Of a DNA stretch of 49,141 nt, positions 1-49,141 are shown one piece after another. How positions within the stretch are numbered: the first letter of the stretch is position 1; each line of letters begins with the position of its first letter. A model generated the notes under the pieces. That model saw nothing but the letters and a program-made list of their open reading frames with translations, did not search any database and was not told the DNA's origin. Source of the stretch: a virus; the IMG/VR virus record IMGVR_UViG_3300030616_000036, positions 1-49,141 of that record. The stretch is one strand, 5' to 3'. The translations under genes and the position numbers were made by a program.

Positions 1-318
1 TCTATATCCAAATAAACCTCTTATTACACTATCATTAATAGCACTTAGACTTTTAAACCACATTACAATAGTTCCGGCTTCAGAATTTACAATTTGATTA
101 GTGTTATCAAGCAAAGTGTACTCTCCGTTAGCATCAAATTGTAACCCATCAGCAACATAAGATGCATTTACAACAGATAATTCATTTTTATTTTTTGTAT
201 AATCAAAAACCTTTTCACCTTTTTGATTAAATAAATAAGAAGCTTGTAAACCTTTTGAATGTTCATGTTGATCATTTAAAACAGCATCTATATTAGGTTT
301 TTGATTTGATATAATCAT
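1..318 (-). CDS. LamG-like tail protein, N-terminal part (runs off left edge)
   Basis: This ORF starts at ATG 318 and is open through base 1 (106 codons, no stop). The segment from about residue 50 (DGLQFDANGEYTLLDN) to GTIVMWFKS and GLFGYR matches the first half of a laminin-G/concanavalin-like lectin domain, in which a 'fills in colour by annotation' strand pattern is followed by TIVMWFK. Such domains sit on phage tail fibres or baseplates and bind surface sugars. It directly follows the 145-aa tail gene upstream of it in the genome but downstream in coordinates. The partner C-terminal half may be the partial ORF at the right edge. The lectin assignment is inference from pattern. Confidence 0.6.
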   Translation of the reverse strand, partial: MIISNQKPNIDAVLNDQHEHSKGLQASYLFNQKGEKVFDYTKNKNELSVVNASYVADGLQFDANGEYTLLDNTNQIVNSEAGTIVMWFKSLSAINDSVIRGLFGYR

Positions 319-332
319 TTTATAATCCTTTT

Positions 333-770
333 TTAACTACCAAAAAGTTCACTCTGACTATACTTTACAGTAATTAACAAATTATAACTTGTAGTACCTC
401 CAGCAGATTTGAAACCAAATCTATAATAACCAGCTCCATGAGTACTATATCTTATGGTATAGGTAAATAGTATTTCAGTAGCTGATTTTTCTAATGTATC
501 AGAATAAATAGATTTTTCTATATCTTCCCAAATATTATCATCAATTCTATCGTAGAGATACATTTCTAAAGCATCTACTGTACCACTTACAGGTTTATAT
601 CTTATAGTTACTTTAGCTTGACTACCTTCATTTTTAATTAATATATTGTTAGAGTACTTTTCAGTAGCTGCTATTATATCATCACTTCCAACATATTCAC
701 CAGAAGTTTTATATAATTCTTCTGATGGTCTATTATCATTAATAATTGTTACATTTTCAGGAAAAGACAT
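333..770 (-). CDS. hypothetical tail/baseplate-distal protein (145 aa)
   Basis: I do not recognise this family. It has a good Shine-Dalgarno (AAAGGAGG, 6 nt before ATG) and lies between the baseplate genes and the LamG tail gene, so a minor tail or fibre-attachment role is likely. The sequence is beta-rich, with alternating hydrophobic residues and a C-terminal stretch GYYRFGFKSAGGTTSYNLLI like a small beta-sandwich. No signal peptide or membrane segment is visible. Confidence 0.7.
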   Translation of the reverse strand: MSFPENVTIINDNRPSEELYKTSGEYVGSDDIIAATEKYSNNILIKNEGSQAKVTIRYKPVSGTVDALEMYLYDRIDDNIWEDIEKSIYSDTLEKSATEILFTYTIRYSTHGAGYYRFGFKSAGGTTSYNLLITVKYSQSELFGS

Positions 771-781
771 TTTTACCTCCT

Positions 782-1159
782 TTAAGGGACATTTCTATCT
801 AAACGATAATACTTTAAAATTTCTCTTAAATAATCTACTATTGAAGTAGCATATTCAGTATATTTATTATCAATTTCATTTCTCTTTTGTGGTAAAGTTA
901 AATTAGCATTAGAAAATTGATATGATTCAAATTTCTCATATATGATACCATTTTGTATATCACTATATTCTGTTGGGAAATCAATTTCTAAATTAGGTAC
1001 TGATGAAAAATTATCAGTTTTATTATATTGATATTTATATTTTACAGCTAATCTAAGATTAACATTTGCTGAATTATTTTCATCTGGTACTGGTATATGA
1101 AAAGCTACATCAACAATTGATAAATGGATATTAGATGAAAGTATGTGATAATTAGACAT
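782..1159 (-). CDS. hypothetical tail protein (125 aa)
   Basis: Unrecognised. It is placed directly after the baseplate J gene in the tail operon. The N-terminal half is beta-rich (NLRLAVKYKYQY) and the C-terminal half is helical (YATSIVDYLREILKYYRL), which would suit a small baseplate-to-fibre adaptor. A Shine-Dalgarno-like GAAAGGAAA precedes the ATG. The functional suggestion rests on position only. Confidence 0.65.
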   Translation of the reverse strand: MSNYHILSSNIHLSIVDVAFHIPVPDENNSANVNLRLAVKYKYQYNKTDNFSSVPNLEIDFPTEYSDIQNGIIYEKFESYQFSNANLTLPQKRNEIDNKYTEYATSIVDYLREILKYYRLDRNVP

Positions 1160-1186
1160 TGTTGTTTTTCCTTTCTTTATTGTTTA

Positions 1187-2614
1187 TTAAATTACATTAA
1201 CTGTTATTCTTGTTAAAGCCCATACTGATATTTCATCAGAATCTATAGATATTTTAGTACTACCATATGAAGGTGTACCCATTTCTGTAGCTGTTATAGC
1301 TATAGTAATTACTATAGTATCTACTCCAGGAACCTCATAAATCGGAACATAGAATCTACCTGGAATTATATCCTCTCCTATATCTAAAGAGTCCCCATAT
1401 TCAAGTATTTTTTCTTTTATTTGATCTACTCCATCACTGGGGAAAGTTTCTTCGCTGTATAGAGTAATATTTGCTATTAACCATGCATATTGATTCACAG
1501 GTCTCGAAAAATACATTCTTTGAGTATCACCATTATCATCTGTTATATCTCTAAAATCATTACCATATGTTTGTATCCCTGCTGGTTTAGTATCCCATAT
1601 TTTTTGAGCTATTTCTATTTCATCTCCTCCCACTATTACTATTTCAAGAGAATGAGCTGGTCTTCCGTCACCATCTACAACATCAGTTCTATTTTCAAAA
1701 CCTTTTACAACTGTTACATTATCTACATCATTAAGTATTCTTGCTACCATTGCAGGAAGTGTACCAGCTCCGGTAATCTGTAGACTTTGTAATCTTCTTA
1801 TTCTAAGTTCAGTATCAGTTTCTGGTTCTCTTCCTTTTATACCATCTTCAAAATTATTTACCACATCTAATCCTACTAATGGAGTTTCTATAACTGTTAA
1901 TGTATCTGATACAGCTAATATTTCACCAAGTTCTACAGATTCAAAATCACTGATAGTATAGTGTTCTAAATTAGAATCATAAGCAGTATCAAATGATAAT
2001 GATTTTGTAGTGATCATTATTACACCATTACCAATATTTTGAGCTGTTACTGCTGCTCCTGAATCCGCTGTGATATCTGCTACAAGTCCAGTTGCTATTT
2101 CATCAGCAGTTGCACTACTATCTGAAGTGTATGTATAGTTAGTAGTATTAATAGTTATCGTATATAAAGTACTATTGACCACATTTTTTACAGCTACTAC
2201 TATCTTTACTTGTGTTAATGGTGTTATTGTTGTATCTTGTTTTAGCTGAAATATAGATCCATCAGTATTAGAGCTTACTTGTGTTCCTTGAGTTACAATA
2301 GTTCCATTAGTTCCTTTTAATCCTACTTCAACTTCAGTTGCTAATGATGCAAGTCGTGTAATTCTATTAAGAGCTACATTATAATCTAATGTTAGACCGT
2401 CAGCAAGGTTAGGAGATGCAGCATCATATGATTTTTGTAACTGTTCCCATACTTCAGCAGCTTGATTAGCAAAAACGCCATTAAGTTGACCTAATACTGA
2501 TTCTGAACTTGTATCTACTACTCCAAAAGCTGCTTTTTGTGCTTCCTCTATTTCATCAAGTATATCAGATAATCTTTTAATTGAAAATCCTGTTGAAAGA
2601 ATACCAAAACTCAT
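1187..2614 (-). CDS. baseplate J-like protein
   Basis: 475 aa. The N-terminus (FSIKRLSDILDEIEEAQKAAFG...LGQLNGVFANQAAEVWEQLQKSYDAASP, about 10-70) and the later block GREPETDTELRIRR...AGTLPAMVARILNDVDNVTVVKGFENRTD (about 261-310) are typical of Baseplate_J/gp6-like wedge proteins of contractile tails. Between about residues 145 and 215 it carries an inserted beta-rich module (YTITIN...YTSDSSATADEIATGLVADI) resembling the modules in the sheath and cement proteins of this genome. It overlaps the stop of the gp25-like gene by 4 bp (ATGA), indicating translational coupling in the baseplate operon. Confidence 0.9.
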   Translation of the reverse strand: MSFGILSTGFSIKRLSDILDEIEEAQKAAFGVVDTSSESVLGQLNGVFANQAAEVWEQLQKSYDAASPNLADGLTLDYNVALNRITRLASLATEVEVGLKGTNGTIVTQGTQVSSNTDGSIFQLKQDTTITPLTQVKIVVAVKNVVNSTLYTITINTTNYTYTSDSSATADEIATGLVADITADSGAAVTAQNIGNGVIMITTKSLSFDTAYDSNLEHYTISDFESVELGEILAVSDTLTVIETPLVGLDVVNNFEDGIKGREPETDTELRIRRLQSLQITGAGTLPAMVARILNDVDNVTVVKGFENRTDVVDGDGRPAHSLEIVIVGGDEIEIAQKIWDTKPAGIQTYGNDFRDITDDNGDTQRMYFSRPVNQYAWLIANITLYSEETFPSDGVDQIKEKILEYGDSLDIGEDIIPGRFYVPIYEVPGVDTIVITIAITATEMGTPSYGSTKISIDSDEISVWALTRITVNVI

Positions 2615-2970
2615 AATATTATATCCTGTGTAGTTGTTAATTGTCCTATATTTGATTTTACTGTGAATGTCAATGAAAAACTTCTATTTGTCTTATCAAA
2701 TACTGAATCATAAGCAACTAATTCTTGTATTTCATCAATTTCAAGAATTGCAGCTTTAAATAAACTATCTATTAATGTTAAATTTGGATTTGCTACAAAA
2801 ATTACTTCATGATATTTGATCCCTATTGTAGTATCTAAAAACCATTCAGCAAAAAAGAATAATAGAACAATCTTAATTTTCTGTTCAAGTCTATCAAGAT
2901 CATTTATTAATTTAAGACCATAAGAACTTAAATCTATATCATGTGTAGAATCAAGTTTTAAATCTAACAT
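2611..2970 (-). CDS. gp25/gpW-like baseplate wedge protein
   Basis: 119 aa. The pattern LINDLDRLEQKIKIVLLFFFAEWFLDTTIGIKYHEVIF (about residues 21-58), followed by a segment equivalent to 'I..I..V..' (AAILEIDEIQELVAYD), matches the GPW/gp25 wedge family (acidic lysozyme-like fold) usually encoded beside Baseplate_J. It overlaps its neighbours on both sides by 1-4 bases, consistent with a coupled operon. No catalytic role is implied. Confidence 0.8.
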   Translation of the reverse strand: MLDLKLDSTHDIDLSSYGLKLINDLDRLEQKIKIVLLFFFAEWFLDTTIGIKYHEVIFVANPNLTLIDSLFKAAILEIDEIQELVAYDSVFDKTNRSFSLTFTVKSNIGQLTTTQDIIL

Positions 2971-3206
2971 TAAGTTAATCCTCCTGTGGATGCTCCTCCT
3001 ACTACTGGTAAAGGCCCACTTATAGGATCTGTAGCAGTTGCGCTTCCTGGAGTAAGAGTAGTATTAACAGTTGCTGAAAGTATAGCATTTTTGATAACAT
3101 CTGCTAAACCGTCTGCAAAAGTATCTTTATCAATACCAACTCCTGTATCACATTGATCATAAAGAGCTAATAATTCTGCTTTTATTGTTGCTTTTACTAC
3201 TGCCAT
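2970..3206 (-). CDS. small baseplate-region protein (78 aa)
   Basis: Unrecognised 78-aa protein lying between the spike and gp25-like genes. The N-terminal half is helical (IKAELLALYDQC...FADGLADVIKNAIL) and the C-terminus is a Thr/Gly/Pro-rich tail (TPGSATATDPISGPLPVVGG). A short protein of this type is common between spike and wedge genes in phages with a DUF3383-type sheath. Start and stop abut both neighbours. Confidence 0.7.
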   Translation of the reverse strand: MAVVKATIKAELLALYDQCDTGVGIDKDTFADGLADVIKNAILSATVNTTLTPGSATATDPISGPLPVVGGASTGGLT

Positions 3207-3208
3207 TA

Positions 3209-3862
3209 TTAATTTTCCTGTAAAAGTAATGCTATTCTTGTTTTAATAGCTGTAAAATTAGTAATAGATGTAGGACTTAATACATGTTGTGGTGGACTAC
3301 CTACAGTTTGAATAGCTATTATTTCATTAAGTAAATCCTTCATTAATGTAGCTAAATCCTCAACATCATTATTTATAACTACCTTTTTTGCTGTTGTATC
3401 TATATGTAAATCATGATTAGTAGTTCTTAAAACTAAATCATTTTCATTATCAATCAAAGGATGATCATCTTTAAATGATTGTATTCCAGGTATTGCTATT
3501 GCATCAGTTATATCAAACATTCTTCTTTTACCTGGAGTAGTTAACTTATCATCAGATAGCCAATTATCAAGTGATCTTTGAGAAAATATTATTATTACTT
3601 TATCTCCTGTTTTTATAGGAAAATGTAATATAGATTCACTACTACCAGTATATTTTAATGGTACATTTTCAATAATAGGAGGTTCAAGTTCGGTATTATC
3701 AAGATATACTCTTTTAATTTCAGGTTGTACTGAAATTTTACGTTTTTTAGCATCAAGTATTTTTATTATCTTTCCAGGTAAACATACATTTACATCAGCT
3801 ATAAAATTCTGCACAGCTATTCTTATTGCTTCAGGAAAAGTTACATTACTTGTATTACTCAT
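3209..3862 (-). CDS. baseplate spike protein, gp138/gpV-like
   Basis: 217 aa. Residues about 8-125 (FPEAIRIAVQNFIADVNVCLPGKIIKILDAKKRKISVQPEI ... HFPIKTGDKVIIIFSQRSLDNWL) resemble the N-terminal OB-fold domain of gp138/gpV central spikes. The following HDLHIDTTAKKVVIN is the short repetitive beta stretch seen in the spike shaft. The ATG overlaps the preceding hub gene's TGA stop. It probably forms the puncturing tip under the hub. Confidence 0.8.
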   Translation of the reverse strand: MSNTSNVTFPEAIRIAVQNFIADVNVCLPGKIIKILDAKKRKISVQPEIKRVYLDNTELEPPIIENVPLKYTGSSESILHFPIKTGDKVIIIFSQRSLDNWLSDDKLTTPGKRRMFDITDAIAIPGIQSFKDDHPLIDNENDLVLRTTNHDLHIDTTAKKVVINNDVEDLATLMKDLLNEIIAIQTVGSPPQHVLSPTSITNFTAIKTRIALLLQEN

Positions 3863-4707
3863 ATTTGTATCGCTTCAATTCTTGTTAAAAATTCACCTTC
3901 AAATGAATCTCCATTATGTTCTACATTTAAAACTTTAAAATTACTTCTTTCTGGTATCTCTCTACTTGTAACTATTACAGTACCTCCAGGTTCCACTTTC
4001 GGTGATAATAAAGAAGTAAACTTCCACCCGTCTACCTCTGGAGAAGAATCTTTCTTACTTTTTTTTATTTTAATTCTTTCAGGACTACCTACTAATGAGG
4101 AGGAGTCTAATACTACTGCAAAAGAATTATCAGTATTATTACTATAATAAAATTTTATTTCACCATTTTGTATTGACCAGTCCATTCCAACACCAGCAAA
4201 TAATATATCAAGTAGATTTTTAGCCTTACCCATAAATGCACTACCATTATTAAATTTTATATTTTTTAATGGATCAAGTAATGATTTTGTTTTTATTGGT
4301 AAATTTAATTTATCGAAAGCTTTTTGCACTACTTGAGCTATTGATGCTCCTTCTTTAAATGATACTGATAATTTAGTATCATTTAGCTTTTTCTCTCCAT
4401 CTTTAGCTTCTATTTTAGTAATTATATTTGGTCTTTCTATTGATGTACTAATCAAACTTATATCTCCAGTAAATATTAATTCATCTCCCACATCGTTTAA
4501 ATAACCAGCATATAAATATAAAACAGCATCCTCAACATTTATTTTATTTCTTGAATCGGTATTAAGGTTAAAAATACTGAAACTACATGTATTAGAATCT
4601 GAGCTTTCTGATTTATCAACTTTAAAGGACATTTTTAAACCTGTAAATTCAGATCCAGTTTTTCCAGGTACTCCTATTTTAGCTCTTACTATTCTATTAA
4701 TTTTCAT
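3859..4707 (-). CDS. baseplate hub protein (gp27/gpD/XkdQ-like)
   Basis: 282 aa. The N-terminus forms a beta-domain (KMSFKVDKSESSDSNTCSFSIFNLN, about 25-50) followed by LYLYAGYLNDVGDELIFTGDIS. This is the layout of phage hub proteins of the late-control D/XkdQ class, ending in a segment about RSNFKVLNVEHNGDSFEGEFLTRIEAI that is diagnostic for these proteins. It sits between the plug protein and the spike, as expected for the hub trimer. The TGA stop overlaps the spike ATG. Confidence 0.8.
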   Translation of the reverse strand: MKINRIVRAKIGVPGKTGSEFTGLKMSFKVDKSESSDSNTCSFSIFNLNTDSRNKINVEDAVLYLYAGYLNDVGDELIFTGDISLISTSIERPNIITKIEAKDGEKKLNDTKLSVSFKEGASIAQVVQKAFDKLNLPIKTKSLLDPLKNIKFNNGSAFMGKAKNLLDILFAGVGMDWSIQNGEIKFYYSNNTDNSFAVVLDSSSLVGSPERIKIKKSKKDSSPEVDGWKFTSLLSPKVEPGGTVIVTSREIPERSNFKVLNVEHNGDSFEGEFLTRIEAIQI

Positions 4708-5027
4708 AATTCATCTTCTGTATAATAAACTAAACTTAATCTTTCATTATTAAAATCTTCTCTTCCTGGATTAGAAGTATCATCAGTACTATCAAATACC
4801 CACAATTCCCCTTTTGGTAAACCTATATCTGGATAATCATGAATTAACTCATAATGTAATAATAATTTTATACCTGAAGCTATTATATTCTCGTTCCTAT
4901 CTATAAATGTTATATACCAATCTTCACCTCTTGCATTATAATCAAATCTTAGAATATAAGGTGTATCATCCAAAGTAACTTCTTCAGTAAATGATGGTAA
5001 ATTTTTAATAGGTATTATTACTGGCAT
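4704..5027 (-). CDS. baseplate plug protein, DUF6983/Pam3 gp18-like
   Basis: 107 aa. The series LDDTPYILRFDYNARGEDWYITFIDRNENIIASGIKL...LHYELIHDYPDIGLPKGELWVFD is the signature of the small family annotated as DUF6983 or the Pam3 gp18 baseplate plug. In known myophages it lies between the Dit-like protein and the hub, and it does so here, with 1-4 base overlaps on both sides. Confidence 0.75.
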   Translation of the reverse strand: MPVIIPIKNLPSFTEEVTLDDTPYILRFDYNARGEDWYITFIDRNENIIASGIKLLLHYELIHDYPDIGLPKGELWVFDSTDDTSNPGREDFNNERLSLVYYTEDEL

Positions 5028-5704
5028 TATCTACCCCTTATTCCATCCCAAATTGAAGCTAAAGCACTTTTTGGTTGAGAAGTTGTTTGTACTCCTGTAT
5101 CTTTTGTTTTTGGTGCTTGATTATCTACTCTTGGTGCTTTACCATTTAAATCATCTGTTTTATCAATTGATATTATATTTGATTCTATTGTGTATATTTT
5201 TCGGAATGATGCGGAAAACCTTAAACTTCTTCCAGTGGTTGAATTCCTCGGTATTGATAGTGATGTACATATCATATTTGTATATATTCTTAATCCACTT
5301 ACTATATCAATTATTTTAGGACTTTCAGTTCTTTCTGGGGTTATCAATGTATCAGTAGTAGTTAAACCTCTTTCCTCAACACCTAAATTTTTTTCCTGTT
5401 TTGGTAGTGTTCTACCTACTATTGATAATAATTTTTCAAGAGCTACTTGTGTTCTGTTCTCTCCCATACCTTTTATGAATTCAGTAAGATTACCTGTATT
5501 TTGAGGTAAAGGAGTATCTGATATTATACCAGTCATTGTGTATTCTTCTGGGTTCCTATGTACATGATCTGTAATTTCAAAACCTGCCTCCACTGGGTAC
5601 ATAGTAACATCATTTTTATATTCATGATTTTCTTCTGTGATTACTTCAACTACTAAACTTCCTATTTTAGATTGATCATGTCTATTTGTTAATATATTAA
5701 GCAT
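5027..5704 (-). CDS. Dit-like tail/baseplate ring protein
   Basis: 225 aa. The N-terminal region carries the MYPVEAGFEITDHVHRNPEEYTMTGIISDT pattern (about 36-65) seen in the N-terminal domain of Dit-like proteins that link the tail tube to the hub. The C-terminus is low-complexity and hydrophilic (TDDLNGKAPRVDNQAPKTKD...). Its position after the tape measure and before plug and hub supports the call. Confidence 0.75.
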   Translation of the reverse strand: MLNILTNRHDQSKIGSLVVEVITEENHEYKNDVTMYPVEAGFEITDHVHRNPEEYTMTGIISDTPLPQNTGNLTEFIKGMGENRTQVALEKLLSIVGRTLPKQEKNLGVEERGLTTTDTLITPERTESPKIIDIVSGLRIYTNMICTSLSIPRNSTTGRSLRFSASFRKIYTIESNIISIDKTDDLNGKAPRVDNQAPKTKDTGVQTTSQPKSALASIWDGIRGR

Positions 5705-5707
5705 ACT

Positions 5708-7309
5708 TTATTCTACCTCTGGGTAAGCTAAAACAAGGTTTCTTGATGCTTTACTTATTGCTTCATCTATTGTACTTTGTACACTACTACTTACTTTATC
5801 CATTTGATCTTGTGTAGGATTATTCGGTAAAGTTAGGTTAACATTAGTTTTAAAACTTGTAGATGCTGCCTGGAAACCACTCATTCCAGCAAATTTTTTA
5901 GGATCAAAACTATTAGATGTAACTTTTCTCATTGATGATATACCACTACCTACTTTTGATACATCAAGTTTACTTCCAGAAATTATATTAATTAAGTCCA
6001 ATATTGGCTGTATAGCTACTCCTAATATATTACCTATAGTTTTAAATGCATTAATAAATATATTTTTTAAACTTTCAAGAGCAAATTTCCATTTACCCAT
6101 AAATAGACCTACCCAAAAATCTATTTGTGATTGTAATAAATTATCTAATGATTTTAATACATTCTTTACTTGGTTTAAAGTAAATGATCCCATTGATTTT
6201 AATTTATTATTTAACTCATTAAATCTATTAATTATCCTACCTATTAATGAATTACCTCCTTTTAAGTATATTGTAATATCTTCAAATAAAGCTATTGCAA
6301 GAGCTATTGAACCTACTAAAGCTACTCCCATTAAAGCAAATTTTAACAAGAATAAAGATGTTGACATATTAGCTACTCTTGCAGCAGCAGAAACAGCAAG
6401 TAAAGCAGTTCTTACAGCCATACCTATATTAACCAGCAATGTAAATGCAAGAATTAACGGTCCTATTACTGCTGTTAATCCAGCTAATACAAAAAGCGTT
6501 CTTTTCATGGTAGGAGATAAACCATTTTTGAATAAATCTAATAATTTTATTAAGAATTTTATTATACCTTTAAACATTGGGATTAATTCTTTTTCATAAT
6601 CCTTAACCGTCAACGTTATTAAATCAATAAAATTAGACCACATACCACCTACAGTTTTAGACTGTTTTACCATTAGGTTATCAAATTTTCCACCCGAAGA
6701 AGTCATTTTCTTAAATGCTTGATCCACAAGATCGAATTTTATTAAACCTTTTGATGTCATATCCATTATTTCAGCATTAGTTTTACCAAGCATTTTAGCT
6801 AACTCATCATATATCGGTATACCCATTACCGCAAAATCTTTTAAATCCCTTGCTGTAGCTTTCGTTTGTGCTTTTATTTGACCGAAATTATAGGCTATCC
6901 TACCTACTGGTTGAGATACTCCAGCAGCTACATCACCAAGTGATTTTAATGTATCAAGTACATTATCTGCTCCTATTCCTACTGCTATGAGATTCTTTAC
7001 AGTAGGTCCAATTTCTTTTATTTCAAATGGTGTTTTTGCTGCAAAATTTAACATATTTCTTACTAATTCATCAGCTTTTTCTGTACTACCTAACATTGTA
7101 GTAAAAGCTACATCTAATTGTTCAAATTCTGATACAGTTTTAGCTAACCATACATTTAAACCAATAAACGGAGCTGTTAAAAATAATGTTGCTTTTCTTC
7201 CAAAATTCTCCATTTTTCTATGAAGAGAATTTACTCTTGCTTCAGCAGATCTAAACTGTGATTCATTTATCTTGAACCCTATAAGGTTTACAAATTCTCT
7301 AACTATCAT
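5708..7309 (-). CDS. tail tape measure protein
   Basis: 533 aa, short for a tape measure, implying a short tail. Residues about 40-230 match the tape-measure N-terminal domain (ATLFLTAPFIG...FEQLDVAFTTMLGSTEKADELVRNM...AKTPFEIKEIGPTVKNLIAVGI...LGDVAAGVSQPVGRIA). A long hydrophobic block (about 272-350) would form the membrane-penetrating part on injection. The C-terminal part is helical and Ser/Asn-rich. It lies downstream of the tail chaperones, as is usual. Confidence 0.9.
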   Translation of the reverse strand: MIVREFVNLIGFKINESQFRSAEARVNSLHRKMENFGRKATLFLTAPFIGLNVWLAKTVSEFEQLDVAFTTMLGSTEKADELVRNMLNFAAKTPFEIKEIGPTVKNLIAVGIGADNVLDTLKSLGDVAAGVSQPVGRIAYNFGQIKAQTKATARDLKDFAVMGIPIYDELAKMLGKTNAEIMDMTSKGLIKFDLVDQAFKKMTSSGGKFDNLMVKQSKTVGGMWSNFIDLITLTVKDYEKELIPMFKGIIKFLIKLLDLFKNGLSPTMKRTLFVLAGLTAVIGPLILAFTLLVNIGMAVRTALLAVSAAARVANMSTSLFLLKFALMGVALVGSIALAIALFEDITIYLKGGNSLIGRIINRFNELNNKLKSMGSFTLNQVKNVLKSLDNLLQSQIDFWVGLFMGKWKFALESLKNIFINAFKTIGNILGVAIQPILDLINIISGSKLDVSKVGSGISSMRKVTSNSFDPKKFAGMSGFQAASTSFKTNVNLTLPNNPTQDQMDKVSSSVQSTIDEAISKASRNLVLAYPEVE

Positions 7310-7582
7310 TTACAATCCTAAATCTTTAATGTTTCCACCTTGCTTAACTACAAGAAATATTAAAGCTGATTTTATTGATGATATTTCTTTATGTGCTTGA
7401 CATTTTGATTCATGTTCTATTATTGCTTTCTTTATCGGTATATTATGATGAATTCTTTCATGAACATTTGTAATATCTTTAGCTATTTTATTAAATAAAT
7501 TTCTTTGTGATAGTGTGGTGATGAAGAAGGTTAATAATGCTCCCATTATAATACAAACTAAACCCACTATTAATGTAGTCAT
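7310..7582 (-). CDS. small membrane protein between chaperone and tape measure (90 aa)
   Basis: I chose ATG 7582, which has AAGGAG seven bases upstream; a longer reading to 7621 would overlap the chaperone extension and lacks a site. The N-terminus is one clear transmembrane segment (TTLIVGLVCIIMGALLTFFI) followed by a basic helical tail (QRNLFNKIAKDITNVHERIHHNI). Function unknown; a holin-like or tape-measure partner role is possible but not shown. Confidence 0.65.
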   Translation of the reverse strand: MTTLIVGLVCIIMGALLTFFITTLSQRNLFNKIAKDITNVHERIHHNIPIKKAIIEHESKCQAHKEISSIKSALIFLVVKQGGNIKDLGL

Positions 7583-7586
7583 TTTC

Positions 7587-7730
7587 TCACTCCTTCTTTT
7601 TCGGTAACATAATTCTCTCAATATCTTCTTTTATGTCAAGTACTTCATTTGCTTCCATAATATCCTCAAATGTCCAGTAAGTTTCTATTTCGTGATAAGA
7701 TCCCATTTTAGGAACTAATCTCCAAATCAT
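7587..7730 (-). CDS. second tail assembly chaperone segment, reached by -1 frameshift
   Basis: A 47-codon ORF (MIWRLVPKMGSYHEIETYWT...) lies just behind the chaperone gene, in its -1 frame. The -1 frame is open across the end of the upstream ORF, reading I-K-Q-K-L after six A residues immediately before the upstream TAA. Short W/D/E-rich second products are typical of the 'T' part of G/GT-type tail assembly chaperones, made by programmed frameshifting. No Shine-Dalgarno precedes the ATG at 7730, which also favours frameshift expression. Confidence 0.7.
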   Translation of the reverse strand: MIWRLVPKMGSYHEIETYWTFEDIMEANEVLDIKEDIERIMLPKKKE

Positions 7731-7741
7731 TAATTTTTGTT

Positions 7742-8236
7742 TTATTTTTTCATCGACTCTGGAGAAAATTTTTCTAACATTTCTAATATTTTCGGAATCA
7801 TCATTTTTACTTTTTTCTTTAGTGCTTTCATAGCGTTTCCTGCTAAAAAACTTTTATAGTTTGCCTCCAATATAAAAGTGATAGAATCAATTAATAAACC
7901 ATACTCCCCACAAAAAGCAATATCAAAACCACCATCAGAGCTTAAATCTACATTATCAAGATTGGATGAGCTTACTATTTCTTTTAAAAGATTCAATATA
8001 GATCCATCAGAAAAACCGTTAACCATATTATTTGATATTTCTTTAAAGTCTATGTTTATATCTCCTAATTTTTTTCCTTTAGCATCTATTGAATTTAGTA
8101 AAGCTGGGGAAATTTTAGATATGATTTTTGATAGAAGTTCTATTCCATAGCTACCAGTAAAAAGAGTAACTTTTATAGGTACTCTTTTACCTTCACTATC
8201 TGTTAACATTTTTTCTTTTGTTTTAAATTGTCCCAT
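7742..8236 (-). CDS. tail assembly chaperone (upstream product)
   Basis: 164 aa from ATG 8236, which follows GGAGG by five bases; an ATG four codons earlier lacks its own site. Its position between tail tube and tape measure, its mostly helical sequence and the A-rich slippery end (codons AAA AAA before TAA) all fit a G-type tail assembly chaperone. This protein wraps the tape measure during tail assembly and is not in mature virions in the classical systems. The family match itself is by context more than by motif. Confidence 0.75.
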   Translation of the reverse strand: MGQFKTKEKMLTDSEGKRVPIKVTLFTGSYGIELLSKIISKISPALLNSIDAKGKKLGDINIDFKEISNNMVNGFSDGSILNLLKEIVSSSNLDNVDLSSDGGFDIAFCGEYGLLIDSITFILEANYKSFLAGNAMKALKKKVKMMIPKILEMLEKFSPESMKK

Positions 8237-8284
8237 AACTACCTCCATAGTTAGTTAATTTATTTTAGTAATTAATTATTCAAC

Positions 8285-8728
8285 TTATCCTTGAAAAATT
8301 GCATTACCAGCAACTGTTACTATTGCATCAGCTACTTTAATCATCCATTCTCTATTGGTAATTTCTTTACTATACTCAATAGCTGGTAATTTTTGAACCC
8401 ATGCAGCAGATGATGTAACTAATTCTAAATTCAAAAGATTTTTTACTATAACTGGGAACGGTGATCCTGCTGGAGTAGATCTATCTAAATCATACAAACC
8501 TTGTAGTATATTATTAGATGGACTTGATTGTAATAAAGTGATTGTTAGAACACCGGATCTATTATTTGTTTTTGTTCGTGTTACAAAACCATCAGCTCCT
8601 GTAGTTGTATTATACTCATCTTCATCAAGTTCAAAATTAACAAAAGTTCCATCAGCAAAACCGTTTATATTAGCACCACCGCAATTTATAATTATTTTTG
8701 CAGGATCTACATTACTTGTAACTGGCAT
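8285..8728 (-). CDS. tail tube protein, DUF3277-like
   Basis: 147 aa. The start (NVDPAKIIINCGGANINGFADGTFVNFELDEDEYNTTTGADGFVTRTKTNNRSGVLTITLLQSSPSN) is the conserved pattern of DUF3277 inner tube proteins: a beta-barrel with the phrase 'G..I.G.a.G.fV...ede......G.dG...R......sg.ltl.L.qtSp.N'. It follows the sheath gene with a good Shine-Dalgarno (AAAGGAG). Confidence 0.9.
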   Translation of the reverse strand: MPVTSNVDPAKIIINCGGANINGFADGTFVNFELDEDEYNTTTGADGFVTRTKTNNRSGVLTITLLQSSPSNNILQGLYDLDRSTPAGSPFPVIVKNLLNLELVTSSAAWVQKLPAIEYSKEITNREWMIKVADAIVTVAGNAIFQG

Positions 8729-8754
8729 TTTTATCTCCTTTGTAAATTATTTTA

Positions 8755-10116
8755 TTATAATACTAATGTACCATTTATTTGTACTGTATGTATTGCATTA
8801 GAGTACCAGCAAGTAAATTCCACATTATTAAGTACTCTATTCGTTTTATCAGCTTGGGAAACTGCTGATACCTCTGGAACAGTAACTGAAAAACCACCTT
8901 CTCTTACTTTAGTTTGCGAATTAAAACTGTCAGGGGTAATAGCTCCATTATCTTGAGCTACCTTTAATATTTGAGTTATAGCGTTTTCAACTAAAGTTAT
9001 ACCTTGATCAGTATAAGGTATCTTTTGTTGATTTACCATTAGATTCCAAACATTTTCCTGAATTTTTGCTTCTAACCAATCAACAAATACTATAATATCT
9101 GTAAATTCTCCGTTACTTACATATCCTTGACGTACTACATTGACTTCACCTATTTCCGTATAGGTGTTACATTTTTTAGCATGAGCATTAGTTTCTTGAG
9201 TAGTGGTAAGATCATCAACTGATTCACCACCAAGAGTTTTAGCGTTTCCGGTCCATGTTCCGGCTATATAAGCCAACATTTGACCTAAATATGCAGCATC
9301 TGTATATTTAGTAGCTGCATCACTTTTATAAAATAATGATACTCTATCGTTTGATGCATTATTAAATATATATGCTAATGATGTAGTATCTACTCCTGAA
9401 GCTTGATCAACTATATTAGAATCACTACTTGAGGTAGCATATATTTTCTTATTTGACAAACACCATGCAGCAGCAGCAGTTTGTTTAGTAGTATCACGTT
9501 CAGTGGTAATTACACCATAAAAAGCTTGAGACTCGTTAAGTATTGCGTTTAATGTAGCGGTCATTGTAGCATCTCCAGAATCTTCTCTACCTATCCCTAT
9601 TTGTGAGATTCTTGGAGATTGAGCAGCTATTGCTGATGCTGCTTCATATTCGGGAGATTCTGTACCATCAGTATATTCTCCTTCAGCTTGTGAAGCTCCT
9701 CCAGCTACTACTATACTTGTTACTGTAGTATTAGTAACTCCTGTAGCACTTTGTATTATTATCGTTCTTGAGTCTGCATCATTAGGATCAATTACAACAC
9801 TTTCAACTGTAGAAAGTAATTCAAGAGCTGTTACTATCAATGCCATAGTTGCAACATGCGAAGTAGCAAATGTAACTTGTCCCATTGATTGCCCATTAAC
9901 ATCCATATCAATAGTATTACTCGCTACAAGATCAGCATCAAAAACAAGTTTTCTTACATCTTTCGCTAATTCAGAAAGAGATCCAGTACTATAGTATCGT
10001 ACTCTTTCATAAAATGATGCATATTGACCTACAATTAAAGCAACATTAAAATTTTTTGATTGTGTGGGACTTGATTGTCTTGTGATTGTTACATCAATTA
10101 TACTACTAAGATCCAT
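8755..10116 (-). CDS. tail sheath protein, DUF3383-like, with inserted module
   Basis: 453 aa. DUF3383-type sheath features are the start MDLSSIIDVTITRQSSPTQSKNFNVALIVG and, after residue 155, ASAIAAQSPRISQIGIGRED...ESQAFYGVITTERD and VFVDWLEAKIQENVWNLMVNQQKIPYTDQG near the C-terminus. Residues about 56-151 (LVFDADLVASNTIDMDVNG ... ASQAEGEYTDGT) form an inserted module, about 60-70 % identical by eye to two copies in the cement protein. The module probably decorates the outer surface of the sheath. It lies next to the tube gene. Confidence 0.92.
   Translation of the reverse strand: MDLSSIIDVTITRQSSPTQSKNFNVALIVGQYASFYERVRYYSTGSLSELAKDVRKLVFDADLVASNTIDMDVNGQSMGQVTFATSHVATMALIVTALELLSTVESVVIDPNDADSRTIIIQSATGVTNTTVTSIVVAGGASQAEGEYTDGTESPEYEAASAIAAQSPRISQIGIGREDSGDATMTATLNAILNESQAFYGVITTERDTTKQTAAAAWCLSNKKIYATSSSDSNIVDQASGVDTTSLAYIFNNASNDRVSLFYKSDAATKYTDAAYLGQMLAYIAGTWTGNAKTLGGESVDDLTTTQETNAHAKKCNTYTEIGEVNVVRQGYVSNGEFTDIIVFVDWLEAKIQENVWNLMVNQQKIPYTDQGITLVENAITQILKVAQDNGAITPDSFNSQTKVREGGFSVTVPEVSAVSQADKTNRVLNNVEFTCWYSNAIHTVQINGTLVL
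9664..9951 (-). repeat. shared virion module, copy in tail sheath
   Basis: This segment encodes the module that begins VFDADLVASNTIDMDVNG and ends near GASQAEGEYTDG. At DNA level bases 9908-9939 match 13951-13982 and 14296-14327 in the cement gene with about one mismatch in 32, which points to recent copying between genes and not to an old shared fold. Confidence 0.85.
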
Positions 10117-10125
10117 ATGATTCTC

Positions 10126-10644
10126 CTATGTTAAATCTATATTAAAATTTTGTGTTTTATCTGGTTCTTTTACATTATTTTCTATATTAATTGTTTCTAT
10201 CAAACCTAAATCAACATTGTCATTTTGTGAAACAAATCCAAATGATAAATCCATTGAAGCTCTTTCTTCAAATTCCAAATCATTTAAACCAGTGATATTT
10301 AATATTGCTAACTGATCTACTAAAGTTAATCCTCCAGCTCTTAGTAATTCATTAGATGAATCAAGTAATCTAACATTCCATAAATCTTCAAGCATACCGA
10401 AAGCGTTATTCCCATATGCTTGAAAATTTACTATTATCTCTCTATCACCGCTTATTTTACCTATACCGCTATCATCAGGATCACTTATAAAACCATGACC
10501 TATTGCTTTTAAAGATTGTCTCCTCAAAGCTATATATGGTAAATCACTTTTTGGGCAATTCTGGTTTTGCCAATCTACGGTAATCCCAGAATAAGTTACG
10601 GTCCAGGTATAAATCAAAGTGTCGATAGTATTAAAATTAATCAT
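10126..10644 (-). CDS. neck terminator/tail terminator protein, LIC_12616-like
   Basis: 172 aa. The N-terminus (FNTIDTLIYTWTVTYSGITVDWQNQNCPKSDLPYIALRRQS) and the middle (SGDREIIVNFQAYGNNAFGMLEDLWN) resemble the gp12-like neck terminator/LIC_12616 family that sits between head completion proteins and sheath. The gene order here (connector, this gene, sheath) is the usual one. TGA stop of the upstream gene overlaps its start. Confidence 0.7.
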   Translation of the reverse strand: MINFNTIDTLIYTWTVTYSGITVDWQNQNCPKSDLPYIALRRQSLKAIGHGFISDPDDSGIGKISGDREIIVNFQAYGNNAFGMLEDLWNVRLLDSSNELLRAGGLTLVDQLAILNITGLNDLEFEERASMDLSFGFVSQNDNVDLGLIETINIENNVKEPDKTQNFNIDLT

Positions 10645-10988
10645 TTTGATGTTACCCTTGTAACTATATATTTAATATGATTTATTATTGAATTTTCCCA
10701 TCTTTCTATTGAAAAAACCTCAAAATCTTGAGAAGAAATAGATACTCTATCTGGATTCTCATCATCAGAAACAGTTCTTAATATCGGTGAAGAATCTGTA
10801 TATAATTTATAACTTTCTCCTGATGATCTTCTACCCTCTGGAAGAAGTTCTAACTCTTTAGATGTTAGAGGTTGTATGCTCGTATTAATAGAAAATGTTG
10901 AAGGTGTACCTTCTACCCACTTTCCGTTTACTTTAGATCCTCCGGTATATCTTGTTACTGTTAATGATTGTCTTGGTATTAATCCCAT
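10641..10988 (-). CDS. head-tail connector / closure protein
   Basis: 115 aa. The sequence SLTVTRYTGGSKVNGKWVEGTPSTFSINTSIQPLTSKELELLPEGRRSSGESYKLYTD is typical of phage head-closure (stopper) proteins, in which a V/Y-G-x-W-x-G motif is followed by 'i.asiQP....el..l.egrr...s..iyt'. It lies between the gp10-like tail completion gene and the neck terminator, with 1-4 base overlaps. Confidence 0.75.
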   Translation of the reverse strand: MGLIPRQSLTVTRYTGGSKVNGKWVEGTPSTFSINTSIQPLTSKELELLPEGRRSSGESYKLYTDSSPILRTVSDDENPDRVSISSQDFEVFSIERWENSIINHIKYIVTRVTSK

Positions 10989-11515
10989 TATTTCAAAACC
11001 TCTACATGTGTTACTGAATTAATCATTTGTCCTGAATCAATTAATGGATTAGAGCTTTTTTTCTTCTTTATGGTTGATGGTGCATTAGGAGGAGATTTAA
11101 TATCTCTTATTTTTTTCTTGGTTTTAGCTACCATATATTCACCAATTATTGATAAAGCAACCTTTAAAGTAATTTCACCATTAATTATTTTAATATATAG
11201 TTTTTGTTTTAATCTATTTAGACCATCCATACTTTCATCAAAAGAAGTACTCATAAAAGGTCTCGGAGGTATTTTTACAGAAGATCCCCCACTCCGTGAT
11301 GATTTAGTTCCAGAAGTACCGAATTCATTAAAAGCAGCTACTATAGCAATTTCTGACATATCAGTAGCTACTTTTTCACCTTTTATTTTTTTAGATGGTT
11401 TCTTAACCTCAGCATTCTCTGGAAAACCAACTTTTGTGTAAGAACCATCCATCAATTTAAGTTCTCTACTAATTTTTGTCCATCCAAAATCTTTTACTAT
11501 TAAGTTTGCAGCCAA
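10988..11515 (-). CDS. tail completion/neck protein, HK97 gp10-like
   Basis: 175 aa. The blocks IAIVAAFNEFGT (about 56-67), IPPRPFMSTSFDE (about 82-94) and the C-terminal PPNAPSTIKKKKSSNPLIDSG are the recurring motifs of gp10-type neck proteins that join head and tail. The start overlaps the DUF4054 gene end by 16 bases. A highly basic KKIKGEK stretch separates the first two blocks. Confidence 0.8.
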   Translation of the reverse strand: MAANLIVKDFGWTKISRELKLMDGSYTKVGFPENAEVKKPSKKIKGEKVATDMSEIAIVAAFNEFGTSGTKSSRSGGSSVKIPPRPFMSTSFDESMDGLNRLKQKLYIKIINGEITLKVALSIIGEYMVAKTKKKIRDIKSPPNAPSTIKKKKSSNPLIDSGQMINSVTHVEVLK

Positions 11516-11877
11516 TTAAAAGCCCTTGTTTTTGGCTTAAAGAAACAACCTTTATTTAAGCTCATTAATGCGATACCATATGGAGTTTGAGATAGGAAAC
11601 TATCTCTGAAATCAACTTTACCATGAAAACCGTATTTCCTGAATAGATCACCTTCTTTCTCTTGCTGTACAGATCCAACTTGATTATAGTTTCCACTTGA
11701 ATTTTTAGTTAAAGATAGCCAATGCATTGTAAGTAACGCTACTGCTTTATTTCTTAGATCAGTAGTTGGATATTCAGTTCCTATCTCTTTCTCCATTAAT
11801 GCAATCAAATCTATTACAGATTGATCATTTATATCAAAAGAGGATAAAGTATTTATATAATCATTCACAGTTGACAT
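11500..11877 (-). CDS. head completion adaptor, DUF4054-like
   Basis: 125 aa. The central stretch DLRNKAVALLTMHWLSLTKNSSGNYNQVGSVQQEKEGDLFRKYG followed by DSFLSQTPYGIALMSLNKG fits DUF4054 adaptor proteins (functional analogue of gp6/gp15 adaptors at the portal). Its location between capsid and neck genes supports the call. The C-terminus continues into an overlap with the gp10-like gene. Confidence 0.8.
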   Translation of the reverse strand: MSTVNDYINTLSSFDINDQSVIDLIALMEKEIGTEYPTTDLRNKAVALLTMHWLSLTKNSSGNYNQVGSVQQEKEGDLFRKYGFHGKVDFRDSFLSQTPYGIALMSLNKGCFFKPKTRAFNWLQT

Positions 11878-11882
11878 AGTTA

Positions 11883-12302
11883 TTATTCTTTATCCTTATC
11901 ATCATCTTCACGTTTAAATAATAATTCAATTTGTTTTTCGATAGCTGATTGAATTCCTGATCTCATATCCTTTTTCTGTAATTCTTTTAATACCCAGATA
12001 TCTAAAAGACCATGATTATCTTTACCATCACCAAGTATGGCTTTTTTAGCTTCAGTAGGTTTCATGTTCTGAATCTCATTTACTATTTTTGAATTATTAC
12101 TGTTTATTTTTGAGCTGCCAATATCTTTTTTATCGGTGCTTGTTCCTGCTATCAAATATCTACCAAGTTTTAATTGAGTATTAAAAAAGTTATCGGTTTT
12201 TAATTCTTCTAATATTTTTACAGGAACTATATTATTTTCTGGATTAATTGACCACCCCTTTATAATTGAGGTGAAAGTATTTCTTGAAAAGACTTCTGAC
12301 AT
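11883..12302 (-). CDS. hypothetical protein after major capsid (139 aa)
   Basis: Unrecognised. It follows the capsid gene behind a 13-bp hairpin and has its own strong Shine-Dalgarno (GGAGG). The protein is helical and charged, ending in an acidic/basic tail (FKREDDDKDKE). Position suggests a head-assembly or head-completion role. Confidence 0.65.
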   Translation of the reverse strand: MSEVFSRNTFTSIIKGWSINPENNIVPVKILEELKTDNFFNTQLKLGRYLIAGTSTDKKDIGSSKINSNNSKIVNEIQNMKPTEAKKAILGDGKDNHGLLDIWVLKELQKKDMRSGIQSAIEKQIELLFKREDDDKDKE

Positions 12303-12328
12303 TTTTATTTCCTCCAGGTTTTTGTGAT

Positions 12329-12362
12329 AATCCAGCTTATTAATAATTAAATAAGCTGGATT
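12329..12362 (-). terminator. hairpin behind the major capsid gene
   Basis: A perfect 13-bp stem (AATCCAGCTTATT/AATAAGCTGGATT) with an 8-nt loop lies 32 bp after the capsid stop. On the minus strand it is followed by ATCACAAAAACC, with no U-tract, so it is more likely an mRNA 3'-end stabiliser or weak attenuator that raises capsid yield than a full terminator. Confidence 0.6.
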
Positions 12363-12393
12363 CTATATTTTACTTTACTTACTTTGTATTATT

Positions 12394-13335
12394 TTATATA
12401 CCTTCTACCACATGAACAGATAAAGGTCTATAAATTATTACATTTCCAATTCTTGCATGAGTATTTACCACGAATGCAAGATTCCTTTCTTGTGGTGCAA
12501 ATTGCTCAAAAGGTTGAGGTATTTGTAACTCTAATCTGCTTGGATCTCTTCTATATGCTATCATCACATCAGTTGGACCTGTAGCACCAGAAGGAGCTGG
12601 AGATAAATCTGATAATTCGTTAGCGTCTACAAATGTTACTCTTTTATGCACCCTCTGAAGGAATTCAAGGATAGTTGTATCGCTTGTAGTAGATCTTGGT
12701 GTAGTTGCAATATGTGACATTTGATCTACAGGCATTACACAAGTATCAATGATTTCTGTTTTTTTCGTAATTGTTTTAGGTGTATTAATAGCGAAATTTA
12801 CATCTGCTATAATCTGATCAGCAGTAGCAGCACTCCAAGTACCAGTAGGAGCTGGAGATTTAGTAGTGTTTGCGTTATATAAAAATCCTGTTAATCCTGC
12901 ATATGCTGCTGAACCATCAGCAAACCAGCCGTAATCATTGACAGCTTGTTCATATGATTCTCTTGCAGCTTTAGCTTTCATATTTTTTAAAGGTCTATTA
13001 GCAAACATAGCATTTCTTAAATCTTGTATGCTATATCCATATGCTCCTCTTAAACTTTTAACGGGAGATGTAAATTCTTGTCCCATTACGTCAGATCTCG
13101 GTGCATCATCTGAATAACTTGCAAGTACCTTCATTTGACCTACTCTGTCAAATTGTCTATATGTTACAGATTCAGCTCCTGGACCTGCTGAAGTATCAAC
13201 AGGGACTAATGATTTTATAATGTATTCAGGATATTGAATATCATAAGTTTTTGTTTTGATATGCTCAAGCTCTCTTGAAAAGAATAAAGCTTCATTTGCA
13301 TCAAGATTTTCAGATCTTATTACAATTTTTGGCAT
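12394..13335 (-). CDS. major capsid protein, DUF2184-like
   Basis: 313 aa. FFSRELEHIKTKTYDIQYPEYIIKSLVPVDTSAGPGAESVTYRQFDRVGQMKVLASYSDDAPRSDV and the later PFEQFAPQERNLAFVVNTHARIGNVIIYRPLSV are the hallmark sequences of DUF2184 (HK97-fold) major capsid proteins. The 'TYRQFDRVGqA..l..ysdD.Pr.dv...e' motif is unmistakable. There is no long N-terminal scaffold segment, which matches a separate nested scaffold upstream. A hairpin follows the gene. Confidence 0.93.
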   Translation of the reverse strand: MPKIVIRSENLDANEALFFSRELEHIKTKTYDIQYPEYIIKSLVPVDTSAGPGAESVTYRQFDRVGQMKVLASYSDDAPRSDVMGQEFTSPVKSLRGAYGYSIQDLRNAMFANRPLKNMKAKAARESYEQAVNDYGWFADGSAAYAGLTGFLYNANTTKSPAPTGTWSAATADQIIADVNFAINTPKTITKKTEIIDTCVMPVDQMSHIATTPRSTTSDTTILEFLQRVHKRVTFVDANELSDLSPAPSGATGPTDVMIAYRRDPSRLELQIPQPFEQFAPQERNLAFVVNTHARIGNVIIYRPLSVHVVEGI

Positions 13336-13397
13336 TTTCTTATTCTCCTATCTGTTTATAATTATTATTTATTGTTATTATTTATTATCTATTATTT

Positions 13398-14516
13398 TTA
13401 AGGAAAATTGATTTCTACTTTTACAATCCCTGGAGCAGTAGTACTTTCTTTGAATTTAGCTCCAGTAACAGCAAAACATTTACCGCTATCTGAATCATTT
13501 CTAAATTGCCCTACAAGATCACCATTACCTCCCACTTCGTGTCTACAATATACAGTATCACTACTTAAAACAGCAGTTTCTGAATAAACATAGACTGCAC
13601 CTTGACGTAAAATATTGACAGGATCATTAATTGCATATGAAACTACTCCATCCGAATCAGCTACTAAACTGAAACTATGTAAAGCAATACCATAAAGTAC
13701 ATCTCTTGTGCCTTTTGTATATGCTCCATTCGCTTGACTTGCTCCAGCAGCTACAACAATTCCAGTTACTGCGATATCTGTACCATCTACACCTGTAATA
13801 ATGATAGTTCTGTTATTAGTATCAGTAGCATCAAGAGCAGCACTTTGAACATCATCCATAGCTTCAAGAGCTGTAATAATTAATCCCATTGTATTTAAAT
13901 GAGAAGTAGCAAATGTAACTTGTGACATAGCTGTACCATTTACATCCATATCAATAGTATTACTTGCTACAAGATCAGCATCGAATACTAAAGAACCTTG
14001 ATTAAATGCTGGAAGTCTTACTAAATCATCTGAACCGTAAACATTGTCAGTATCACCTTTGAAGTATACACCATTCGCTTGACTTGCTCCAGCAGCTACA
14101 GTAATTTCAGTGATGTTAATATTTGCACCATCTACAAATGTTACTCTTATTGTTCTACTGTTAGTATCTGCTGGATCGAGAGCAGCGGTAAGAACATCAG
14201 CATTTAATATTATTTGTGCAATAATTAATCCCATTGTATTAGCATGAGAAGTAGCATAAGTAACCTGTGAAATTGATGTACCATTAATTTTAAGATCAAT
14301 AGTATTACTTGCTACAAGATCAGCATCAAAGACAATATTACCTTGATTATATGCTGGAAGTCCTGACGCACTTACAGCAATCTTCCTTACTACACCTTTA
14401 CCAATTTCAATAGCTTCAGCAGCTAAAAGACTACCTTCTACATGATCAAAACGTGCATCAGCTTTCATACCTTTGAAACCTCTTGATGGTTTCATATTAT
14501 AATTTAATTGAGGCAT
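13398..14516 (-). CDS. capsid structural cement/decoration protein with two inserted modules
   Basis: 372 aa. The ends form a cement-type protein: N-terminus about 1-54 (YNMKPSRGFKGMKADARFDHVEGSLLAAEAIEIGKGVV) and C-terminus about 274-372 (LYGIALHSFSLVADSDGVVSYAINDPVNILRQGAVYVYSE...). Two tandem copies of one module lie between them at residues about 55-156 and 170-271, each starting NQG-x-x-VFDADLVASNTID and ending AAGASQANG-x-Y. Without them the protein would be about 150 aa, near the usual cement-protein size. The same module sits in the tail sheath. Confidence 0.85.
   Translation of the reverse strand: MPQLNYNMKPSRGFKGMKADARFDHVEGSLLAAEAIEIGKGVVRKIAVSASGLPAYNQGNIVFDADLVASNTIDLKINGTSISQVTYATSHANTMGLIIAQIILNADVLTAALDPADTNSRTIRVTFVDGANINITEITVAAGASQANGVYFKGDTDNVYGSDDLVRLPAFNQGSLVFDADLVASNTIDMDVNGTAMSQVTFATSHLNTMGLIITALEAMDDVQSAALDATDTNNRTIIITGVDGTDIAVTGIVVAAGASQANGAYTKGTRDVLYGIALHSFSLVADSDGVVSYAINDPVNILRQGAVYVYSETAVLSSDTVYCRHEVGGNGDLVGQFRNDSDSGKCFAVTGAKFKESTTAPGIVKVEINFP
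13704..14009 (-). repeat. shared virion module, second copy in cement protein
   Basis: Codes for NQGSLVFDADLVASNTIDM through AAGASQANGAYTKGT. It is closer to the sheath copy than to its own tandem neighbour in the first strand (NTIDMDVNG here and in the sheath; NTIDLKING in the other copy). Bases 13951-13982 are the near-identical core. Confidence 0.85.
14049..14354 (-). repeat. shared virion module, first copy in cement protein
   Basis: Codes for NQGNIVFDADLVASNTIDL through AAGASQANGVYFKGDT. The offset to the second copy is 115 codons. Bases 14296-14327 form the near-identical DNA core shared with the other copies. Confidence 0.85.
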
Positions 14517-14580
14517 TTTCTATTTCTCCTTAAGTAAAATTTATTTATATTTAAGTTTATTTAATTACCCAACTGATTAA

Positions 14581-15144
14581 CTATTTTAGCTCATTAGGAT
14601 CTTTTTTCCATAATTCCGAATCACGTTTTACCATATTTTCATATGGATCATCATTATCGTTCTTGTTATCAGATTTATACTTGTTCTGATTTACAACTTT
14701 TCTTTGTTTGTTGATTTTATCATCATCACTATTATCAGTATTAATAGATTCAATTACTGAATCAAATCTCCCCTCAATGTATGCTGAACTTTTATCATCA
14801 AGTTTAGATTCTGGATATTTCTTTAAAATGATAGCTTTTTTAATATCATCATTAGATTTACCATCAAGATTTTTAATCTCTTCCTCTGATAAAACACTTT
14901 TACAAGCAGCATCAATAGCTACTTTTTCTTTTACACCTTTAGAAATAAGAGAAGGTATAGAATCTTCTAATTTTTTATGATCCTCCTTTAATGAATCGTT
15001 TTCTCCAAGTACTTTATCATGTTTAGCTTGTAAAGATTCATTTTCTTTTTTTAATGAAGTAGAATCATTTTTTAATGATTCAATGTAATTAATAACTTCC
15101 TGAGCTGCATCATAATCAATACTATTGATTTTAATTTTCGGCAT
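14581..15144 (-). CDS. nested scaffold protein from internal start
   Basis: An in-frame ATG at 15144 inside the protease gene is preceded by AAAAGGAG with an 8-nt spacer, a strong internal translation signal. The product (187 aa, starting MPKIKINSIDYDAAQEVINY) is a free coiled-coil scaffold (LKKENESLQAKHDKVLGEND). This mirrors the lambda C/Nu3 arrangement of protease with nested scaffold. Expression is inferred from the site. Confidence 0.65.
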   Translation of the reverse strand: MPKIKINSIDYDAAQEVINYIESLKNDSTSLKKENESLQAKHDKVLGENDSLKEDHKKLEDSIPSLISKGVKEKVAIDAACKSVLSEEEIKNLDGKSNDDIKKAIILKKYPESKLDDKSSAYIEGRFDSVIESINTDNSDDDKINKQRKVVNQNKYKSDNKNDNDDPYENMVKRDSELWKKDPNELK

Positions 15145-15795
15145 TTCTTTAACTCCTTTTACATTTAGTTCATTATTTTGTTTATTTTTTATATATTCTA
15201 TATCAACTTCAAAACCATCAAATCTTGATTTATCATCAAGATTTAATTTCAAGTCGTGTCCACCTCTTGCGTAATTACATGTAGCAAGATGATTATATTT
15301 TCTATTTAATTGTATTGCATCATATTTTTCACCGTTAAATTCTCCACTTTCTAAAAGTAAATTAACTTTATACCCTGGAGAAAGTTCTGAAGTTCCACCT
15401 TCTATGTCTTTTATTGCATCACTATCTGTAATTACTAAACTTGTAGTAAGAAATTCACCATCTCTTTTAATGTTTTCTCCGGTCATACCTACTTTTCTTT
15501 TTTTAACTGTTTTACTATTAAGCATTCTTTCTTTAGGATGTTGATTAGTTACAGGTTTCAACTTTAATGAATTCATACTTTCTTCAGAGAAAAGAGTATC
15601 CTCTGTTACTAATTCTCTTCTGGTAGACCCATCTTTTAATATATAAGTAAGAATACCTGTTTTAGCAATTGCTGCGTTACCCTGGAGAAAACCTTCATCT
15701 GTTCTCTTCATACTTCCTATTTTCTTTTGTACATAGTCAATACGTTCTGTGGTTATCGTTTGTGAGGAATCATTTCTATAAAATTTTTTTATCAT
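14581..15795 (-). CDS. prohead protease (DUF2213) fused to scaffold
   Basis: 404 aa from ATG 15795, six bases after GGAG (a TTG four codons earlier has no site). Residues about 40-190 match DUF2213: NAAIAKTGILTYILKDGSTRRELVTEDTLF, KPVTNQHPKERMLNS, LVITDSDAI, ELSPGYKVNLL, YNHLATCNYARGG. DUF2213 proteins are candidate prohead proteases of phages with DUF2184 capsids. The C-terminal half is coiled coil, Asp/Asn/Lys-rich scaffold. A terminator hairpin sits directly before the Shine-Dalgarno. Confidence 0.85.
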   Translation of the reverse strand: MIKKFYRNDSSQTITTERIDYVQKKIGSMKRTDEGFLQGNAAIAKTGILTYILKDGSTRRELVTEDTLFSEESMNSLKLKPVTNQHPKERMLNSKTVKKRKVGMTGENIKRDGEFLTTSLVITDSDAIKDIEGGTSELSPGYKVNLLLESGEFNGEKYDAIQLNRKYNHLATCNYARGGHDLKLNLDDKSRFDGFEVDIEYIKNKQNNELNVKGVKEMPKIKINSIDYDAAQEVINYIESLKNDSTSLKKENESLQAKHDKVLGENDSLKEDHKKLEDSIPSLISKGVKEKVAIDAACKSVLSEEEIKNLDGKSNDDIKKAIILKKYPESKLDDKSSAYIEGRFDSVIESINTDNSDDDKINKQRKVVNQNKYKSDNKNDNDDPYENMVKRDSELWKKDPNELK

Positions 15796-15805
15796 TTTAA
15801 TCTCC

Positions 15806-15850
15806 AAAAAAAAAAAAAGCCCGTTATTATATTTTCATAATAACGGGCTT
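15806..15850 (-). terminator. strong intrinsic terminator before the protease gene
   Basis: A 14-bp stem (AAGCCCGTTATTAT pairing with ATAATAACGGGCTT, 6-nt loop) is followed on the minus strand by about 13 T. The U-tract runs straight into the GGAG Shine-Dalgarno of the protease gene (T-run then GGAG). It lies in the middle of the head operon, so readthrough or an anti-termination system must supply capsid transcripts unless an unseen promoter starts here. Confidence 0.85.
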
Positions 15851-15899
15851 AAAGCTAACTCCGGAAACAACATTTTTCTTTATACTGTTACTTATTAAT

Positions 15900-16109
15900 C
15901 TAATTCATTTTTTTAGGAAAATCAACTTTTTTATTTCCTTTTTTAGAAATATAAATAGAAGTATTTGCTATATAACCATTTACGCAATTAATTTTTACAA
16001 TTATTTGTCCTTTAAATGGTTTATTATGGTATTCTGATTCTGAATCTATATAATCAGAAATAGCGTTTTCAATCTCTAACATATGCTTTTTTCGGTTATT
16101 ATCTTTCAA
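15900..16109 (-). CDS. hypothetical protein (69 aa)
   Basis: Unrecognised. It is a basic N-terminal helix (NNRKKHMLEIENAISDYIDSE) followed by a beta-strand rich half (GQIIVKINCVNGYIANTSIYISKKG). The gene sits between the MuF-like gene and the terminator and has a GGAGG site. It ends with KKVDFPKKMN. Confidence 0.6.
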   Translation of the reverse strand: MKDNNRKKHMLEIENAISDYIDSESEYHNKPFKGQIIVKINCVNGYIANTSIYISKKGNKKVDFPKKMN

Positions 16110-16127
16110 TTATTGCCTCCATTTTTA

Positions 16128-17075
16128 TCATATATTATCTAAACCGATTGTTTCAAAATTTGGTTCAGCATAACATCTGCATCTATAATCTTGACCTGGA
16201 TGTAATTCTACTCCTCCTATACTACCTCTTTGTAACCAAGTTTTCCCACCGTCAGGACTATAAACTGAAGAATCATTCCATTTACATAATCTACCATCCA
16301 TAGCATTATGTTTTTTCCTTACTCTTTCATCGTTTACATCTCTCCAGGTATATTGAGATATACCTACTCCAGTTTGTCTCAATTGTGTCAATTGTCCATT
16401 AAGTTTTCCAACTTGATCACGTGCTATTAAAGCTGCTCTTGTTTCTACTTTCTTAAATACTCCTTTCTCTAAATCTGTACCATTTAATAATTTCTTTTTT
16501 ATTGTTTCATTCCTGAGACCTTGCTTTATACCTCTATTTATAGTGGTGTCTATTTGTTGTACAGTAGTATCCTTAAGATTAGTTATTAAAGATATATTTT
16601 CATTTGTAAAGCTTTTAACAGTAGTTTCAAAATATGGTTCAGTTTGAATAAGTGGTACACCAAGAATACTATTTGTTACTTTGAACCACTGATTAACGTT
16701 GAAATTAGAAACCTCATGAGCTGTAAAATTTAATTGTTGGGTAGCTTTTACTTCATTAAGATTAACTTGGAGACTATAAGCTTTTATTATATTGTTTAAT
16801 TTATCTGCCCAATCATCAAATCTTATAGAATCAGATTTTACTTTATTAGCTTCAACAGGTCTTTGAATAGATGATTCATTATTAAGCTCATCAATATAAG
16901 GAAAAATATAATTAATCATTTTATTTTTCCATTGCTTTACTAATAACATAAGATTAACTAAATAATCACGTTCTATCTGGTTAGGGTATCTCCATGCGGG
17001 AATTTTTTTATTAGATATCCTTTTCTTTATTTGATGAGAATTTAAAATAGATGTATTATTCATAAACCTTTTCAT
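16128..17075 (-). CDS. minor head protein, Mu gpF / SPP1 gp7-like
   Basis: 315 aa. The C-terminal region (about 215-310) carries the Mu-F signature: ALIARDQVGKLNGQLTQLRQTGVGISQYTWRDVNDERVRKKHNAMDGRLCKWN ... HPGQDYRCRCYAEP. These proteins are in the head, bound at the portal, and help DNA ejection or capsid assembly. The N-terminal half is helical. The ATG overlaps the TAA stop of the portal gene. Confidence 0.92.
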   Translation of the reverse strand: MKRFMNNTSILNSHQIKKRISNKKIPAWRYPNQIERDYLVNLMLLVKQWKNKMINYIFPYIDELNNESSIQRPVEANKVKSDSIRFDDWADKLNNIIKAYSLQVNLNEVKATQQLNFTAHEVSNFNVNQWFKVTNSILGVPLIQTEPYFETTVKSFTNENISLITNLKDTTVQQIDTTINRGIKQGLRNETIKKKLLNGTDLEKGVFKKVETRAALIARDQVGKLNGQLTQLRQTGVGISQYTWRDVNDERVRKKHNAMDGRLCKWNDSSVYSPDGGKTWLQRGSIGGVELHPGQDYRCRCYAEPNFETIGLDNI

Positions 17076-18553
17076 TATTCACCCTTTTCTTTATTATTCG
17101 TACCTTTTTCTTCTTTTTCTTTTTCTTTTTCTTTTTCTTGATTTTTATCTTCTTCACTCTGGATAGAGAATACTCCATTTTTAGCAGCTTCAGTTATTGC
17201 TTTCTCTTCTGATTCAATCATTTTAATATGGGAATCTGATATTTTTATATCATTACTATATTCAATTCCACCATAACGACAATTGGATACTTCTCCAGGG
17301 AATAAGATCCCTGATTCTATTTCTATCTTAGAAGTTTCTGCATTAAGTTTTTTAGTTTCTGCTGTTTCTTTTTCAGTAGGAGTATACAAAGGAGGAAATT
17401 CTACTTTCCAATCATCATAATATACTCCTTTTGTTGGACCTTCTTTTGATATCATGAGTAGATAATTAAATCTTTCTATTTGGTCTAATATATCATCCTC
17501 ATTCTTTGCTTCAATCATATCATAATATTGTTTTATTTGTGCATTTTCTTGACCTGATGCATTAAGACCTTTAGGAGATTGACCATATAATCTTGTTACT
17601 GGTATACCTGTAACAGCAGATAAACTACTCTCTAATTTTGTTATTAATTCATCAATACCCGATACTGTAGCTGATATTCTTTCAAATATTTCTTCTTTAT
17701 CAAGTAATATAGAATTTATGATATGTTTAGACATATCTATATAGCTTAAACGATTTAAAACATCAATACCTTGTCCAGATTGTAGTAAATTTGGTAAATT
17801 CTCTATATGTAAAACTCCTATTATAAATTCTTCTATAATTGTTTCAATATTGATATAGGTATTCCCTATACCTTTTAATCTTTGATAATAAGATTGATAT
17901 ACTGAATCTCCCCAGTATTCGTTTTCTATTCTTTGACAATCAGGTAATATAGCTCCATCAAATCTTAATACTCTTGTTTCGTGTACGTCAAAAGGTTCTC
18001 CTCCACCATCAGGACTTATACTATATATTTCTGGTTCACCATATTTTTTTTCCTTTGGATCTTCATATAACCTGCTTGAATCTATACTTATTTGGTGTCT
18101 ATCATACACCTTTAGAAAATCTATATTTTTTATATTATTCTCATTAAGAGGATCTTCAAATTCTTGACCATCATTAATACCCATAATTATTAATGATCCA
18201 CCATAAACATCCTGCCAAGTTATAGCCTCCTTTAATTGTTTAAGGAATTTTAAGTCTTTTGCTGCTTTAATCAATAAATCATCTGTATCATTAGTGACTA
18301 CATATTTATTTCTTAACATATCTTCAATTTTAACATCAATAACTCTTTTACTCATACCATCGTATACATATAAATTTGTTAATTCATTCCTTTGTAAACG
18401 TGTATCTTTTACAAACAAACCTCCAGTTCTTTTATCGGAGTTTTGCCTATTTAAACCTGTAAATAGATTTGACCATCCATCGACTTTACTCATTACTTTA
18501 CTTAATTCATTTAATAATTCAGGTTTTGATAATTTGTTTAAGTTTTTACTCAT
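17075..18553 (-). CDS. portal protein, DUF1073-like
   Basis: 492 aa, in the family's range. Recognisable parts are GWSNLFTGLNRQNSDKRTGGLFVKDTRLQRNELTNLYVYDGMSKRVIDVKIEDMLRNKYV (about 28-90), ITWQDVYGGSLIIMGINDG (about 118-138), HETRVLRFDGAILPD (about 187) and SSLSAVTGIPVTRLYGQSPKGLNASGQENAQIKQYYDMIE (about 315-355). These are the standard blocks of DUF1073 portals. The C-terminus has a low-complexity E/K run (EKEKEKEKEEKG), which is coded by a TTC/TTT-rich stretch. Confidence 0.93.
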   Translation of the reverse strand: MSKNLNKLSKPELLNELSKVMSKVDGWSNLFTGLNRQNSDKRTGGLFVKDTRLQRNELTNLYVYDGMSKRVIDVKIEDMLRNKYVVTNDTDDLLIKAAKDLKFLKQLKEAITWQDVYGGSLIIMGINDGQEFEDPLNENNIKNIDFLKVYDRHQISIDSSRLYEDPKEKKYGEPEIYSISPDGGGEPFDVHETRVLRFDGAILPDCQRIENEYWGDSVYQSYYQRLKGIGNTYINIETIIEEFIIGVLHIENLPNLLQSGQGIDVLNRLSYIDMSKHIINSILLDKEEIFERISATVSGIDELITKLESSLSAVTGIPVTRLYGQSPKGLNASGQENAQIKQYYDMIEAKNEDDILDQIERFNYLLMISKEGPTKGVYYDDWKVEFPPLYTPTEKETAETKKLNAETSKIEIESGILFPGEVSNCRYGGIEYSNDIKISDSHIKMIESEEKAITEAAKNGVFSIQSEEDKNQEKEKEKEKEEKGTNNKEKGE

Positions 18554-18559
18554 TTTATC

Positions 18560-19858
18560 CTACCATTTTGAAAAGTTTTTATAATTAATTTGATTTTTAC
18601 CAAATTTAGTTTGTACTATATATCTTCCCCCATCTTGGCAATGATCATTCTCTTTTTTAGGTTTATCTTCTCCTCTATCTTGTGCTTTACTATCCCATGT
18701 ATAACTATACATTTCATTAATATAATTTTTACAGCATTTACAGATAGCATAATCACCATTTTTAAGCATTGTTGATTTAGTTCTGATTCCGTCTATTACT
18801 GAATTATCAGCATCTTTTATATTAGATATACCGTCACGTTTCAATTGTATTTTAAAACTTGCTGCACTTGGATCTATAAAGATATCATGCAGTGGAACAT
18901 CTTTTTTACGGTTACTTCTTATAGTGAGTAGCTTATTCATCCCATATTTTGATTCTATAATGGGATCAAATGTACTGCTTACACTGGAGACAAAATTAAT
19001 TAAATCTCTTGAGTACTCAGAATCTGTTTTCTGTCTTTGTTGTTTTTTAGAGTCGTAATAATATTCTTTTTCTGCCCAAATAAAAGGTTTTATTAGTTTA
19101 AAACTATTACCTGTCAATATAAAAGCTGTTGGATTGCCTGTACCATAATCTACACCAATATCATAATAATCAGCTTTAGGTGGTCTTATAAGTGTGCATT
19201 CCTCTTCAGTAAAGAAATCATATATAGCTCCCTCAGCTACACACCACATACCAAGTATAAATCTTTTATACCATAATCCAGTAAAATTCTTTTTTAGATT
19301 TTCTCTAACTGATTTAGGGATAAAAATATTATCATCTAAAACAAAATGAAAATCAATAAGATCAATTTCACCTTTCCTATCTATATAATCTTTCCTTAGA
19401 AAATGATTTGGATTGTCTGGGTTAGTGCTACCTATAAATATTGAATTTATCAAAGAAAGTCGAGTATCTAACATTCTAAAGAAGTTTTCAGGCCATAAAG
19501 TAATTTCATCACCATATGCAAGTGATACAGTAGCTCCTCTTATCTTTCCTTCTGATCTGTTATCTACTGCTCCAATAGTATGAATTACCCTACCCCATAA
19601 ATGACATTCACGTTTTCCAGGTTTGTGAATAAAATCTGACCCTAACATTGATTCTAATGGGGTAATTATATTTCTCTTGAGTGCATCAAGAGTCTTACCA
19701 ATCAGAAATATCTCACCATCTTTACTTGCTAATGGTACTAATTTAATGAATTTTATGAGGGTAGCATATGTTTTAGAGGCTCTTACTGAACCATGCCAAA
19801 TGTTTATCCTTGCAGTTGAACGAAGTATTGACCATATTTGCTTATCAGATAATCTCAT
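18560..19858 (-). CDS. terL: terminase large subunit
   Basis: 432 aa. The ATPase domain has a Walker A variant HGSVRASKT (22-30) with a preceding W, Walker B SLAYGDE (112-118), a coupling motif near GSTNPDNPNHFL (143-154) and the nuclease domain start DIGVDYGTGNPTAF (233-246). It is the packaging motor. No Shine-Dalgarno lies within 20 bases of ATG 19858; the start directly follows a terminator U-tract and a TATAT-type repeat. The small subunit is about 7 kb away. Confidence 0.93.
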   Translation of the reverse strand: MRLSDKQIWSILRSTARINIWHGSVRASKTYATLIKFIKLVPLASKDGEIFLIGKTLDALKRNIITPLESMLGSDFIHKPGKRECHLWGRVIHTIGAVDNRSEGKIRGATVSLAYGDEITLWPENFFRMLDTRLSLINSIFIGSTNPDNPNHFLRKDYIDRKGEIDLIDFHFVLDDNIFIPKSVRENLKKNFTGLWYKRFILGMWCVAEGAIYDFFTEEECTLIRPPKADYYDIGVDYGTGNPTAFILTGNSFKLIKPFIWAEKEYYYDSKKQQRQKTDSEYSRDLINFVSSVSSTFDPIIESKYGMNKLLTIRSNRKKDVPLHDIFIDPSAASFKIQLKRDGISNIKDADNSVIDGIRTKSTMLKNGDYAICKCCKNYINEMYSYTWDSKAQDRGEDKPKKENDHCQDGGRYIVQTKFGKNQINYKNFSKW

Positions 19859-19875
19859 ATAATATAATATAATAT

Positions 19876-19912
19876 AAAAAAGCTCCTTAAGTTATATAAA
19901 CCTTAAGGAGCT
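19876..19912 (-). terminator. intrinsic terminator before terminase gene
   Basis: An 11-bp stem AGCTCCTTAAG/CTTAAGGAGCT with a 10-nt loop is followed on the minus strand by TTTTTTATATT. It closes the lysis-region transcript. The only AAGGAG near the terminase ATG is in the stem, about 24 bases away, so base-pairing would hide it. Confidence 0.85.
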
Positions 19913-19937
19913 ACCACACATAAGAAGATCTAAGAGA

Positions 19938-20315
19938 CTAATTTTGTTTAATTTTCTCTATAAATTTGCTTTCTCTGATCTTGTCATATCTGATTTCATT
20001 GATTTTTAATCTGTAGCTAAAATCACCAGGAGAAACGAAACCTTTTGAACCATCAATCATAGTATACTTAAAAACATTACCAACTTTCATGAATTTCTTA
20101 CAAAATATATCTTTTATTGTCTCATTACCTAAAAAATCAATAGTAGTATATCGAACATATAGAATAGTAGAATCTGTAGAATATGAGTAATCGTTGCTAT
20201 AATCTTTCTTATAATCTTCTGATGAAATTATAGGTTCAGCTCTTAACATCTCAGCCAATAAGAATGCAAATAAAGTTGTAATTGCAATTATCCATACTTT
20301 TAATGTTTTGTCCAT
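19938..20315 (-). CDS. membrane-anchored hypothetical protein (125 aa)
   Basis: Residues 6-25 (KVWIIAITTLFAFLLAEMLR) form an N-terminal transmembrane anchor or uncleaved signal. The rest is extracytoplasmic in this model, beta-rich and Tyr/Ser/Asp-rich in its first part (SEDYKKDYSNDYSYSTDS). It is the last gene before the terminator. Placement next to a DUF5675 gene suggests a lysis accessory such as a spanin-like protein, but no spanin motif is present. Confidence 0.6.
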   Translation of the reverse strand: MDKTLKVWIIAITTLFAFLLAEMLRAEPIISSEDYKKDYSNDYSYSTDSTILYVRYTTIDFLGNETIKDIFCKKFMKVGNVFKYTMIDGSKGFVSPGDFSYRLKINEIRYDKIRESKFIEKIKQN

Positions 20316-20316
20316 C

Positions 20317-20748
20317 TTATTCCTGCCTTTCTATATTTTGAACGTTAATATAAACTAACTCTTTCTTATTGAATGCTTGAATCACTGTTTTATAAAACTT
20401 TTTATATGCTATTGTACTATCGGTTAAATAGTAAGCATCAGAATCGGACACCATACCAGTAAGTATGCATCCTCCAGTATCTTTAATTTTATTACCTGTA
20501 TGAATTAATATATACTTAAAATTCGGGACATTTCTAATCCAAAGCATTCCTTTATGAAAATCAAATTTTTTCTTATATCTATTATGGAATCCTCCCCATG
20601 TTCTAAGAGTAATTTGATATATTCCTGTAGGAATTCTTCTTTGATAAATTCCATTTTCTAAACTATAAACAGAAAATTGACCATTTATCATGAGCATCCC
20701 TAAAGTACCATTCATTCGATTTTTATACCTTAATAAGTCTATAATCAT
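20317..20748 (-). CDS. DUF5675-like protein, candidate cell-wall enzyme
   Basis: 143 aa. The phrases GTLGMLMINGQFSVYSLENGIYQRRIPTGIYQITLRTW (about 14-51) and IRNVPNFKYILIHTGNKIKDTGGCILTG (71-98) match DUF5675. The H83...GC94I spacing recalls the H-x(n)-GC active site of YkuD L,D-transpeptidases. In many phages this family sits in the lysis cassette and could act as the peptidoglycan enzyme; I see no amidase or lysozyme in the window. The function is inference. Confidence 0.7.
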   Translation of the reverse strand: MIIDLLRYKNRMNGTLGMLMINGQFSVYSLENGIYQRRIPTGIYQITLRTWGGFHNRYKKKFDFHKGMLWIRNVPNFKYILIHTGNKIKDTGGCILTGMVSDSDAYYLTDSTIAYKKFYKTVIQAFNKKELVYINVQNIERQE

Positions 20749-20759
20749 AATAACCTTTC

Positions 20760-20924
20760 CTATTTTATTTTACCTTCTTCTCTTGCTTTTTTCAATGATG
20801 CAGCGAGTCTTTTGATTCCTTCCAGAGCTTCAGGAGAGAATCTCTTAAAATAAGGATCATTAGGTTTCTGTATATATGTTTCTGCAACTATAACCATTTT
20901 TTGTTTTAAAATAACATCATTCAT
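20760..20924 (-). CDS. small hypothetical protein (54 aa)
   Basis: ORF MNDVILKQKMVIVAETYIQ... ending AREEGKIK, following GAGG by six bases and directly downstream of a near-consensus promoter. The second half (PEALEGIKRLAASLKKARE) is an amphipathic helix. It is the first gene after that promoter, upstream of DUF5675. Unrecognised. Confidence 0.65.
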   Translation of the reverse strand: MNDVILKQKMVIVAETYIQKPNDPYFKRFSPEALEGIKRLAASLKKAREEGKIK

Positions 20925-20942
20925 TAATAACCTCTTTATACT

Positions 20943-20971
20943 ATTTTATAAAATTTTTACTTAATTGTCAA
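20943..20971 (-). promoter_or_regulatory. host-type promoter, TTGACA-17-TAAAAT
   Basis: On the minus strand a perfect -35 TTGACA and a -10 TAAAAT are separated by exactly 17 nt. It drives the 54-aa ORF, DUF5675 and the membrane protein up to the terminator at 19876-19912. The spacing and sequence fit a housekeeping sigma-70 type factor. Confidence 0.75.
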
Positions 20972-20980
20972 CATAAAAAT

Positions 20981-21655
20981 TTAAAGTTTGTGGATTGATT
21001 CAATATATCTATGAAACATATGATCTTTGATTCTTAAATGTGGTAATCTATGCCAAAACTTTTTTGGTAATACTAATTCTCTTCCAACATGTACAAGATC
21101 TACCATTTTATATAACCTGGAAGTAGCTACAAGATCATAACCATTCACTATCCTTAGAAGATTAATATTACCATATTCACAATATCTATCTTTAAAGTCA
21201 ATATCCCCCACTGGAGGAGAACCAAATAGAATACCGTTATATGTAAAACTTTTCCAGAAACATTCCGCAAGAGACTTTAATAAAATTGTTCCTATTGCTG
21301 CTCCCCTTGAATACCCAATTACGTTAAACGATTTAACACTACAGATTTTACTACGTATATTATTAAAAATTCTACTAATAAATTCAAATATTTTTTCCTC
21401 TAACTTATCATAACTATTCTGAAAACCATCATGTATACCATCATCATTATAATCGAAATAATGAAGGTTTCCTCTTTTACCAAAAAAATCTTTAGGTGAA
21501 TCGGAACCTTTAATGATAATAGTAATACTCGAATATGATTTATTATAAAAACATTCACAATAATCATCTTTGGTTCTTATTACAAAACCTATCCCAGTTT
21601 CATTATTTACATAATTCTGATATGTAGAAGCTTCTAAAATCCTTTGTTTATCCAT
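20981..21655 (-). CDS. class-3 lipase-like alpha/beta hydrolase
   Basis: 224 aa. SITIIIKGSDSPKDFFG (about 43-59) resembles the lipase-3 oxyanion strand, GYSRG (114-118) is the nucleophile elbow with Ser116, FGSPPVGD (144-151) follows, NGYDLV (171-176) gives Asp174, and DHMFHRY (211-217) gives the His. The catalytic triad is thus complete by eye. No signal peptide is present. A 4-bp upstream SD (GGAGG) precedes the ATG. Its location among small TM peptides suggests a role in membrane disruption at lysis or in tail entry; this is inference. Confidence 0.75.
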   Translation of the reverse strand: MDKQRILEASTYQNYVNNETGIGFVIRTKDDYCECFYNKSYSSITIIIKGSDSPKDFFGKRGNLHYFDYNDDGIHDGFQNSYDKLEEKIFEFISRIFNNIRSKICSVKSFNVIGYSRGAAIGTILLKSLAECFWKSFTYNGILFGSPPVGDIDFKDRYCEYGNINLLRIVNGYDLVATSRLYKMVDLVHVGRELVLPKKFWHRLPHLRIKDHMFHRYIESIHKL

Positions 21656-21658
21656 TTA

Positions 21659-21787
21659 TTAATTACCTCCCAATAAAAACCAAATATGAATATGAATGAG
21701 GATAATAAACGCTATTCTCATTGTTAATTCTGGAATAGTATCTTCATATTCATATGTATTTAAAAGTTTGTTATAGTCTTTTTTCAT
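21659..21787 (-). CDS. single-TM micropeptide (42 aa)
   Basis: ORF MKKDYNKLLNTYEYEDTIPE... ends in one hydrophobic segment (MRIAFIILIHIHIWFLLGG). It overlaps the 48-aa ORF upstream and precedes the lipase-like gene by three bases; the lipase Shine-Dalgarno lies in its last codons. A holin-like function is possible by position; unproven. Confidence 0.5.
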   Translation of the reverse strand: MKKDYNKLLNTYEYEDTIPELTMRIAFIILIHIHIWFLLGGN

Positions 21788-21917
21788 TCTTATATTTACC
21801 TTTCTTACCAATCATATAATAATTTAAGTTATACACAAGATATCTTATAGATCTTATCCTGTAAAGCTTAAATACGTTAATAATCAATATTAATAAATAA
21901 ATAAGCTTTGTTTTCAT
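21771..21917 (-). CDS. single-TM micropeptide (48 aa)
   Basis: ORF MKTKLIYLLILIINVFKLYR... has an N-terminal transmembrane segment and a strongly basic C-terminal tail (IGKKGKYKNEKRL). It is the first ORF behind the promoter at 22059-22087 and the hairpin at 21939-22009. The ribosome-binding site is weak (AGGGTG). Confidence 0.45.
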   Translation of the reverse strand: MKTKLIYLLILIINVFKLYRIRSIRYLVYNLNYYMIGKKGKYKNEKRL

Positions 21918-21938
21918 AATATTCACCCTTATAAAGTA

Positions 21939-22009
21939 AGTAGGAGGAGTTTAAAAAATAGATTCTTTAGCATTTAGCTTCAAAATCAGTATTTAATACT
22001 CCTCCTACT
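21939..22009 (-). ncRNA. structured leader / RNA candidate with 12-bp closing stem
   Basis: Closing stem AGTAGGAGGAGT/ACTCCTCCTACT encloses 47 nt. Inside, on the minus strand, AGTAT-TAA-ATACT forms a 5-bp hairpin and GATT...AATC encloses AGC-TAAAT-GCT. This is a possible three-way junction between the promoter at 22059-22087 and the first ORF. There is no U-tract. The stem contains an AGGAGG-like sequence that could sequester ribosomes. I see no known riboswitch class. Confidence 0.45.
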
Positions 22010-22058
22010 CTTTCTCATACCCGAATAATACAGGAAATTAATTAAACGTTCATTATAT

Positions 22059-22087
22059 ATTTTAACCTAAAAAATGATAAAAATCAA
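22059..22087 (-). promoter_or_regulatory. host-type promoter, TTGATT-17-TAAAAT
   Basis: Minus strand -35 TTGATT, 17-nt spacer, -10 TAAAAT. It precedes the structured leader and the micropeptide-lipase group. Immediately after the 81-aa gene (ends 22091). Confidence 0.65.
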
Positions 22088-22090
22088 CTA

Positions 22091-22336
22091 TTATTTTTTT
22101 TCTGAATTCTGATTCTGAAGTAATTGTATTATTTTTGACTTATTTTCCATTACTGCTTGAGCTATAATTTTACAAGATTCAAAATCAATTTCAATAGAGT
22201 GGTCATCTGCAAAACTATCGGCAATAGAATTAACTATTTCAGCTTTTATATATTCATTCTTGTTTTCGACTTTATGAAGATTACCATTTGAATCTTCATA
22301 ACATTCTACTTTTTTAAATAGTGTAGTTTCTGGCAT
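22091..22336 (-). CDS. hypothetical protein (81 aa)
   Basis: Unrecognised. Mixed beta N-terminus (LFKKVECYEDSNGNLHKV) and helical C-terminus (SCKIIAQAVMENKSKIIQLLQNQ). Preceded by AAGGA and coupled to the small coiled-coil ORF. It ends just before the next promoter. Confidence 0.6.
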   Translation of the reverse strand: MPETTLFKKVECYEDSNGNLHKVENKNEYIKAEIVNSIADSFADDHSIEIDFESCKIIAQAVMENKSKIIQLLQNQNSEKK

Positions 22337-22339
22337 GAG

Positions 22340-22474
22340 TTATTCCTTTGTTTTAGGTTGACTTTCTTCTATTAATTTTTTTGTTTTTTCTATAGCTTTT
22401 TGTGAATCTTCAAGTAGTTGTCTCATTCTTTTGTTGTTTTCATCAAGTTCTTTAAAATATTCACTTATTTTCAT
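22340..22474 (-). CDS. small coiled-coil protein (44 aa)
   Basis: ORF starting at ATG 22474, MKISEYFKELDENNKRMRQL..., highly charged throughout and predicted coiled coil. The start overlaps the stop of the 71-aa gene (TAATG), and its end carries the Shine-Dalgarno of the 81-aa gene. Function unknown. Confidence 0.6.
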   Translation of the reverse strand: MKISEYFKELDENNKRMRQLLEDSQKAIEKTKKLIEESQPKTKE

Positions 22475-22689
22475 TATTTACCACCTTTACTGCAAAGATC
22501 CATAAATTTATCAAAATCAGCATTAAGAATATTAGCAATAGCTTGACAATTATCTATCCATACATCTACCTCAATATTATAAGCTTTTAGGGATAAACAT
22601 GTATTTAAATTAGGTTTTGATCTATATAAAGCTAATGCAGTTTCAGTTTGTATCTTATTCAAAAATTTTAATTTCTTTCCTTCTTCCAT
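22474..22689 (-). CDS. hypothetical protein (71 aa)
   Basis: Unrecognised helical protein (LNKIQTETALALYRSKPNL; VDVWIDNCQAIANILNADFDKFMDLCSKG). Two Cys in the C-terminal half. Lies in a tight operon with the 44- and 81-aa genes. Confidence 0.6.
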   Translation of the reverse strand: MEEGKKLKFLNKIQTETALALYRSKPNLNTCLSLKAYNIEVDVWIDNCQAIANILNADFDKFMDLCSKGGK

Positions 22690-22717
22690 TTTATCAATCT
22701 CCAGGTTAAGGTTAAGA

Positions 22718-22900
22718 TTAATATTGACCTTTTAGTAATGATTCAAGTGTTACTCTACTTTCTTCTAAAACCTTTTCATTGTTTTTTGCTATTTCAAGAG
22801 GAACATTGTCAAACTTTTCACTGATGCAATAATCAAAGTAATCGTTTAATTTACTCATTTCATTCGTTATATTTGCTTTTACTGTTATTGTGTTTTCCAT
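22718..22900 (-). CDS. hypothetical protein (60 aa)
   Basis: Unrecognised small protein, MENTITVKANITNEMSKLND..., helical C-terminus. It is the first gene behind the promoter at 22936-22964 and has GGGAG before the ATG. Confidence 0.6.
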   Translation of the reverse strand: MENTITVKANITNEMSKLNDYFDYCISEKFDNVPLEIAKNNEKVLEESRVTLESLLKGQY

Positions 22901-22935
22901 TTTTATCTCCCTGTTTAGTGTTTAACCTTATATTA

Positions 22936-22964
22936 ATTATACCACTATTTTAGGAGAATGTGTA
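22936..22964 (-). promoter_or_regulatory. extended -10 promoter, TACACA-17-(TGG)TATAAT
   Basis: Minus strand TATAAT is preceded by TGG (extended -10) with a 4/6 -35 at 17 nt. It precedes the 60-aa gene and the 71-, 44- and 81-aa genes. Confidence 0.55.
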
Positions 22965-23027
22965 CAAGAAAATTATTATATGTTTACAAAATACATATTT
23001 ACAATAAGTTATAAAGCTATTTTTTTT

Positions 23028-23288
23028 TTAATCCTCTAATAGAAAAGCTTTAATTTTACTGTATACACTCCATGCCTTATTTTTATAATATCCGATTAAT
23101 TGTTCAAATAACTGATTAGTATCTTTATAGAACGGGATATTACAGTTATTAGAATCCAATACACGAAATAAACCGCAATCACTGGAGAAGGAAATCTTTA
23201 AAATGTGGTCCCTATCAACAATATGAATCTCTTTACTATTTTCTTTCTTTACAGGAGTAATATTAAATGTTGTTGTTGTTGTTATCAT
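23028..23288 (-). CDS. hypothetical protein (86 aa)
   Basis: Unrecognised. Begins MITTTTTFNITPVKKEN; middle is beta-like (ILKISFSSDCGLFRVLDSNNCNIPFY), C-terminus helical (LFEQLIGYYKNKAWSVYSKIKAFL). AAGAAGGTAAC precedes the start, giving a weak ribosome site. Confidence 0.6.
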   Translation of the reverse strand: MITTTTTFNITPVKKENSKEIHIVDRDHILKISFSSDCGLFRVLDSNNCNIPFYKDTNQLFEQLIGYYKNKAWSVYSKIKAFLLED

Positions 23289-23308
23289 TGTTACCTTCTT
23301 TTTAAATG

Positions 23309-23710
23309 TTAAATTGTTTCTATTAATTTTTTAAAATTCTTTGCCGTATTCAATGTTATTGTAAGATTCAATACATCATCATTATTGATTACCTGATCTC
23401 TTTTAGGTCTACCTCCCATAAAAGGGATATACTTTTTAATGTGTGTTTCAGGATCTCTTCTATTACCTATTCCCATTATAAACTTTATAGGCTGTAATTT
23501 ATATCTACCTGTATAATTAGTTCTTTCATCTATATGTGTTAACTTACTTGATTTTTTAATATCATCATCTTCCATTGAATTGATGAATAACTTTTTAGGA
23601 CATGAAGCGTTCCTTATCCCACCATATAAAGCACAATTAATAGGTGAAGTACTATGAAAACCTATATATCTATTCATACATGCTTCACAAGCTGCTGGTA
23701 TTGATCCCAT
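23309..23710 (-). CDS. Cys-containing hypothetical protein (133 aa)
   Basis: Unrecognised. The N-terminus has a cluster of Cys (AACEACM; NCALYGG; NASCPKK), which could bind metal. A GRPKRDQVINNDDVLNLTITLN region follows. AAGGAG is seen before ATG 23710. Confidence 0.6.
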   Translation of the reverse strand: MGSIPAACEACMNRYIGFHSTSPINCALYGGIRNASCPKKLFINSMEDDDIKKSSKLTHIDERTNYTGRYKLQPIKFIMGIGNRRDPETHIKKYIPFMGGRPKRDQVINNDDVLNLTITLNTAKNFKKLIETI

Positions 23711-23756
23711 AATATACTCCTTTAGAAAGTAGGGGATTATTGTTTGTATTTAAGGT

Positions 23757-24068
23757 TTAATTTATCGTTTCACAGACAATAAACTTTTTTGTTATTTGAT
23801 CAAAAGATACACCATCCGGTAACACATAGCCTTTACCATATCTAACATACACATTACCTTTATACCCTTCTAATGATATAGGTAGGTTACAGATTGCTCT
23901 TTCGTCTGGATGCAATCTCTCTATTTCTTCCCATTCATCACTAAGATCATCAATAAGCAGTCCTGCATATTTTTTTATAAATTGCTTGTTTTTGTACGGG
24001 CAGAATCCTTGTGAGACTAAAATATCAAACAACTCATTTTCTTTTAAAGTTTGCTTTTCCATCCCCAT
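23757..24068 (-). CDS. hypothetical protein (103 aa)
   Basis: Unrecognised. Helical N-terminus (KQTLKENELFDILVSQGFCPYKNKQFIKKYAGLLID) and acidic centre (DLSDEWEEIERLHPDERAI). First ORF behind the promoter at 24110-24138; AAGGG precedes the ATG. Confidence 0.6.
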   Translation of the reverse strand: MGMEKQTLKENELFDILVSQGFCPYKNKQFIKKYAGLLIDDLSDEWEEIERLHPDERAICNLPISLEGYKGNVYVRYGKGYVLPDGVSFDQITKKFIVCETIN

Positions 24069-24109
24069 CCCTTTTATAGAATATTTTAAATTGTTTTTAT
24101 GTTAATTTA

Positions 24110-24138
24110 ATTGTACTGCTATTTTCTGAAAATGTCAA
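24110..24138 (-). promoter_or_regulatory. near-consensus promoter, TTGACA-17-TACAAT
   Basis: Minus strand -35 TTGACA is perfect, the spacer is 17 nt and the -10 is TACAAT. It serves the 103-aa gene and genes below it. Confidence 0.75.
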
Positions 24139-24159
24139 TATAATAATTATTTATTTATA

Positions 24160-24477
24160 CTAAATAATACCTACCACTATAAACCAAGATGGCATACCTT
24201 TATTATCATACCCATCAGGTTCAATCTTTGTACCAATTATTGTTTTTGCAATACCATCATTTGCCCATTTTTCCATAGTTGTTATAGAAGGTTCCTTTTT
24301 AAAACCATTTAAATAATTATATGCTTTTGATGCTGGGATATAGATAATTTTATCAGATTCTTCAATCATAACAGCTCTTTTATTTTGATCATATGTAGCT
24401 AAAATATCACTACCTTTACTAATAAATGTTCCTTTTTTACTTTTCAAGTCTTTTATTGTTTTTGTTTTAAAACTCAT
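24160..24477 (-). CDS. hypothetical protein (105 aa)
   Basis: Unrecognised. It contains a beta-strand start (TIKDLKSKKGTFISKGSDILATYDQNKRAVMI) and a helical middle (ASKAYNYLNGFKKEP). A GGAG site precedes the ATG, itself following a short repeated leader motif AACATCAACCAGGAG shared with the 24927 gene. Confidence 0.6.
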   Translation of the reverse strand: MSFKTKTIKDLKSKKGTFISKGSDILATYDQNKRAVMIEESDKIIYIPASKAYNYLNGFKKEPSITTMEKWANDGIAKTIIGTKIEPDGYDNKGMPSWFIVVGII

Positions 24478-24502
24478 TTTATTCTCCTGGTTGATGTTGT
24501 AG

Positions 24503-24527
24503 ACCTTCTCAGAAATATTGAGAAGGT
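24503..24527 (-). terminator. intercistronic hairpin (9-bp stem)
   Basis: Stem ACCTTCTCA/TGAGAAGGT with a 7-nt loop lies between the 60-aa and 105-aa genes. No U-tract follows on the minus strand, so it is likely an RNA-stabilising or processing hairpin. Confidence 0.45.
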
Positions 24528-24536
24528 TTCGGCTAT

Positions 24537-24719
24537 TTAAGCCTCATCAGTACAACTTATCTTGGTTTCCAACTCAGCAATGATTATGTCAACTTGGCTT
24601 TTTAAAGCGCGATATCCATTTTTAACACGTGGATCATCAAGTTGAGCCAATCCTTCGAGTTCTATAGCGTATTCTTTGTACTCGTTTAGTAGTTTTTCAA
24701 ATAGTTCTTTTTTACTCAT
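24537..24719 (-). CDS. coiled-coil hypothetical protein (60 aa)
   Basis: I chose ATG 24719 because AAGGAG lies six bases upstream; an earlier ATG at 24761 would overlap the neighbouring gene without a site. The protein is fully helical (KKELFEKLLNEYKEYAIELEGLAQ). Unrecognised. Confidence 0.6.
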   Translation of the reverse strand: MSKKELFEKLLNEYKEYAIELEGLAQLDDPRVKNGYRALKSQVDIIIAELETKISCTDEA

Positions 24720-24741
24720 CGTGTACTCCTTGTTATACTTA

Positions 24742-24927
24742 TTAGTAACCGTAAACATCAAATATGTTCTGATATTTTAATTCTACACCTAAAGCATCAA
24801 GCTCAACACTAATCTCATTTATAGTGTCTAACGCTTTTTCTTTTTCAAAATAATCTGCTGAATTACGGAAAGTCTCTACTGCTTTCTCGAGAGTTTCTTC
24901 TAACTGTGTTGTTTCTGATTTTTTCAT
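24742..24927 (-). CDS. coiled-coil hypothetical protein (61 aa)
   Basis: Unrecognised helical protein (LEETLEKAVETFRNSADYFEKEKALDTINEISVELDALG), ending FDVYGY. It follows the promoter at 24964-24992 and the motif AACATCAACCAAGGAG. Confidence 0.6.
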   Translation of the reverse strand: MKKSETTQLEETLEKAVETFRNSADYFEKEKALDTINEISVELDALGVELKYQNIFDVYGY

Positions 24928-24963
24928 ACCTTTTCTCCTTGGTTGATGTTTCCTGATAATTAA

Positions 24964-24992
24964 ATTGTACCCCCAAAATGAAAAAATGTCTA
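24964..24992 (-). promoter_or_regulatory. promoter, TAGACA-17-TACAAT
   Basis: Minus strand -35 TAGACA, 17-nt spacer, -10 TACAAT. It starts immediately after the terminator-like end of the RNA candidate at 25000-25065. Confidence 0.65.
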
Positions 24993-24999
24993 TATAAAA

Positions 25000-25065
25000 A
25001 TAAAAAAGATTAGGTGACTACCTGAAAGTCAATGATTGCAGTACGTGTACAATCTCCTAATCTTT
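25000..25065 (-). ncRNA. three-way-junction RNA ending in a terminator
   Basis: On the minus strand a 10-bp stem (AAAGATTAGG/CCTAATCTTT) encloses GATTG-11 nt-CAATC and TGACT-TTCAGGT-AGTCA (5-bp stem, 7-nt loop), and is followed by TTTTTTA. An extended -10 element (TGT-TATAAT) at 25133-25141 could start a transcript of about 130 nt with no ORF longer than about 13 codons. I do not recognise a known family. It resembles a tRNA lacking its T arm but is not a tRNA. Confidence 0.5.
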
Positions 25066-25132
25066 ATTCATTACCCCATATTTGGTATTACATCACACAA
25101 AATAAAAGCTCTCTACATATAAATAAACCTCC

Positions 25133-25141
25133 ATTATAACA
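25133..25141 (-). promoter_or_regulatory. extended -10 element for the RNA candidate
   Basis: TGTTATAAT on the minus strand is an extended -10 hexamer; no good -35 is present (TGTAAT at 17 nt). The ORF behind it (ATGGAGGTTTATTTATATG...) stops after 13 codons. Confidence 0.4.
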
Positions 25142-25163
25142 AATATACGTACACAATTACAGG

Positions 25164-25355
25164 TTATGGTTCATAGTTTATACATTCTACCACGTTATCA
25201 TTATTTGGTTTTGCTCCTTCAATATCACTACCAAAAGTAATACCATAATAATCATCTGGTAAGCATTTTGGTATTTCAGGTTGTCTTTTACATGAATCAC
25301 ATAAATTAATATCTGGATTCAAATTATCTGTAATCACCCTAAATAATCCTTTCAT
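25164..25355 (-). CDS. Cys-rich small protein (63 aa)
   Basis: MKGLFRVITDNLNPDINLCD... with C-x2-C-x7-C and a further C near the end (VECINYEP). Possible zinc-binding protein; unrecognised. Overlaps the 79-aa gene by 4 bases. Confidence 0.6.
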   Translation of the reverse strand: MKGLFRVITDNLNPDINLCDSCKRQPEIPKCLPDDYYGITFGSDIEGAKPNNDNVVECINYEP

Positions 25356-25591
25356 AATAAAGTTGATATAACAGAATCTCTATTGATATTATATTCAATA
25401 TGCTCTGGAAGAAGATTTATTTCAAATAGTTCATTTCTTTTTATTGAATTAATTAAAGAATATCGTATTTCAATACATTGTTCTTCATATGCACATACAC
25501 TACAATATCTACCATAACAATAATCTATTAAATTCTGTTTTTCTTTTTCTGTTAGTTCAGTTGATTTCTTTTTCATTTTTGATATACTCAT
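25352..25591 (-). CDS. Cys-rich small protein (79 aa)
   Basis: Residues about 20-40 contain CYGRYCSVCAYEEQC, a C-x4-C-x2-C-x6-C set that could bind a metal. The rest is helical. It is the first gene behind the promoter at 25682-25710 and hairpin at 25609-25650; no strong Shine-Dalgarno is visible. Confidence 0.6.
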   Translation of the reverse strand: MSISKMKKKSTELTEKEKQNLIDYCYGRYCSVCAYEEQCIEIRYSLINSIKRNELFEINLLPEHIEYNINRDSVISTLL

Positions 25592-25602
25592 GATAAGTTT
25601 TT

Positions 25603-25650
25603 ATAAAAGATCAGGGAGTAAATTTTATTTAACGGCTATACTCCCTGATC
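25603..25650 (-). terminator. 12-bp hairpin with short U-run, possible attenuator
   Basis: Stem GATCAGGGAGTA/TACTCCCTGATC (18-nt loop) followed on the minus strand by TTTTATAAAAA. It lies only about 25 nt behind the likely start site of the promoter at 25682-25710, so it may end a 70-nt RNA or act as a leader attenuator for the 79-aa gene. Confidence 0.6.
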
Positions 25651-25681
25651 CCACCCTAACCACACAGAAAGGTACTTTTAT

Positions 25682-25710
25682 ATTTTAATCTAAAATAATG
25701 AGAAAGTCAA
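25682..25710 (-). promoter_or_regulatory. near-consensus promoter, TTGACT-17-TAAAAT
   Basis: Minus strand -35 TTGACT, 17-nt spacer, -10 TAAAAT. The -35 overlaps the end of the 94-aa gene. It points at the hairpin at 25609-25650. Confidence 0.7.
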
Positions 25711-25991
25711 CTATTATTTTCAATACCGGAACCATCACAACAATCACATGGTATAAAAATATCGCTTCCTAAATCAAGATTACCTTTACCATAACATTTT
25801 ATACAAGCATCAAACACATAGCTAATATGTACTAATATGGTAGATCTATCTCTATCATCATTCATTTCTATATCTACTGTTACGAAATCAGGTTCAGGAT
25901 TCTCTAATTGCTTAATTGAAACAATACCTACAAAGTTTCCACTTTCAGTCACAACTACCACTGAATCACCTGGATTAAATTTTTTATTCAT
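25707..25991 (-). CDS. small protein with DnaJ-type CxxCxGxG motifs (94 aa)
   Basis: An N-terminal SH3-like beta region (NPGDSVVVVTESGNFVGIVS) is followed near the end by CIKCYGKG and CDCCDGSG, two copies of the CxxCxGxG zinc motif of DnaJ proteins. No J domain is fused. A separate J-domain protein is encoded at 35170-35844. Zinc binding is likely; the partner is unknown. Confidence 0.7.
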   Translation of the reverse strand: MNKKFNPGDSVVVVTESGNFVGIVSIKQLENPEPDFVTVDIEMNDDRDRSTILVHISYVFDACIKCYGKGNLDLGSDIFIPCDCCDGSGIENNS

Positions 25992-26364
25992 ACCTGATTA
26001 CCTTATATTTTAAGTTATGTTTTTTACATCTTTCTATCATATCTTTAGTACCATTAGATTTACCATCCCAAAAACAAATACAATGAGTAGCAAAAATAGC
26101 CATACTATTATTTCTAATAAATCCAGCAGATTTACCATATTTTTTCCAATTAGCAGGAAATGTTTTTAAATCAATGGAATGTCTAAATGCGTAGATTTCT
26201 CCTAATTCATCAGCTCCTGTAGCTTTTCCTGAGACAATAATAATATCTTTATTATTATATTCTTTAGTGAATATAGTTACTTCTTTCTTAAGTAAAGAAT
26301 AATCATGAAAATCTCTACTACCTGCAATTATTAATTTTATTTTTGCTTTTTCTTTATTTATCAT
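25984..26364 (-). CDS. SLOG-superfamily (DUF2493/YspA-like) protein
   Basis: 126 aa. IIAGSRDFHDY (12-22), IVSGKATGADELGEIYA (about 43-59), FPANWKKYGKSAGFIRN and CFWDGKSNGTKDMI are the DUF2493/YspA SLOG blocks. These Rossmann-like proteins bind nucleotides or nucleotide-derived signals. The role in phage is unknown. AGGAG precedes the ATG. Confidence 0.85.
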   Translation of the reverse strand: MINKEKAKIKLIIAGSRDFHDYSLLKKEVTIFTKEYNNKDIIIVSGKATGADELGEIYAFRHSIDLKTFPANWKKYGKSAGFIRNNSMAIFATHCICFWDGKSNGTKDMIERCKKHNLKYKVIRYE

Positions 26365-26377
26365 TTGTAAAACTCCT

Positions 26378-26644
26378 CTACTCTTTAAGTAGTTGTTTCA
26401 ATCTATTAATAGCAGAATCTAATATAAGTTTTGAAGATATATTATTATTATCAATTTCTTTATAAGAGATAGCTTCATGAAACCACACAAACGATTTATA
26501 AATATGTATAATCATTTCATCTTCTCTGAACTCTATGCTTATTTTATTTTCTTTTAATTCTTTTCTAACTTTATTTATAATTAATTCAACACTGCTTTTA
26601 ATATCAATTAAATTGATATTTGTATATTCCCTTTTATTTTTCAT
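26378..26644 (-). CDS. hypothetical protein (88 aa)
   Basis: Unrecognised. Helical ends with a central strand region (ISIEFREDEMIIHIYKSFVWFHEAI). The start overlaps the terminase small subunit stop. Confidence 0.6.
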   Translation of the reverse strand: MKNKREYTNINLIDIKSSVELIINKVRKELKENKISIEFREDEMIIHIYKSFVWFHEAISYKEIDNNNISSKLILDSAINRLKQLLKE

Positions 26645-27327
26645 TTGTCAAATTCCTTTAATTTATCTTCTGAAATATCAGTGGCATTCTCTAAAGCTTT
26701 CAAGATATCACCCTTATTATCTGAACCTTTAGACTCTGAATCTTTTGACCATCCAGCTCTATTTACGAGTATAAAAGTTTGTGCATTTACATTAGCTGGG
26801 ATAAACTTTCTTTTCTTTGTTCTCTCTTTAGCAAGTACCTTACCTTTGGAATCAATAAACTCTTTCGTGACTACTTCCATTATAAAACCTCCCTTAGCAG
26901 ACTTTGAAAGAGCTTTTTTGATTCCTTTGATCCCTATATCTCTTGCCGTATCTATTTCTCTTTTAAATGAGGGATATTCTTTACACCAATTATATACAGT
27001 ATCTTTATGTACCCCTACAATTCTTGCAGCATCACTGAGAGAAATATCATGTTCAAGACATTCAAGTAGTTGTTTTCTCTTCTCTAAAGTAAACTTTCTG
27101 TTACCTTTAGGTTGTCCCCTACCCCTTTTAAAAGAGTGTTCTTTCTCTTCTTTTTCAATTTGCTGACGAAAGTAATCATCGAATATATTCTTATTTCTTT
27201 GCCAAAACGATTGTGAAATGTCAAGTTTTTTAATTATCTCCTTGTAAAGTTTTCCTTTCCTGTAAAGTCTATAAGCTTTATCAAGTTGTTTTCTTGTAAC
27301 CTTTATATTAGGTCTACCACGTCTCAT
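26641..27327 (-). CDS. terS: terminase small subunit
   Basis: 228 aa. A HTH block is visible at about 83-115 (LLECLEHDISLSDAARIVGVHKDTVYNWCKEYPSFKREIDTARD), followed by the typical oligomerisation/end region with NAQTFILVNRAGWS. An N-terminal homeodomain-like block (TRKQLDKAYRLYRKGKLYKEIIKKLDISQSFWQRNK) precedes it. It recognises the packaging site. It is encoded about 7 kb upstream of the large subunit, an unusual split. Confidence 0.8.
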   Translation of the reverse strand: MRRGRPNIKVTRKQLDKAYRLYRKGKLYKEIIKKLDISQSFWQRNKNIFDDYFRQQIEKEEKEHSFKRGRGQPKGNRKFTLEKRKQLLECLEHDISLSDAARIVGVHKDTVYNWCKEYPSFKREIDTARDIGIKGIKKALSKSAKGGFIMEVVTKEFIDSKGKVLAKERTKKRKFIPANVNAQTFILVNRAGWSKDSESKGSDNKGDILKALENATDISEDKLKEFDK

Positions 27328-27361
27328 TTAAACCTCACATTTTTTAATATAAAAGACCTTC

Positions 27362-27390
27362 ATAATATTAAATATAATAAAAAGTTACAA
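27362..27390 (-). promoter_or_regulatory. candidate promoter, TTGTAA-17-TATTAT
   Basis: Minus strand -35 TTGTAA, 17-nt spacer, -10 TATTAT, upstream of the terminase small subunit gene. AT-richness lowers its weight. Confidence 0.4.
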
Positions 27391-27397
27391 GATTTTG

Positions 27398-27727
27398 TTA
27401 TTTTTCTTCTAATGATCTACTGAGCTTTTCAATTTTATCTGGAGTATGTTCCATTACACTTCCATCTTTATATTCAATTATAACACGTTTAATTAAACAC
27501 ACTTCTAATAATTTTCTCGCTCTCCTTAGTATATATATAAGGGTATTTTTCGCAAAATAATTGTCTTTAAAAATCTCATGTTGAGGATAAATTATAAATA
27601 ATTCAGCTCCCATCATTATAACCGCTTCAGTCCATCTACTAACTAAATCATTAGCTTTATTAATTAACCTGAATAACTCCTCTTTAGAAGTCTTACTGAA
27701 ATCTGCCTTACTGTTTTTACTTTTCAT
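27398..27727 (-). CDS. hypothetical helical protein (109 aa)
   Basis: Unrecognised. Long helices (KEELFRLINKANDLVSRWTEAVIMMGAELFII; NTLIYILRRARKLLEVCLIKRVI). The 4-base overlap with the 101-aa gene suggests coupling. Confidence 0.6.
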   Translation of the reverse strand: MKSKNSKADFSKTSKEELFRLINKANDLVSRWTEAVIMMGAELFIIYPQHEIFKDNYFAKNTLIYILRRARKLLEVCLIKRVIIEYKDGSVMEHTPDKIEKLSRSLEEK

Positions 27728-28029
27728 TTTCCCACCTTTTTATTTTTAACGTTCATATAGTTTTCATATATATCAATAAATTCACGTAGTAATTTACAAT
27801 ATTCTTTATAATTTTCTAAATCATCAGCATGATAGAAAAAATCACTTATATCATCTACAAAACGATAAGAAGATTTAAAATTTTTTTCGATAAATTTATC
27901 TAAATCCTCTACCTTATTTTTAAAGACATTATAAAAAGTTTTCTTTTCTTTTACTATACTCTCATAATTAATACATTTCTTCTTATCAGTAAATTCAGTT
28001 CCATCATTAGCTTTATATACTGTTTTCAT
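27724..28029 (-). CDS. hypothetical protein (101 aa)
   Basis: Unrecognised. N-terminus MKTVYKANDGTEFTDKKKCINYESIV resembles small phage proteins that begin with a 'y.a.DG.ef.d...c..yE' phrase; the rest is helical and charged. Overlaps both neighbours. Confidence 0.6.
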   Translation of the reverse strand: MKTVYKANDGTEFTDKKKCINYESIVKEKKTFYNVFKNKVEDLDKFIEKNFKSSYRFVDDISDFFYHADDLENYKEYCKLLREFIDIYENYMNVKNKKVGK

Positions 28030-28306
28030 TTTTCACCTCTTTTCTACATTTAGAACATTTTATAATCTTAGGGTGGTAATTATCATGATATAAAATTTCA
28101 TTATATTTTAAACAATAATGAAATACAATAATTTTAGTTTTATAATAAATAAGAGTCTGTTCTTTTTCATTTATTTTTAGATATTTACATCTATTACAAA
28201 ATATCTTAAGAACTGGTTTTTCTTCTTCTTTTCTCTTAAAGATTTTATCCCATCCATCACGATACTTTTTTAAATCAGTATTCATTTCACTTGTTTTTAA
28301 TGCCAT
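28013..28306 (-). CDS. zinc-binding-like protein (97 aa)
   Basis: Cys sets CNRCKYLK (about 37-44) and CSKCRKE near the end, with C-LKYNE between, suggest a zinc ribbon. Otherwise basic. Unrecognised. Confidence 0.6.
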   Translation of the reverse strand: MALKTSEMNTDLKKYRDGWDKIFKRKEEEKPVLKIFCNRCKYLKINEKEQTLIYYKTKIIVFHYCLKYNEILYHDNYHPKIIKCSKCRKEVKNENSI

Positions 28307-28355
28307 AAGTAAATAACCCCTCTAAATATATTATTTTTTCACCCTGGAGAAAGAA

Positions 28356-28628
28356 TTAATCCTTGGAATTGATATGTTTATCAAATATATCCTTTATCTC
28401 TTTAACCCATACTCTACATTTAGAGATATCAATATATTTAGATTCATTATTAACTGCTCCACATTTAGAGATATTAAAAATAACAGCTTCAGATTTAGCA
28501 GCAATATTTAATCTTTCAGCTATGAAAGCTGCTTTAGTATCTGATGAACATTCACAAAATACTTTTTTCTCCATCATTACTTTTTTCCCTTTTGCTTCCC
28601 ATTTGTTAAATGAATTGTACAAGTCCAT
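28356..28628 (-). CDS. hypothetical protein (90 aa)
   Basis: Unrecognised. Central region FCECSSDTKAAFIAERLNIAAKSEAVIFNISKCG. The first ATG at 28628 overlaps the Nudix stop by one base. A further ATG pair (MMEKK) is 16-18 codons in and could be the real start. Confidence 0.55.
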   Translation of the reverse strand: MDLYNSFNKWEAKGKKVMMEKKVFCECSSDTKAAFIAERLNIAAKSEAVIFNISKCGAVNNESKYIDISKCRVWVKEIKDIFDKHINSKD

Positions 28629-29065
28629 TATTTAACTCCTTCACATTTAAAAGTATTATAAAATTTACCATCATCTACATCACAAAGTACAAATTTAACC
28701 TCCGGTACTAAGTTTTTAGGTAGTGAATTCACAGGACACCATATTAAACCATCACATCTATCAGGTTCTTTATTTATTATGATACCTGTATACTCGTTTG
28801 CTGTTATAAAAACATCTATGTATGTCCTATCTTTAGCTATTCTATGTAATATTTTAACCACTCTAAGAGAATGCTCATTAATATTAATATTAGCTTCTTC
28901 AAATGATTCACGAATTATACAATCAAAAGCTGTTTCCCCTTCCTCTACATGTCCAGCAACTAAACCAAAGTTACCATCTTGATAACCTGTATTCTTTCTT
29001 TTAGATAGTAGAACATTTCCTTTATCTATTAAAACAAGATATATGGCAAAATAAACTTTAATCAT
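28628..29065 (-). CDS. Nudix hydrolase
   Basis: 145 aa. The Nudix box G-x5-E-x7-REUXEE-x-GU is met by GHVEEGETAFDCIIRESFEEA (38-58) with substitution NI at the end. It hydrolyses a nucleoside diphosphate derivative; substrate unknown. AAAGGAG precedes the ATG. It would fit nucleotide pool cleaning beside dCTP deaminase. Confidence 0.9.
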   Translation of the reverse strand: MIKVYFAIYLVLIDKGNVLLSKRKNTGYQDGNFGLVAGHVEEGETAFDCIIRESFEEANININEHSLRVVKILHRIAKDRTYIDVFITANEYTGIIINKEPDRCDGLIWCPVNSLPKNLVPEVKFVLCDVDDGKFYNTFKCEGVK

Positions 29066-29240
29066 TTTCTAACTCCTTTGCATTAATTTTAAGTTGTTCT
29101 TCATAATTTTTAATTGTTTTTTTAAGTTGTTCAATAGTATTATTCTTTTGTTCTATTTCATCAATTAATAGTTTTATTTTATTCTTATTATTTTTCTTAA
29201 TAGATGAAGTATAGCTCCTACTCTTTTTTTTCTTTTCCAT
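29058..29240 (-). CDS. coiled-coil small protein (60 aa)
   Basis: Basic N-terminus then a perfect coiled coil (LIDEIEQKNNTIEQLKKTIKNYEEQLK). Overlaps the clamp-like gene's end by 23 bp and the Nudix start. No Shine-Dalgarno; translation is probably coupled. Confidence 0.55.
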   Translation of the reverse strand: MEKKKKSRSYTSSIKKNNKNKIKLLIDEIEQKNNTIEQLKKTIKNYEEQLKINAKELEND

Positions 29241-30075
29241 TAGTTCTTAACTTTCTGTTAAATCTATTTTTCATTTTTCTAATAAATTTCTTTTTCTTGA
29301 TTTCTCCTTTTTTTGATTTCCTAAATATAATTATATCATCTTTATCTTTAATTTTTGTTTTTCTTATTTTTTTAATTTTAGGTTTAGGTTTAGAAGATTC
29401 AGGACAATGTAAGATTCTTTTTTCCCATTCTGTTAAATCTGGAATTTTACCCTCTAACCCATCATAAGCTCTCACTAATCCTATCACCTGCTGACTGTTC
29501 TTCATATTAGTACATCTAAAAATTAAATTACCATCTTCATTAAATTCTATAAAAACAGGGGTACTATATGAAGTATCAGGACATATTTCATTTATGGTAG
29601 ATAATACAGATAATAATCTTGATAAATTGAAAGCTGTTTTTATATTAGTTTTATTATTCTTATACGAATTTTTAATAAAACTTCGATAGTCAGCATATTC
29701 ATTATTATATACTTTTGCTTCGAGTGATTTACTGCGTTTACCGTCAGAGAATTTTATTACAGTTTTATCTTTAGTTTTCTTTTCAATAACACAATGTTCA
29801 AGCACTCCAGCATACTTCGTATCTCTTGGTAAACTTTTAAGAGCTTCCTTAACACTTTCAGCACTTATAGTAATATCAGATTTAATAGTATCTTTATCTT
29901 GTATTATTACATGTTCTTTCATTTTATCAGTAACAGGACTTACAACAATAACAGCGAGACCATTAGTTGCAATAGAAGTACCATCCTTTTCAAAATGTAC
30001 ATTATCCAACATAGGGATACCTCTATCTTGTCTCGACATTTTATGAGCCATTAAATTATATCTACTTATAATCAT
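29218..30075 (-). CDS. DNA sliding-clamp-like protein
   Basis: 285 aa. The N-terminal phrases MLDNVHFEKDGTSIATNGLAVIVVSP (about 22-47), ISAESVKEALKSLP and DGKRSKSLEAKVYNNEYADYRSFI, and a second half FNLSRLLSVLSTINEI...PVFIEFNEDGNLIFRCTN resemble the repeated clamp fold of DnaN beta clamps. The C-terminus (about 235-285) is strongly basic. The clamp call is moderate; no other polymerase accessory factor is seen. Confidence 0.45.
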   Translation of the reverse strand: MIISRYNLMAHKMSRQDRGIPMLDNVHFEKDGTSIATNGLAVIVVSPVTDKMKEHVIIQDKDTIKSDITISAESVKEALKSLPRDTKYAGVLEHCVIEKKTKDKTVIKFSDGKRSKSLEAKVYNNEYADYRSFIKNSYKNNKTNIKTAFNLSRLLSVLSTINEICPDTSYSTPVFIEFNEDGNLIFRCTNMKNSQQVIGLVRAYDGLEGKIPDLTEWEKRILHCPESSKPKPKIKKIRKTKIKDKDDIIIFRKSKKGEIKKKKFIRKMKNRFNRKLRTNGKEKKE

Positions 30076-30115
30076 TTAGATCTCCTTACTAAAAGTTAAT
30101 TTTAATACATTTTAT

Positions 30116-30232
30116 TTAACAGGTAGAATCTTTTGTATTATAAACTGTCCCGCAAACATGACATTTATGAGTAAACCCATAATTCCAATGTTGGAAAGAG
30201 TGAGTACCACAATTAGGACATATTGCTTTCAT
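30116..30232 (-). CDS. zinc-ribbon micropeptide (38 aa)
   Basis: ORF MKAICPNCGTHSFQHWNYGF... has two CxxC knuckles (C5-x2-C8 and C24-x2-C27), a classic zinc ribbon. It lies between the dCTP deaminase and clamp-like genes, in the same direction. It may bind DNA or RNA. Confidence 0.6.
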   Translation of the reverse strand: MKAICPNCGTHSFQHWNYGFTHKCHVCGTVYNTKDSTC

Positions 30233-30247
30233 AATATTATTTAATCC

Positions 30248-30763
30248 TTAAAAATCTTGATATGATTTACTTGATTGAATTGAATTTTGATCTTGATATT
30301 TACCTTGATACCCTTCACCATAATCCCCTAAAATAGTTTGATATTTAATTTGACATATTTTCATGTATGGGTAGATTATAACCGGATGTATACAAAATAT
30401 TTCTAAAGTCCAGTATCCTTTAAAACCAATGTCACCAAAACCAGCGGTAACATGAATAGATACTCCTTTTCTACCTACAGAAGATTTACCTTGAATTGAT
30501 GGTACTAATTTATAAGTTTCAGTCCATTCAGCAGTACGTGCAAGATATAATCTACCAGGATATAATTTTAAACCATTTTCAGGTATTATAATAATTTTAG
30601 TTGAATCATCTTTTTTAAAATCAAGACAAGCTTTAGTATAAACCATTAACTTATCATGAAGTTTTAAATCATAACTATTCGGGTTTAATTGATGTACATT
30701 AAATGGTCTTATAACTATATCAGTACCTATCCTATCTTTAATTTCATGTCCTGTTAAAATCAT
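30248..30763 (-). CDS. dCTP deaminase / dUTPase-family protein
   Basis: 171 aa. GKSSVGRKG (92-100), HVTAGFGDIGFKGYWTLE (104-121) and the N-terminal LNPNSYDLKL (26-35) are the hallmark blocks of the dCTP deaminase/dUTPase fold. It would make dUMP from dCTP for dTMP synthesis. Glu121 is in the catalytic place. The Gln-rich C-terminus is atypical. Confidence 0.85.
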   Translation of the reverse strand: MILTGHEIKDRIGTDIVIRPFNVHQLNPNSYDLKLHDKLMVYTKACLDFKKDDSTKIIIIPENGLKLYPGRLYLARTAEWTETYKLVPSIQGKSSVGRKGVSIHVTAGFGDIGFKGYWTLEIFCIHPVIIYPYMKICQIKYQTILGDYGEGYQGKYQDQNSIQSSKSYQDF

Positions 30764-30776
30764 AAATAAATAACTC

Positions 30777-31064
30777 CTATCTCATTACTCTATGTAAAGT
30801 TTTTGTTTCCTGTAAAACATAACTTTCTCTTAGTTTTTCAACTATTTTACAGTATTTATTTAAAGATACTTTTATATCATATCTTACTTTATTTCTTTGA
30901 GGTTGTTTTCTATATTTATTTATATTTTCATAACCACAAATATGATGAAGTATGGTAAATATAACAGTCTCGAATCTGTTATATGATCCTATACTCATTA
31001 CACCATTTTTGTTGTTATATTTAATACCTACTACCGAATTCCCGGCATGAATAAAATACTTCAA
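30777..31064 (-). CDS. hypothetical protein (95 aa, TTG start)
   Basis: I chose TTG 31064, which lies 6-7 nt behind AAGGAG; an upstream GTG at 31106 falls inside the repeat element. Basic, helical C-terminal half (KVSLNKYCKIVEKLRESYVL). Function unknown. It is the first gene behind element A. Confidence 0.5.
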   Translation of the reverse strand: MKYFIHAGNSVVGIKYNNKNGVMSIGSYNRFETVIFTILHHICGYENINKYRKQPQRNKVRYDIKVSLNKYCKIVEKLRESYVLQETKTLHRVMR

Positions 31065-31080
31065 AACAAACTCCTTAAAA

Positions 31081-31398
31081 ACGCAATAAAAACGCACTAT
31101 ATACACATAATATACACATATACTTTTTATTGTGATAAATAATAATTAAAATCTTATGAAAAAAGAGTATAATTTTATAGAAAAACAGTATAATTTTCAT
31201 AGTTTTCTTATATATTTTACTACAAAAATAGCTTATTTTCAATGTTTTTCTATTATTTTCACTACTATCTAAATTCATCATTTTCTTATCTAAGTTATTA
31301 ATATTACTATTATTATATTATTATTTGTAAAGTTAAAACTATTAATTAGTTACTATTATATATACATACTATGTGTACGTAATGCATTTTTATTGCGC
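31081..31398 (-). repeat. inverted-repeat-bounded element A
   Basis: The element runs from motif 31081-31117 (plus-strand ACGCAATAAAAACGCACTATA...) to motif 31362-31398 in inverted orientation. Inside, 31257-31348 is identical over 92 bp to 46152-46243, reverse-complemented. A small ORF (MMNLDSSEN..., 31075-31281) has no Shine-Dalgarno and is probably not a gene. Interior beyond the 92 bp differs from copy B. Candidates are a replication origin, regulator-binding site or small mobile element. Confidence 0.7.
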
Positions 31399-31428
31399 TT
31401 TTTATTGATAATTTTCATTGAAAAAATC

Positions 31429-32148
31429 CTACTTTTTAACCTTTTTCTTAGATTTTTTAACTTTTTTTGTTGATTTTTTCTTAGTTTTTTGATAAAAAAC
31501 TACCATTTTTTCATCACCTTCTTCAACTTTATAAGCCGATATAATTTCATTTTCGGGATTAAAATCTTGATAACTAAAATCTTTATCATCCATATCAAAT
31601 TCATGTTTAGTAAGATTATTCAGCAATTTACCCAACATCCTATTCTTAGAATTCACATTAGAAGCTCCAGAGAGACCACAGGAAGACTTTTCTTTAAGTT
31701 CCTGGATACTTAGAAGCTCTTTTTCCGTAAAACCTGTATTTCGCATCTCTGGAAGGATTTTACCAGAATCTATGAGTTTTTTCAATACTTCAAGATCCCA
31801 TTCTGATTTTTCACCTATTTTATTATCACTTAAAACACATTTCCATTCATCAGATTTATTATCAAAACTGGTTCTCACTGCTGGAATAAATGGCATTTTC
31901 AATTTTAATGCTGCTTTATATGCAGTATTACCGGCTTTTATTTCATAATGTTCATTAAGGATTATAGGTCTCCTGAATCCTATATCCTTGATAACCTTTA
32001 CAAGTTCCGTAACTGTTTTATCATTATGTCTTGGATTGTTTTTCAGAGGAATGATGTTTGAAACAGGAATACAAATTTTCCTTAGATCACCTTCAGGGAT
32101 ATATTTATAATCCTTACTATTTTTTACTTTTTTTATTTTCCTAATCAT
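31429..32148 (-). CDS. ParB/Srx-domain protein
   Basis: 239 aa from ATG 32148 (GAAGGAG is 12 nt upstream; an earlier ATG at 32196 overlaps the neighbouring gene). Residues about 25-110 (CIPVSNIIPLKNNPRHNDKTVTELVKVIKDIGFRRPIILNEHYEIKAGNTAYKAALKLK) match the ParB N-terminal/Srx domain, with GN-TAYKAA in place of GERR. No HTH follows. The C-terminus is a Lys tail. It sits right next to element A. Confidence 0.8.
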   Translation of the reverse strand: MIRKIKKVKNSKDYKYIPEGDLRKICIPVSNIIPLKNNPRHNDKTVTELVKVIKDIGFRRPIILNEHYEIKAGNTAYKAALKLKMPFIPAVRTSFDNKSDEWKCVLSDNKIGEKSEWDLEVLKKLIDSGKILPEMRNTGFTEKELLSIQELKEKSSCGLSGASNVNSKNRMLGKLLNNLTKHEFDMDDKDFSYQDFNPENEIISAYKVEEGDEKMVVFYQKTKKKSTKKVKKSKKKVKK

Positions 32149-32152
32149 TTTT

Positions 32153-32713
32153 TTAATCTTCTCCTTCATCATCATAAATGTCAAGACAATTATCAATAGA
32201 ATTATTATCAGTTCTTAAAGCTTTAATAGCTTCGTTTTCATCTCTACCTTGAAAATTGAAAATTAACTCATCATCAGTATCTTTAAAATCATAAACATTA
32301 TATATATCTAAGTTTTTAGTTATTGTACTATTATTATTATGTGCATTATATACTAAAACACACTTCCTTGCATTATCAAACCACGCATAGATATTGAGCG
32401 ATTCATCATTATGTTTTTTCAATTTAGGGAAAGGTTTTCTTTTCTTTTTTAATCTTCTCTTTTGTAAAACATTGTCTATTATATTATCAGTATCTTCAAA
32501 ATCTTTCATATCCCATGATTGAGACATAAAACCTCTTTTTATGGTATTAATATTAATATTTTTAAGTACATCCTTACCATGACTTATAAACTCAATATAA
32601 TCTACAAAACCTGTAGATTCTTCCTCAAACCACACATACATATTTTCATTAATATGTTTCATCAACTTCGGAAAAGGTTTCTTTGGGTTTTCTCTCTTGA
32701 TTAATTTTATCAT
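32153..32713 (-). CDS. hypothetical protein with internal duplication (186 aa)
   Basis: Two related halves: KPFPKLMKHINENMYVWFEE (12-31) with DFEDTDN at 71-77, and KPFPKLKKHNDESLNIYAWFDN (93-114) with DFKDTDD at 142-148. The acidic C-terminus ends DDEGED. Function unknown. It lies between the primase-helicase and ParB-like genes. Confidence 0.65.
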   Translation of the reverse strand: MIKLIKRENPKKPFPKLMKHINENMYVWFEEESTGFVDYIEFISHGKDVLKNININTIKRGFMSQSWDMKDFEDTDNIIDNVLQKRRLKKKRKPFPKLKKHNDESLNIYAWFDNARKCVLVYNAHNNNSTITKNLDIYNVYDFKDTDDELIFNFQGRDENEAIKALRTDNNSIDNCLDIYDDEGED

Positions 32714-32732
32714 AATTTACTCCTGATAATTG

Positions 32733-34835
32733 TTAATAAATTTTACATTCTTTTATAATATTTACAAAATCACTATTAAATGAAAATTCCCCATAATCCT
32801 CATATTTATTTTTATGAGAAATAAACACATCTAACATAGACAATTTTCTTGCATTAATAGCACACACAGTAGAACTTAATCTTATACCGCTAAGTGTAGT
32901 CATTACTCTGGGAGTATATTTACCATCAGTACTATTTTTATAACAAGCGTATACGAGATCATGTCTTTCTTCTGGTATAGAACTAATAGCAACCTTTTTT
33001 AATATTTTATATTCCTCTATAGTAGCTTTACTTTTTCTTCTAAATAAACATATACCTTTTAATAATTTTACAAGTTGTTTTGATAATCTTGTAGCAATTT
33101 CTCTTTGAGCTTTTCTAAAAATCTCTTTTGTATATTTATCATATTCAACTTTTCCTCTCATTATAGATATGAATAATGATAAATAAGCTATTCTTTTATT
33201 AATCTTTTCAGAGATTGATACATCCTTTATATTACCAATAAAATCATAATTAAGGCAGTCAGTACCTATCTTATTAAGAGCTTCCTTGATTGTATTCTCA
33301 TGTGTAGCGTTATCCATAGCTCTCATGATAAAAGTTACTTCATCTTTTACTTCTTTTGGTAGTTTCATCTCAAAAGAGATAAACCTTTCCCCTAAAGCTT
33401 TATCATCATTAAAAATATTAAGACCATCAGGAGTTACCCCAGCTATTAACCCAAATTTACTTTCATAAACTCTTTTTATATTACCAAATCTATGTTTATA
33501 TGAACCATCGAAACAACTTCTCAATATTCCAAAAGTTTTAGCTTTATTCTCAGGTCTATCTGTAAGTAAACTTGTTAAGTCCTGTATTGCCAATGTCATA
33601 CCGTTCAACTCTGGAAGAAGTGAATTATCAATTGTTGTATCATGTTCACCTTTCTTATTACCTCCTGTAAATCCACTAACTAAACCAGCACTTGACATAT
33701 TATCCTCTTCATGTATGTCTTGTGATCCTGAAATACTTTTAATAAATGTTGTTTTAATGAAACCAGAAGGAGCAACTATAAAAGACCACACTGGAATCCC
33801 GTTTAATCTATTAGCTATTATAGAACCATAAAGAAAATCTATTATATCAGTAGTTGGAAGATGAAGATATTTTTTATACATTTTGTATACCTCTTCAGAT
33901 TTTATACCTTCTCCATCATATGTAAATTTATGTTCTATTGGTGTTATCTTTTCATACTCTCCAGTATCATCATATTTATTATTTTCTAAATCTTCTTCAC
34001 TATCAACACCTTTTGGGTATTTATGTAATATTTTAAGTATATAATTATATGTTTTATCATATTTTTTCTTGAAATCTTTAAACAGATCTCCTAAATCATA
34101 ACCCTTTTTCTTATTATCATTCCATCTTACAAATTTTATATTATTTACTACTTTAGCAATAATATTAAAAATCCTTATAGATCCTTCTTTACCAGCTTTA
34201 TCATTATCTAAAATTACTGTTACATCTTTTCTTTTAAAATATAATTGCCAATCCCCTTTAAAAACATTTGCTCCAGTGATACCTAAAGCAATACCATTTA
34301 TATTTAGATTCCAGATTATTTCTTGCATAATCATTGTATCAAATTCACCTTCACAAATGTATATATTATCCGGTAAAGATTTTATTAAACCAATTAGACA
34401 TAAACTACATCCAGCAGTAGATTTCATTTTCTTTCCATCATATATTCTGATATCTATTAATTGACCATCAGCATAATATAATGGAAAACAATAATTACCA
34501 GTTATATAATTATAACCAGTATTGAAAATTTTTAAAGTACTTATTTTTATATTCCTTTTCTTTGATAAGTCTATAGCTATTTTACCTTTAAAATTATCTT
34601 TACATAAATCTACCATATCTTTTAAAAATATTTTAAATCCTCCTCTTTTACCACAGCTTTTACAGTCCCATTGTTTAGTTGTTTTATTAACATAAAATGG
34701 GTTATCTTCTCTACCACAAAAAGGACATATCCCAAATATCTGAGAATTATTCTCATCTTTCGGAATAAAACCATGTTGAACATATGCTTTACATGATGGA
34801 TTTTTAGAAAGTTCAAGTGTTGTTCTTTTTTTCAT
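32733..34835 (-). CDS. primase-helicase with Zn-ribbon and Toprim domain
   Basis: 700 aa from ATG 34835, nine bases after GGAG (a TTG at 34850 has no site). The Zn ribbon is Cys37/40 and 58/61, Toprim has CEGEFDT (161-167) and LDNDKAG (209-215), and the C-terminal NTPase has a degenerate P-loop APSGFIKTT (355-363). It would prime DNA synthesis; helicase activity is uncertain because the P-loop lacks the usual G-x-G-K-S/T. It replaces separate DnaG and DnaB genes, neither of which is present. Confidence 0.85.
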   Translation of the reverse strand: MKKRTTLELSKNPSCKAYVQHGFIPKDENNSQIFGICPFCGREDNPFYVNKTTKQWDCKSCGKRGGFKIFLKDMVDLCKDNFKGKIAIDLSKKRNIKISTLKIFNTGYNYITGNYCFPLYYADGQLIDIRIYDGKKMKSTAGCSLCLIGLIKSLPDNIYICEGEFDTMIMQEIIWNLNINGIALGITGANVFKGDWQLYFKRKDVTVILDNDKAGKEGSIRIFNIIAKVVNNIKFVRWNDNKKKGYDLGDLFKDFKKKYDKTYNYILKILHKYPKGVDSEEDLENNKYDDTGEYEKITPIEHKFTYDGEGIKSEEVYKMYKKYLHLPTTDIIDFLYGSIIANRLNGIPVWSFIVAPSGFIKTTFIKSISGSQDIHEEDNMSSAGLVSGFTGGNKKGEHDTTIDNSLLPELNGMTLAIQDLTSLLTDRPENKAKTFGILRSCFDGSYKHRFGNIKRVYESKFGLIAGVTPDGLNIFNDDKALGERFISFEMKLPKEVKDEVTFIMRAMDNATHENTIKEALNKIGTDCLNYDFIGNIKDVSISEKINKRIAYLSLFISIMRGKVEYDKYTKEIFRKAQREIATRLSKQLVKLLKGICLFRRKSKATIEEYKILKKVAISSIPEERHDLVYACYKNSTDGKYTPRVMTTLSGIRLSSTVCAINARKLSMLDVFISHKNKYEDYGEFSFNSDFVNIIKECKIY

Positions 34836-34989
34836 TCTTTTGATCTCCAATATTATATTTTAACTCAAGGTAAGCTAATATCTCTAAAAGCTCTACCCTT
34901 GAGAAATATCCTTCAATTTTTTTAGGTTTTGGTAGACCTATTACTTCTCTAATTTTATTTATGATCTTAATCCTATCTGATCTTTTCAT
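34813..34989 (-). CDS. small hypothetical protein (58 aa)
   Basis: ORF MKRSDRIKIINKIREVIGLP... helical, its end (KYNIGDQKNEKK) carries the Shine-Dalgarno of the primase gene. Unrecognised. Confidence 0.55.
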   Translation of the reverse strand: MKRSDRIKIINKIREVIGLPKPKKIEGYFSRVELLEILAYLELKYNIGDQKNEKKNNT

Positions 34990-35210
34990 TTATTTAACCT
35001 TTTTACTTTTATTTTTGTTTTTTCTACTTTAAAGAGAGTATATTTATTCATTAATTTATTCCACTCATCTATTGAATATGTTTTTATCCTCACCTCTGGA
35101 CAATGATGATTTAAATCGTTTCTCATAGTCTTTATAAGTTTTTTTGTGATATCAGAAATTTTTTCTTTATTAATCAAGTTGATAAAACCTTTTGAAATAA
35201 TCATAAGCAT
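34986..35210 (-). CDS. small hypothetical protein (74 aa)
   Basis: Helical, Lys-rich (LIKTMRNDLNHHCPEVRIKTYSIDEWNKLMNKYTLFKVEKT). Its start lies inside the J-domain gene, and its stop abuts the 58-aa ORF. No clear Shine-Dalgarno. Confidence 0.5.
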   Translation of the reverse strand: MLMIISKGFINLINKEKISDITKKLIKTMRNDLNHHCPEVRIKTYSIDEWNKLMNKYTLFKVEKTKIKVKRLNK

Positions 35211-35844
35211 TATTTACTTTTTTCATCATCTCTAAACTTTCAGGAGAATTATTATTTTTATCAGGATGATATTTTAAAGCTGCTTGTTTATAGTATGTTT
35301 TTATTTCTGATTTTTTTACTTTACCGTTTAACCCTAAAACCGCGCCATGTTTCTTTACTTCTGATATATAATTAGATGGTTTATATTTACTATTATTATA
35401 TTTATCTCTATTATCGTATCTATAATTACTACTGTTACTGTAGTAATTATTATATGTATGATTACCTCTGAAAAATGATTCCCATTCTTTCCATTCATCG
35501 TTAAAAAACGATTCTCCCCATCTTCTACCTCTTTCCTCTTCTTTATTTTTATGATCCTTCAATTTTGTAAAATAATAATTAAAAGTTCTTTTATTTAAAC
35601 AAAAACTTGTATTTTTTAAAATATTTTCCATGTATAATATATCATTATCTATTACAAATTTGATGGCACAGTTCTTATATTTACCACTTTTAAGTATATA
35701 ATTTAAATCATAACCGGAATTATCTATAGCTTCCTTTAATCTATCTTTGAATATTTTCTTTCTCGTAAAGTCAGATCTTTTCTTTCTTTTAATCTTCTCC
35801 TTATTTATAGGTTTCTTTCTTTTAATTTTCTCTTTATGTATCAT
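35170..35844 (-). CDS. J-domain (DnaJ-like) protein
   Basis: 224 aa. The C-terminal 60 residues form a J domain: EIKTYYKQAALKYHPDKNNNSPESLEMMKKVNNAYDYFK with HPD at 193-195. The N-terminus repeats KEKIKRKK, and the middle is Asn/Tyr-rich (NNYYSNSSNYRYDNRDKYNN). It would stimulate host DnaK. A separate CxxCxGxG protein is at 25707-25991. It lies at the end of the polymerase gene (4-bp overlap). Confidence 0.8.
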   Translation of the reverse strand: MIHKEKIKRKKPINKEKIKRKKRSDFTRKKIFKDRLKEAIDNSGYDLNYILKSGKYKNCAIKFVIDNDILYMENILKNTSFCLNKRTFNYYFTKLKDHKNKEEERGRRWGESFFNDEWKEWESFFRGNHTYNNYYSNSSNYRYDNRDKYNNSKYKPSNYISEVKKHGAVLGLNGKVKKSEIKTYYKQAALKYHPDKNNNSPESLEMMKKVNNAYDYFKRFYQLD

Positions 35845-37736
35845 ATACCTAATACCTCAAGATCTACCTTATCATTCCATGAAGTAGTACATATAGAAAA
35901 TTCAGTCCTTAAAGGTACTTCTATTTCTTTCATATCTATCATTACTCTATTTATTTCCGGTAATATCTCATCCTTATATTTTAATAATTTTCTCGGATAT
36001 TCTAACATTAATTCATCATGTACATCTAAAATTATATGAATATCTTTATACATTTTTCTTGAGGATAATAATTTTTGAACTTTTACTTGTCCACGTTTAT
36101 GGATTCCTGCTGCTGTTCCCTGGATAAGATAATTTGATCCTATATATGCTTTATCTCTTGGTACATATAATTTACGTCCAAAACTTGTTACTATATACCC
36201 ATGTTTTCTTACCTGTTCCATCTGAGTATGGGTAAAATTTGCTATACATTGAAACCTTTTACAATAGTTGTCGAAACCTATATCTATTTCTTCTATAGAT
36301 TTCATTAATGTAATTGATATTCTTTCTTTCCCTCCTCCATAAGCTATTCCAAAACCTGTATTTTTATAAGCTCCTCTATGGATTTTGTATTTTTTTCTAT
36401 CTGTTTCTTTTAAATTTTTAGCATTTATTATTCCGCTTTTGTAAATTTTATCATTTTTATTTATAAATTTATCATTCATCAGAAAACATTCTAATGTCAA
36501 GTGATGAAGATCTGCATCAGGATTTTTCTTTAACATTGTAATTAATTCTGGTTCTTTTGAATGTTCTACAATTAATCTCATTTCTATACCACTATAATCT
36601 ACAGGAATAATTACATATCCTTTTCTCGGTCTAAAACATTCCCTCAGAGGAACTGGAAAAAGATTTTTCAATCCTGATTCTTTACTTACATTTTGTAGAT
36701 TAGGTTTTGATGATGATTTTCTTCCAGTTTTTGCAAGGTTAGTATTAAGGTTAGGATGCAGCACTAAATTATTATCTGAAAGTTTTAAGTAGCTTTCTAT
36801 AGATGCTAACGATTTTGTATATGATCTTTGTTTTAAAATTAAATTAAATATATCAGCTTTTTCATGATTTTTGTATTTATTCATTAAGTCGAAAATTGTA
36901 TCTTTATCGGTAGATGGTTTAGGAAAAGTACTATCAGTAAATTTTAATATATCAAAACCTAATTTTCTATAAAGTAACCTTGTTAACTGATCAGGACTAT
37001 TTAAATTTACCCATTCTCCTATAAGATTATAAACATCTTTAGGTATCTTATTAAGTTCTTCATTTAACCATTTTGTTAATTTTTTTATATTATTTGAATG
37101 TAGAAGTATACCTCTTTCCTCTTCAAGCTGGGTAGCTTTTATTACTTCTATTTCATTAAGATAATCTTTATATAAAGCTTTATCTTTTTTAAGTTGTTCT
37201 ATAAAAGTAAAATATAATAATAATGGTCTTTCACCATCAGCTACTTGATAATCATACATTAAATTTTTATCTATTTTTTGATAATTGCCTAATGCTTTAC
37301 CAGCTAATTTTACTTTTTTGTCAAGATCTCTTGAATAACTACACAATTCTTCACATAAACGATCTAAAGCATGACTTGGATTAAGATTTCTCAATAGTTG
37401 TGACATTATCATTGTATCATGTATTATTGTATCTTTAGGTATCTCTATTTTTGCTGCTTTTGTAAAATGTATTTCAAATTTTACATTATGTATTATCTTT
37501 ACTATTTGTGTATTATACCAATAATTTTTTAAATACTCAAAATTCTCTATATTAGTATTTTTATTGGAATTATCTATCCTCCTAACATCTACTTTACAAT
37601 CTATAAGATCACCATTATTGTTAAATATCGGCCATCCTATACAATATGAAAATATCTCTGAACCATCATAAGGACTAAAACCAGTAGTTTCATAATCAAA
37701 TGATGATAATCTATAGTTTGTTTTTATTTTTTTCAT
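35841..37736 (-). CDS. DNA polymerase, family A with 3'-5' exonuclease
   Basis: 631 aa. Exonuclease motifs: SFDYETTG (12-19), HNVKFE (83-88, Glu where Asp is usual) and Y163-x3-D167. Polymerase motifs: GRKSSSKPNLQN (338-349), VDYSGIEMR (379-387, motif A), RKKYKIHRGAYKNTGFGIAYGGG (447-469, motif B) and VHDEL (572-576, motif C). It is the replicative enzyme. No Shine-Dalgarno precedes the start; the ATG follows a terminator hairpin and an A-run. Confidence 0.93.
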   Translation of the reverse strand: MKKIKTNYRLSSFDYETTGFSPYDGSEIFSYCIGWPIFNNNGDLIDCKVDVRRIDNSNKNTNIENFEYLKNYWYNTQIVKIIHNVKFEIHFTKAAKIEIPKDTIIHDTMIMSQLLRNLNPSHALDRLCEELCSYSRDLDKKVKLAGKALGNYQKIDKNLMYDYQVADGERPLLLYFTFIEQLKKDKALYKDYLNEIEVIKATQLEEERGILLHSNNIKKLTKWLNEELNKIPKDVYNLIGEWVNLNSPDQLTRLLYRKLGFDILKFTDSTFPKPSTDKDTIFDLMNKYKNHEKADIFNLILKQRSYTKSLASIESYLKLSDNNLVLHPNLNTNLAKTGRKSSSKPNLQNVSKESGLKNLFPVPLRECFRPRKGYVIIPVDYSGIEMRLIVEHSKEPELITMLKKNPDADLHHLTLECFLMNDKFINKNDKIYKSGIINAKNLKETDRKKYKIHRGAYKNTGFGIAYGGGKERISITLMKSIEEIDIGFDNYCKRFQCIANFTHTQMEQVRKHGYIVTSFGRKLYVPRDKAYIGSNYLIQGTAAGIHKRGQVKVQKLLSSRKMYKDIHIILDVHDELMLEYPRKLLKYKDEILPEINRVMIDMKEIEVPLRTEFSICTTSWNDKVDLEVLGI

Positions 37737-37746
37737 ATTTTTTTTT

Positions 37747-37781
37747 ATTAAAAACCGATTGATAATTATATCAATCGGTTT
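37747..37781 (-). terminator. intrinsic terminator before the DNA polymerase gene
   Basis: 12-bp stem AAACCGATTGAT/ATCAATCGGTTT with a 6-nt loop, followed on the minus strand by TTTTTAATAA. It lies after the acidic protein and about ten bases before the polymerase ATG. Confidence 0.8.
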
Positions 37782-37810
37782 AGTTATTTAATTATATCTT
37801 TATTTTTATC

Positions 37811-38710
37811 TTATTTCTTTTTTATCTTCTTCTTAATAGTTTTCTTTACTTCTGAAGATTTATTCTTTTTTGTTTTACCTTTCTTTTTAGATTTATCTGT
37901 TTCTGTTTCTGTTTCTGTTTCTTTTTTTGCTTTAGCTTTAGATTTAGCTTTAGCTTTAGCTTTGGTTTTAATACAATATTGCATATTAAGACCTATAAGC
38001 ATATTTTTTTCTTCTTCTGTTAATTCATCTTCAGGAAATTTGAACCCACTTACAAGCTCTACCATCATATCATGATCCCAATCATCATTATAACCTTCAT
38101 CACTCATATTTACTTCACAAAAGGATCTTAATTTTTTTGTAAGCTCATCCTCTTCTTCTTCTTCCTCTTCTTCTTCTTCTTCTTCCTCCTCCTCCTCTTC
38201 TTCTTCTTCTTCTTCTTCTTCTTCTTCTTTCTCTTCCTCCTCCTCTTCTTCTTCTTCTTCGGAATTCTCTGGATCATCATCTTCTAATAAGCTTAATATT
38301 GATACATTTGTAAAATCACCATCTCTTTTTACATATACTTCCAGTTCCGCCCCTTCTTCTGAAATAGCGTCTACAATCTCTTCGATCAATTCTGGGTTAT
38401 CATCTGGAGGAGATTCAAAACCCATGTCATTGATCCATTTTCTAAGATAAGTAGGTCCATTAGGTGTTTCAATATGTATCATATCATAAATAGGTACACC
38501 TTGTAATCTACCCTTTGTAATGATGAATACACGTTTTATTACTAATTTTTTTGATGATTTAGTTTCTGTCAATTCTGACTTTTGTAGTCTTACAAAATAA
38601 TTACCAGTCTCTACCTTTGAATCTCCAAAAAGATATTCATATTGTGTCTTTGATTCTTTCCAGGATTCTTTCATAGCGGAAAGACGTTTTTTAAATTTAC
38701 TCTGTGCCAT
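37811..38710 (-). CDS. acidic DUF669-like protein, candidate ssDNA-binding protein
   Basis: 299 aa. The N-terminal 140 residues (SKVETGNYFVRLQKSELTETKSSKKLVIKRVFIITKGRLQGVPIYDMIHIE) follow the DUF669/ssDNA-binding pattern. A near-pure Glu run of about 38 residues (about 150-190) follows, then a short helical domain, an Ala/Lys repeat (KAKAKAKSKAKAKK), ETETETET and a Lys-rich end. The run is coded by a TTC/TCC microsatellite at 38146-38261. The end-to-end acidic and basic tails are unusual. Confidence 0.6.
   Translation of the reverse strand: MAQSKFKKRLSAMKESWKESKTQYEYLFGDSKVETGNYFVRLQKSELTETKSSKKLVIKRVFIITKGRLQGVPIYDMIHIETPNGPTYLRKWINDMGFESPPDDNPELIEEIVDAISEEGAELEVYVKRDGDFTNVSILSLLEDDDPENSEEEEEEEEEEKEEEEEEEEEEEEEEEEEEEEEEEEEEDELTKKLRSFCEVNMSDEGYNDDWDHDMMVELVSGFKFPEDELTEEEKNMLIGLNMQYCIKTKAKAKAKSKAKAKKETETETETDKSKKKGKTKKNKSSEVKKTIKKKIKKK
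38146..38261 (-). repeat. GAA/GAG microsatellite coding poly-Glu
   Basis: Almost uninterrupted TTC/TCC (plus strand) trinucleotides. Length may vary between isolates through slippage. Confidence 0.85.
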
Positions 38711-38745
38711 TAATGCACTCCTTTGTTAATTGTAAAAAAATTAAA

Positions 38746-39282
38746 TTATTGTAGATATTCTGGATGATCTACTTGGTTAATAATATTATCAATAAAACAT
38801 CTCCAGTGTGGTAATTTATGTGTTTTTCTTTGTTGGATAATATTTCTTAAAGTTTTATAAGAAAGCATCCACATTCTTTTTTGCATAAAACCTTCTGGTA
38901 AATGTCTTTTTAAATATACAAGATCTTTATTTTTTATTACAGCATTTAATTTAAGTAATTCATGACTAAATATATCATTACATTCAAAATTATTTATAGT
39001 TAATTCATTATTTAAAATAGTATGCATAGTGCTTTGAGATGATTTACTTGATAGTCTGTAAGTATCTGCTTCCTGCCACCAATATCTGGGAGCACGTATT
39101 ACCCACCAAGTAATTATCTGTTCCATGAACTTATTATGTCCATAATCACAACTACATAACTTTTCAGCAACTTTTGGCATATCATTAGCTATTTTATCTT
39201 TATTAAAAGATAATCCTGTCATTGCTGGGTAATATCCAGCTTCATCAATTTTTTCAACTTGAATTTCAAAATCTTCATTCAT
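38746..39282 (-). CDS. ThyX-like protein (distant thymidylate-synthase fold)
   Basis: 178 aa. The centre RAPRYWWQEADTYRLSSKSSQSTMHTI (about 61-87) and the end MLSYKTLRNIIQQRKTHKLPHWRCF follow a family seen in low-GC bacteria and phages, with a RxPxxWW-x-DTYR-x(n)-S-xSTMH signature. This looks like a relative of flavin-dependent thymidylate synthase, but the canonical RHRxxS motif is absent, so catalysis is not assured. Adjacent to the QueD-like gene. Confidence 0.55.
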   Translation of the reverse strand: MNEDFEIQVEKIDEAGYYPAMTGLSFNKDKIANDMPKVAEKLCSCDYGHNKFMEQIITWWVIRAPRYWWQEADTYRLSSKSSQSTMHTILNNELTINNFECNDIFSHELLKLNAVIKNKDLVYLKRHLPEGFMQKRMWMLSYKTLRNIIQQRKTHKLPHWRCFIDNIINQVDHPEYLQ

Positions 39283-39288
39283 TTTTAT

Positions 39289-39747
39289 TTACCTCTCTTC
39301 CTGATATTTTCTATATTTTGATTCATGAATACTTACTTCAGATCCAGGTATATCTGATAAAGAAATACTCTCTAATACTATCTTTTTATTAGTTAATTCT
39401 TTTAATGATGCTATTTTAAAATATAATGTCTGGCAAATCAATTCAAGTGTAGGATTTTTACAAATTATTGTTATTTTATCTTTTTTTAATATCTTAATTA
39501 AAGGATCATTCCTACCTAACAATAAACAATGATCATATTTATCTTTAATTATTTTATTAATTAATTGATCTAAATATTCATGATTAATAGATATAGTATG
39601 ATATTTTATGTTATTACCTGGATCTACATTCTTAAAATTACAAGTTACTTTAAAGTTATGTCCATGTATAGAATCAATAATATCATTAACTTTATATATT
39701 CTGTGAGCTGCTGAAAAATAATAAACTCTTTTTAATAAATAATTCAT
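39289..39747 (-). CDS. queD-like: QueD/6-pyruvoyl-tetrahydropterin synthase-like protein
   Basis: 152 aa. Zinc ligands H15 (FSAAHR), H28 and H30 (HGHNF) are present, with D72-H73 (YDHCLLLG), NPTLELIC (98-105) and E126. The active-site Cys that precedes HGH in QueD is Ile24 here. Normally QueD makes 6-carboxytetrahydropterin for 7-deazaguanine synthesis. No FolE, QueE or QueC gene is visible. AAGG precedes the ATG. Confidence 0.8.
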   Translation of the reverse strand: MNYLLKRVYYFSAAHRIYKVNDIIDSIHGHNFKVTCNFKNVDPGNNIKYHTISINHEYLDQLINKIIKDKYDHCLLLGRNDPLIKILKKDKITIICKNPTLELICQTLYFKIASLKELTNKKIVLESISLSDIPGSEVSIHESKYRKYQEER

Positions 39748-39749
39748 GT

Positions 39750-40613
39750 TTACCTTCTTTCTTTATTTTTCTTTTTCTTCTTTACAACATGAGATTTTAT
39801 CTCTGGTAAATATGGTTTCTCTTGTTCATTATTAAATGCTTTCATAAGATTTTTAAAGGATTCTTTCTTATTATTACCCATTGGGATTTTAAAAATCTTT
39901 TCTCCGTTTGTAGTAATAAAATTCTCATCCATTCTATTTTTTGCTACTATGTGTTCATCTCCAGTTATCTGTAACCATCTTTGATTATCTTCATAGAAGT
40001 AATAAAATACATTATCAATTTCTCCTACAAAGAATTCATAAGCTTGTTTGCTCAAATCTGGAGCAATCATATTATATTTAAATCCATCTACTCTAATTAT
40101 TTCTTTTTCAGTAGCATGACAGGAAGCTAAAAACCCGTATTTACTGTTTGACAGCTCCCTCATAGGATTGATAAATTCTTTTTTTACTTTATTCCAAGAA
40201 TCGCCTCTATCATTCATAGCTCCAGGATGATCTATACCATATTTTTTACAACTATATAACATTGACTGTTCATAAGCAGCTTTAACACCATCAATAGAGA
40301 TACCTTTAAAATCATACTCACTATTAATTAAATCATACTGAAAGTCAAGAAAATCATCCCAGTTTGAAACTAAATCCATTCTTACTTTAAAAGATTTATT
40401 ATTTTCAAACATTAGAAAATAAACTTTCATGAATTGACTTAATAAAGTAGTTTTTCCTATCCCTTCTCTACCATAAATTAATATTGCGTAATCACTTAAA
40501 GATCCTGAAGGAGTATAAATATCAGTAGATATTTTTTTCCTGCTACGAATTACAGGAGATTTCTTCTTTACTGCTGAATGCTTTGATTTTTTTAATTTTT
40601 TAACAACTGTCAT
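39750..40613 (-). CDS. AAA_24/Sak4-like RecA-fold ATPase
   Basis: 287 aa. GREGIGKTT (48-56) is a Walker A motif; a Walker B-like GISIDG follows near residue 105, and ASCHATEKEIIRVDG near 165 fits the AAA_24/Sak4 phage ATPase family, proposed single-strand annealing/recombination proteins. The ends are basic (KKLKKSKHSAVKKKS; VVKKKKKNKERR). It neighbours an exonuclease-type gene, as Sak4 often does. Confidence 0.75.
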   Translation of the reverse strand: MTVVKKLKKSKHSAVKKKSPVIRSRKKISTDIYTPSGSLSDYAILIYGREGIGKTTLLSQFMKVYFLMFENNKSFKVRMDLVSNWDDFLDFQYDLINSEYDFKGISIDGVKAAYEQSMLYSCKKYGIDHPGAMNDRGDSWNKVKKEFINPMRELSNSKYGFLASCHATEKEIIRVDGFKYNMIAPDLSKQAYEFFVGEIDNVFYYFYEDNQRWLQITGDEHIVAKNRMDENFITTNGEKIFKIPMGNNKKESFKNLMKAFNNEQEKPYLPEIKSHVVKKKKKNKERR

Positions 40614-40622
40614 ATATTAACC

Positions 40623-41630
40623 TCAATAATTAATAGTTTTTAATTCTGAAAATAATTTCTCTTTTTGTTCATAATTTGTTAATACACCACTTGAGCAAGC
40701 TTCTAAAAAGTTACATGTATATAAACCAGTACAATTATTACTATTCTTATAGAACATGTGATTTTTCCCTGTTTTTCTACATTCATTAATTTTATAATCT
40801 ATTTCTTTTAAGATAGATATAACTTCCTCAGTAGCTTCATTTTTTGATTTTTTTGTATATGGTATCTCAAATCGAATGAAATAAAATTCTGGTCTATCTT
40901 TTATGTCTTTTCTCAATCTCTTGTAAAAATTTTCAATTAGTTCTTTTTTCTTTGGTTTGATTTGTGGATTCCTAACTATATTATATAATACTCCTGTTAA
41001 TTCTTCATTACAGCTTAATTCTTCACAGATAGTATATATTAAATTCTGAAAATCAAAAGTTAATACCTGCATCAAACTTTCTTCTGTTATTCTTCCTTTG
41101 GTTTTATGCTCCTTTAACCATTTTTCAGTTTTTTTCTTGTTAGTAAATTTACCATCAATTTTATAATTTAATTTAAATTTATCTAACATTACAGATCCTT
41201 CCTTTTCTACATCTGTAAATATTTTACTTTTAAAATCCTCTGGATATCTTTTTATATATTCTTCAATCACTATTTGAGCAACATTAATATCATACTGAAG
41301 ATCTGATTCATCAATACCCCGTATTTTCTCGTTATTTTCTTTTTTATATCTTGATAATACTTTAATCACCTTCTCCTTTAATCCATTACTATATATATTA
41401 TCAAAACAAAAATGTACAATATTTCCAAATGAGAATTTTTTATTACTATCTATATTATAATATCTATTCAAACACAATAAAAACATCCTGGGACAGCCTA
41501 CATAACAACTTATCAATGATTGAGTGATACCTATCTTTTGTAGGGAATAATCATCAGGTATACCTAAATCTTTTACTCTTTTAATTTTTATTTTCTTTGC
41601 TTTTGTTTTCTTTATTTTTATTTTATTCAT
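40623..41630 (-). CDS. PD-(D/E)XK nuclease, Cas4/AddB-like with Fe-S cysteines
   Basis: 335 aa. SLISCYVGCPRMFLLCLNRYY (39-58) supplies Cys42, 46 and 53; FGNIVHFCFDNI (68-79) is motif I; D159 and E174-x-K176 (EHKTK) form the catalytic core; CTGLYTCNFLEAC at the C-terminus supplies the remaining Cys. This is the arrangement of AddB/Cas4-type nucleases with an iron-sulphur cluster. It pairs with the ATPase for recombination or DNA end processing. Confidence 0.8.
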   Translation of the reverse strand: MNKIKIKKTKAKKIKIKRVKDLGIPDDYSLQKIGITQSLISCYVGCPRMFLLCLNRYYNIDSNKKFSFGNIVHFCFDNIYSNGLKEKVIKVLSRYKKENNEKIRGIDESDLQYDINVAQIVIEEYIKRYPEDFKSKIFTDVEKEGSVMLDKFKLNYKIDGKFTNKKKTEKWLKEHKTKGRITEESLMQVLTFDFQNLIYTICEELSCNEELTGVLYNIVRNPQIKPKKKELIENFYKRLRKDIKDRPEFYFIRFEIPYTKKSKNEATEEVISILKEIDYKINECRKTGKNHMFYKNSNNCTGLYTCNFLEACSSGVLTNYEQKEKLFSELKTINY

Positions 41631-42187
41631 TATTTTACACCTTTGAATTTATGTGAAAGTTTATTTAATTTACTTAATTCTGTAAGATATGCTGGATGTT
41701 TATTACCTCCTCCTCTAAGTAGATAAGCTGGATGATATAAAAATATGGAATTCTTAAATTCTTTTTTATAGTGTTCTTCTGATGTTCTGCCTACAAATAT
41801 AACTATTTTTGGTTTTACTAATCTATAAACGCTCATAAGATTTGATGAACATTTTATTACTTCATATGGATTAGGTTTTCTATTATCACCGCTTTTAGTA
41901 TTAGTAGGTCTACACATTACGCAATTAGTAATAAAATAAGTAATATTATCACCGATAGTAGATTCTAACATTTTATCCAATAATTTACCAGATTGACCTA
42001 CAAATGGTTCTCCTATCATTTCTTCACTTATTCCAGGAGCTTCACCGATAAATAATATATTTGCTGGGATTGATCCCCTCCCTACCACTGGAAAACAGTT
42101 TCTCTTTCTCACTAAAGATAGGGAACATTTATTACATTTTTTTATATTATTTATTATAATTTTAGGATCTTTTATTTTATTAATCAT
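41630..42187 (-). CDS. uracil-DNA glycosylase, family 4
   Basis: 185 aa from ATG 42187 (a TTG at 42217 lacks a site). Fe-S cysteines CNKC near residue 18, ILFIGEAPGISEEMIGEPFVGQSGKLLDKML (about 45-75), TNCVMCRPTNTKSGDNRKPNPYEV and YHPAYLLRGGGNKHPAYL are family-4 UDG motifs. It removes uracil from DNA. It fits a phage that also makes dUMP by dCTP deaminase. Confidence 0.88.
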   Translation of the reverse strand: MINKIKDPKIIINNIKKCNKCSLSLVRKRNCFPVVGRGSIPANILFIGEAPGISEEMIGEPFVGQSGKLLDKMLESTIGDNITYFITNCVMCRPTNTKSGDNRKPNPYEVIKCSSNLMSVYRLVKPKIVIFVGRTSEEHYKKEFKNSIFLYHPAYLLRGGGNKHPAYLTELSKLNKLSHKFKGVK

Positions 42188-42206
42188 TTTAATATTAACC
42201 CTTTTT

Positions 42207-42413
42207 TCAACAATCAAACGTAGTTAAATGTTTATTCTCACTAAATAAAGTTATATAAAAACAGTCATTATATGAACACCATACTTTAGTTCCATCAGTA
42301 ATTAAACTTGAATCACATTTAGGGCATTTTCTTTTCTTATCTTTTGGTATTCTCCAAGAAGACTGTTTATCTCCTGTTATTTTTTCTTTTATATGGATTT
42401 TCTTAATTGCCAT
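42207..42413 (-). CDS. zinc-ribbon protein (68 aa)
   Basis: CPKC (30-33) and CSYNDC near 47-52 form a zinc ribbon; the N-terminus is basic (IKKIHIKEKI). It overlaps the RuvC-like gene stop and the UDG start. Unrecognised function. Confidence 0.65.
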   Translation of the reverse strand: MAIKKIHIKEKITGDKQSSWRIPKDKKRKCPKCDSSLITDGTKVWCSYNDCFYITLFSENKHLTTFDC

Positions 42414-42883
42414 ATATCTTTATCCTTTGATAAACCTATCCCTATTGCATCAATAATATGATCATTCTTAAATGTTCTCCCTAAGATTTCTTTTACTCTA
42501 TATTCAGTAGCTTCTTTACTCAGTTGACCTTTCCATTGACGAGCATAAACAAGAGTAAAATTATACCCTAATGCTTGACATATTCCTGCATATGAATAAG
42601 CATTAGCTGCATTATGTAATAAACTTCCAGATTCTACAGAGGTTTTACTTTTTTCTGAATCATTCCAAAATTCAGGATGTTCTATTGTAATACAAACAGG
42701 GTTAAAATTTTTTAAAATATTTGTAAATTCTATACCCATAAACTTTATATAATTTTCTAAAGTTTTCCTAAGTTTTTTATTAACATATATAGTACCATTT
42801 ATAGGGATTTTCCTGTCTCTGGTGAAAAATGCATAACCTGAATTCACACCAGAATCTATAAATAATTCATTATAAGGAAGCAT
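42389..42883 (-). CDS. RuvC-like resolvase
   Basis: 164 aa. RNase H-fold acidic residues: D10 (LFIDSGVNSGYAF), E68 (ITIEHPEF) and D141/D145 (KNDHIIDAIGIGL). The 'D-G-x-x-x-G-Y/W' start and the final 'H-x-x-D-A' are typical for RuvC-like Holliday junction nucleases of phages. It would resolve branched replication DNA before packaging. Confidence 0.75.
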   Translation of the reverse strand: MLPYNELFIDSGVNSGYAFFTRDRKIPINGTIYVNKKLRKTLENYIKFMGIEFTNILKNFNPVCITIEHPEFWNDSEKSKTSVESGSLLHNAANAYSYAGICQALGYNFTLVYARQWKGQLSKEATEYRVKEILGRTFKNDHIIDAIGIGLSKDKDIWQLRKSI

Positions 42884-42884
42884 T

Positions 42885-43163
42885 TTAGTTATCCATATTA
42901 AAGAATTTTAATACATCATCAAAATTTTCAAATTCATATCTTTCTTGGTACAATAATCTTTTATTATAAATATTATTAGTTATAATGTAAATATTATCTA
43001 TTAATATATAAAATATACCATACTCTATACTTTTAAAGGTTTTCTGTACAAAAGGTATTCCATTATTATTAATAGAATACCTACCTTTGAGTTTATATAC
43101 TGCTTGTCTTATAGTTTCTTTAGTAGGTAATTTTGTTTTAATTTTAATCTCAGTTCTTATCAT
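42885..43163 (-). CDS. hypothetical protein (92 aa)
   Basis: Unrecognised. Mixed alpha-beta (KYKLKGRYSINNNGIPFVQKTFKSIEYGIFYILIDNIYIITNN region). ATGA overlap with the 54-aa Cys-rich ORF. Confidence 0.6.
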   Translation of the reverse strand: MIRTEIKIKTKLPTKETIRQAVYKLKGRYSINNNGIPFVQKTFKSIEYGIFYILIDNIYIITNNIYNKRLLYQERYEFENFDDVLKFFNMDN

Positions 43164-43324
43164 TTTTTTTTAGGCTCCTGTAATTTTTTAAGTTCTTTTA
43201 ATAATTTTCCATAGTTTCTACGATCAAGGGGACAATTACAACATTTTATCTTTATATAATTACAATAAACATTACTACAATTAATATGACCTTGATTAAT
43301 AAGTTCAATTAATTTTTCAATCAT
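43160..43324 (-). CDS. Cys-rich small protein (54 aa)
   Basis: ORF MIEKLIELINQGHINCSNVY... contains five Cys (C16, C21, C28, C29, C31), probably metal-binding. It overlaps the helicase stop (ATGATTGA) and the 92-aa start (ATGA), consistent with coupling. Confidence 0.6.
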   Translation of the reverse strand: MIEKLIELINQGHINCSNVYCNYIKIKCCNCPLDRRNYGKLLKELKKLQEPKKK

Positions 43325-44729
43325 TTTTAAGCTCCATTTTATATTGATATTGTAAAAATTTTATCAGATTAATCATTGAAGTTTGTCTTTTTTCTTTCCT
43401 TATATGTGATTTTATTATTCTCTCTTCTATGGTTTCTTCAGCTATTAAATCTATTATCAAATCTACTTCTCTCTTGAAAGGATTGCTCATCCTTTTCTCA
43501 GTTTGAGATCTTTTTTTCCCCCCTAATGGAGAAGAATAAAAGATTGTAGTATCTGCATTATTTAATGTAGTACCCTCCTCAAAACAAGATGGATTACCTA
43601 TTAAAACATCTACTTCACTATCTTGAAATTTTTTTACCCTTAAATCTCTTACATGTTTTTTGATTCCTGTACCATATATTTTTAAATTAGATATATTATT
43701 CTTATTTAGTAAATTTGATAACATATCTACCTCATGAATAAAATCACACCATATTAATACCTTGTTATTTAATAATTCAACTTGTAATAATTCAATAATT
43801 AAGTTAGCTTTAGAATTATCAATAAATTTATATATTCCAGTTTCAGGATCTTTCAAGAATCCACCACATAATTGACGTAAACTTGTAAATTGTGCTAATA
43901 CCCAATCAGTTACTTTATATATTTCACCATCAAATTTAAGAACAAAATTCTTGACAAAATTCCTATAAGCTTTCATAGTGGTAGTTTTTAATTTTAAAGT
44001 TTTACGTTCATATACTTTTTCAGTAAACAAACCAGCATCCTTAGTGCTCATCACATAGCAGCATTTAGATAATTTATTTGCAATTATTTCTTTTGATTCA
44101 GTAGTAGGTTTCCATCCATCAATTGTTTGTTTAAAATATTTATTTCTAAAATGATAAAAATTTGTAACATCGTTAAATATCATAGGATCTAAAAATAGAA
44201 TTTGTTGATAAATATCAAGTTCATTTTCTGGCATAGGTGTACCAGTAAGTATAAATCTTCTTTTTACACTTCTAAAATTTTGTGTAAAATAATTAGATAT
44301 ATGTGTACCATAATTTTTTATACAAGTACTTTCATCTAAAATTACAGATCCCCAGCTAATGGTAGAAAGATCTTCTCCGATTGATAAATGACATTCTTTA
44401 TGTGTTATGAAAAATTTAATATTATTATTAATACCATAATTTAATAATTCCAATCTCTTCTTTTTTGTACCTTTTATATGTATATATTTTTTAATACCAC
44501 ATATTTTAAAATCTTCCTTCCATCCAGCGATTGCAGAATAAGGGGTAAAGATAAGACAAGGGAAACAATTTTTATATAACATTATACACATTATAACGAG
44601 TCTCGTTTTACCTAATCTCATATCAAGAAAAATACCTACATGTATTATATTGGTTTGCCAATAATACACTTTTCTTTGATGTATTGATAACAATGAAGAT
44701 AAATTTTTTATTTTAATTTTTTGTTTCAT
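43317..44729 (-). CDS. SNF2-type superfamily 2 helicase
   Basis: 470 aa. Walker A-type DMRLGKT (36-42), DEST box (132-135), LTGTP (161-165) and, near the end, a motif VI-like KKRSQTEKRMSNP. These are SNF2-family motifs; the family drives fork remodelling or replication in phages. No Shine-Dalgarno precedes the ATG, which instead follows a 17-bp inverted repeat and a T-rich tract. Confidence 0.88.
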   Translation of the reverse strand: MKQKIKIKNLSSLLSIHQRKVYYWQTNIIHVGIFLDMRLGKTRLVIMCIMLYKNCFPCLIFTPYSAIAGWKEDFKICGIKKYIHIKGTKKKRLELLNYGINNNIKFFITHKECHLSIGEDLSTISWGSVILDESTCIKNYGTHISNYFTQNFRSVKRRFILTGTPMPENELDIYQQILFLDPMIFNDVTNFYHFRNKYFKQTIDGWKPTTESKEIIANKLSKCCYVMSTKDAGLFTEKVYERKTLKLKTTTMKAYRNFVKNFVLKFDGEIYKVTDWVLAQFTSLRQLCGGFLKDPETGIYKFIDNSKANLIIELLQVELLNNKVLIWCDFIHEVDMLSNLLNKNNISNLKIYGTGIKKHVRDLRVKKFQDSEVDVLIGNPSCFEEGTTLNNADTTIFYSSPLGGKKRSQTEKRMSNPFKREVDLIIDLIAEETIEERIIKSHIRKEKRQTSMINLIKFLQYQYKMELKND

Positions 44730-44740
44730 AATAAAAAATA

Positions 44741-44822
44741 TTTCTTTATACTGGATAATTAGAAGATTTAGCAGGTTATTGTATATTTAGAAATTTAAAG
44801 AGGAATCCAGTATAAAGAAATT
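44741..44822 (-). ncRNA. structured leader with perfect 17-bp inverted repeat
   Basis: ATTTCTTTATACTGGAT and its exact reverse complement enclose 48 nt. On the minus strand the stem is followed by ATTTTTTATT and then the helicase ATG. The 224-base gap (44730-44953) holds no ORF longer than a few codons. This may be an attenuator, a binding site or a small RNA; no known family is recognised. Confidence 0.55.
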
Positions 44823-44953
44823 AGTCCTGTTTTAAATTAATAGTTACTCTAAACAATATAACCAAAAAATTTGATTAATGTTAAAAATTTTTATTTTTTA
44901 ATTAATAATTATTATCACCATTATAAAATACAATTATTTACATATATAAAAAA

Positions 44954-45853
44954 TTAAATATTTTTACCTAACAATTTTTCTATACGTGACCTTTCTTTAA
45001 GATATTTTGATCTTAATTCTATTACCATACTATTCCCATTCAATTCTCTTTTATTATATTCTGCTCTTAAATCTTTAATAGCTTCGTTTTTTCGCTGTCT
45101 TGCTCTCTCTGGGGTAATATTTAAAATATTTGCTATATCTTCGTAATACATACTTTTATTATCTTCTAAGCCATAATACATAATTATTACTAATCTCTTT
45201 TTTTCTGGAAGAATATTTAAAAATTCTATTAATTCTTCTTTATATAAATTTATATATATATTATTTTCTATTAATTCTTTATTTTGATTTGTAAATATAT
45301 CCATTAATGTATTATTATTATTATCTTCCGAAATTGATTTATCAAAAGATACATCATTTCTACCTATTTTTATAGTGTTAACGATACGCTTTTCTTTTAT
45401 CTTTAAATTATCTGAAATTTCTTTTATACTTGGATATCTTTGATGTTTTTGTTCAAAATTATTTATAAAAATTTTTATATTTTTTTCGAATAATGGAAAA
45501 TGAGGTGATAATTTAACTACGTGTGATTGTTTTGCAATACATTGTATCATATATTTTCTTATATTCCATACAGCATAAGAGATAAATTTAATATTTTTAT
45601 CTTTAAATGAATTTGCAGCTTCTATCAATCCTATATTACCTTCATTAATAAGATCCAATACAGGTACACCATGACCTTTATATTTATAAGCTACATTTAC
45701 TACAAATCTTAAATTTGCTTTTATAAGTGTATTTAATGCTTTCCTATTACCTTTTTTAATCTTTTTTATAATTTTTAATTCTTCATCTCTGGATAAAGGT
45801 TTATTATTTTCTATTTCTTTCATATAAATTTTAAATGATTTTGGTCTATCCAT
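44954..45853 (-). CDS. RNA polymerase sigma factor, RpoD-type
   Basis: 299 aa. Region 1.2 is SFKIYMKEIENNKPLSRDEELKIIKKIKKG (about 6-36), region 2 is LIKANLRFVVNVAYKYKGHGVPVLDLINEGNIGLIEAA...FKFISYAVW-type (about 43-105), region 3 is KHQRYPSIKEISDNLKIKEKRI (about 136-157) and region 4 is LPEKKRLVIIMYYGLE...YEDIANILNITPERARQRKNEAIKDLR (about 215-262). It likely redirects host polymerase to later genes. AAGGAG precedes the ATG. Confidence 0.92.
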   Translation of the reverse strand: MDRPKSFKIYMKEIENNKPLSRDEELKIIKKIKKGNRKALNTLIKANLRFVVNVAYKYKGHGVPVLDLINEGNIGLIEAANSFKDKNIKFISYAVWNIRKYMIQCIAKQSHVVKLSPHFPLFEKNIKIFINNFEQKHQRYPSIKEISDNLKIKEKRIVNTIKIGRNDVSFDKSISEDNNNNTLMDIFTNQNKELIENNIYINLYKEELIEFLNILPEKKRLVIIMYYGLEDNKSMYYEDIANILNITPERARQRKNEAIKDLRAEYNKRELNGNSMVIELRSKYLKERSRIEKLLGKNI

Positions 45854-45865
45854 AGTAAAAACTCC

Positions 45866-46033
45866 TTATATAAAGATAACATTATTTCTATTGTATCCTA
45901 CAATACCTTGTTTATCATCAACTTTTACAATACTACAAGGATCTAATTTTAAGAATATTATTGCTACTATTTCAGCTTCAAATTTTGAATTAAATTTTGC
46001 AGTATTTATTCCGTTTACTGTTAATTGTACCAT
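45866..46033 (-). CDS. small hypothetical protein ahead of the sigma gene (55 aa)
   Basis: ORF MVQLTVNGINTAKFNSKFEA... follows GGAG and the promoter at 46078-46106. Beta-rich; a single Cys (PCSIVKV). First gene of the transcript carrying the sigma factor. Confidence 0.65.
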   Translation of the reverse strand: MVQLTVNGINTAKFNSKFEAEIVAIIFLKLDPCSIVKVDDKQGIVGYNRNNVIFI

Positions 46034-46077
46034 GATTTACTCCTTATTTTAAATCCTTATAGTTATCGTTATTATAT

Positions 46078-46106
46078 ATTATAACACAATTTATAAATAA
46101 TTTCAA
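46078..46106 (-). promoter_or_regulatory. near-consensus early promoter, TTGAAA-17-TATAAT
   Basis: Minus strand -35 TTGAAA, 17-nt spacer, -10 TATAAT. It reads into the 55-aa gene and the sigma factor, and sits directly beside element B. Probably a host-driven early promoter. Confidence 0.75.
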
Positions 46107-46112
46107 TATAAA

Positions 46113-46311
46113 AACGCAATACTTTTGCATTACGTACACATAGTATATACATAATTAATAGTTTTAACTTTACAAATAATAATATAATAATAGTAATATT
46201 AATAACTTAGATAAGAAAATGATGAATTTAGATAGTAGTGAAATTATTTTTATTAAATTAATAAAATTTAATATATCTATATACTATGTGTATGTATTGC
46301 GTTTTTATTGC
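46113..46311 (+). repeat. inverted-repeat-bounded element B
   Basis: Inverted end motifs lie at 46113-46150 and 46279-46311. Bases 46152-46243 are identical to the reverse complement of 31257-31348. A 38-codon ORF (MMNLDSSEIIF...) reads on the plus strand without a Shine-Dalgarno and shares its first eight residues with the ORF in element A. The gene-free stretch 46034-46390 holds only the promoter, this element and the terminator. Confidence 0.7.
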
Positions 46312-46356
46312 AAAAAAAAAAGAACAGGGAAATAAATTTTTAAAATTCCCTGTTCT
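46311..46356 (-). terminator. strong intrinsic terminator of the late tail transcript
   Basis: 11-bp stem AGAACAGGGAA/TTCCCTGTTCT (14-nt loop, partly self-complementary) followed on the minus strand by about 11 T. It closes the tail-fibre operon directly before element B. Confidence 0.85.
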
Positions 46357-46390
46357 CTGGAGGCAGTCAAAAGACTGGGGAGGATTTATC

Positions 46391-47149
46391 TTATACATTA
46401 TATGTAAATGAACATATTAAAATTCCTTTATTACCAGCAACATTAAAATTATTTGCTCCTAAATTACCGCTTGAATCTGGACACCAAAAGACAAATTGTC
46501 CTGCTGTACTACTTGGAACTATTATAGTTCCAAGATGATAATTACCATTTGAAGCAATAGCAAAAGGTACATGTCTTGCTGATGGTGGTATAATTTCAGA
46601 AGGCCATTGTGTCCCATTATAATCTATTCTTAAACTTGAACTATTAGAGACTCCTATTTGTTGAGGTAAAGTAATTGTAACTACATTTTCATTTTTTTGC
46701 CAAGTTGTGATCCAAGTAATCTGGACAGTTAAATATGATGTAGTAATTTTACAATACATAGTTCCGCTATCTTTAGTAGATTTGGTAGCTATATTACTTG
46801 TGTTGGTAGCTATATTACTTACATTAGTAGCTATATTACTTGTGTTGGTAGCTATATTACTTACATTAGTAGCTATATTACTTGTGTTGGTAGCTATATT
46901 ACTTGTGTTGGTAGCTATATTACTTACATTAGTATTTACCTGCGGTTCTAATTCTGTATCTAACCAATCTAACCATAAACCAACTATATAAAATAACCAG
47001 TTAACCCATTGCCTTAACGGGTAAACAAAAGCAGGAACAAAACCATTTTGTTGTTCAGTAGTTCCTGGAGCATCTCTATTATTTTCACCTGTTAACGGGT
47101 CTACTACTAAATTAGTTGCCCATTGAAATTTTGTTCCAGGTTTTGCCAT
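46391..47149 (-). CDS. tail fibre protein with NIAT heptad repeats
   Basis: 252 aa. The N-terminus (KFQWATNLVVDPLTGENNRDAPGTTEQQNG) resembles fibre attachment domains. Seven repeats of N-x-SNIAT follow (about 75-125), likely a trimeric coiled coil. A beta-rich C-terminal head (about 130-252) ends SFTYNV and may be the receptor-binding part. AGGAGG precedes the ATG. Confidence 0.75.
   Translation of the reverse strand: MAKPGTKFQWATNLVVDPLTGENNRDAPGTTEQQNGFVPAFVYPLRQWVNWLFYIVGLWLDWLDTELEPQVNTNVSNIATNTSNIATNTSNIATNVSNIATNTSNIATNVSNIATNTSNIATKSTKDSGTMYCKITTSYLTVQITWITTWQKNENVVTITLPQQIGVSNSSSLRIDYNGTQWPSEIIPPSARHVPFAIASNGNYHLGTIIVPSSTAGQFVFWCPDSSGNLGANNFNVAGNKGILICSFTYNV
46786..46935 (-). repeat. 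21-bp tandem repeats coding N-x-SNIAT
   Basis: Seven copies of a 21-bp unit (core GTAGCTATATTACTT on the plus strand), in two variants (T or V at the second position). Suited to copy-number variation of fibre length. Confidence 0.85.
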
Positions 47150-47158
47150 AATTACCTC

Positions 47159-47869
47159 CTATGATAATAATTCCATAAATTGACCACCACCACTATTATT
47201 TTTTTCCCCAAAACCTCCAGTATTAGAATAAGGAGGATAACCACCTTCTCCATCAAAAGAAAATCCATTATCAAGATTACTTATATATCCTATCATTATT
47301 TTTACTCCAGCAGGTGAAATCTGTTCTATCTTTTGTATAAGCCCTGATGGGGGTATTATATCAGATTGATAATATAGTAATACAGTTGCTGGAGCTGGTT
47401 CTGTATAATGTATTATATTTGCTTGAGCAAATGTTTTTAATGCTTCAATTACTGTTTCTGGTTCTCCGTTTGATGTATTAAGATATATTTTAAATTTTAT
47501 AGCTGTTCTGTAATCAGTATCGGATCTAAAAGATCTTGATTCTCCTACTCTTTCTCCTATTATGTTAAGACTATTTCCTGTAGCTTTTTCTATGTTTCTT
47601 GAGCTGATTATATCAGATATGGTAAATTCTATATCTTGTATTTGATCTACATACACACCTACAAGAGCTTTTAATTTCTCTGATTCTTCAAATTGTTCTA
47701 TTAATAATGCTTTTGCTCTTTCAGAATGATCTGTAATTGTATCATCCTGTAAAGGTATACCTTCAAACCATCCAAGAGAGAAAATAATATAAGGATCTAA
47801 AGGATTATCAATATCTTTTATCATTCCTTTAGTTGTAGTTTTGGATAATCTATTATATGGTATTGTCAT
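47159..47869 (-). CDS. baseplate protein, DUF2612-like
   Basis: 236 aa. Blocks LLIEQFEESEKLKALVGVYVDQIQDIEFTISDIISSRNIEKATGNSLNIIGERVGESR (about 51-108) and DTDYRTAIKFKIYLNTSNGEPETVIEALK match the DUF2612 baseplate wedge-fibre linker. A Gly-rich C-terminus (GGYPPYSNTGGFGEKNNSGGG) follows. Located between the fibre and upper baseplate genes. Confidence 0.85.
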   Translation of the reverse strand: MTIPYNRLSKTTTKGMIKDIDNPLDPYIIFSLGWFEGIPLQDDTITDHSERAKALLIEQFEESEKLKALVGVYVDQIQDIEFTISDIISSRNIEKATGNSLNIIGERVGESRSFRSDTDYRTAIKFKIYLNTSNGEPETVIEALKTFAQANIIHYTEPAPATVLLYYQSDIIPPSGLIQKIEQISPAGVKIMIGYISNLDNGFSFDGEGGYPPYSNTGGFGEKNNSGGGQFMELLS

Positions 47870-47884
47870 TATTATTTATCCTTT

Positions 47885-48964
47885 TTATACTGGTAAATCT
47901 CTTGTTCTTTCGGTATCAGTAAGTGTTACAATTGCTAAAGGTGTAGTATTGTCATTTTTATAAACTGTTAATTGTCCTGTAGATGGTGTATCTTTTTTAT
48001 ATCTTCCTATATGGAAAGCTTTTAATATTGAAAGTAAAGTTTCTACTGTAGTTCCATCTATATCATCAGTTTTTCTTAAAATATTAGTAAGTTCTTTAGC
48101 TTTAATATCATAACCAGTAGTAGATTTATATTCACTTGCATTACCAGTTCCTTGAGCTTCAGTAGTTATAGCATTACCATTACCAGCATTAGTAATATAT
48201 ATTGATGGATTAGTTGTATCATTATTTTCTATATTTACAGCTTTACCTGTTCCAATTGCTTTAATTTTAGTTGCATCTTGATTATCCTCTGCTGTTATAT
48301 GCAAAGCTGGTTCAGTCCCGTATCCTTCTAATTTTACTGCTGAACCATCAAAACCTTGTATATATACTCCTTTTTTATTCCATGATGAAATTTGAACAGC
48401 ATCACCTTCAGCACCAATTAAAATTCCTGGATAACTATCATCATATTGATCTATATTTATACAACTATTACCATCAGCAAATAAATTTAAACAACCTGAA
48501 CCATTGGGATCTCGTAAATTAAATGCTTCCTGTCCAGTACTACTTTCAAGTTCAAGTCCTATAACTTTCATTGATGGATGGTTAACATTACCCGCTTCTA
48601 ATTCTAATTTTTCAGCTTTTATCTTACCTTCAATTATAATTGGTATAGTTCTCCATGTTCTTGTTGCTGTATCGTCTTCTATTTTTATAAAGATAGGATA
48701 ATCTTCATCTCTTGCTGTAAACCAACTATTTAGAATAGTAATATGATATACACCAGTTGAACCACCAATTTCTACAGGAGTACCACTGGAAAATGAAGCA
48801 GTAGTCCATGCGGTAGCATTATGGTAGATTATAATTATAGTATTTGAATCAAGTTCTGATGCTTTACCACTTACAAAGCTCTCGTCTACATTAGTTGGAT
48901 CTGTTAATGGGAATATTAACTCAAAATCTCCATTTGGATTCCTAAAAAGGTTTATTGACTGCAT
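47885..48964 (-). CDS. tail fibre/baseplate receptor-binding protein candidate
   Basis: 359 aa. The N-terminal 130 residues form a beta-sandwich (PNGDFELIFPLTDPTNVDES...WTTASFSSGTPVEIGG). The middle (about 150-280) is a beta-helix-like run of short repeats with I/V every few residues (LNLFADGNSCINIDQYDDS; VYIQGFDGSAVKLEGYG). The C-terminal part may trimerise. A receptor-binding or fibre role is inferred. Confidence 0.65.
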   Translation of the reverse strand: MQSINLFRNPNGDFELIFPLTDPTNVDESFVSGKASELDSNTIIIIYHNATAWTTASFSSGTPVEIGGSTGVYHITILNSWFTARDEDYPIFIKIEDDTATRTWRTIPIIIEGKIKAEKLELEAGNVNHPSMKVIGLELESSTGQEAFNLRDPNGSGCLNLFADGNSCINIDQYDDSYPGILIGAEGDAVQISSWNKKGVYIQGFDGSAVKLEGYGTEPALHITAEDNQDATKIKAIGTGKAVNIENNDTTNPSIYITNAGNGNAITTEAQGTGNASEYKSTTGYDIKAKELTNILRKTDDIDGTTVETLLSILKAFHIGRYKKDTPSTGQLTVYKNDNTTPLAIVTLTDTERTRDLPV

Positions 48965-48981
48965 AAATATTATTCCTTTAT

Positions 48982-49140
48982 TTAAAAATAAAAATTATCG
49001 TAAGGTTTTTTCTTTATACTTTTTAATGTTGATTCTGAAAGTACTGTGTTATAAATATTTACTTGACTTATTATACCGTTTGATACTATAGCATCAGTAG
49101 GATGTGTGTTACCGATATAAAAGTCATTAGATATAGTATA
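48982..49140 (-). CDS. LamG-like tail protein, C-terminal part (runs off right edge)
   Basis: Open from base 49140 to a TAA at 48982. The 52 residues (YTISNDFYIGNTHPTDAIVS...NGIISQVNIYNTVLSESTLK) are the typical end of a LamG/concanavalin-like domain ('DFYIGn......G.I..v.IYn..Ls...l'). The left-edge ORF has the start of such a domain. A single gene broken at the window ends is likely. Confidence 0.6.
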   Translation of the reverse strand, partial: YTISNDFYIGNTHPTDAIVSNGIISQVNIYNTVLSESTLKSIKKKPYDNFYF

Positions 49141-49141
49141 C

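What the first reader, a model, noticed from the sequence alone, without database searches (positions are those of the whole stretch)
9664..14354. One protein module copied into capsid cement twice and tail sheath once
The segment VFDADLVASNTID(M/L) to AAGASQA-x-G-x-Y occurs twice in the cement protein (13704-14009, 14049-14354) and once inserted in the sheath (9664-9951). Across about 32 bp the DNA is near-identical between loci. Both host proteins have regular folds on either side, so the module behaves like an exchangeable surface domain, displayed on capsid and tail of the same virion.
Basis: partly seen in the sequence, partly recalled or inferred. Interest (0 to 1): 0.75.

Follow-up and report, generated by a model that had tools for sequence, protein, structure and literature searches.

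The report
Travelling surface domain in phage proteins
A small protein domain (about 88 amino acids) has been copied as a unit into loops of many unrelated outer-shell proteins of tailed bacterial viruses, here twice into a head-coat protein and once into the tail sheath, and it most likely serves as an add-on surface patch of the virus particle.

Summary
Three related ~90-residue modules lie in the window: two in the Phage_cement (PF22758) protein and one in the DUF3383 tail sheath. They are 54-68% identical in protein. A 33-bp stretch is identical in the two cement copies and differs by one base in the sheath. The module is an insert, not part of either core: relatives have clean empty sites, and AlphaFold2 folds it alone with good confidence (pLDDT 87, pTM 0.79).

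Profile searches of uncultured phage contigs found over 60 further copies in at least seven unrelated virion protein families, including cement, a head protein, tail terminator, two sheath families and baseplate wedge. It sits in six different loops of homologous sheaths and two of homologous cements. Seventeen of 44 records carry two or more copies. Module trees reject one origin per host protein. dN/dS is 0.09, like the cores, so it is not a decaying passenger. No Pfam or PHROGs family covers it.

Its fold resembles known accessory outer domains (A-1(L) and PhiTE sheaths, T7-type nozzle, flagellin outer domains). It behaves like the promiscuous phage Ig-like domains but has another fold. Surface adhesion or display is the best guess for function, unproven; outward exposure is inferred.

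The parts
8755..10116 (-). Tail sheath protein (DUF3383), 453 aa, host of the sheath module
   Evidence: PF11863 E 5e-25, phrog_205 tail sheath E 1.5e-76; sheath model matches Sf14 sheath Z 35.8 over 311 residues
9673..9945 (-). Module copy S inserted in the sheath (aa 58-148)
   Evidence: separate domain in AF2 model between helices 47-53 and 155-164; empty site in L045 and L058 sheaths
13398..14516 (-). Capsid cement protein, 372 aa, host of two module copies
   Evidence: PF22758 Phage_cement E 9e-19; phrog_563
14064..14333 (-). Module copy C1 in cement (aa 62-151)
13719..13988 (-). Module copy C2 in cement (aa 177-266); 345-bp tandem unit with C1
   Evidence: AF2 of this copy alone pLDDT 87, pTM 0.79
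13989..14063 (-). 25-residue linker between C1 and C2; its end (VRLPAFNQGS) repeats the core stretch before C1 (LPAYNQG) and matches the one-module cement of L045 (VRLPAANQGS)
9907..9939 (-). 33-bp near-identical tract in module S (one base differs from C1 and C2)
14295..14327 (-). 33-bp tract in C1, identical to C2
13950..13982 (-). 33-bp tract in C2, identical to C1
39750..40613 (-). Sak4-like single-strand annealing protein: candidate agent for short-homology exchange between module copies (inference)
   Evidence: phrog_124 E 6e-28

Best explanation
The segment is a self-folding accessory domain of about 88 residues (strands and one helix: E-E-(EE)-H-E-E-E) that moves between virion genes as an in-frame insert. 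It is accepted in surface loops because it folds on its own. In this phage it entered the cement gene, was duplicated there in tandem with a short piece of flanking core (345-bp unit), and was also copied into the sheath gene (direction cement to sheath is likely, not shown). The copies still exchange short DNA tracts, probably by annealing-type recombination (the phage encodes a Sak4-like annealing protein). In the virion it would decorate both the capsid lattice and the tail sheath, and in relatives also the neck and baseplate. Most likely it gives many weak contacts with a cell-surface or environmental polymer (adhesion and display), as proposed for phage Ig-like domains. SHOWN: insertion, independent fold by prediction, mobility among host proteins and loops, purifying selection. 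SUPPORTED: sequence exchange between cement and sheath copies. INFERRED: outward location, adhesion, role of Sak4.
For: Three copies with E from 4e-52 to 4e-30. Module alone: AF2 pLDDT 87, pTM 0.79. Sheath model: module bounded by core helices; the model matches Sf14 sheath Z 35.8. Empty sites: L045/L058 sheaths, L026 cement. Six sheath sites (window residues 36, 56, 184, 202-210, 242, 267), in or at the edge of loops; the window's own site at 56 falls in a short modelled strand bordering the module; two cement sites. At least seven host protein families. Seventeen of 44 virus records have two or more copies; 16 genomes carry it in two or more host families. AU test rejects all sheath modules as one clade (p 0.002) and all cement modules (p 0.025). 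L014 sheath and cement modules are sisters, 100/87. 53-bp identical run between sheath and cement in L002. The Ala/Thr residue in the tract is the same in all three copies within a genome but differs between genomes. dN/dS 0.092 in modules, 0.083 in cores. Accessory sheath domains lie away from the tube and are proposed to aid adhesion or stability (PMC9230969).
Against: No ligand-binding evidence of any kind. No coordinates were available, so surface exposure and clustering of conserved polar residues (N13, T36, Q88) could not be tested. Conservation at residues 7-16 is partly inflated by the search pattern. The gene-conversion case rests on one pair of lineages; codon-level support is modest (p 0.015). 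The tree does not resolve whether the window's three modules form one clade.
Confidence: 0.55

Rival explanations
1. The module is a structural clamp: on each shell it contacts a neighbouring subunit and stabilises the capsid lattice or the sheath discs, with no outside ligand.
For: Phage 812 sheath domain II contacts a neighbouring subunit and is suggested to stabilise the disc (PMC9230969). Flagellin outer domains, a fold match here, can dimerise (PMC8931119, title and abstract). Purifying selection.
Against: It sits at six different sheath sites and in seven or more proteins of different symmetry, so one conserved neighbour interface is unlikely. Close homologs of both hosts lack it altogether.
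Confidence: 0.25
2. The module is a tolerated passenger: a robust foldable insert that spreads by recombination without benefit to the phage.
For: Very wide range of hosts and loops; present in one protein but absent in homologs of close relatives.
Against: dN/dS 0.092, as low as the virion cores; conserved loop residues; found only in virion structural proteins among those that could be classified. A passenger would be expected in other genes and to decay, though a need to stay folded alone could keep dN/dS low.
Confidence: 0.15
3. The similarity reflects separate acquisitions of the domain by cement and sheath from other phages, not copying within this lineage. (Concerns origin only; compatible with any function above.)
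For: AU test does not decide the window's copies as one clade or not; many genomes have sheath and cement modules that are not sisters.
Against: Window copies are more alike (54-68%) than to the modules of other lineages checked (best about 52%); shared DNA tract and 53-bp run.
Confidence: 0.2
4. The module is an integral part of the cement and sheath core folds.
For: None found.
Against: Homologs without it and alternative insertion sites; separate domain in models.
Confidence: 0.02

Closest known systems
Ig-like domains on phage structural proteins (Fraser et al. 2006, as cited in PMC9230969; T4 Hoc, Sf14 gp20)
   Same: A small accessory domain shared between unrelated virion proteins, exchanged between phages, proposed weak surface adhesion.
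   Different: Predicted fold is strands around one central helix, not an Ig beta-sandwich; no Ig family hit; inserted in internal loops; same sequence family in many proteins of one virion.
Accessory outer domain of DUF3383 and other sheaths (Sf14 81-181, PhiTE 86-266, A-1(L) 94-177)
   Same: Similar fold by VIA-align (A-1(L) Z 8.6 rmsd 2.1 over 77; PhiTE Z 7.8 over 80; Sf14 Z 6.1 over 86); inserted in the same kind of core protein.
   Different: No sequence homology shown (hhalign probability 13%); usually at a different loop; can coexist with it (L011, L025, L037) or be nested in it (L055); also found outside sheaths.
T7-type nozzle (tail tubular protein B) domain 150-251
   Same: Fold match Z 8.4, rmsd 2.7, 86 residues; accessory domain on a tail protein.
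   Different: About 10% identity; not shown to be homologous.
Flagellin outer domains, FliD D2/D3 and Pfam Flagellin_IN
   Same: Fold match Z about 7; three modules hit Flagellin_IN weakly, best E 3e-4.
   Different: Most copies, the window's first one included, have no hit; cellular filament, not virion.
Protein-fragment shuffling in phages (Smug et al. 2023, PMC10684548)
   Same: Same general process: domain mosaicism among phage proteins.
   Different: That work stresses receptor-binding proteins, endolysins and replication proteins; its main text does not use the words sheath or decoration.

Membership tests
Phage Ig-like accessory domains | Ig beta-sandwich fold or hit to an Ig-family model | tested here: not met
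   AF2 module is E-E-EE-H-E-E-E with a central helix; no Ig family among Pfam hits of 47 modules
Phage Ig-like accessory domains | Same domain on several unrelated virion proteins, patchy among relatives | tested here: met
Phage Ig-like accessory domains | Weak carbohydrate or cell-surface binding | not testable with these tools
   needs purified protein
DUF3383 sheath outer domain (domain II) | Position after the IGRR-type strand of the core (window residue 184) | tested here: not met
   window module is at residue 56; only L004, L031, L021, L032 carry it at 184, and L055/L043 within an extra domain there
DUF3383 sheath outer domain (domain II) | Sequence homology by profile comparison | tested here: inconclusive
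   hhalign probability 13%; fold similar
Flagellin_IN (PF07196) | Significant hit across members | tested here: not met
   3 of 47 modules at E up to 1, best 3e-4; none for window copy C2
Any PHROGs or Pfam family for the module itself | Consistent significant hit of the isolated module | tested here: not met
Phage_cement PF22758 (host protein) | Profile match | tested here: met
   E 9e-19, 68 bits against cut-off 27
Tail sheath DUF3383 PF11863 (host protein) | Profile match and sheath fold | tested here: met
   88.7 bits against cut-off 34.9; Z 35.8 to Sf14 sheath

The most novel reading that the evidence does not exclude
One mobile domain family acts as a virion-wide skin: the same adhesin-like domain is displayed on head, neck, sheath and baseplate of one particle, spread by repeated in-frame insertion and kept alike within a genome by gene conversion, so that the binding specificity of the whole particle surface evolves as a unit.
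Probability: 0.25. Interest if true: 0.8.

Novelty: new variant of a known kind. Interest (0 to 1): 0.62.

Why it matters
It is an unnamed domain family that moves among unrelated virion proteins and across six sites of one conserved protein, which makes it a natural experiment in where foreign domains can be inserted in capsids and contractile tails. If it binds cell surfaces, it changes the view that only tail fibres and tips meet the host. Annotation also benefits: such modules pull unrelated virion proteins together in similarity searches (seen here).

Tried and rejected
Sequence search of the module in solved structures: nothing convincing (best E 0.037 to a sheath, gp76). tblastn in cultured phages with five different module copies: four gave no match, and the sheath copy found only four Rhizobium phages. 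Genome collection scan: one MAG. Phylum search around that MAG: only 3 genomes held. Module versus ordinary sheath domain II by profile: not significant. Test whether recent module replacement is bounded by the module: in L043/L055 the raised divergence covers the whole outer part of the sheath, not the module alone; L042/L054 is centred on the module but spreads downstream, so not used as evidence. Codon-level test of conversion within the window itself: not significant. Idea that the module is a core element of both hosts: rejected. Literature searches returned no paper describing this module in the titles and abstracts seen; the library is open-access only.

Full report
OBSERVATION. The cement protein (13398-14516, minus strand, 372 aa, PF22758 Phage_cement) and the tail sheath (8755-10116, minus strand, 453 aa, PF11863 DUF3383) were confirmed by profile. 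The module occurs at sheath aa 58-148 (9673-9945) and cement aa 62-151 (14064-14333) and 177-266 (13719-13988). A genome search with copy 2 finds only these three places, E 4e-52, 6e-33 and 4e-30. Identities are 66% (sheath-C2), 54% (sheath-C1) and 68% (C1-C2) in protein, 61-76% in DNA. The two cement copies form a 345-bp tandem unit. A 33-bp stretch is identical in the cement copies and one base off in the sheath.

INSERTION, NOT CORE. The nearest sheaths without the module (L045, L058; 371-373 aa) align on both sides and have an empty site where the window sheath has the module. A cement without it (L026, 168 aa) likewise shows empty sites. The module alone is predicted with pLDDT 87, pTM 0.79, as E-E-(EE)-H-E-E-E. 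In the sheath model (pLDDT 87, pTM 0.81) it lies between core helices 47-53 and 155-164, and the sheath model matches Sf14 sheath with Z 35.8, rmsd 2.1 over 311 residues. Sequence alignment to solved sheaths shows the same break.

SPREAD. Iterated profile searches of uncultured viral contigs gave 71 matches at module level, 67 of them near full length, the window's own included. Against 44 virus records that had been fetched for carrying it, 17 carry two or more copies. Records are mostly fragments, so this is a lower bound. Host proteins, clustered with the module masked and scanned against PHROGs and Pfam, fall into: cement (30 ORFs), DUF3383 sheath (19), baseplate wedge/J (3), phrog_939 head protein (3), a second sheath family (3, plus the Rhizobium phage sheath), a 242-aa protein of unassigned family (2; in L012 its gene lies among the head genes by position), tail terminator (2) and one unclassified 325-aa protein. 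The isolated module has no Pfam or PHROGs family. Among cultured phages tblastn finds it only in four Rhizobium phages (region read).

INSERTION SITES. With modules cut out, sheath cores were aligned and the insertion points mapped onto the window sheath model: residues 36, 56, 184, 202-210, 242 and 267, i.e. six sites in or at the edge of loops. The window's own site at 56 falls in a short modelled strand that borders the module. At 184 the module can replace the ordinary outer domain (L004, L031, L021, L032); in L011, L025 and L037 both are present; in L055 and L043 it is nested in an extra outer domain. In cements there are two sites, near aa 61-70 and aa 123-147.

HISTORY. A module tree (68 rows, 87 columns, weakly resolved) needs 22 changes of host protein against a minimum of 7; the AU test rejects one clade for sheath modules (p 0.002) and for cement modules (p 0.025). 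In L014 the sheath and cement modules are sisters (100/87). The window's copies fall in one group with a long L012 branch (93/98), and the test does not decide whether they alone are a clade (p 0.255). So repeated transfer is shown; for the window, copying within the lineage is likely but not proved. A 91.5% relative (L002) carries the same three copies. There the sheath and C2 share a 53-bp identical run against 68% overall, reached in 0 of 2000 codon shuffles; in the window the same stretch differs at several bases, and C1 has the C2-like tract while C1 of L002 differs. Codon-level support is modest (p 0.015 in L002, not significant in the window). I read this as short-tract exchange between genes about 4 kb apart. 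A Sak4-like annealing protein at 39750-40613 is a plausible agent, by inference.

SELECTION. Over eleven close pairs, dN/dS is 0.092 in modules and 0.083 in the cores. The domain is kept. Conserved positions include T36 and G85 (47 of 47), N13 (46 of 47) and Q88 (45 of 46); the first stretch (7-16) is partly favoured by the search pattern, the others are not.

FOLD. Second-look alignments give A-1(L) sheath 94-177 (Z 8.6), T7-type nozzle proteins 150-251 (Z about 8.4), Bas63 baseplate (Z 8.1), PhiTE sheath (Z 7.8), flagellin outer domains (Z about 7), Bxb1 capsid 306-390 (Z 6.6), Mu and Sf14 sheaths (Z about 6) and FliD. The tool warns that Z under 8 is common; the recurrence of outer domains of phage tails and flagella is suggestive, not proof of kinship. 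Profile comparison with the ordinary sheath domain II is not significant.

FUNCTION. Published analysis of sheath proteins places additional domains away from the tail tube and proposes adhesion or virion stability (PMC9230969). Ig-like domains on decoration proteins are proposed to aggregate particles or bind host or environment (PMC11821841). The many sites and hosts argue against one conserved subunit interface, and low dN/dS against a passenger. I therefore favour outward display with weak adhesion (about 0.55 for the whole account; mobility itself above 0.9), with a structural clamp as main rival.

LIMITS. No coordinates were available to test exposure. The cement protein was not modelled. 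The set comes mostly from uncultured fragments found through one conserved stretch.

Noticed in passing
window 39750-40613: Sak4-like ssDNA annealing protein (phrog_124 E 6e-28); the phage also has its own DNA polymerase, primase and helicase and no tRNA gene.
   Followed up: partly
window 8755-10116: The window sheath lacks the ordinary DUF3383 outer domain at residue 184 and carries the module at residue 56 instead.
   Followed up: yes
L055 7554-9521 and L043 7602-9515: Sheath with the module nested inside an extra copy of the ordinary outer domain; the whole outer part is more diverged between the two than the core.
   Followed up: partly
L066 7314-9062 and L052 1-1494: Two modules in one sheath (almost back to back) and two in one baseplate protein.
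   Followed up: no
window 1187-2614: Baseplate wedge protein (phrog_6) without the module, although its homologs in L043, L044 and L052 carry one or two.
   Followed up: no
L067 8152-10473 (Rhizobium phage RHph_N46): The only cultured phages found with the module (this and three relatives): a large sheath with one full and one partial copy.
   Followed up: partly
L012 11139-12116: 325-aa protein with the module and no PHROGs match, in a phage that also carries it in a 238-aa protein encoded among the head genes and in a sheath.
   Followed up: no
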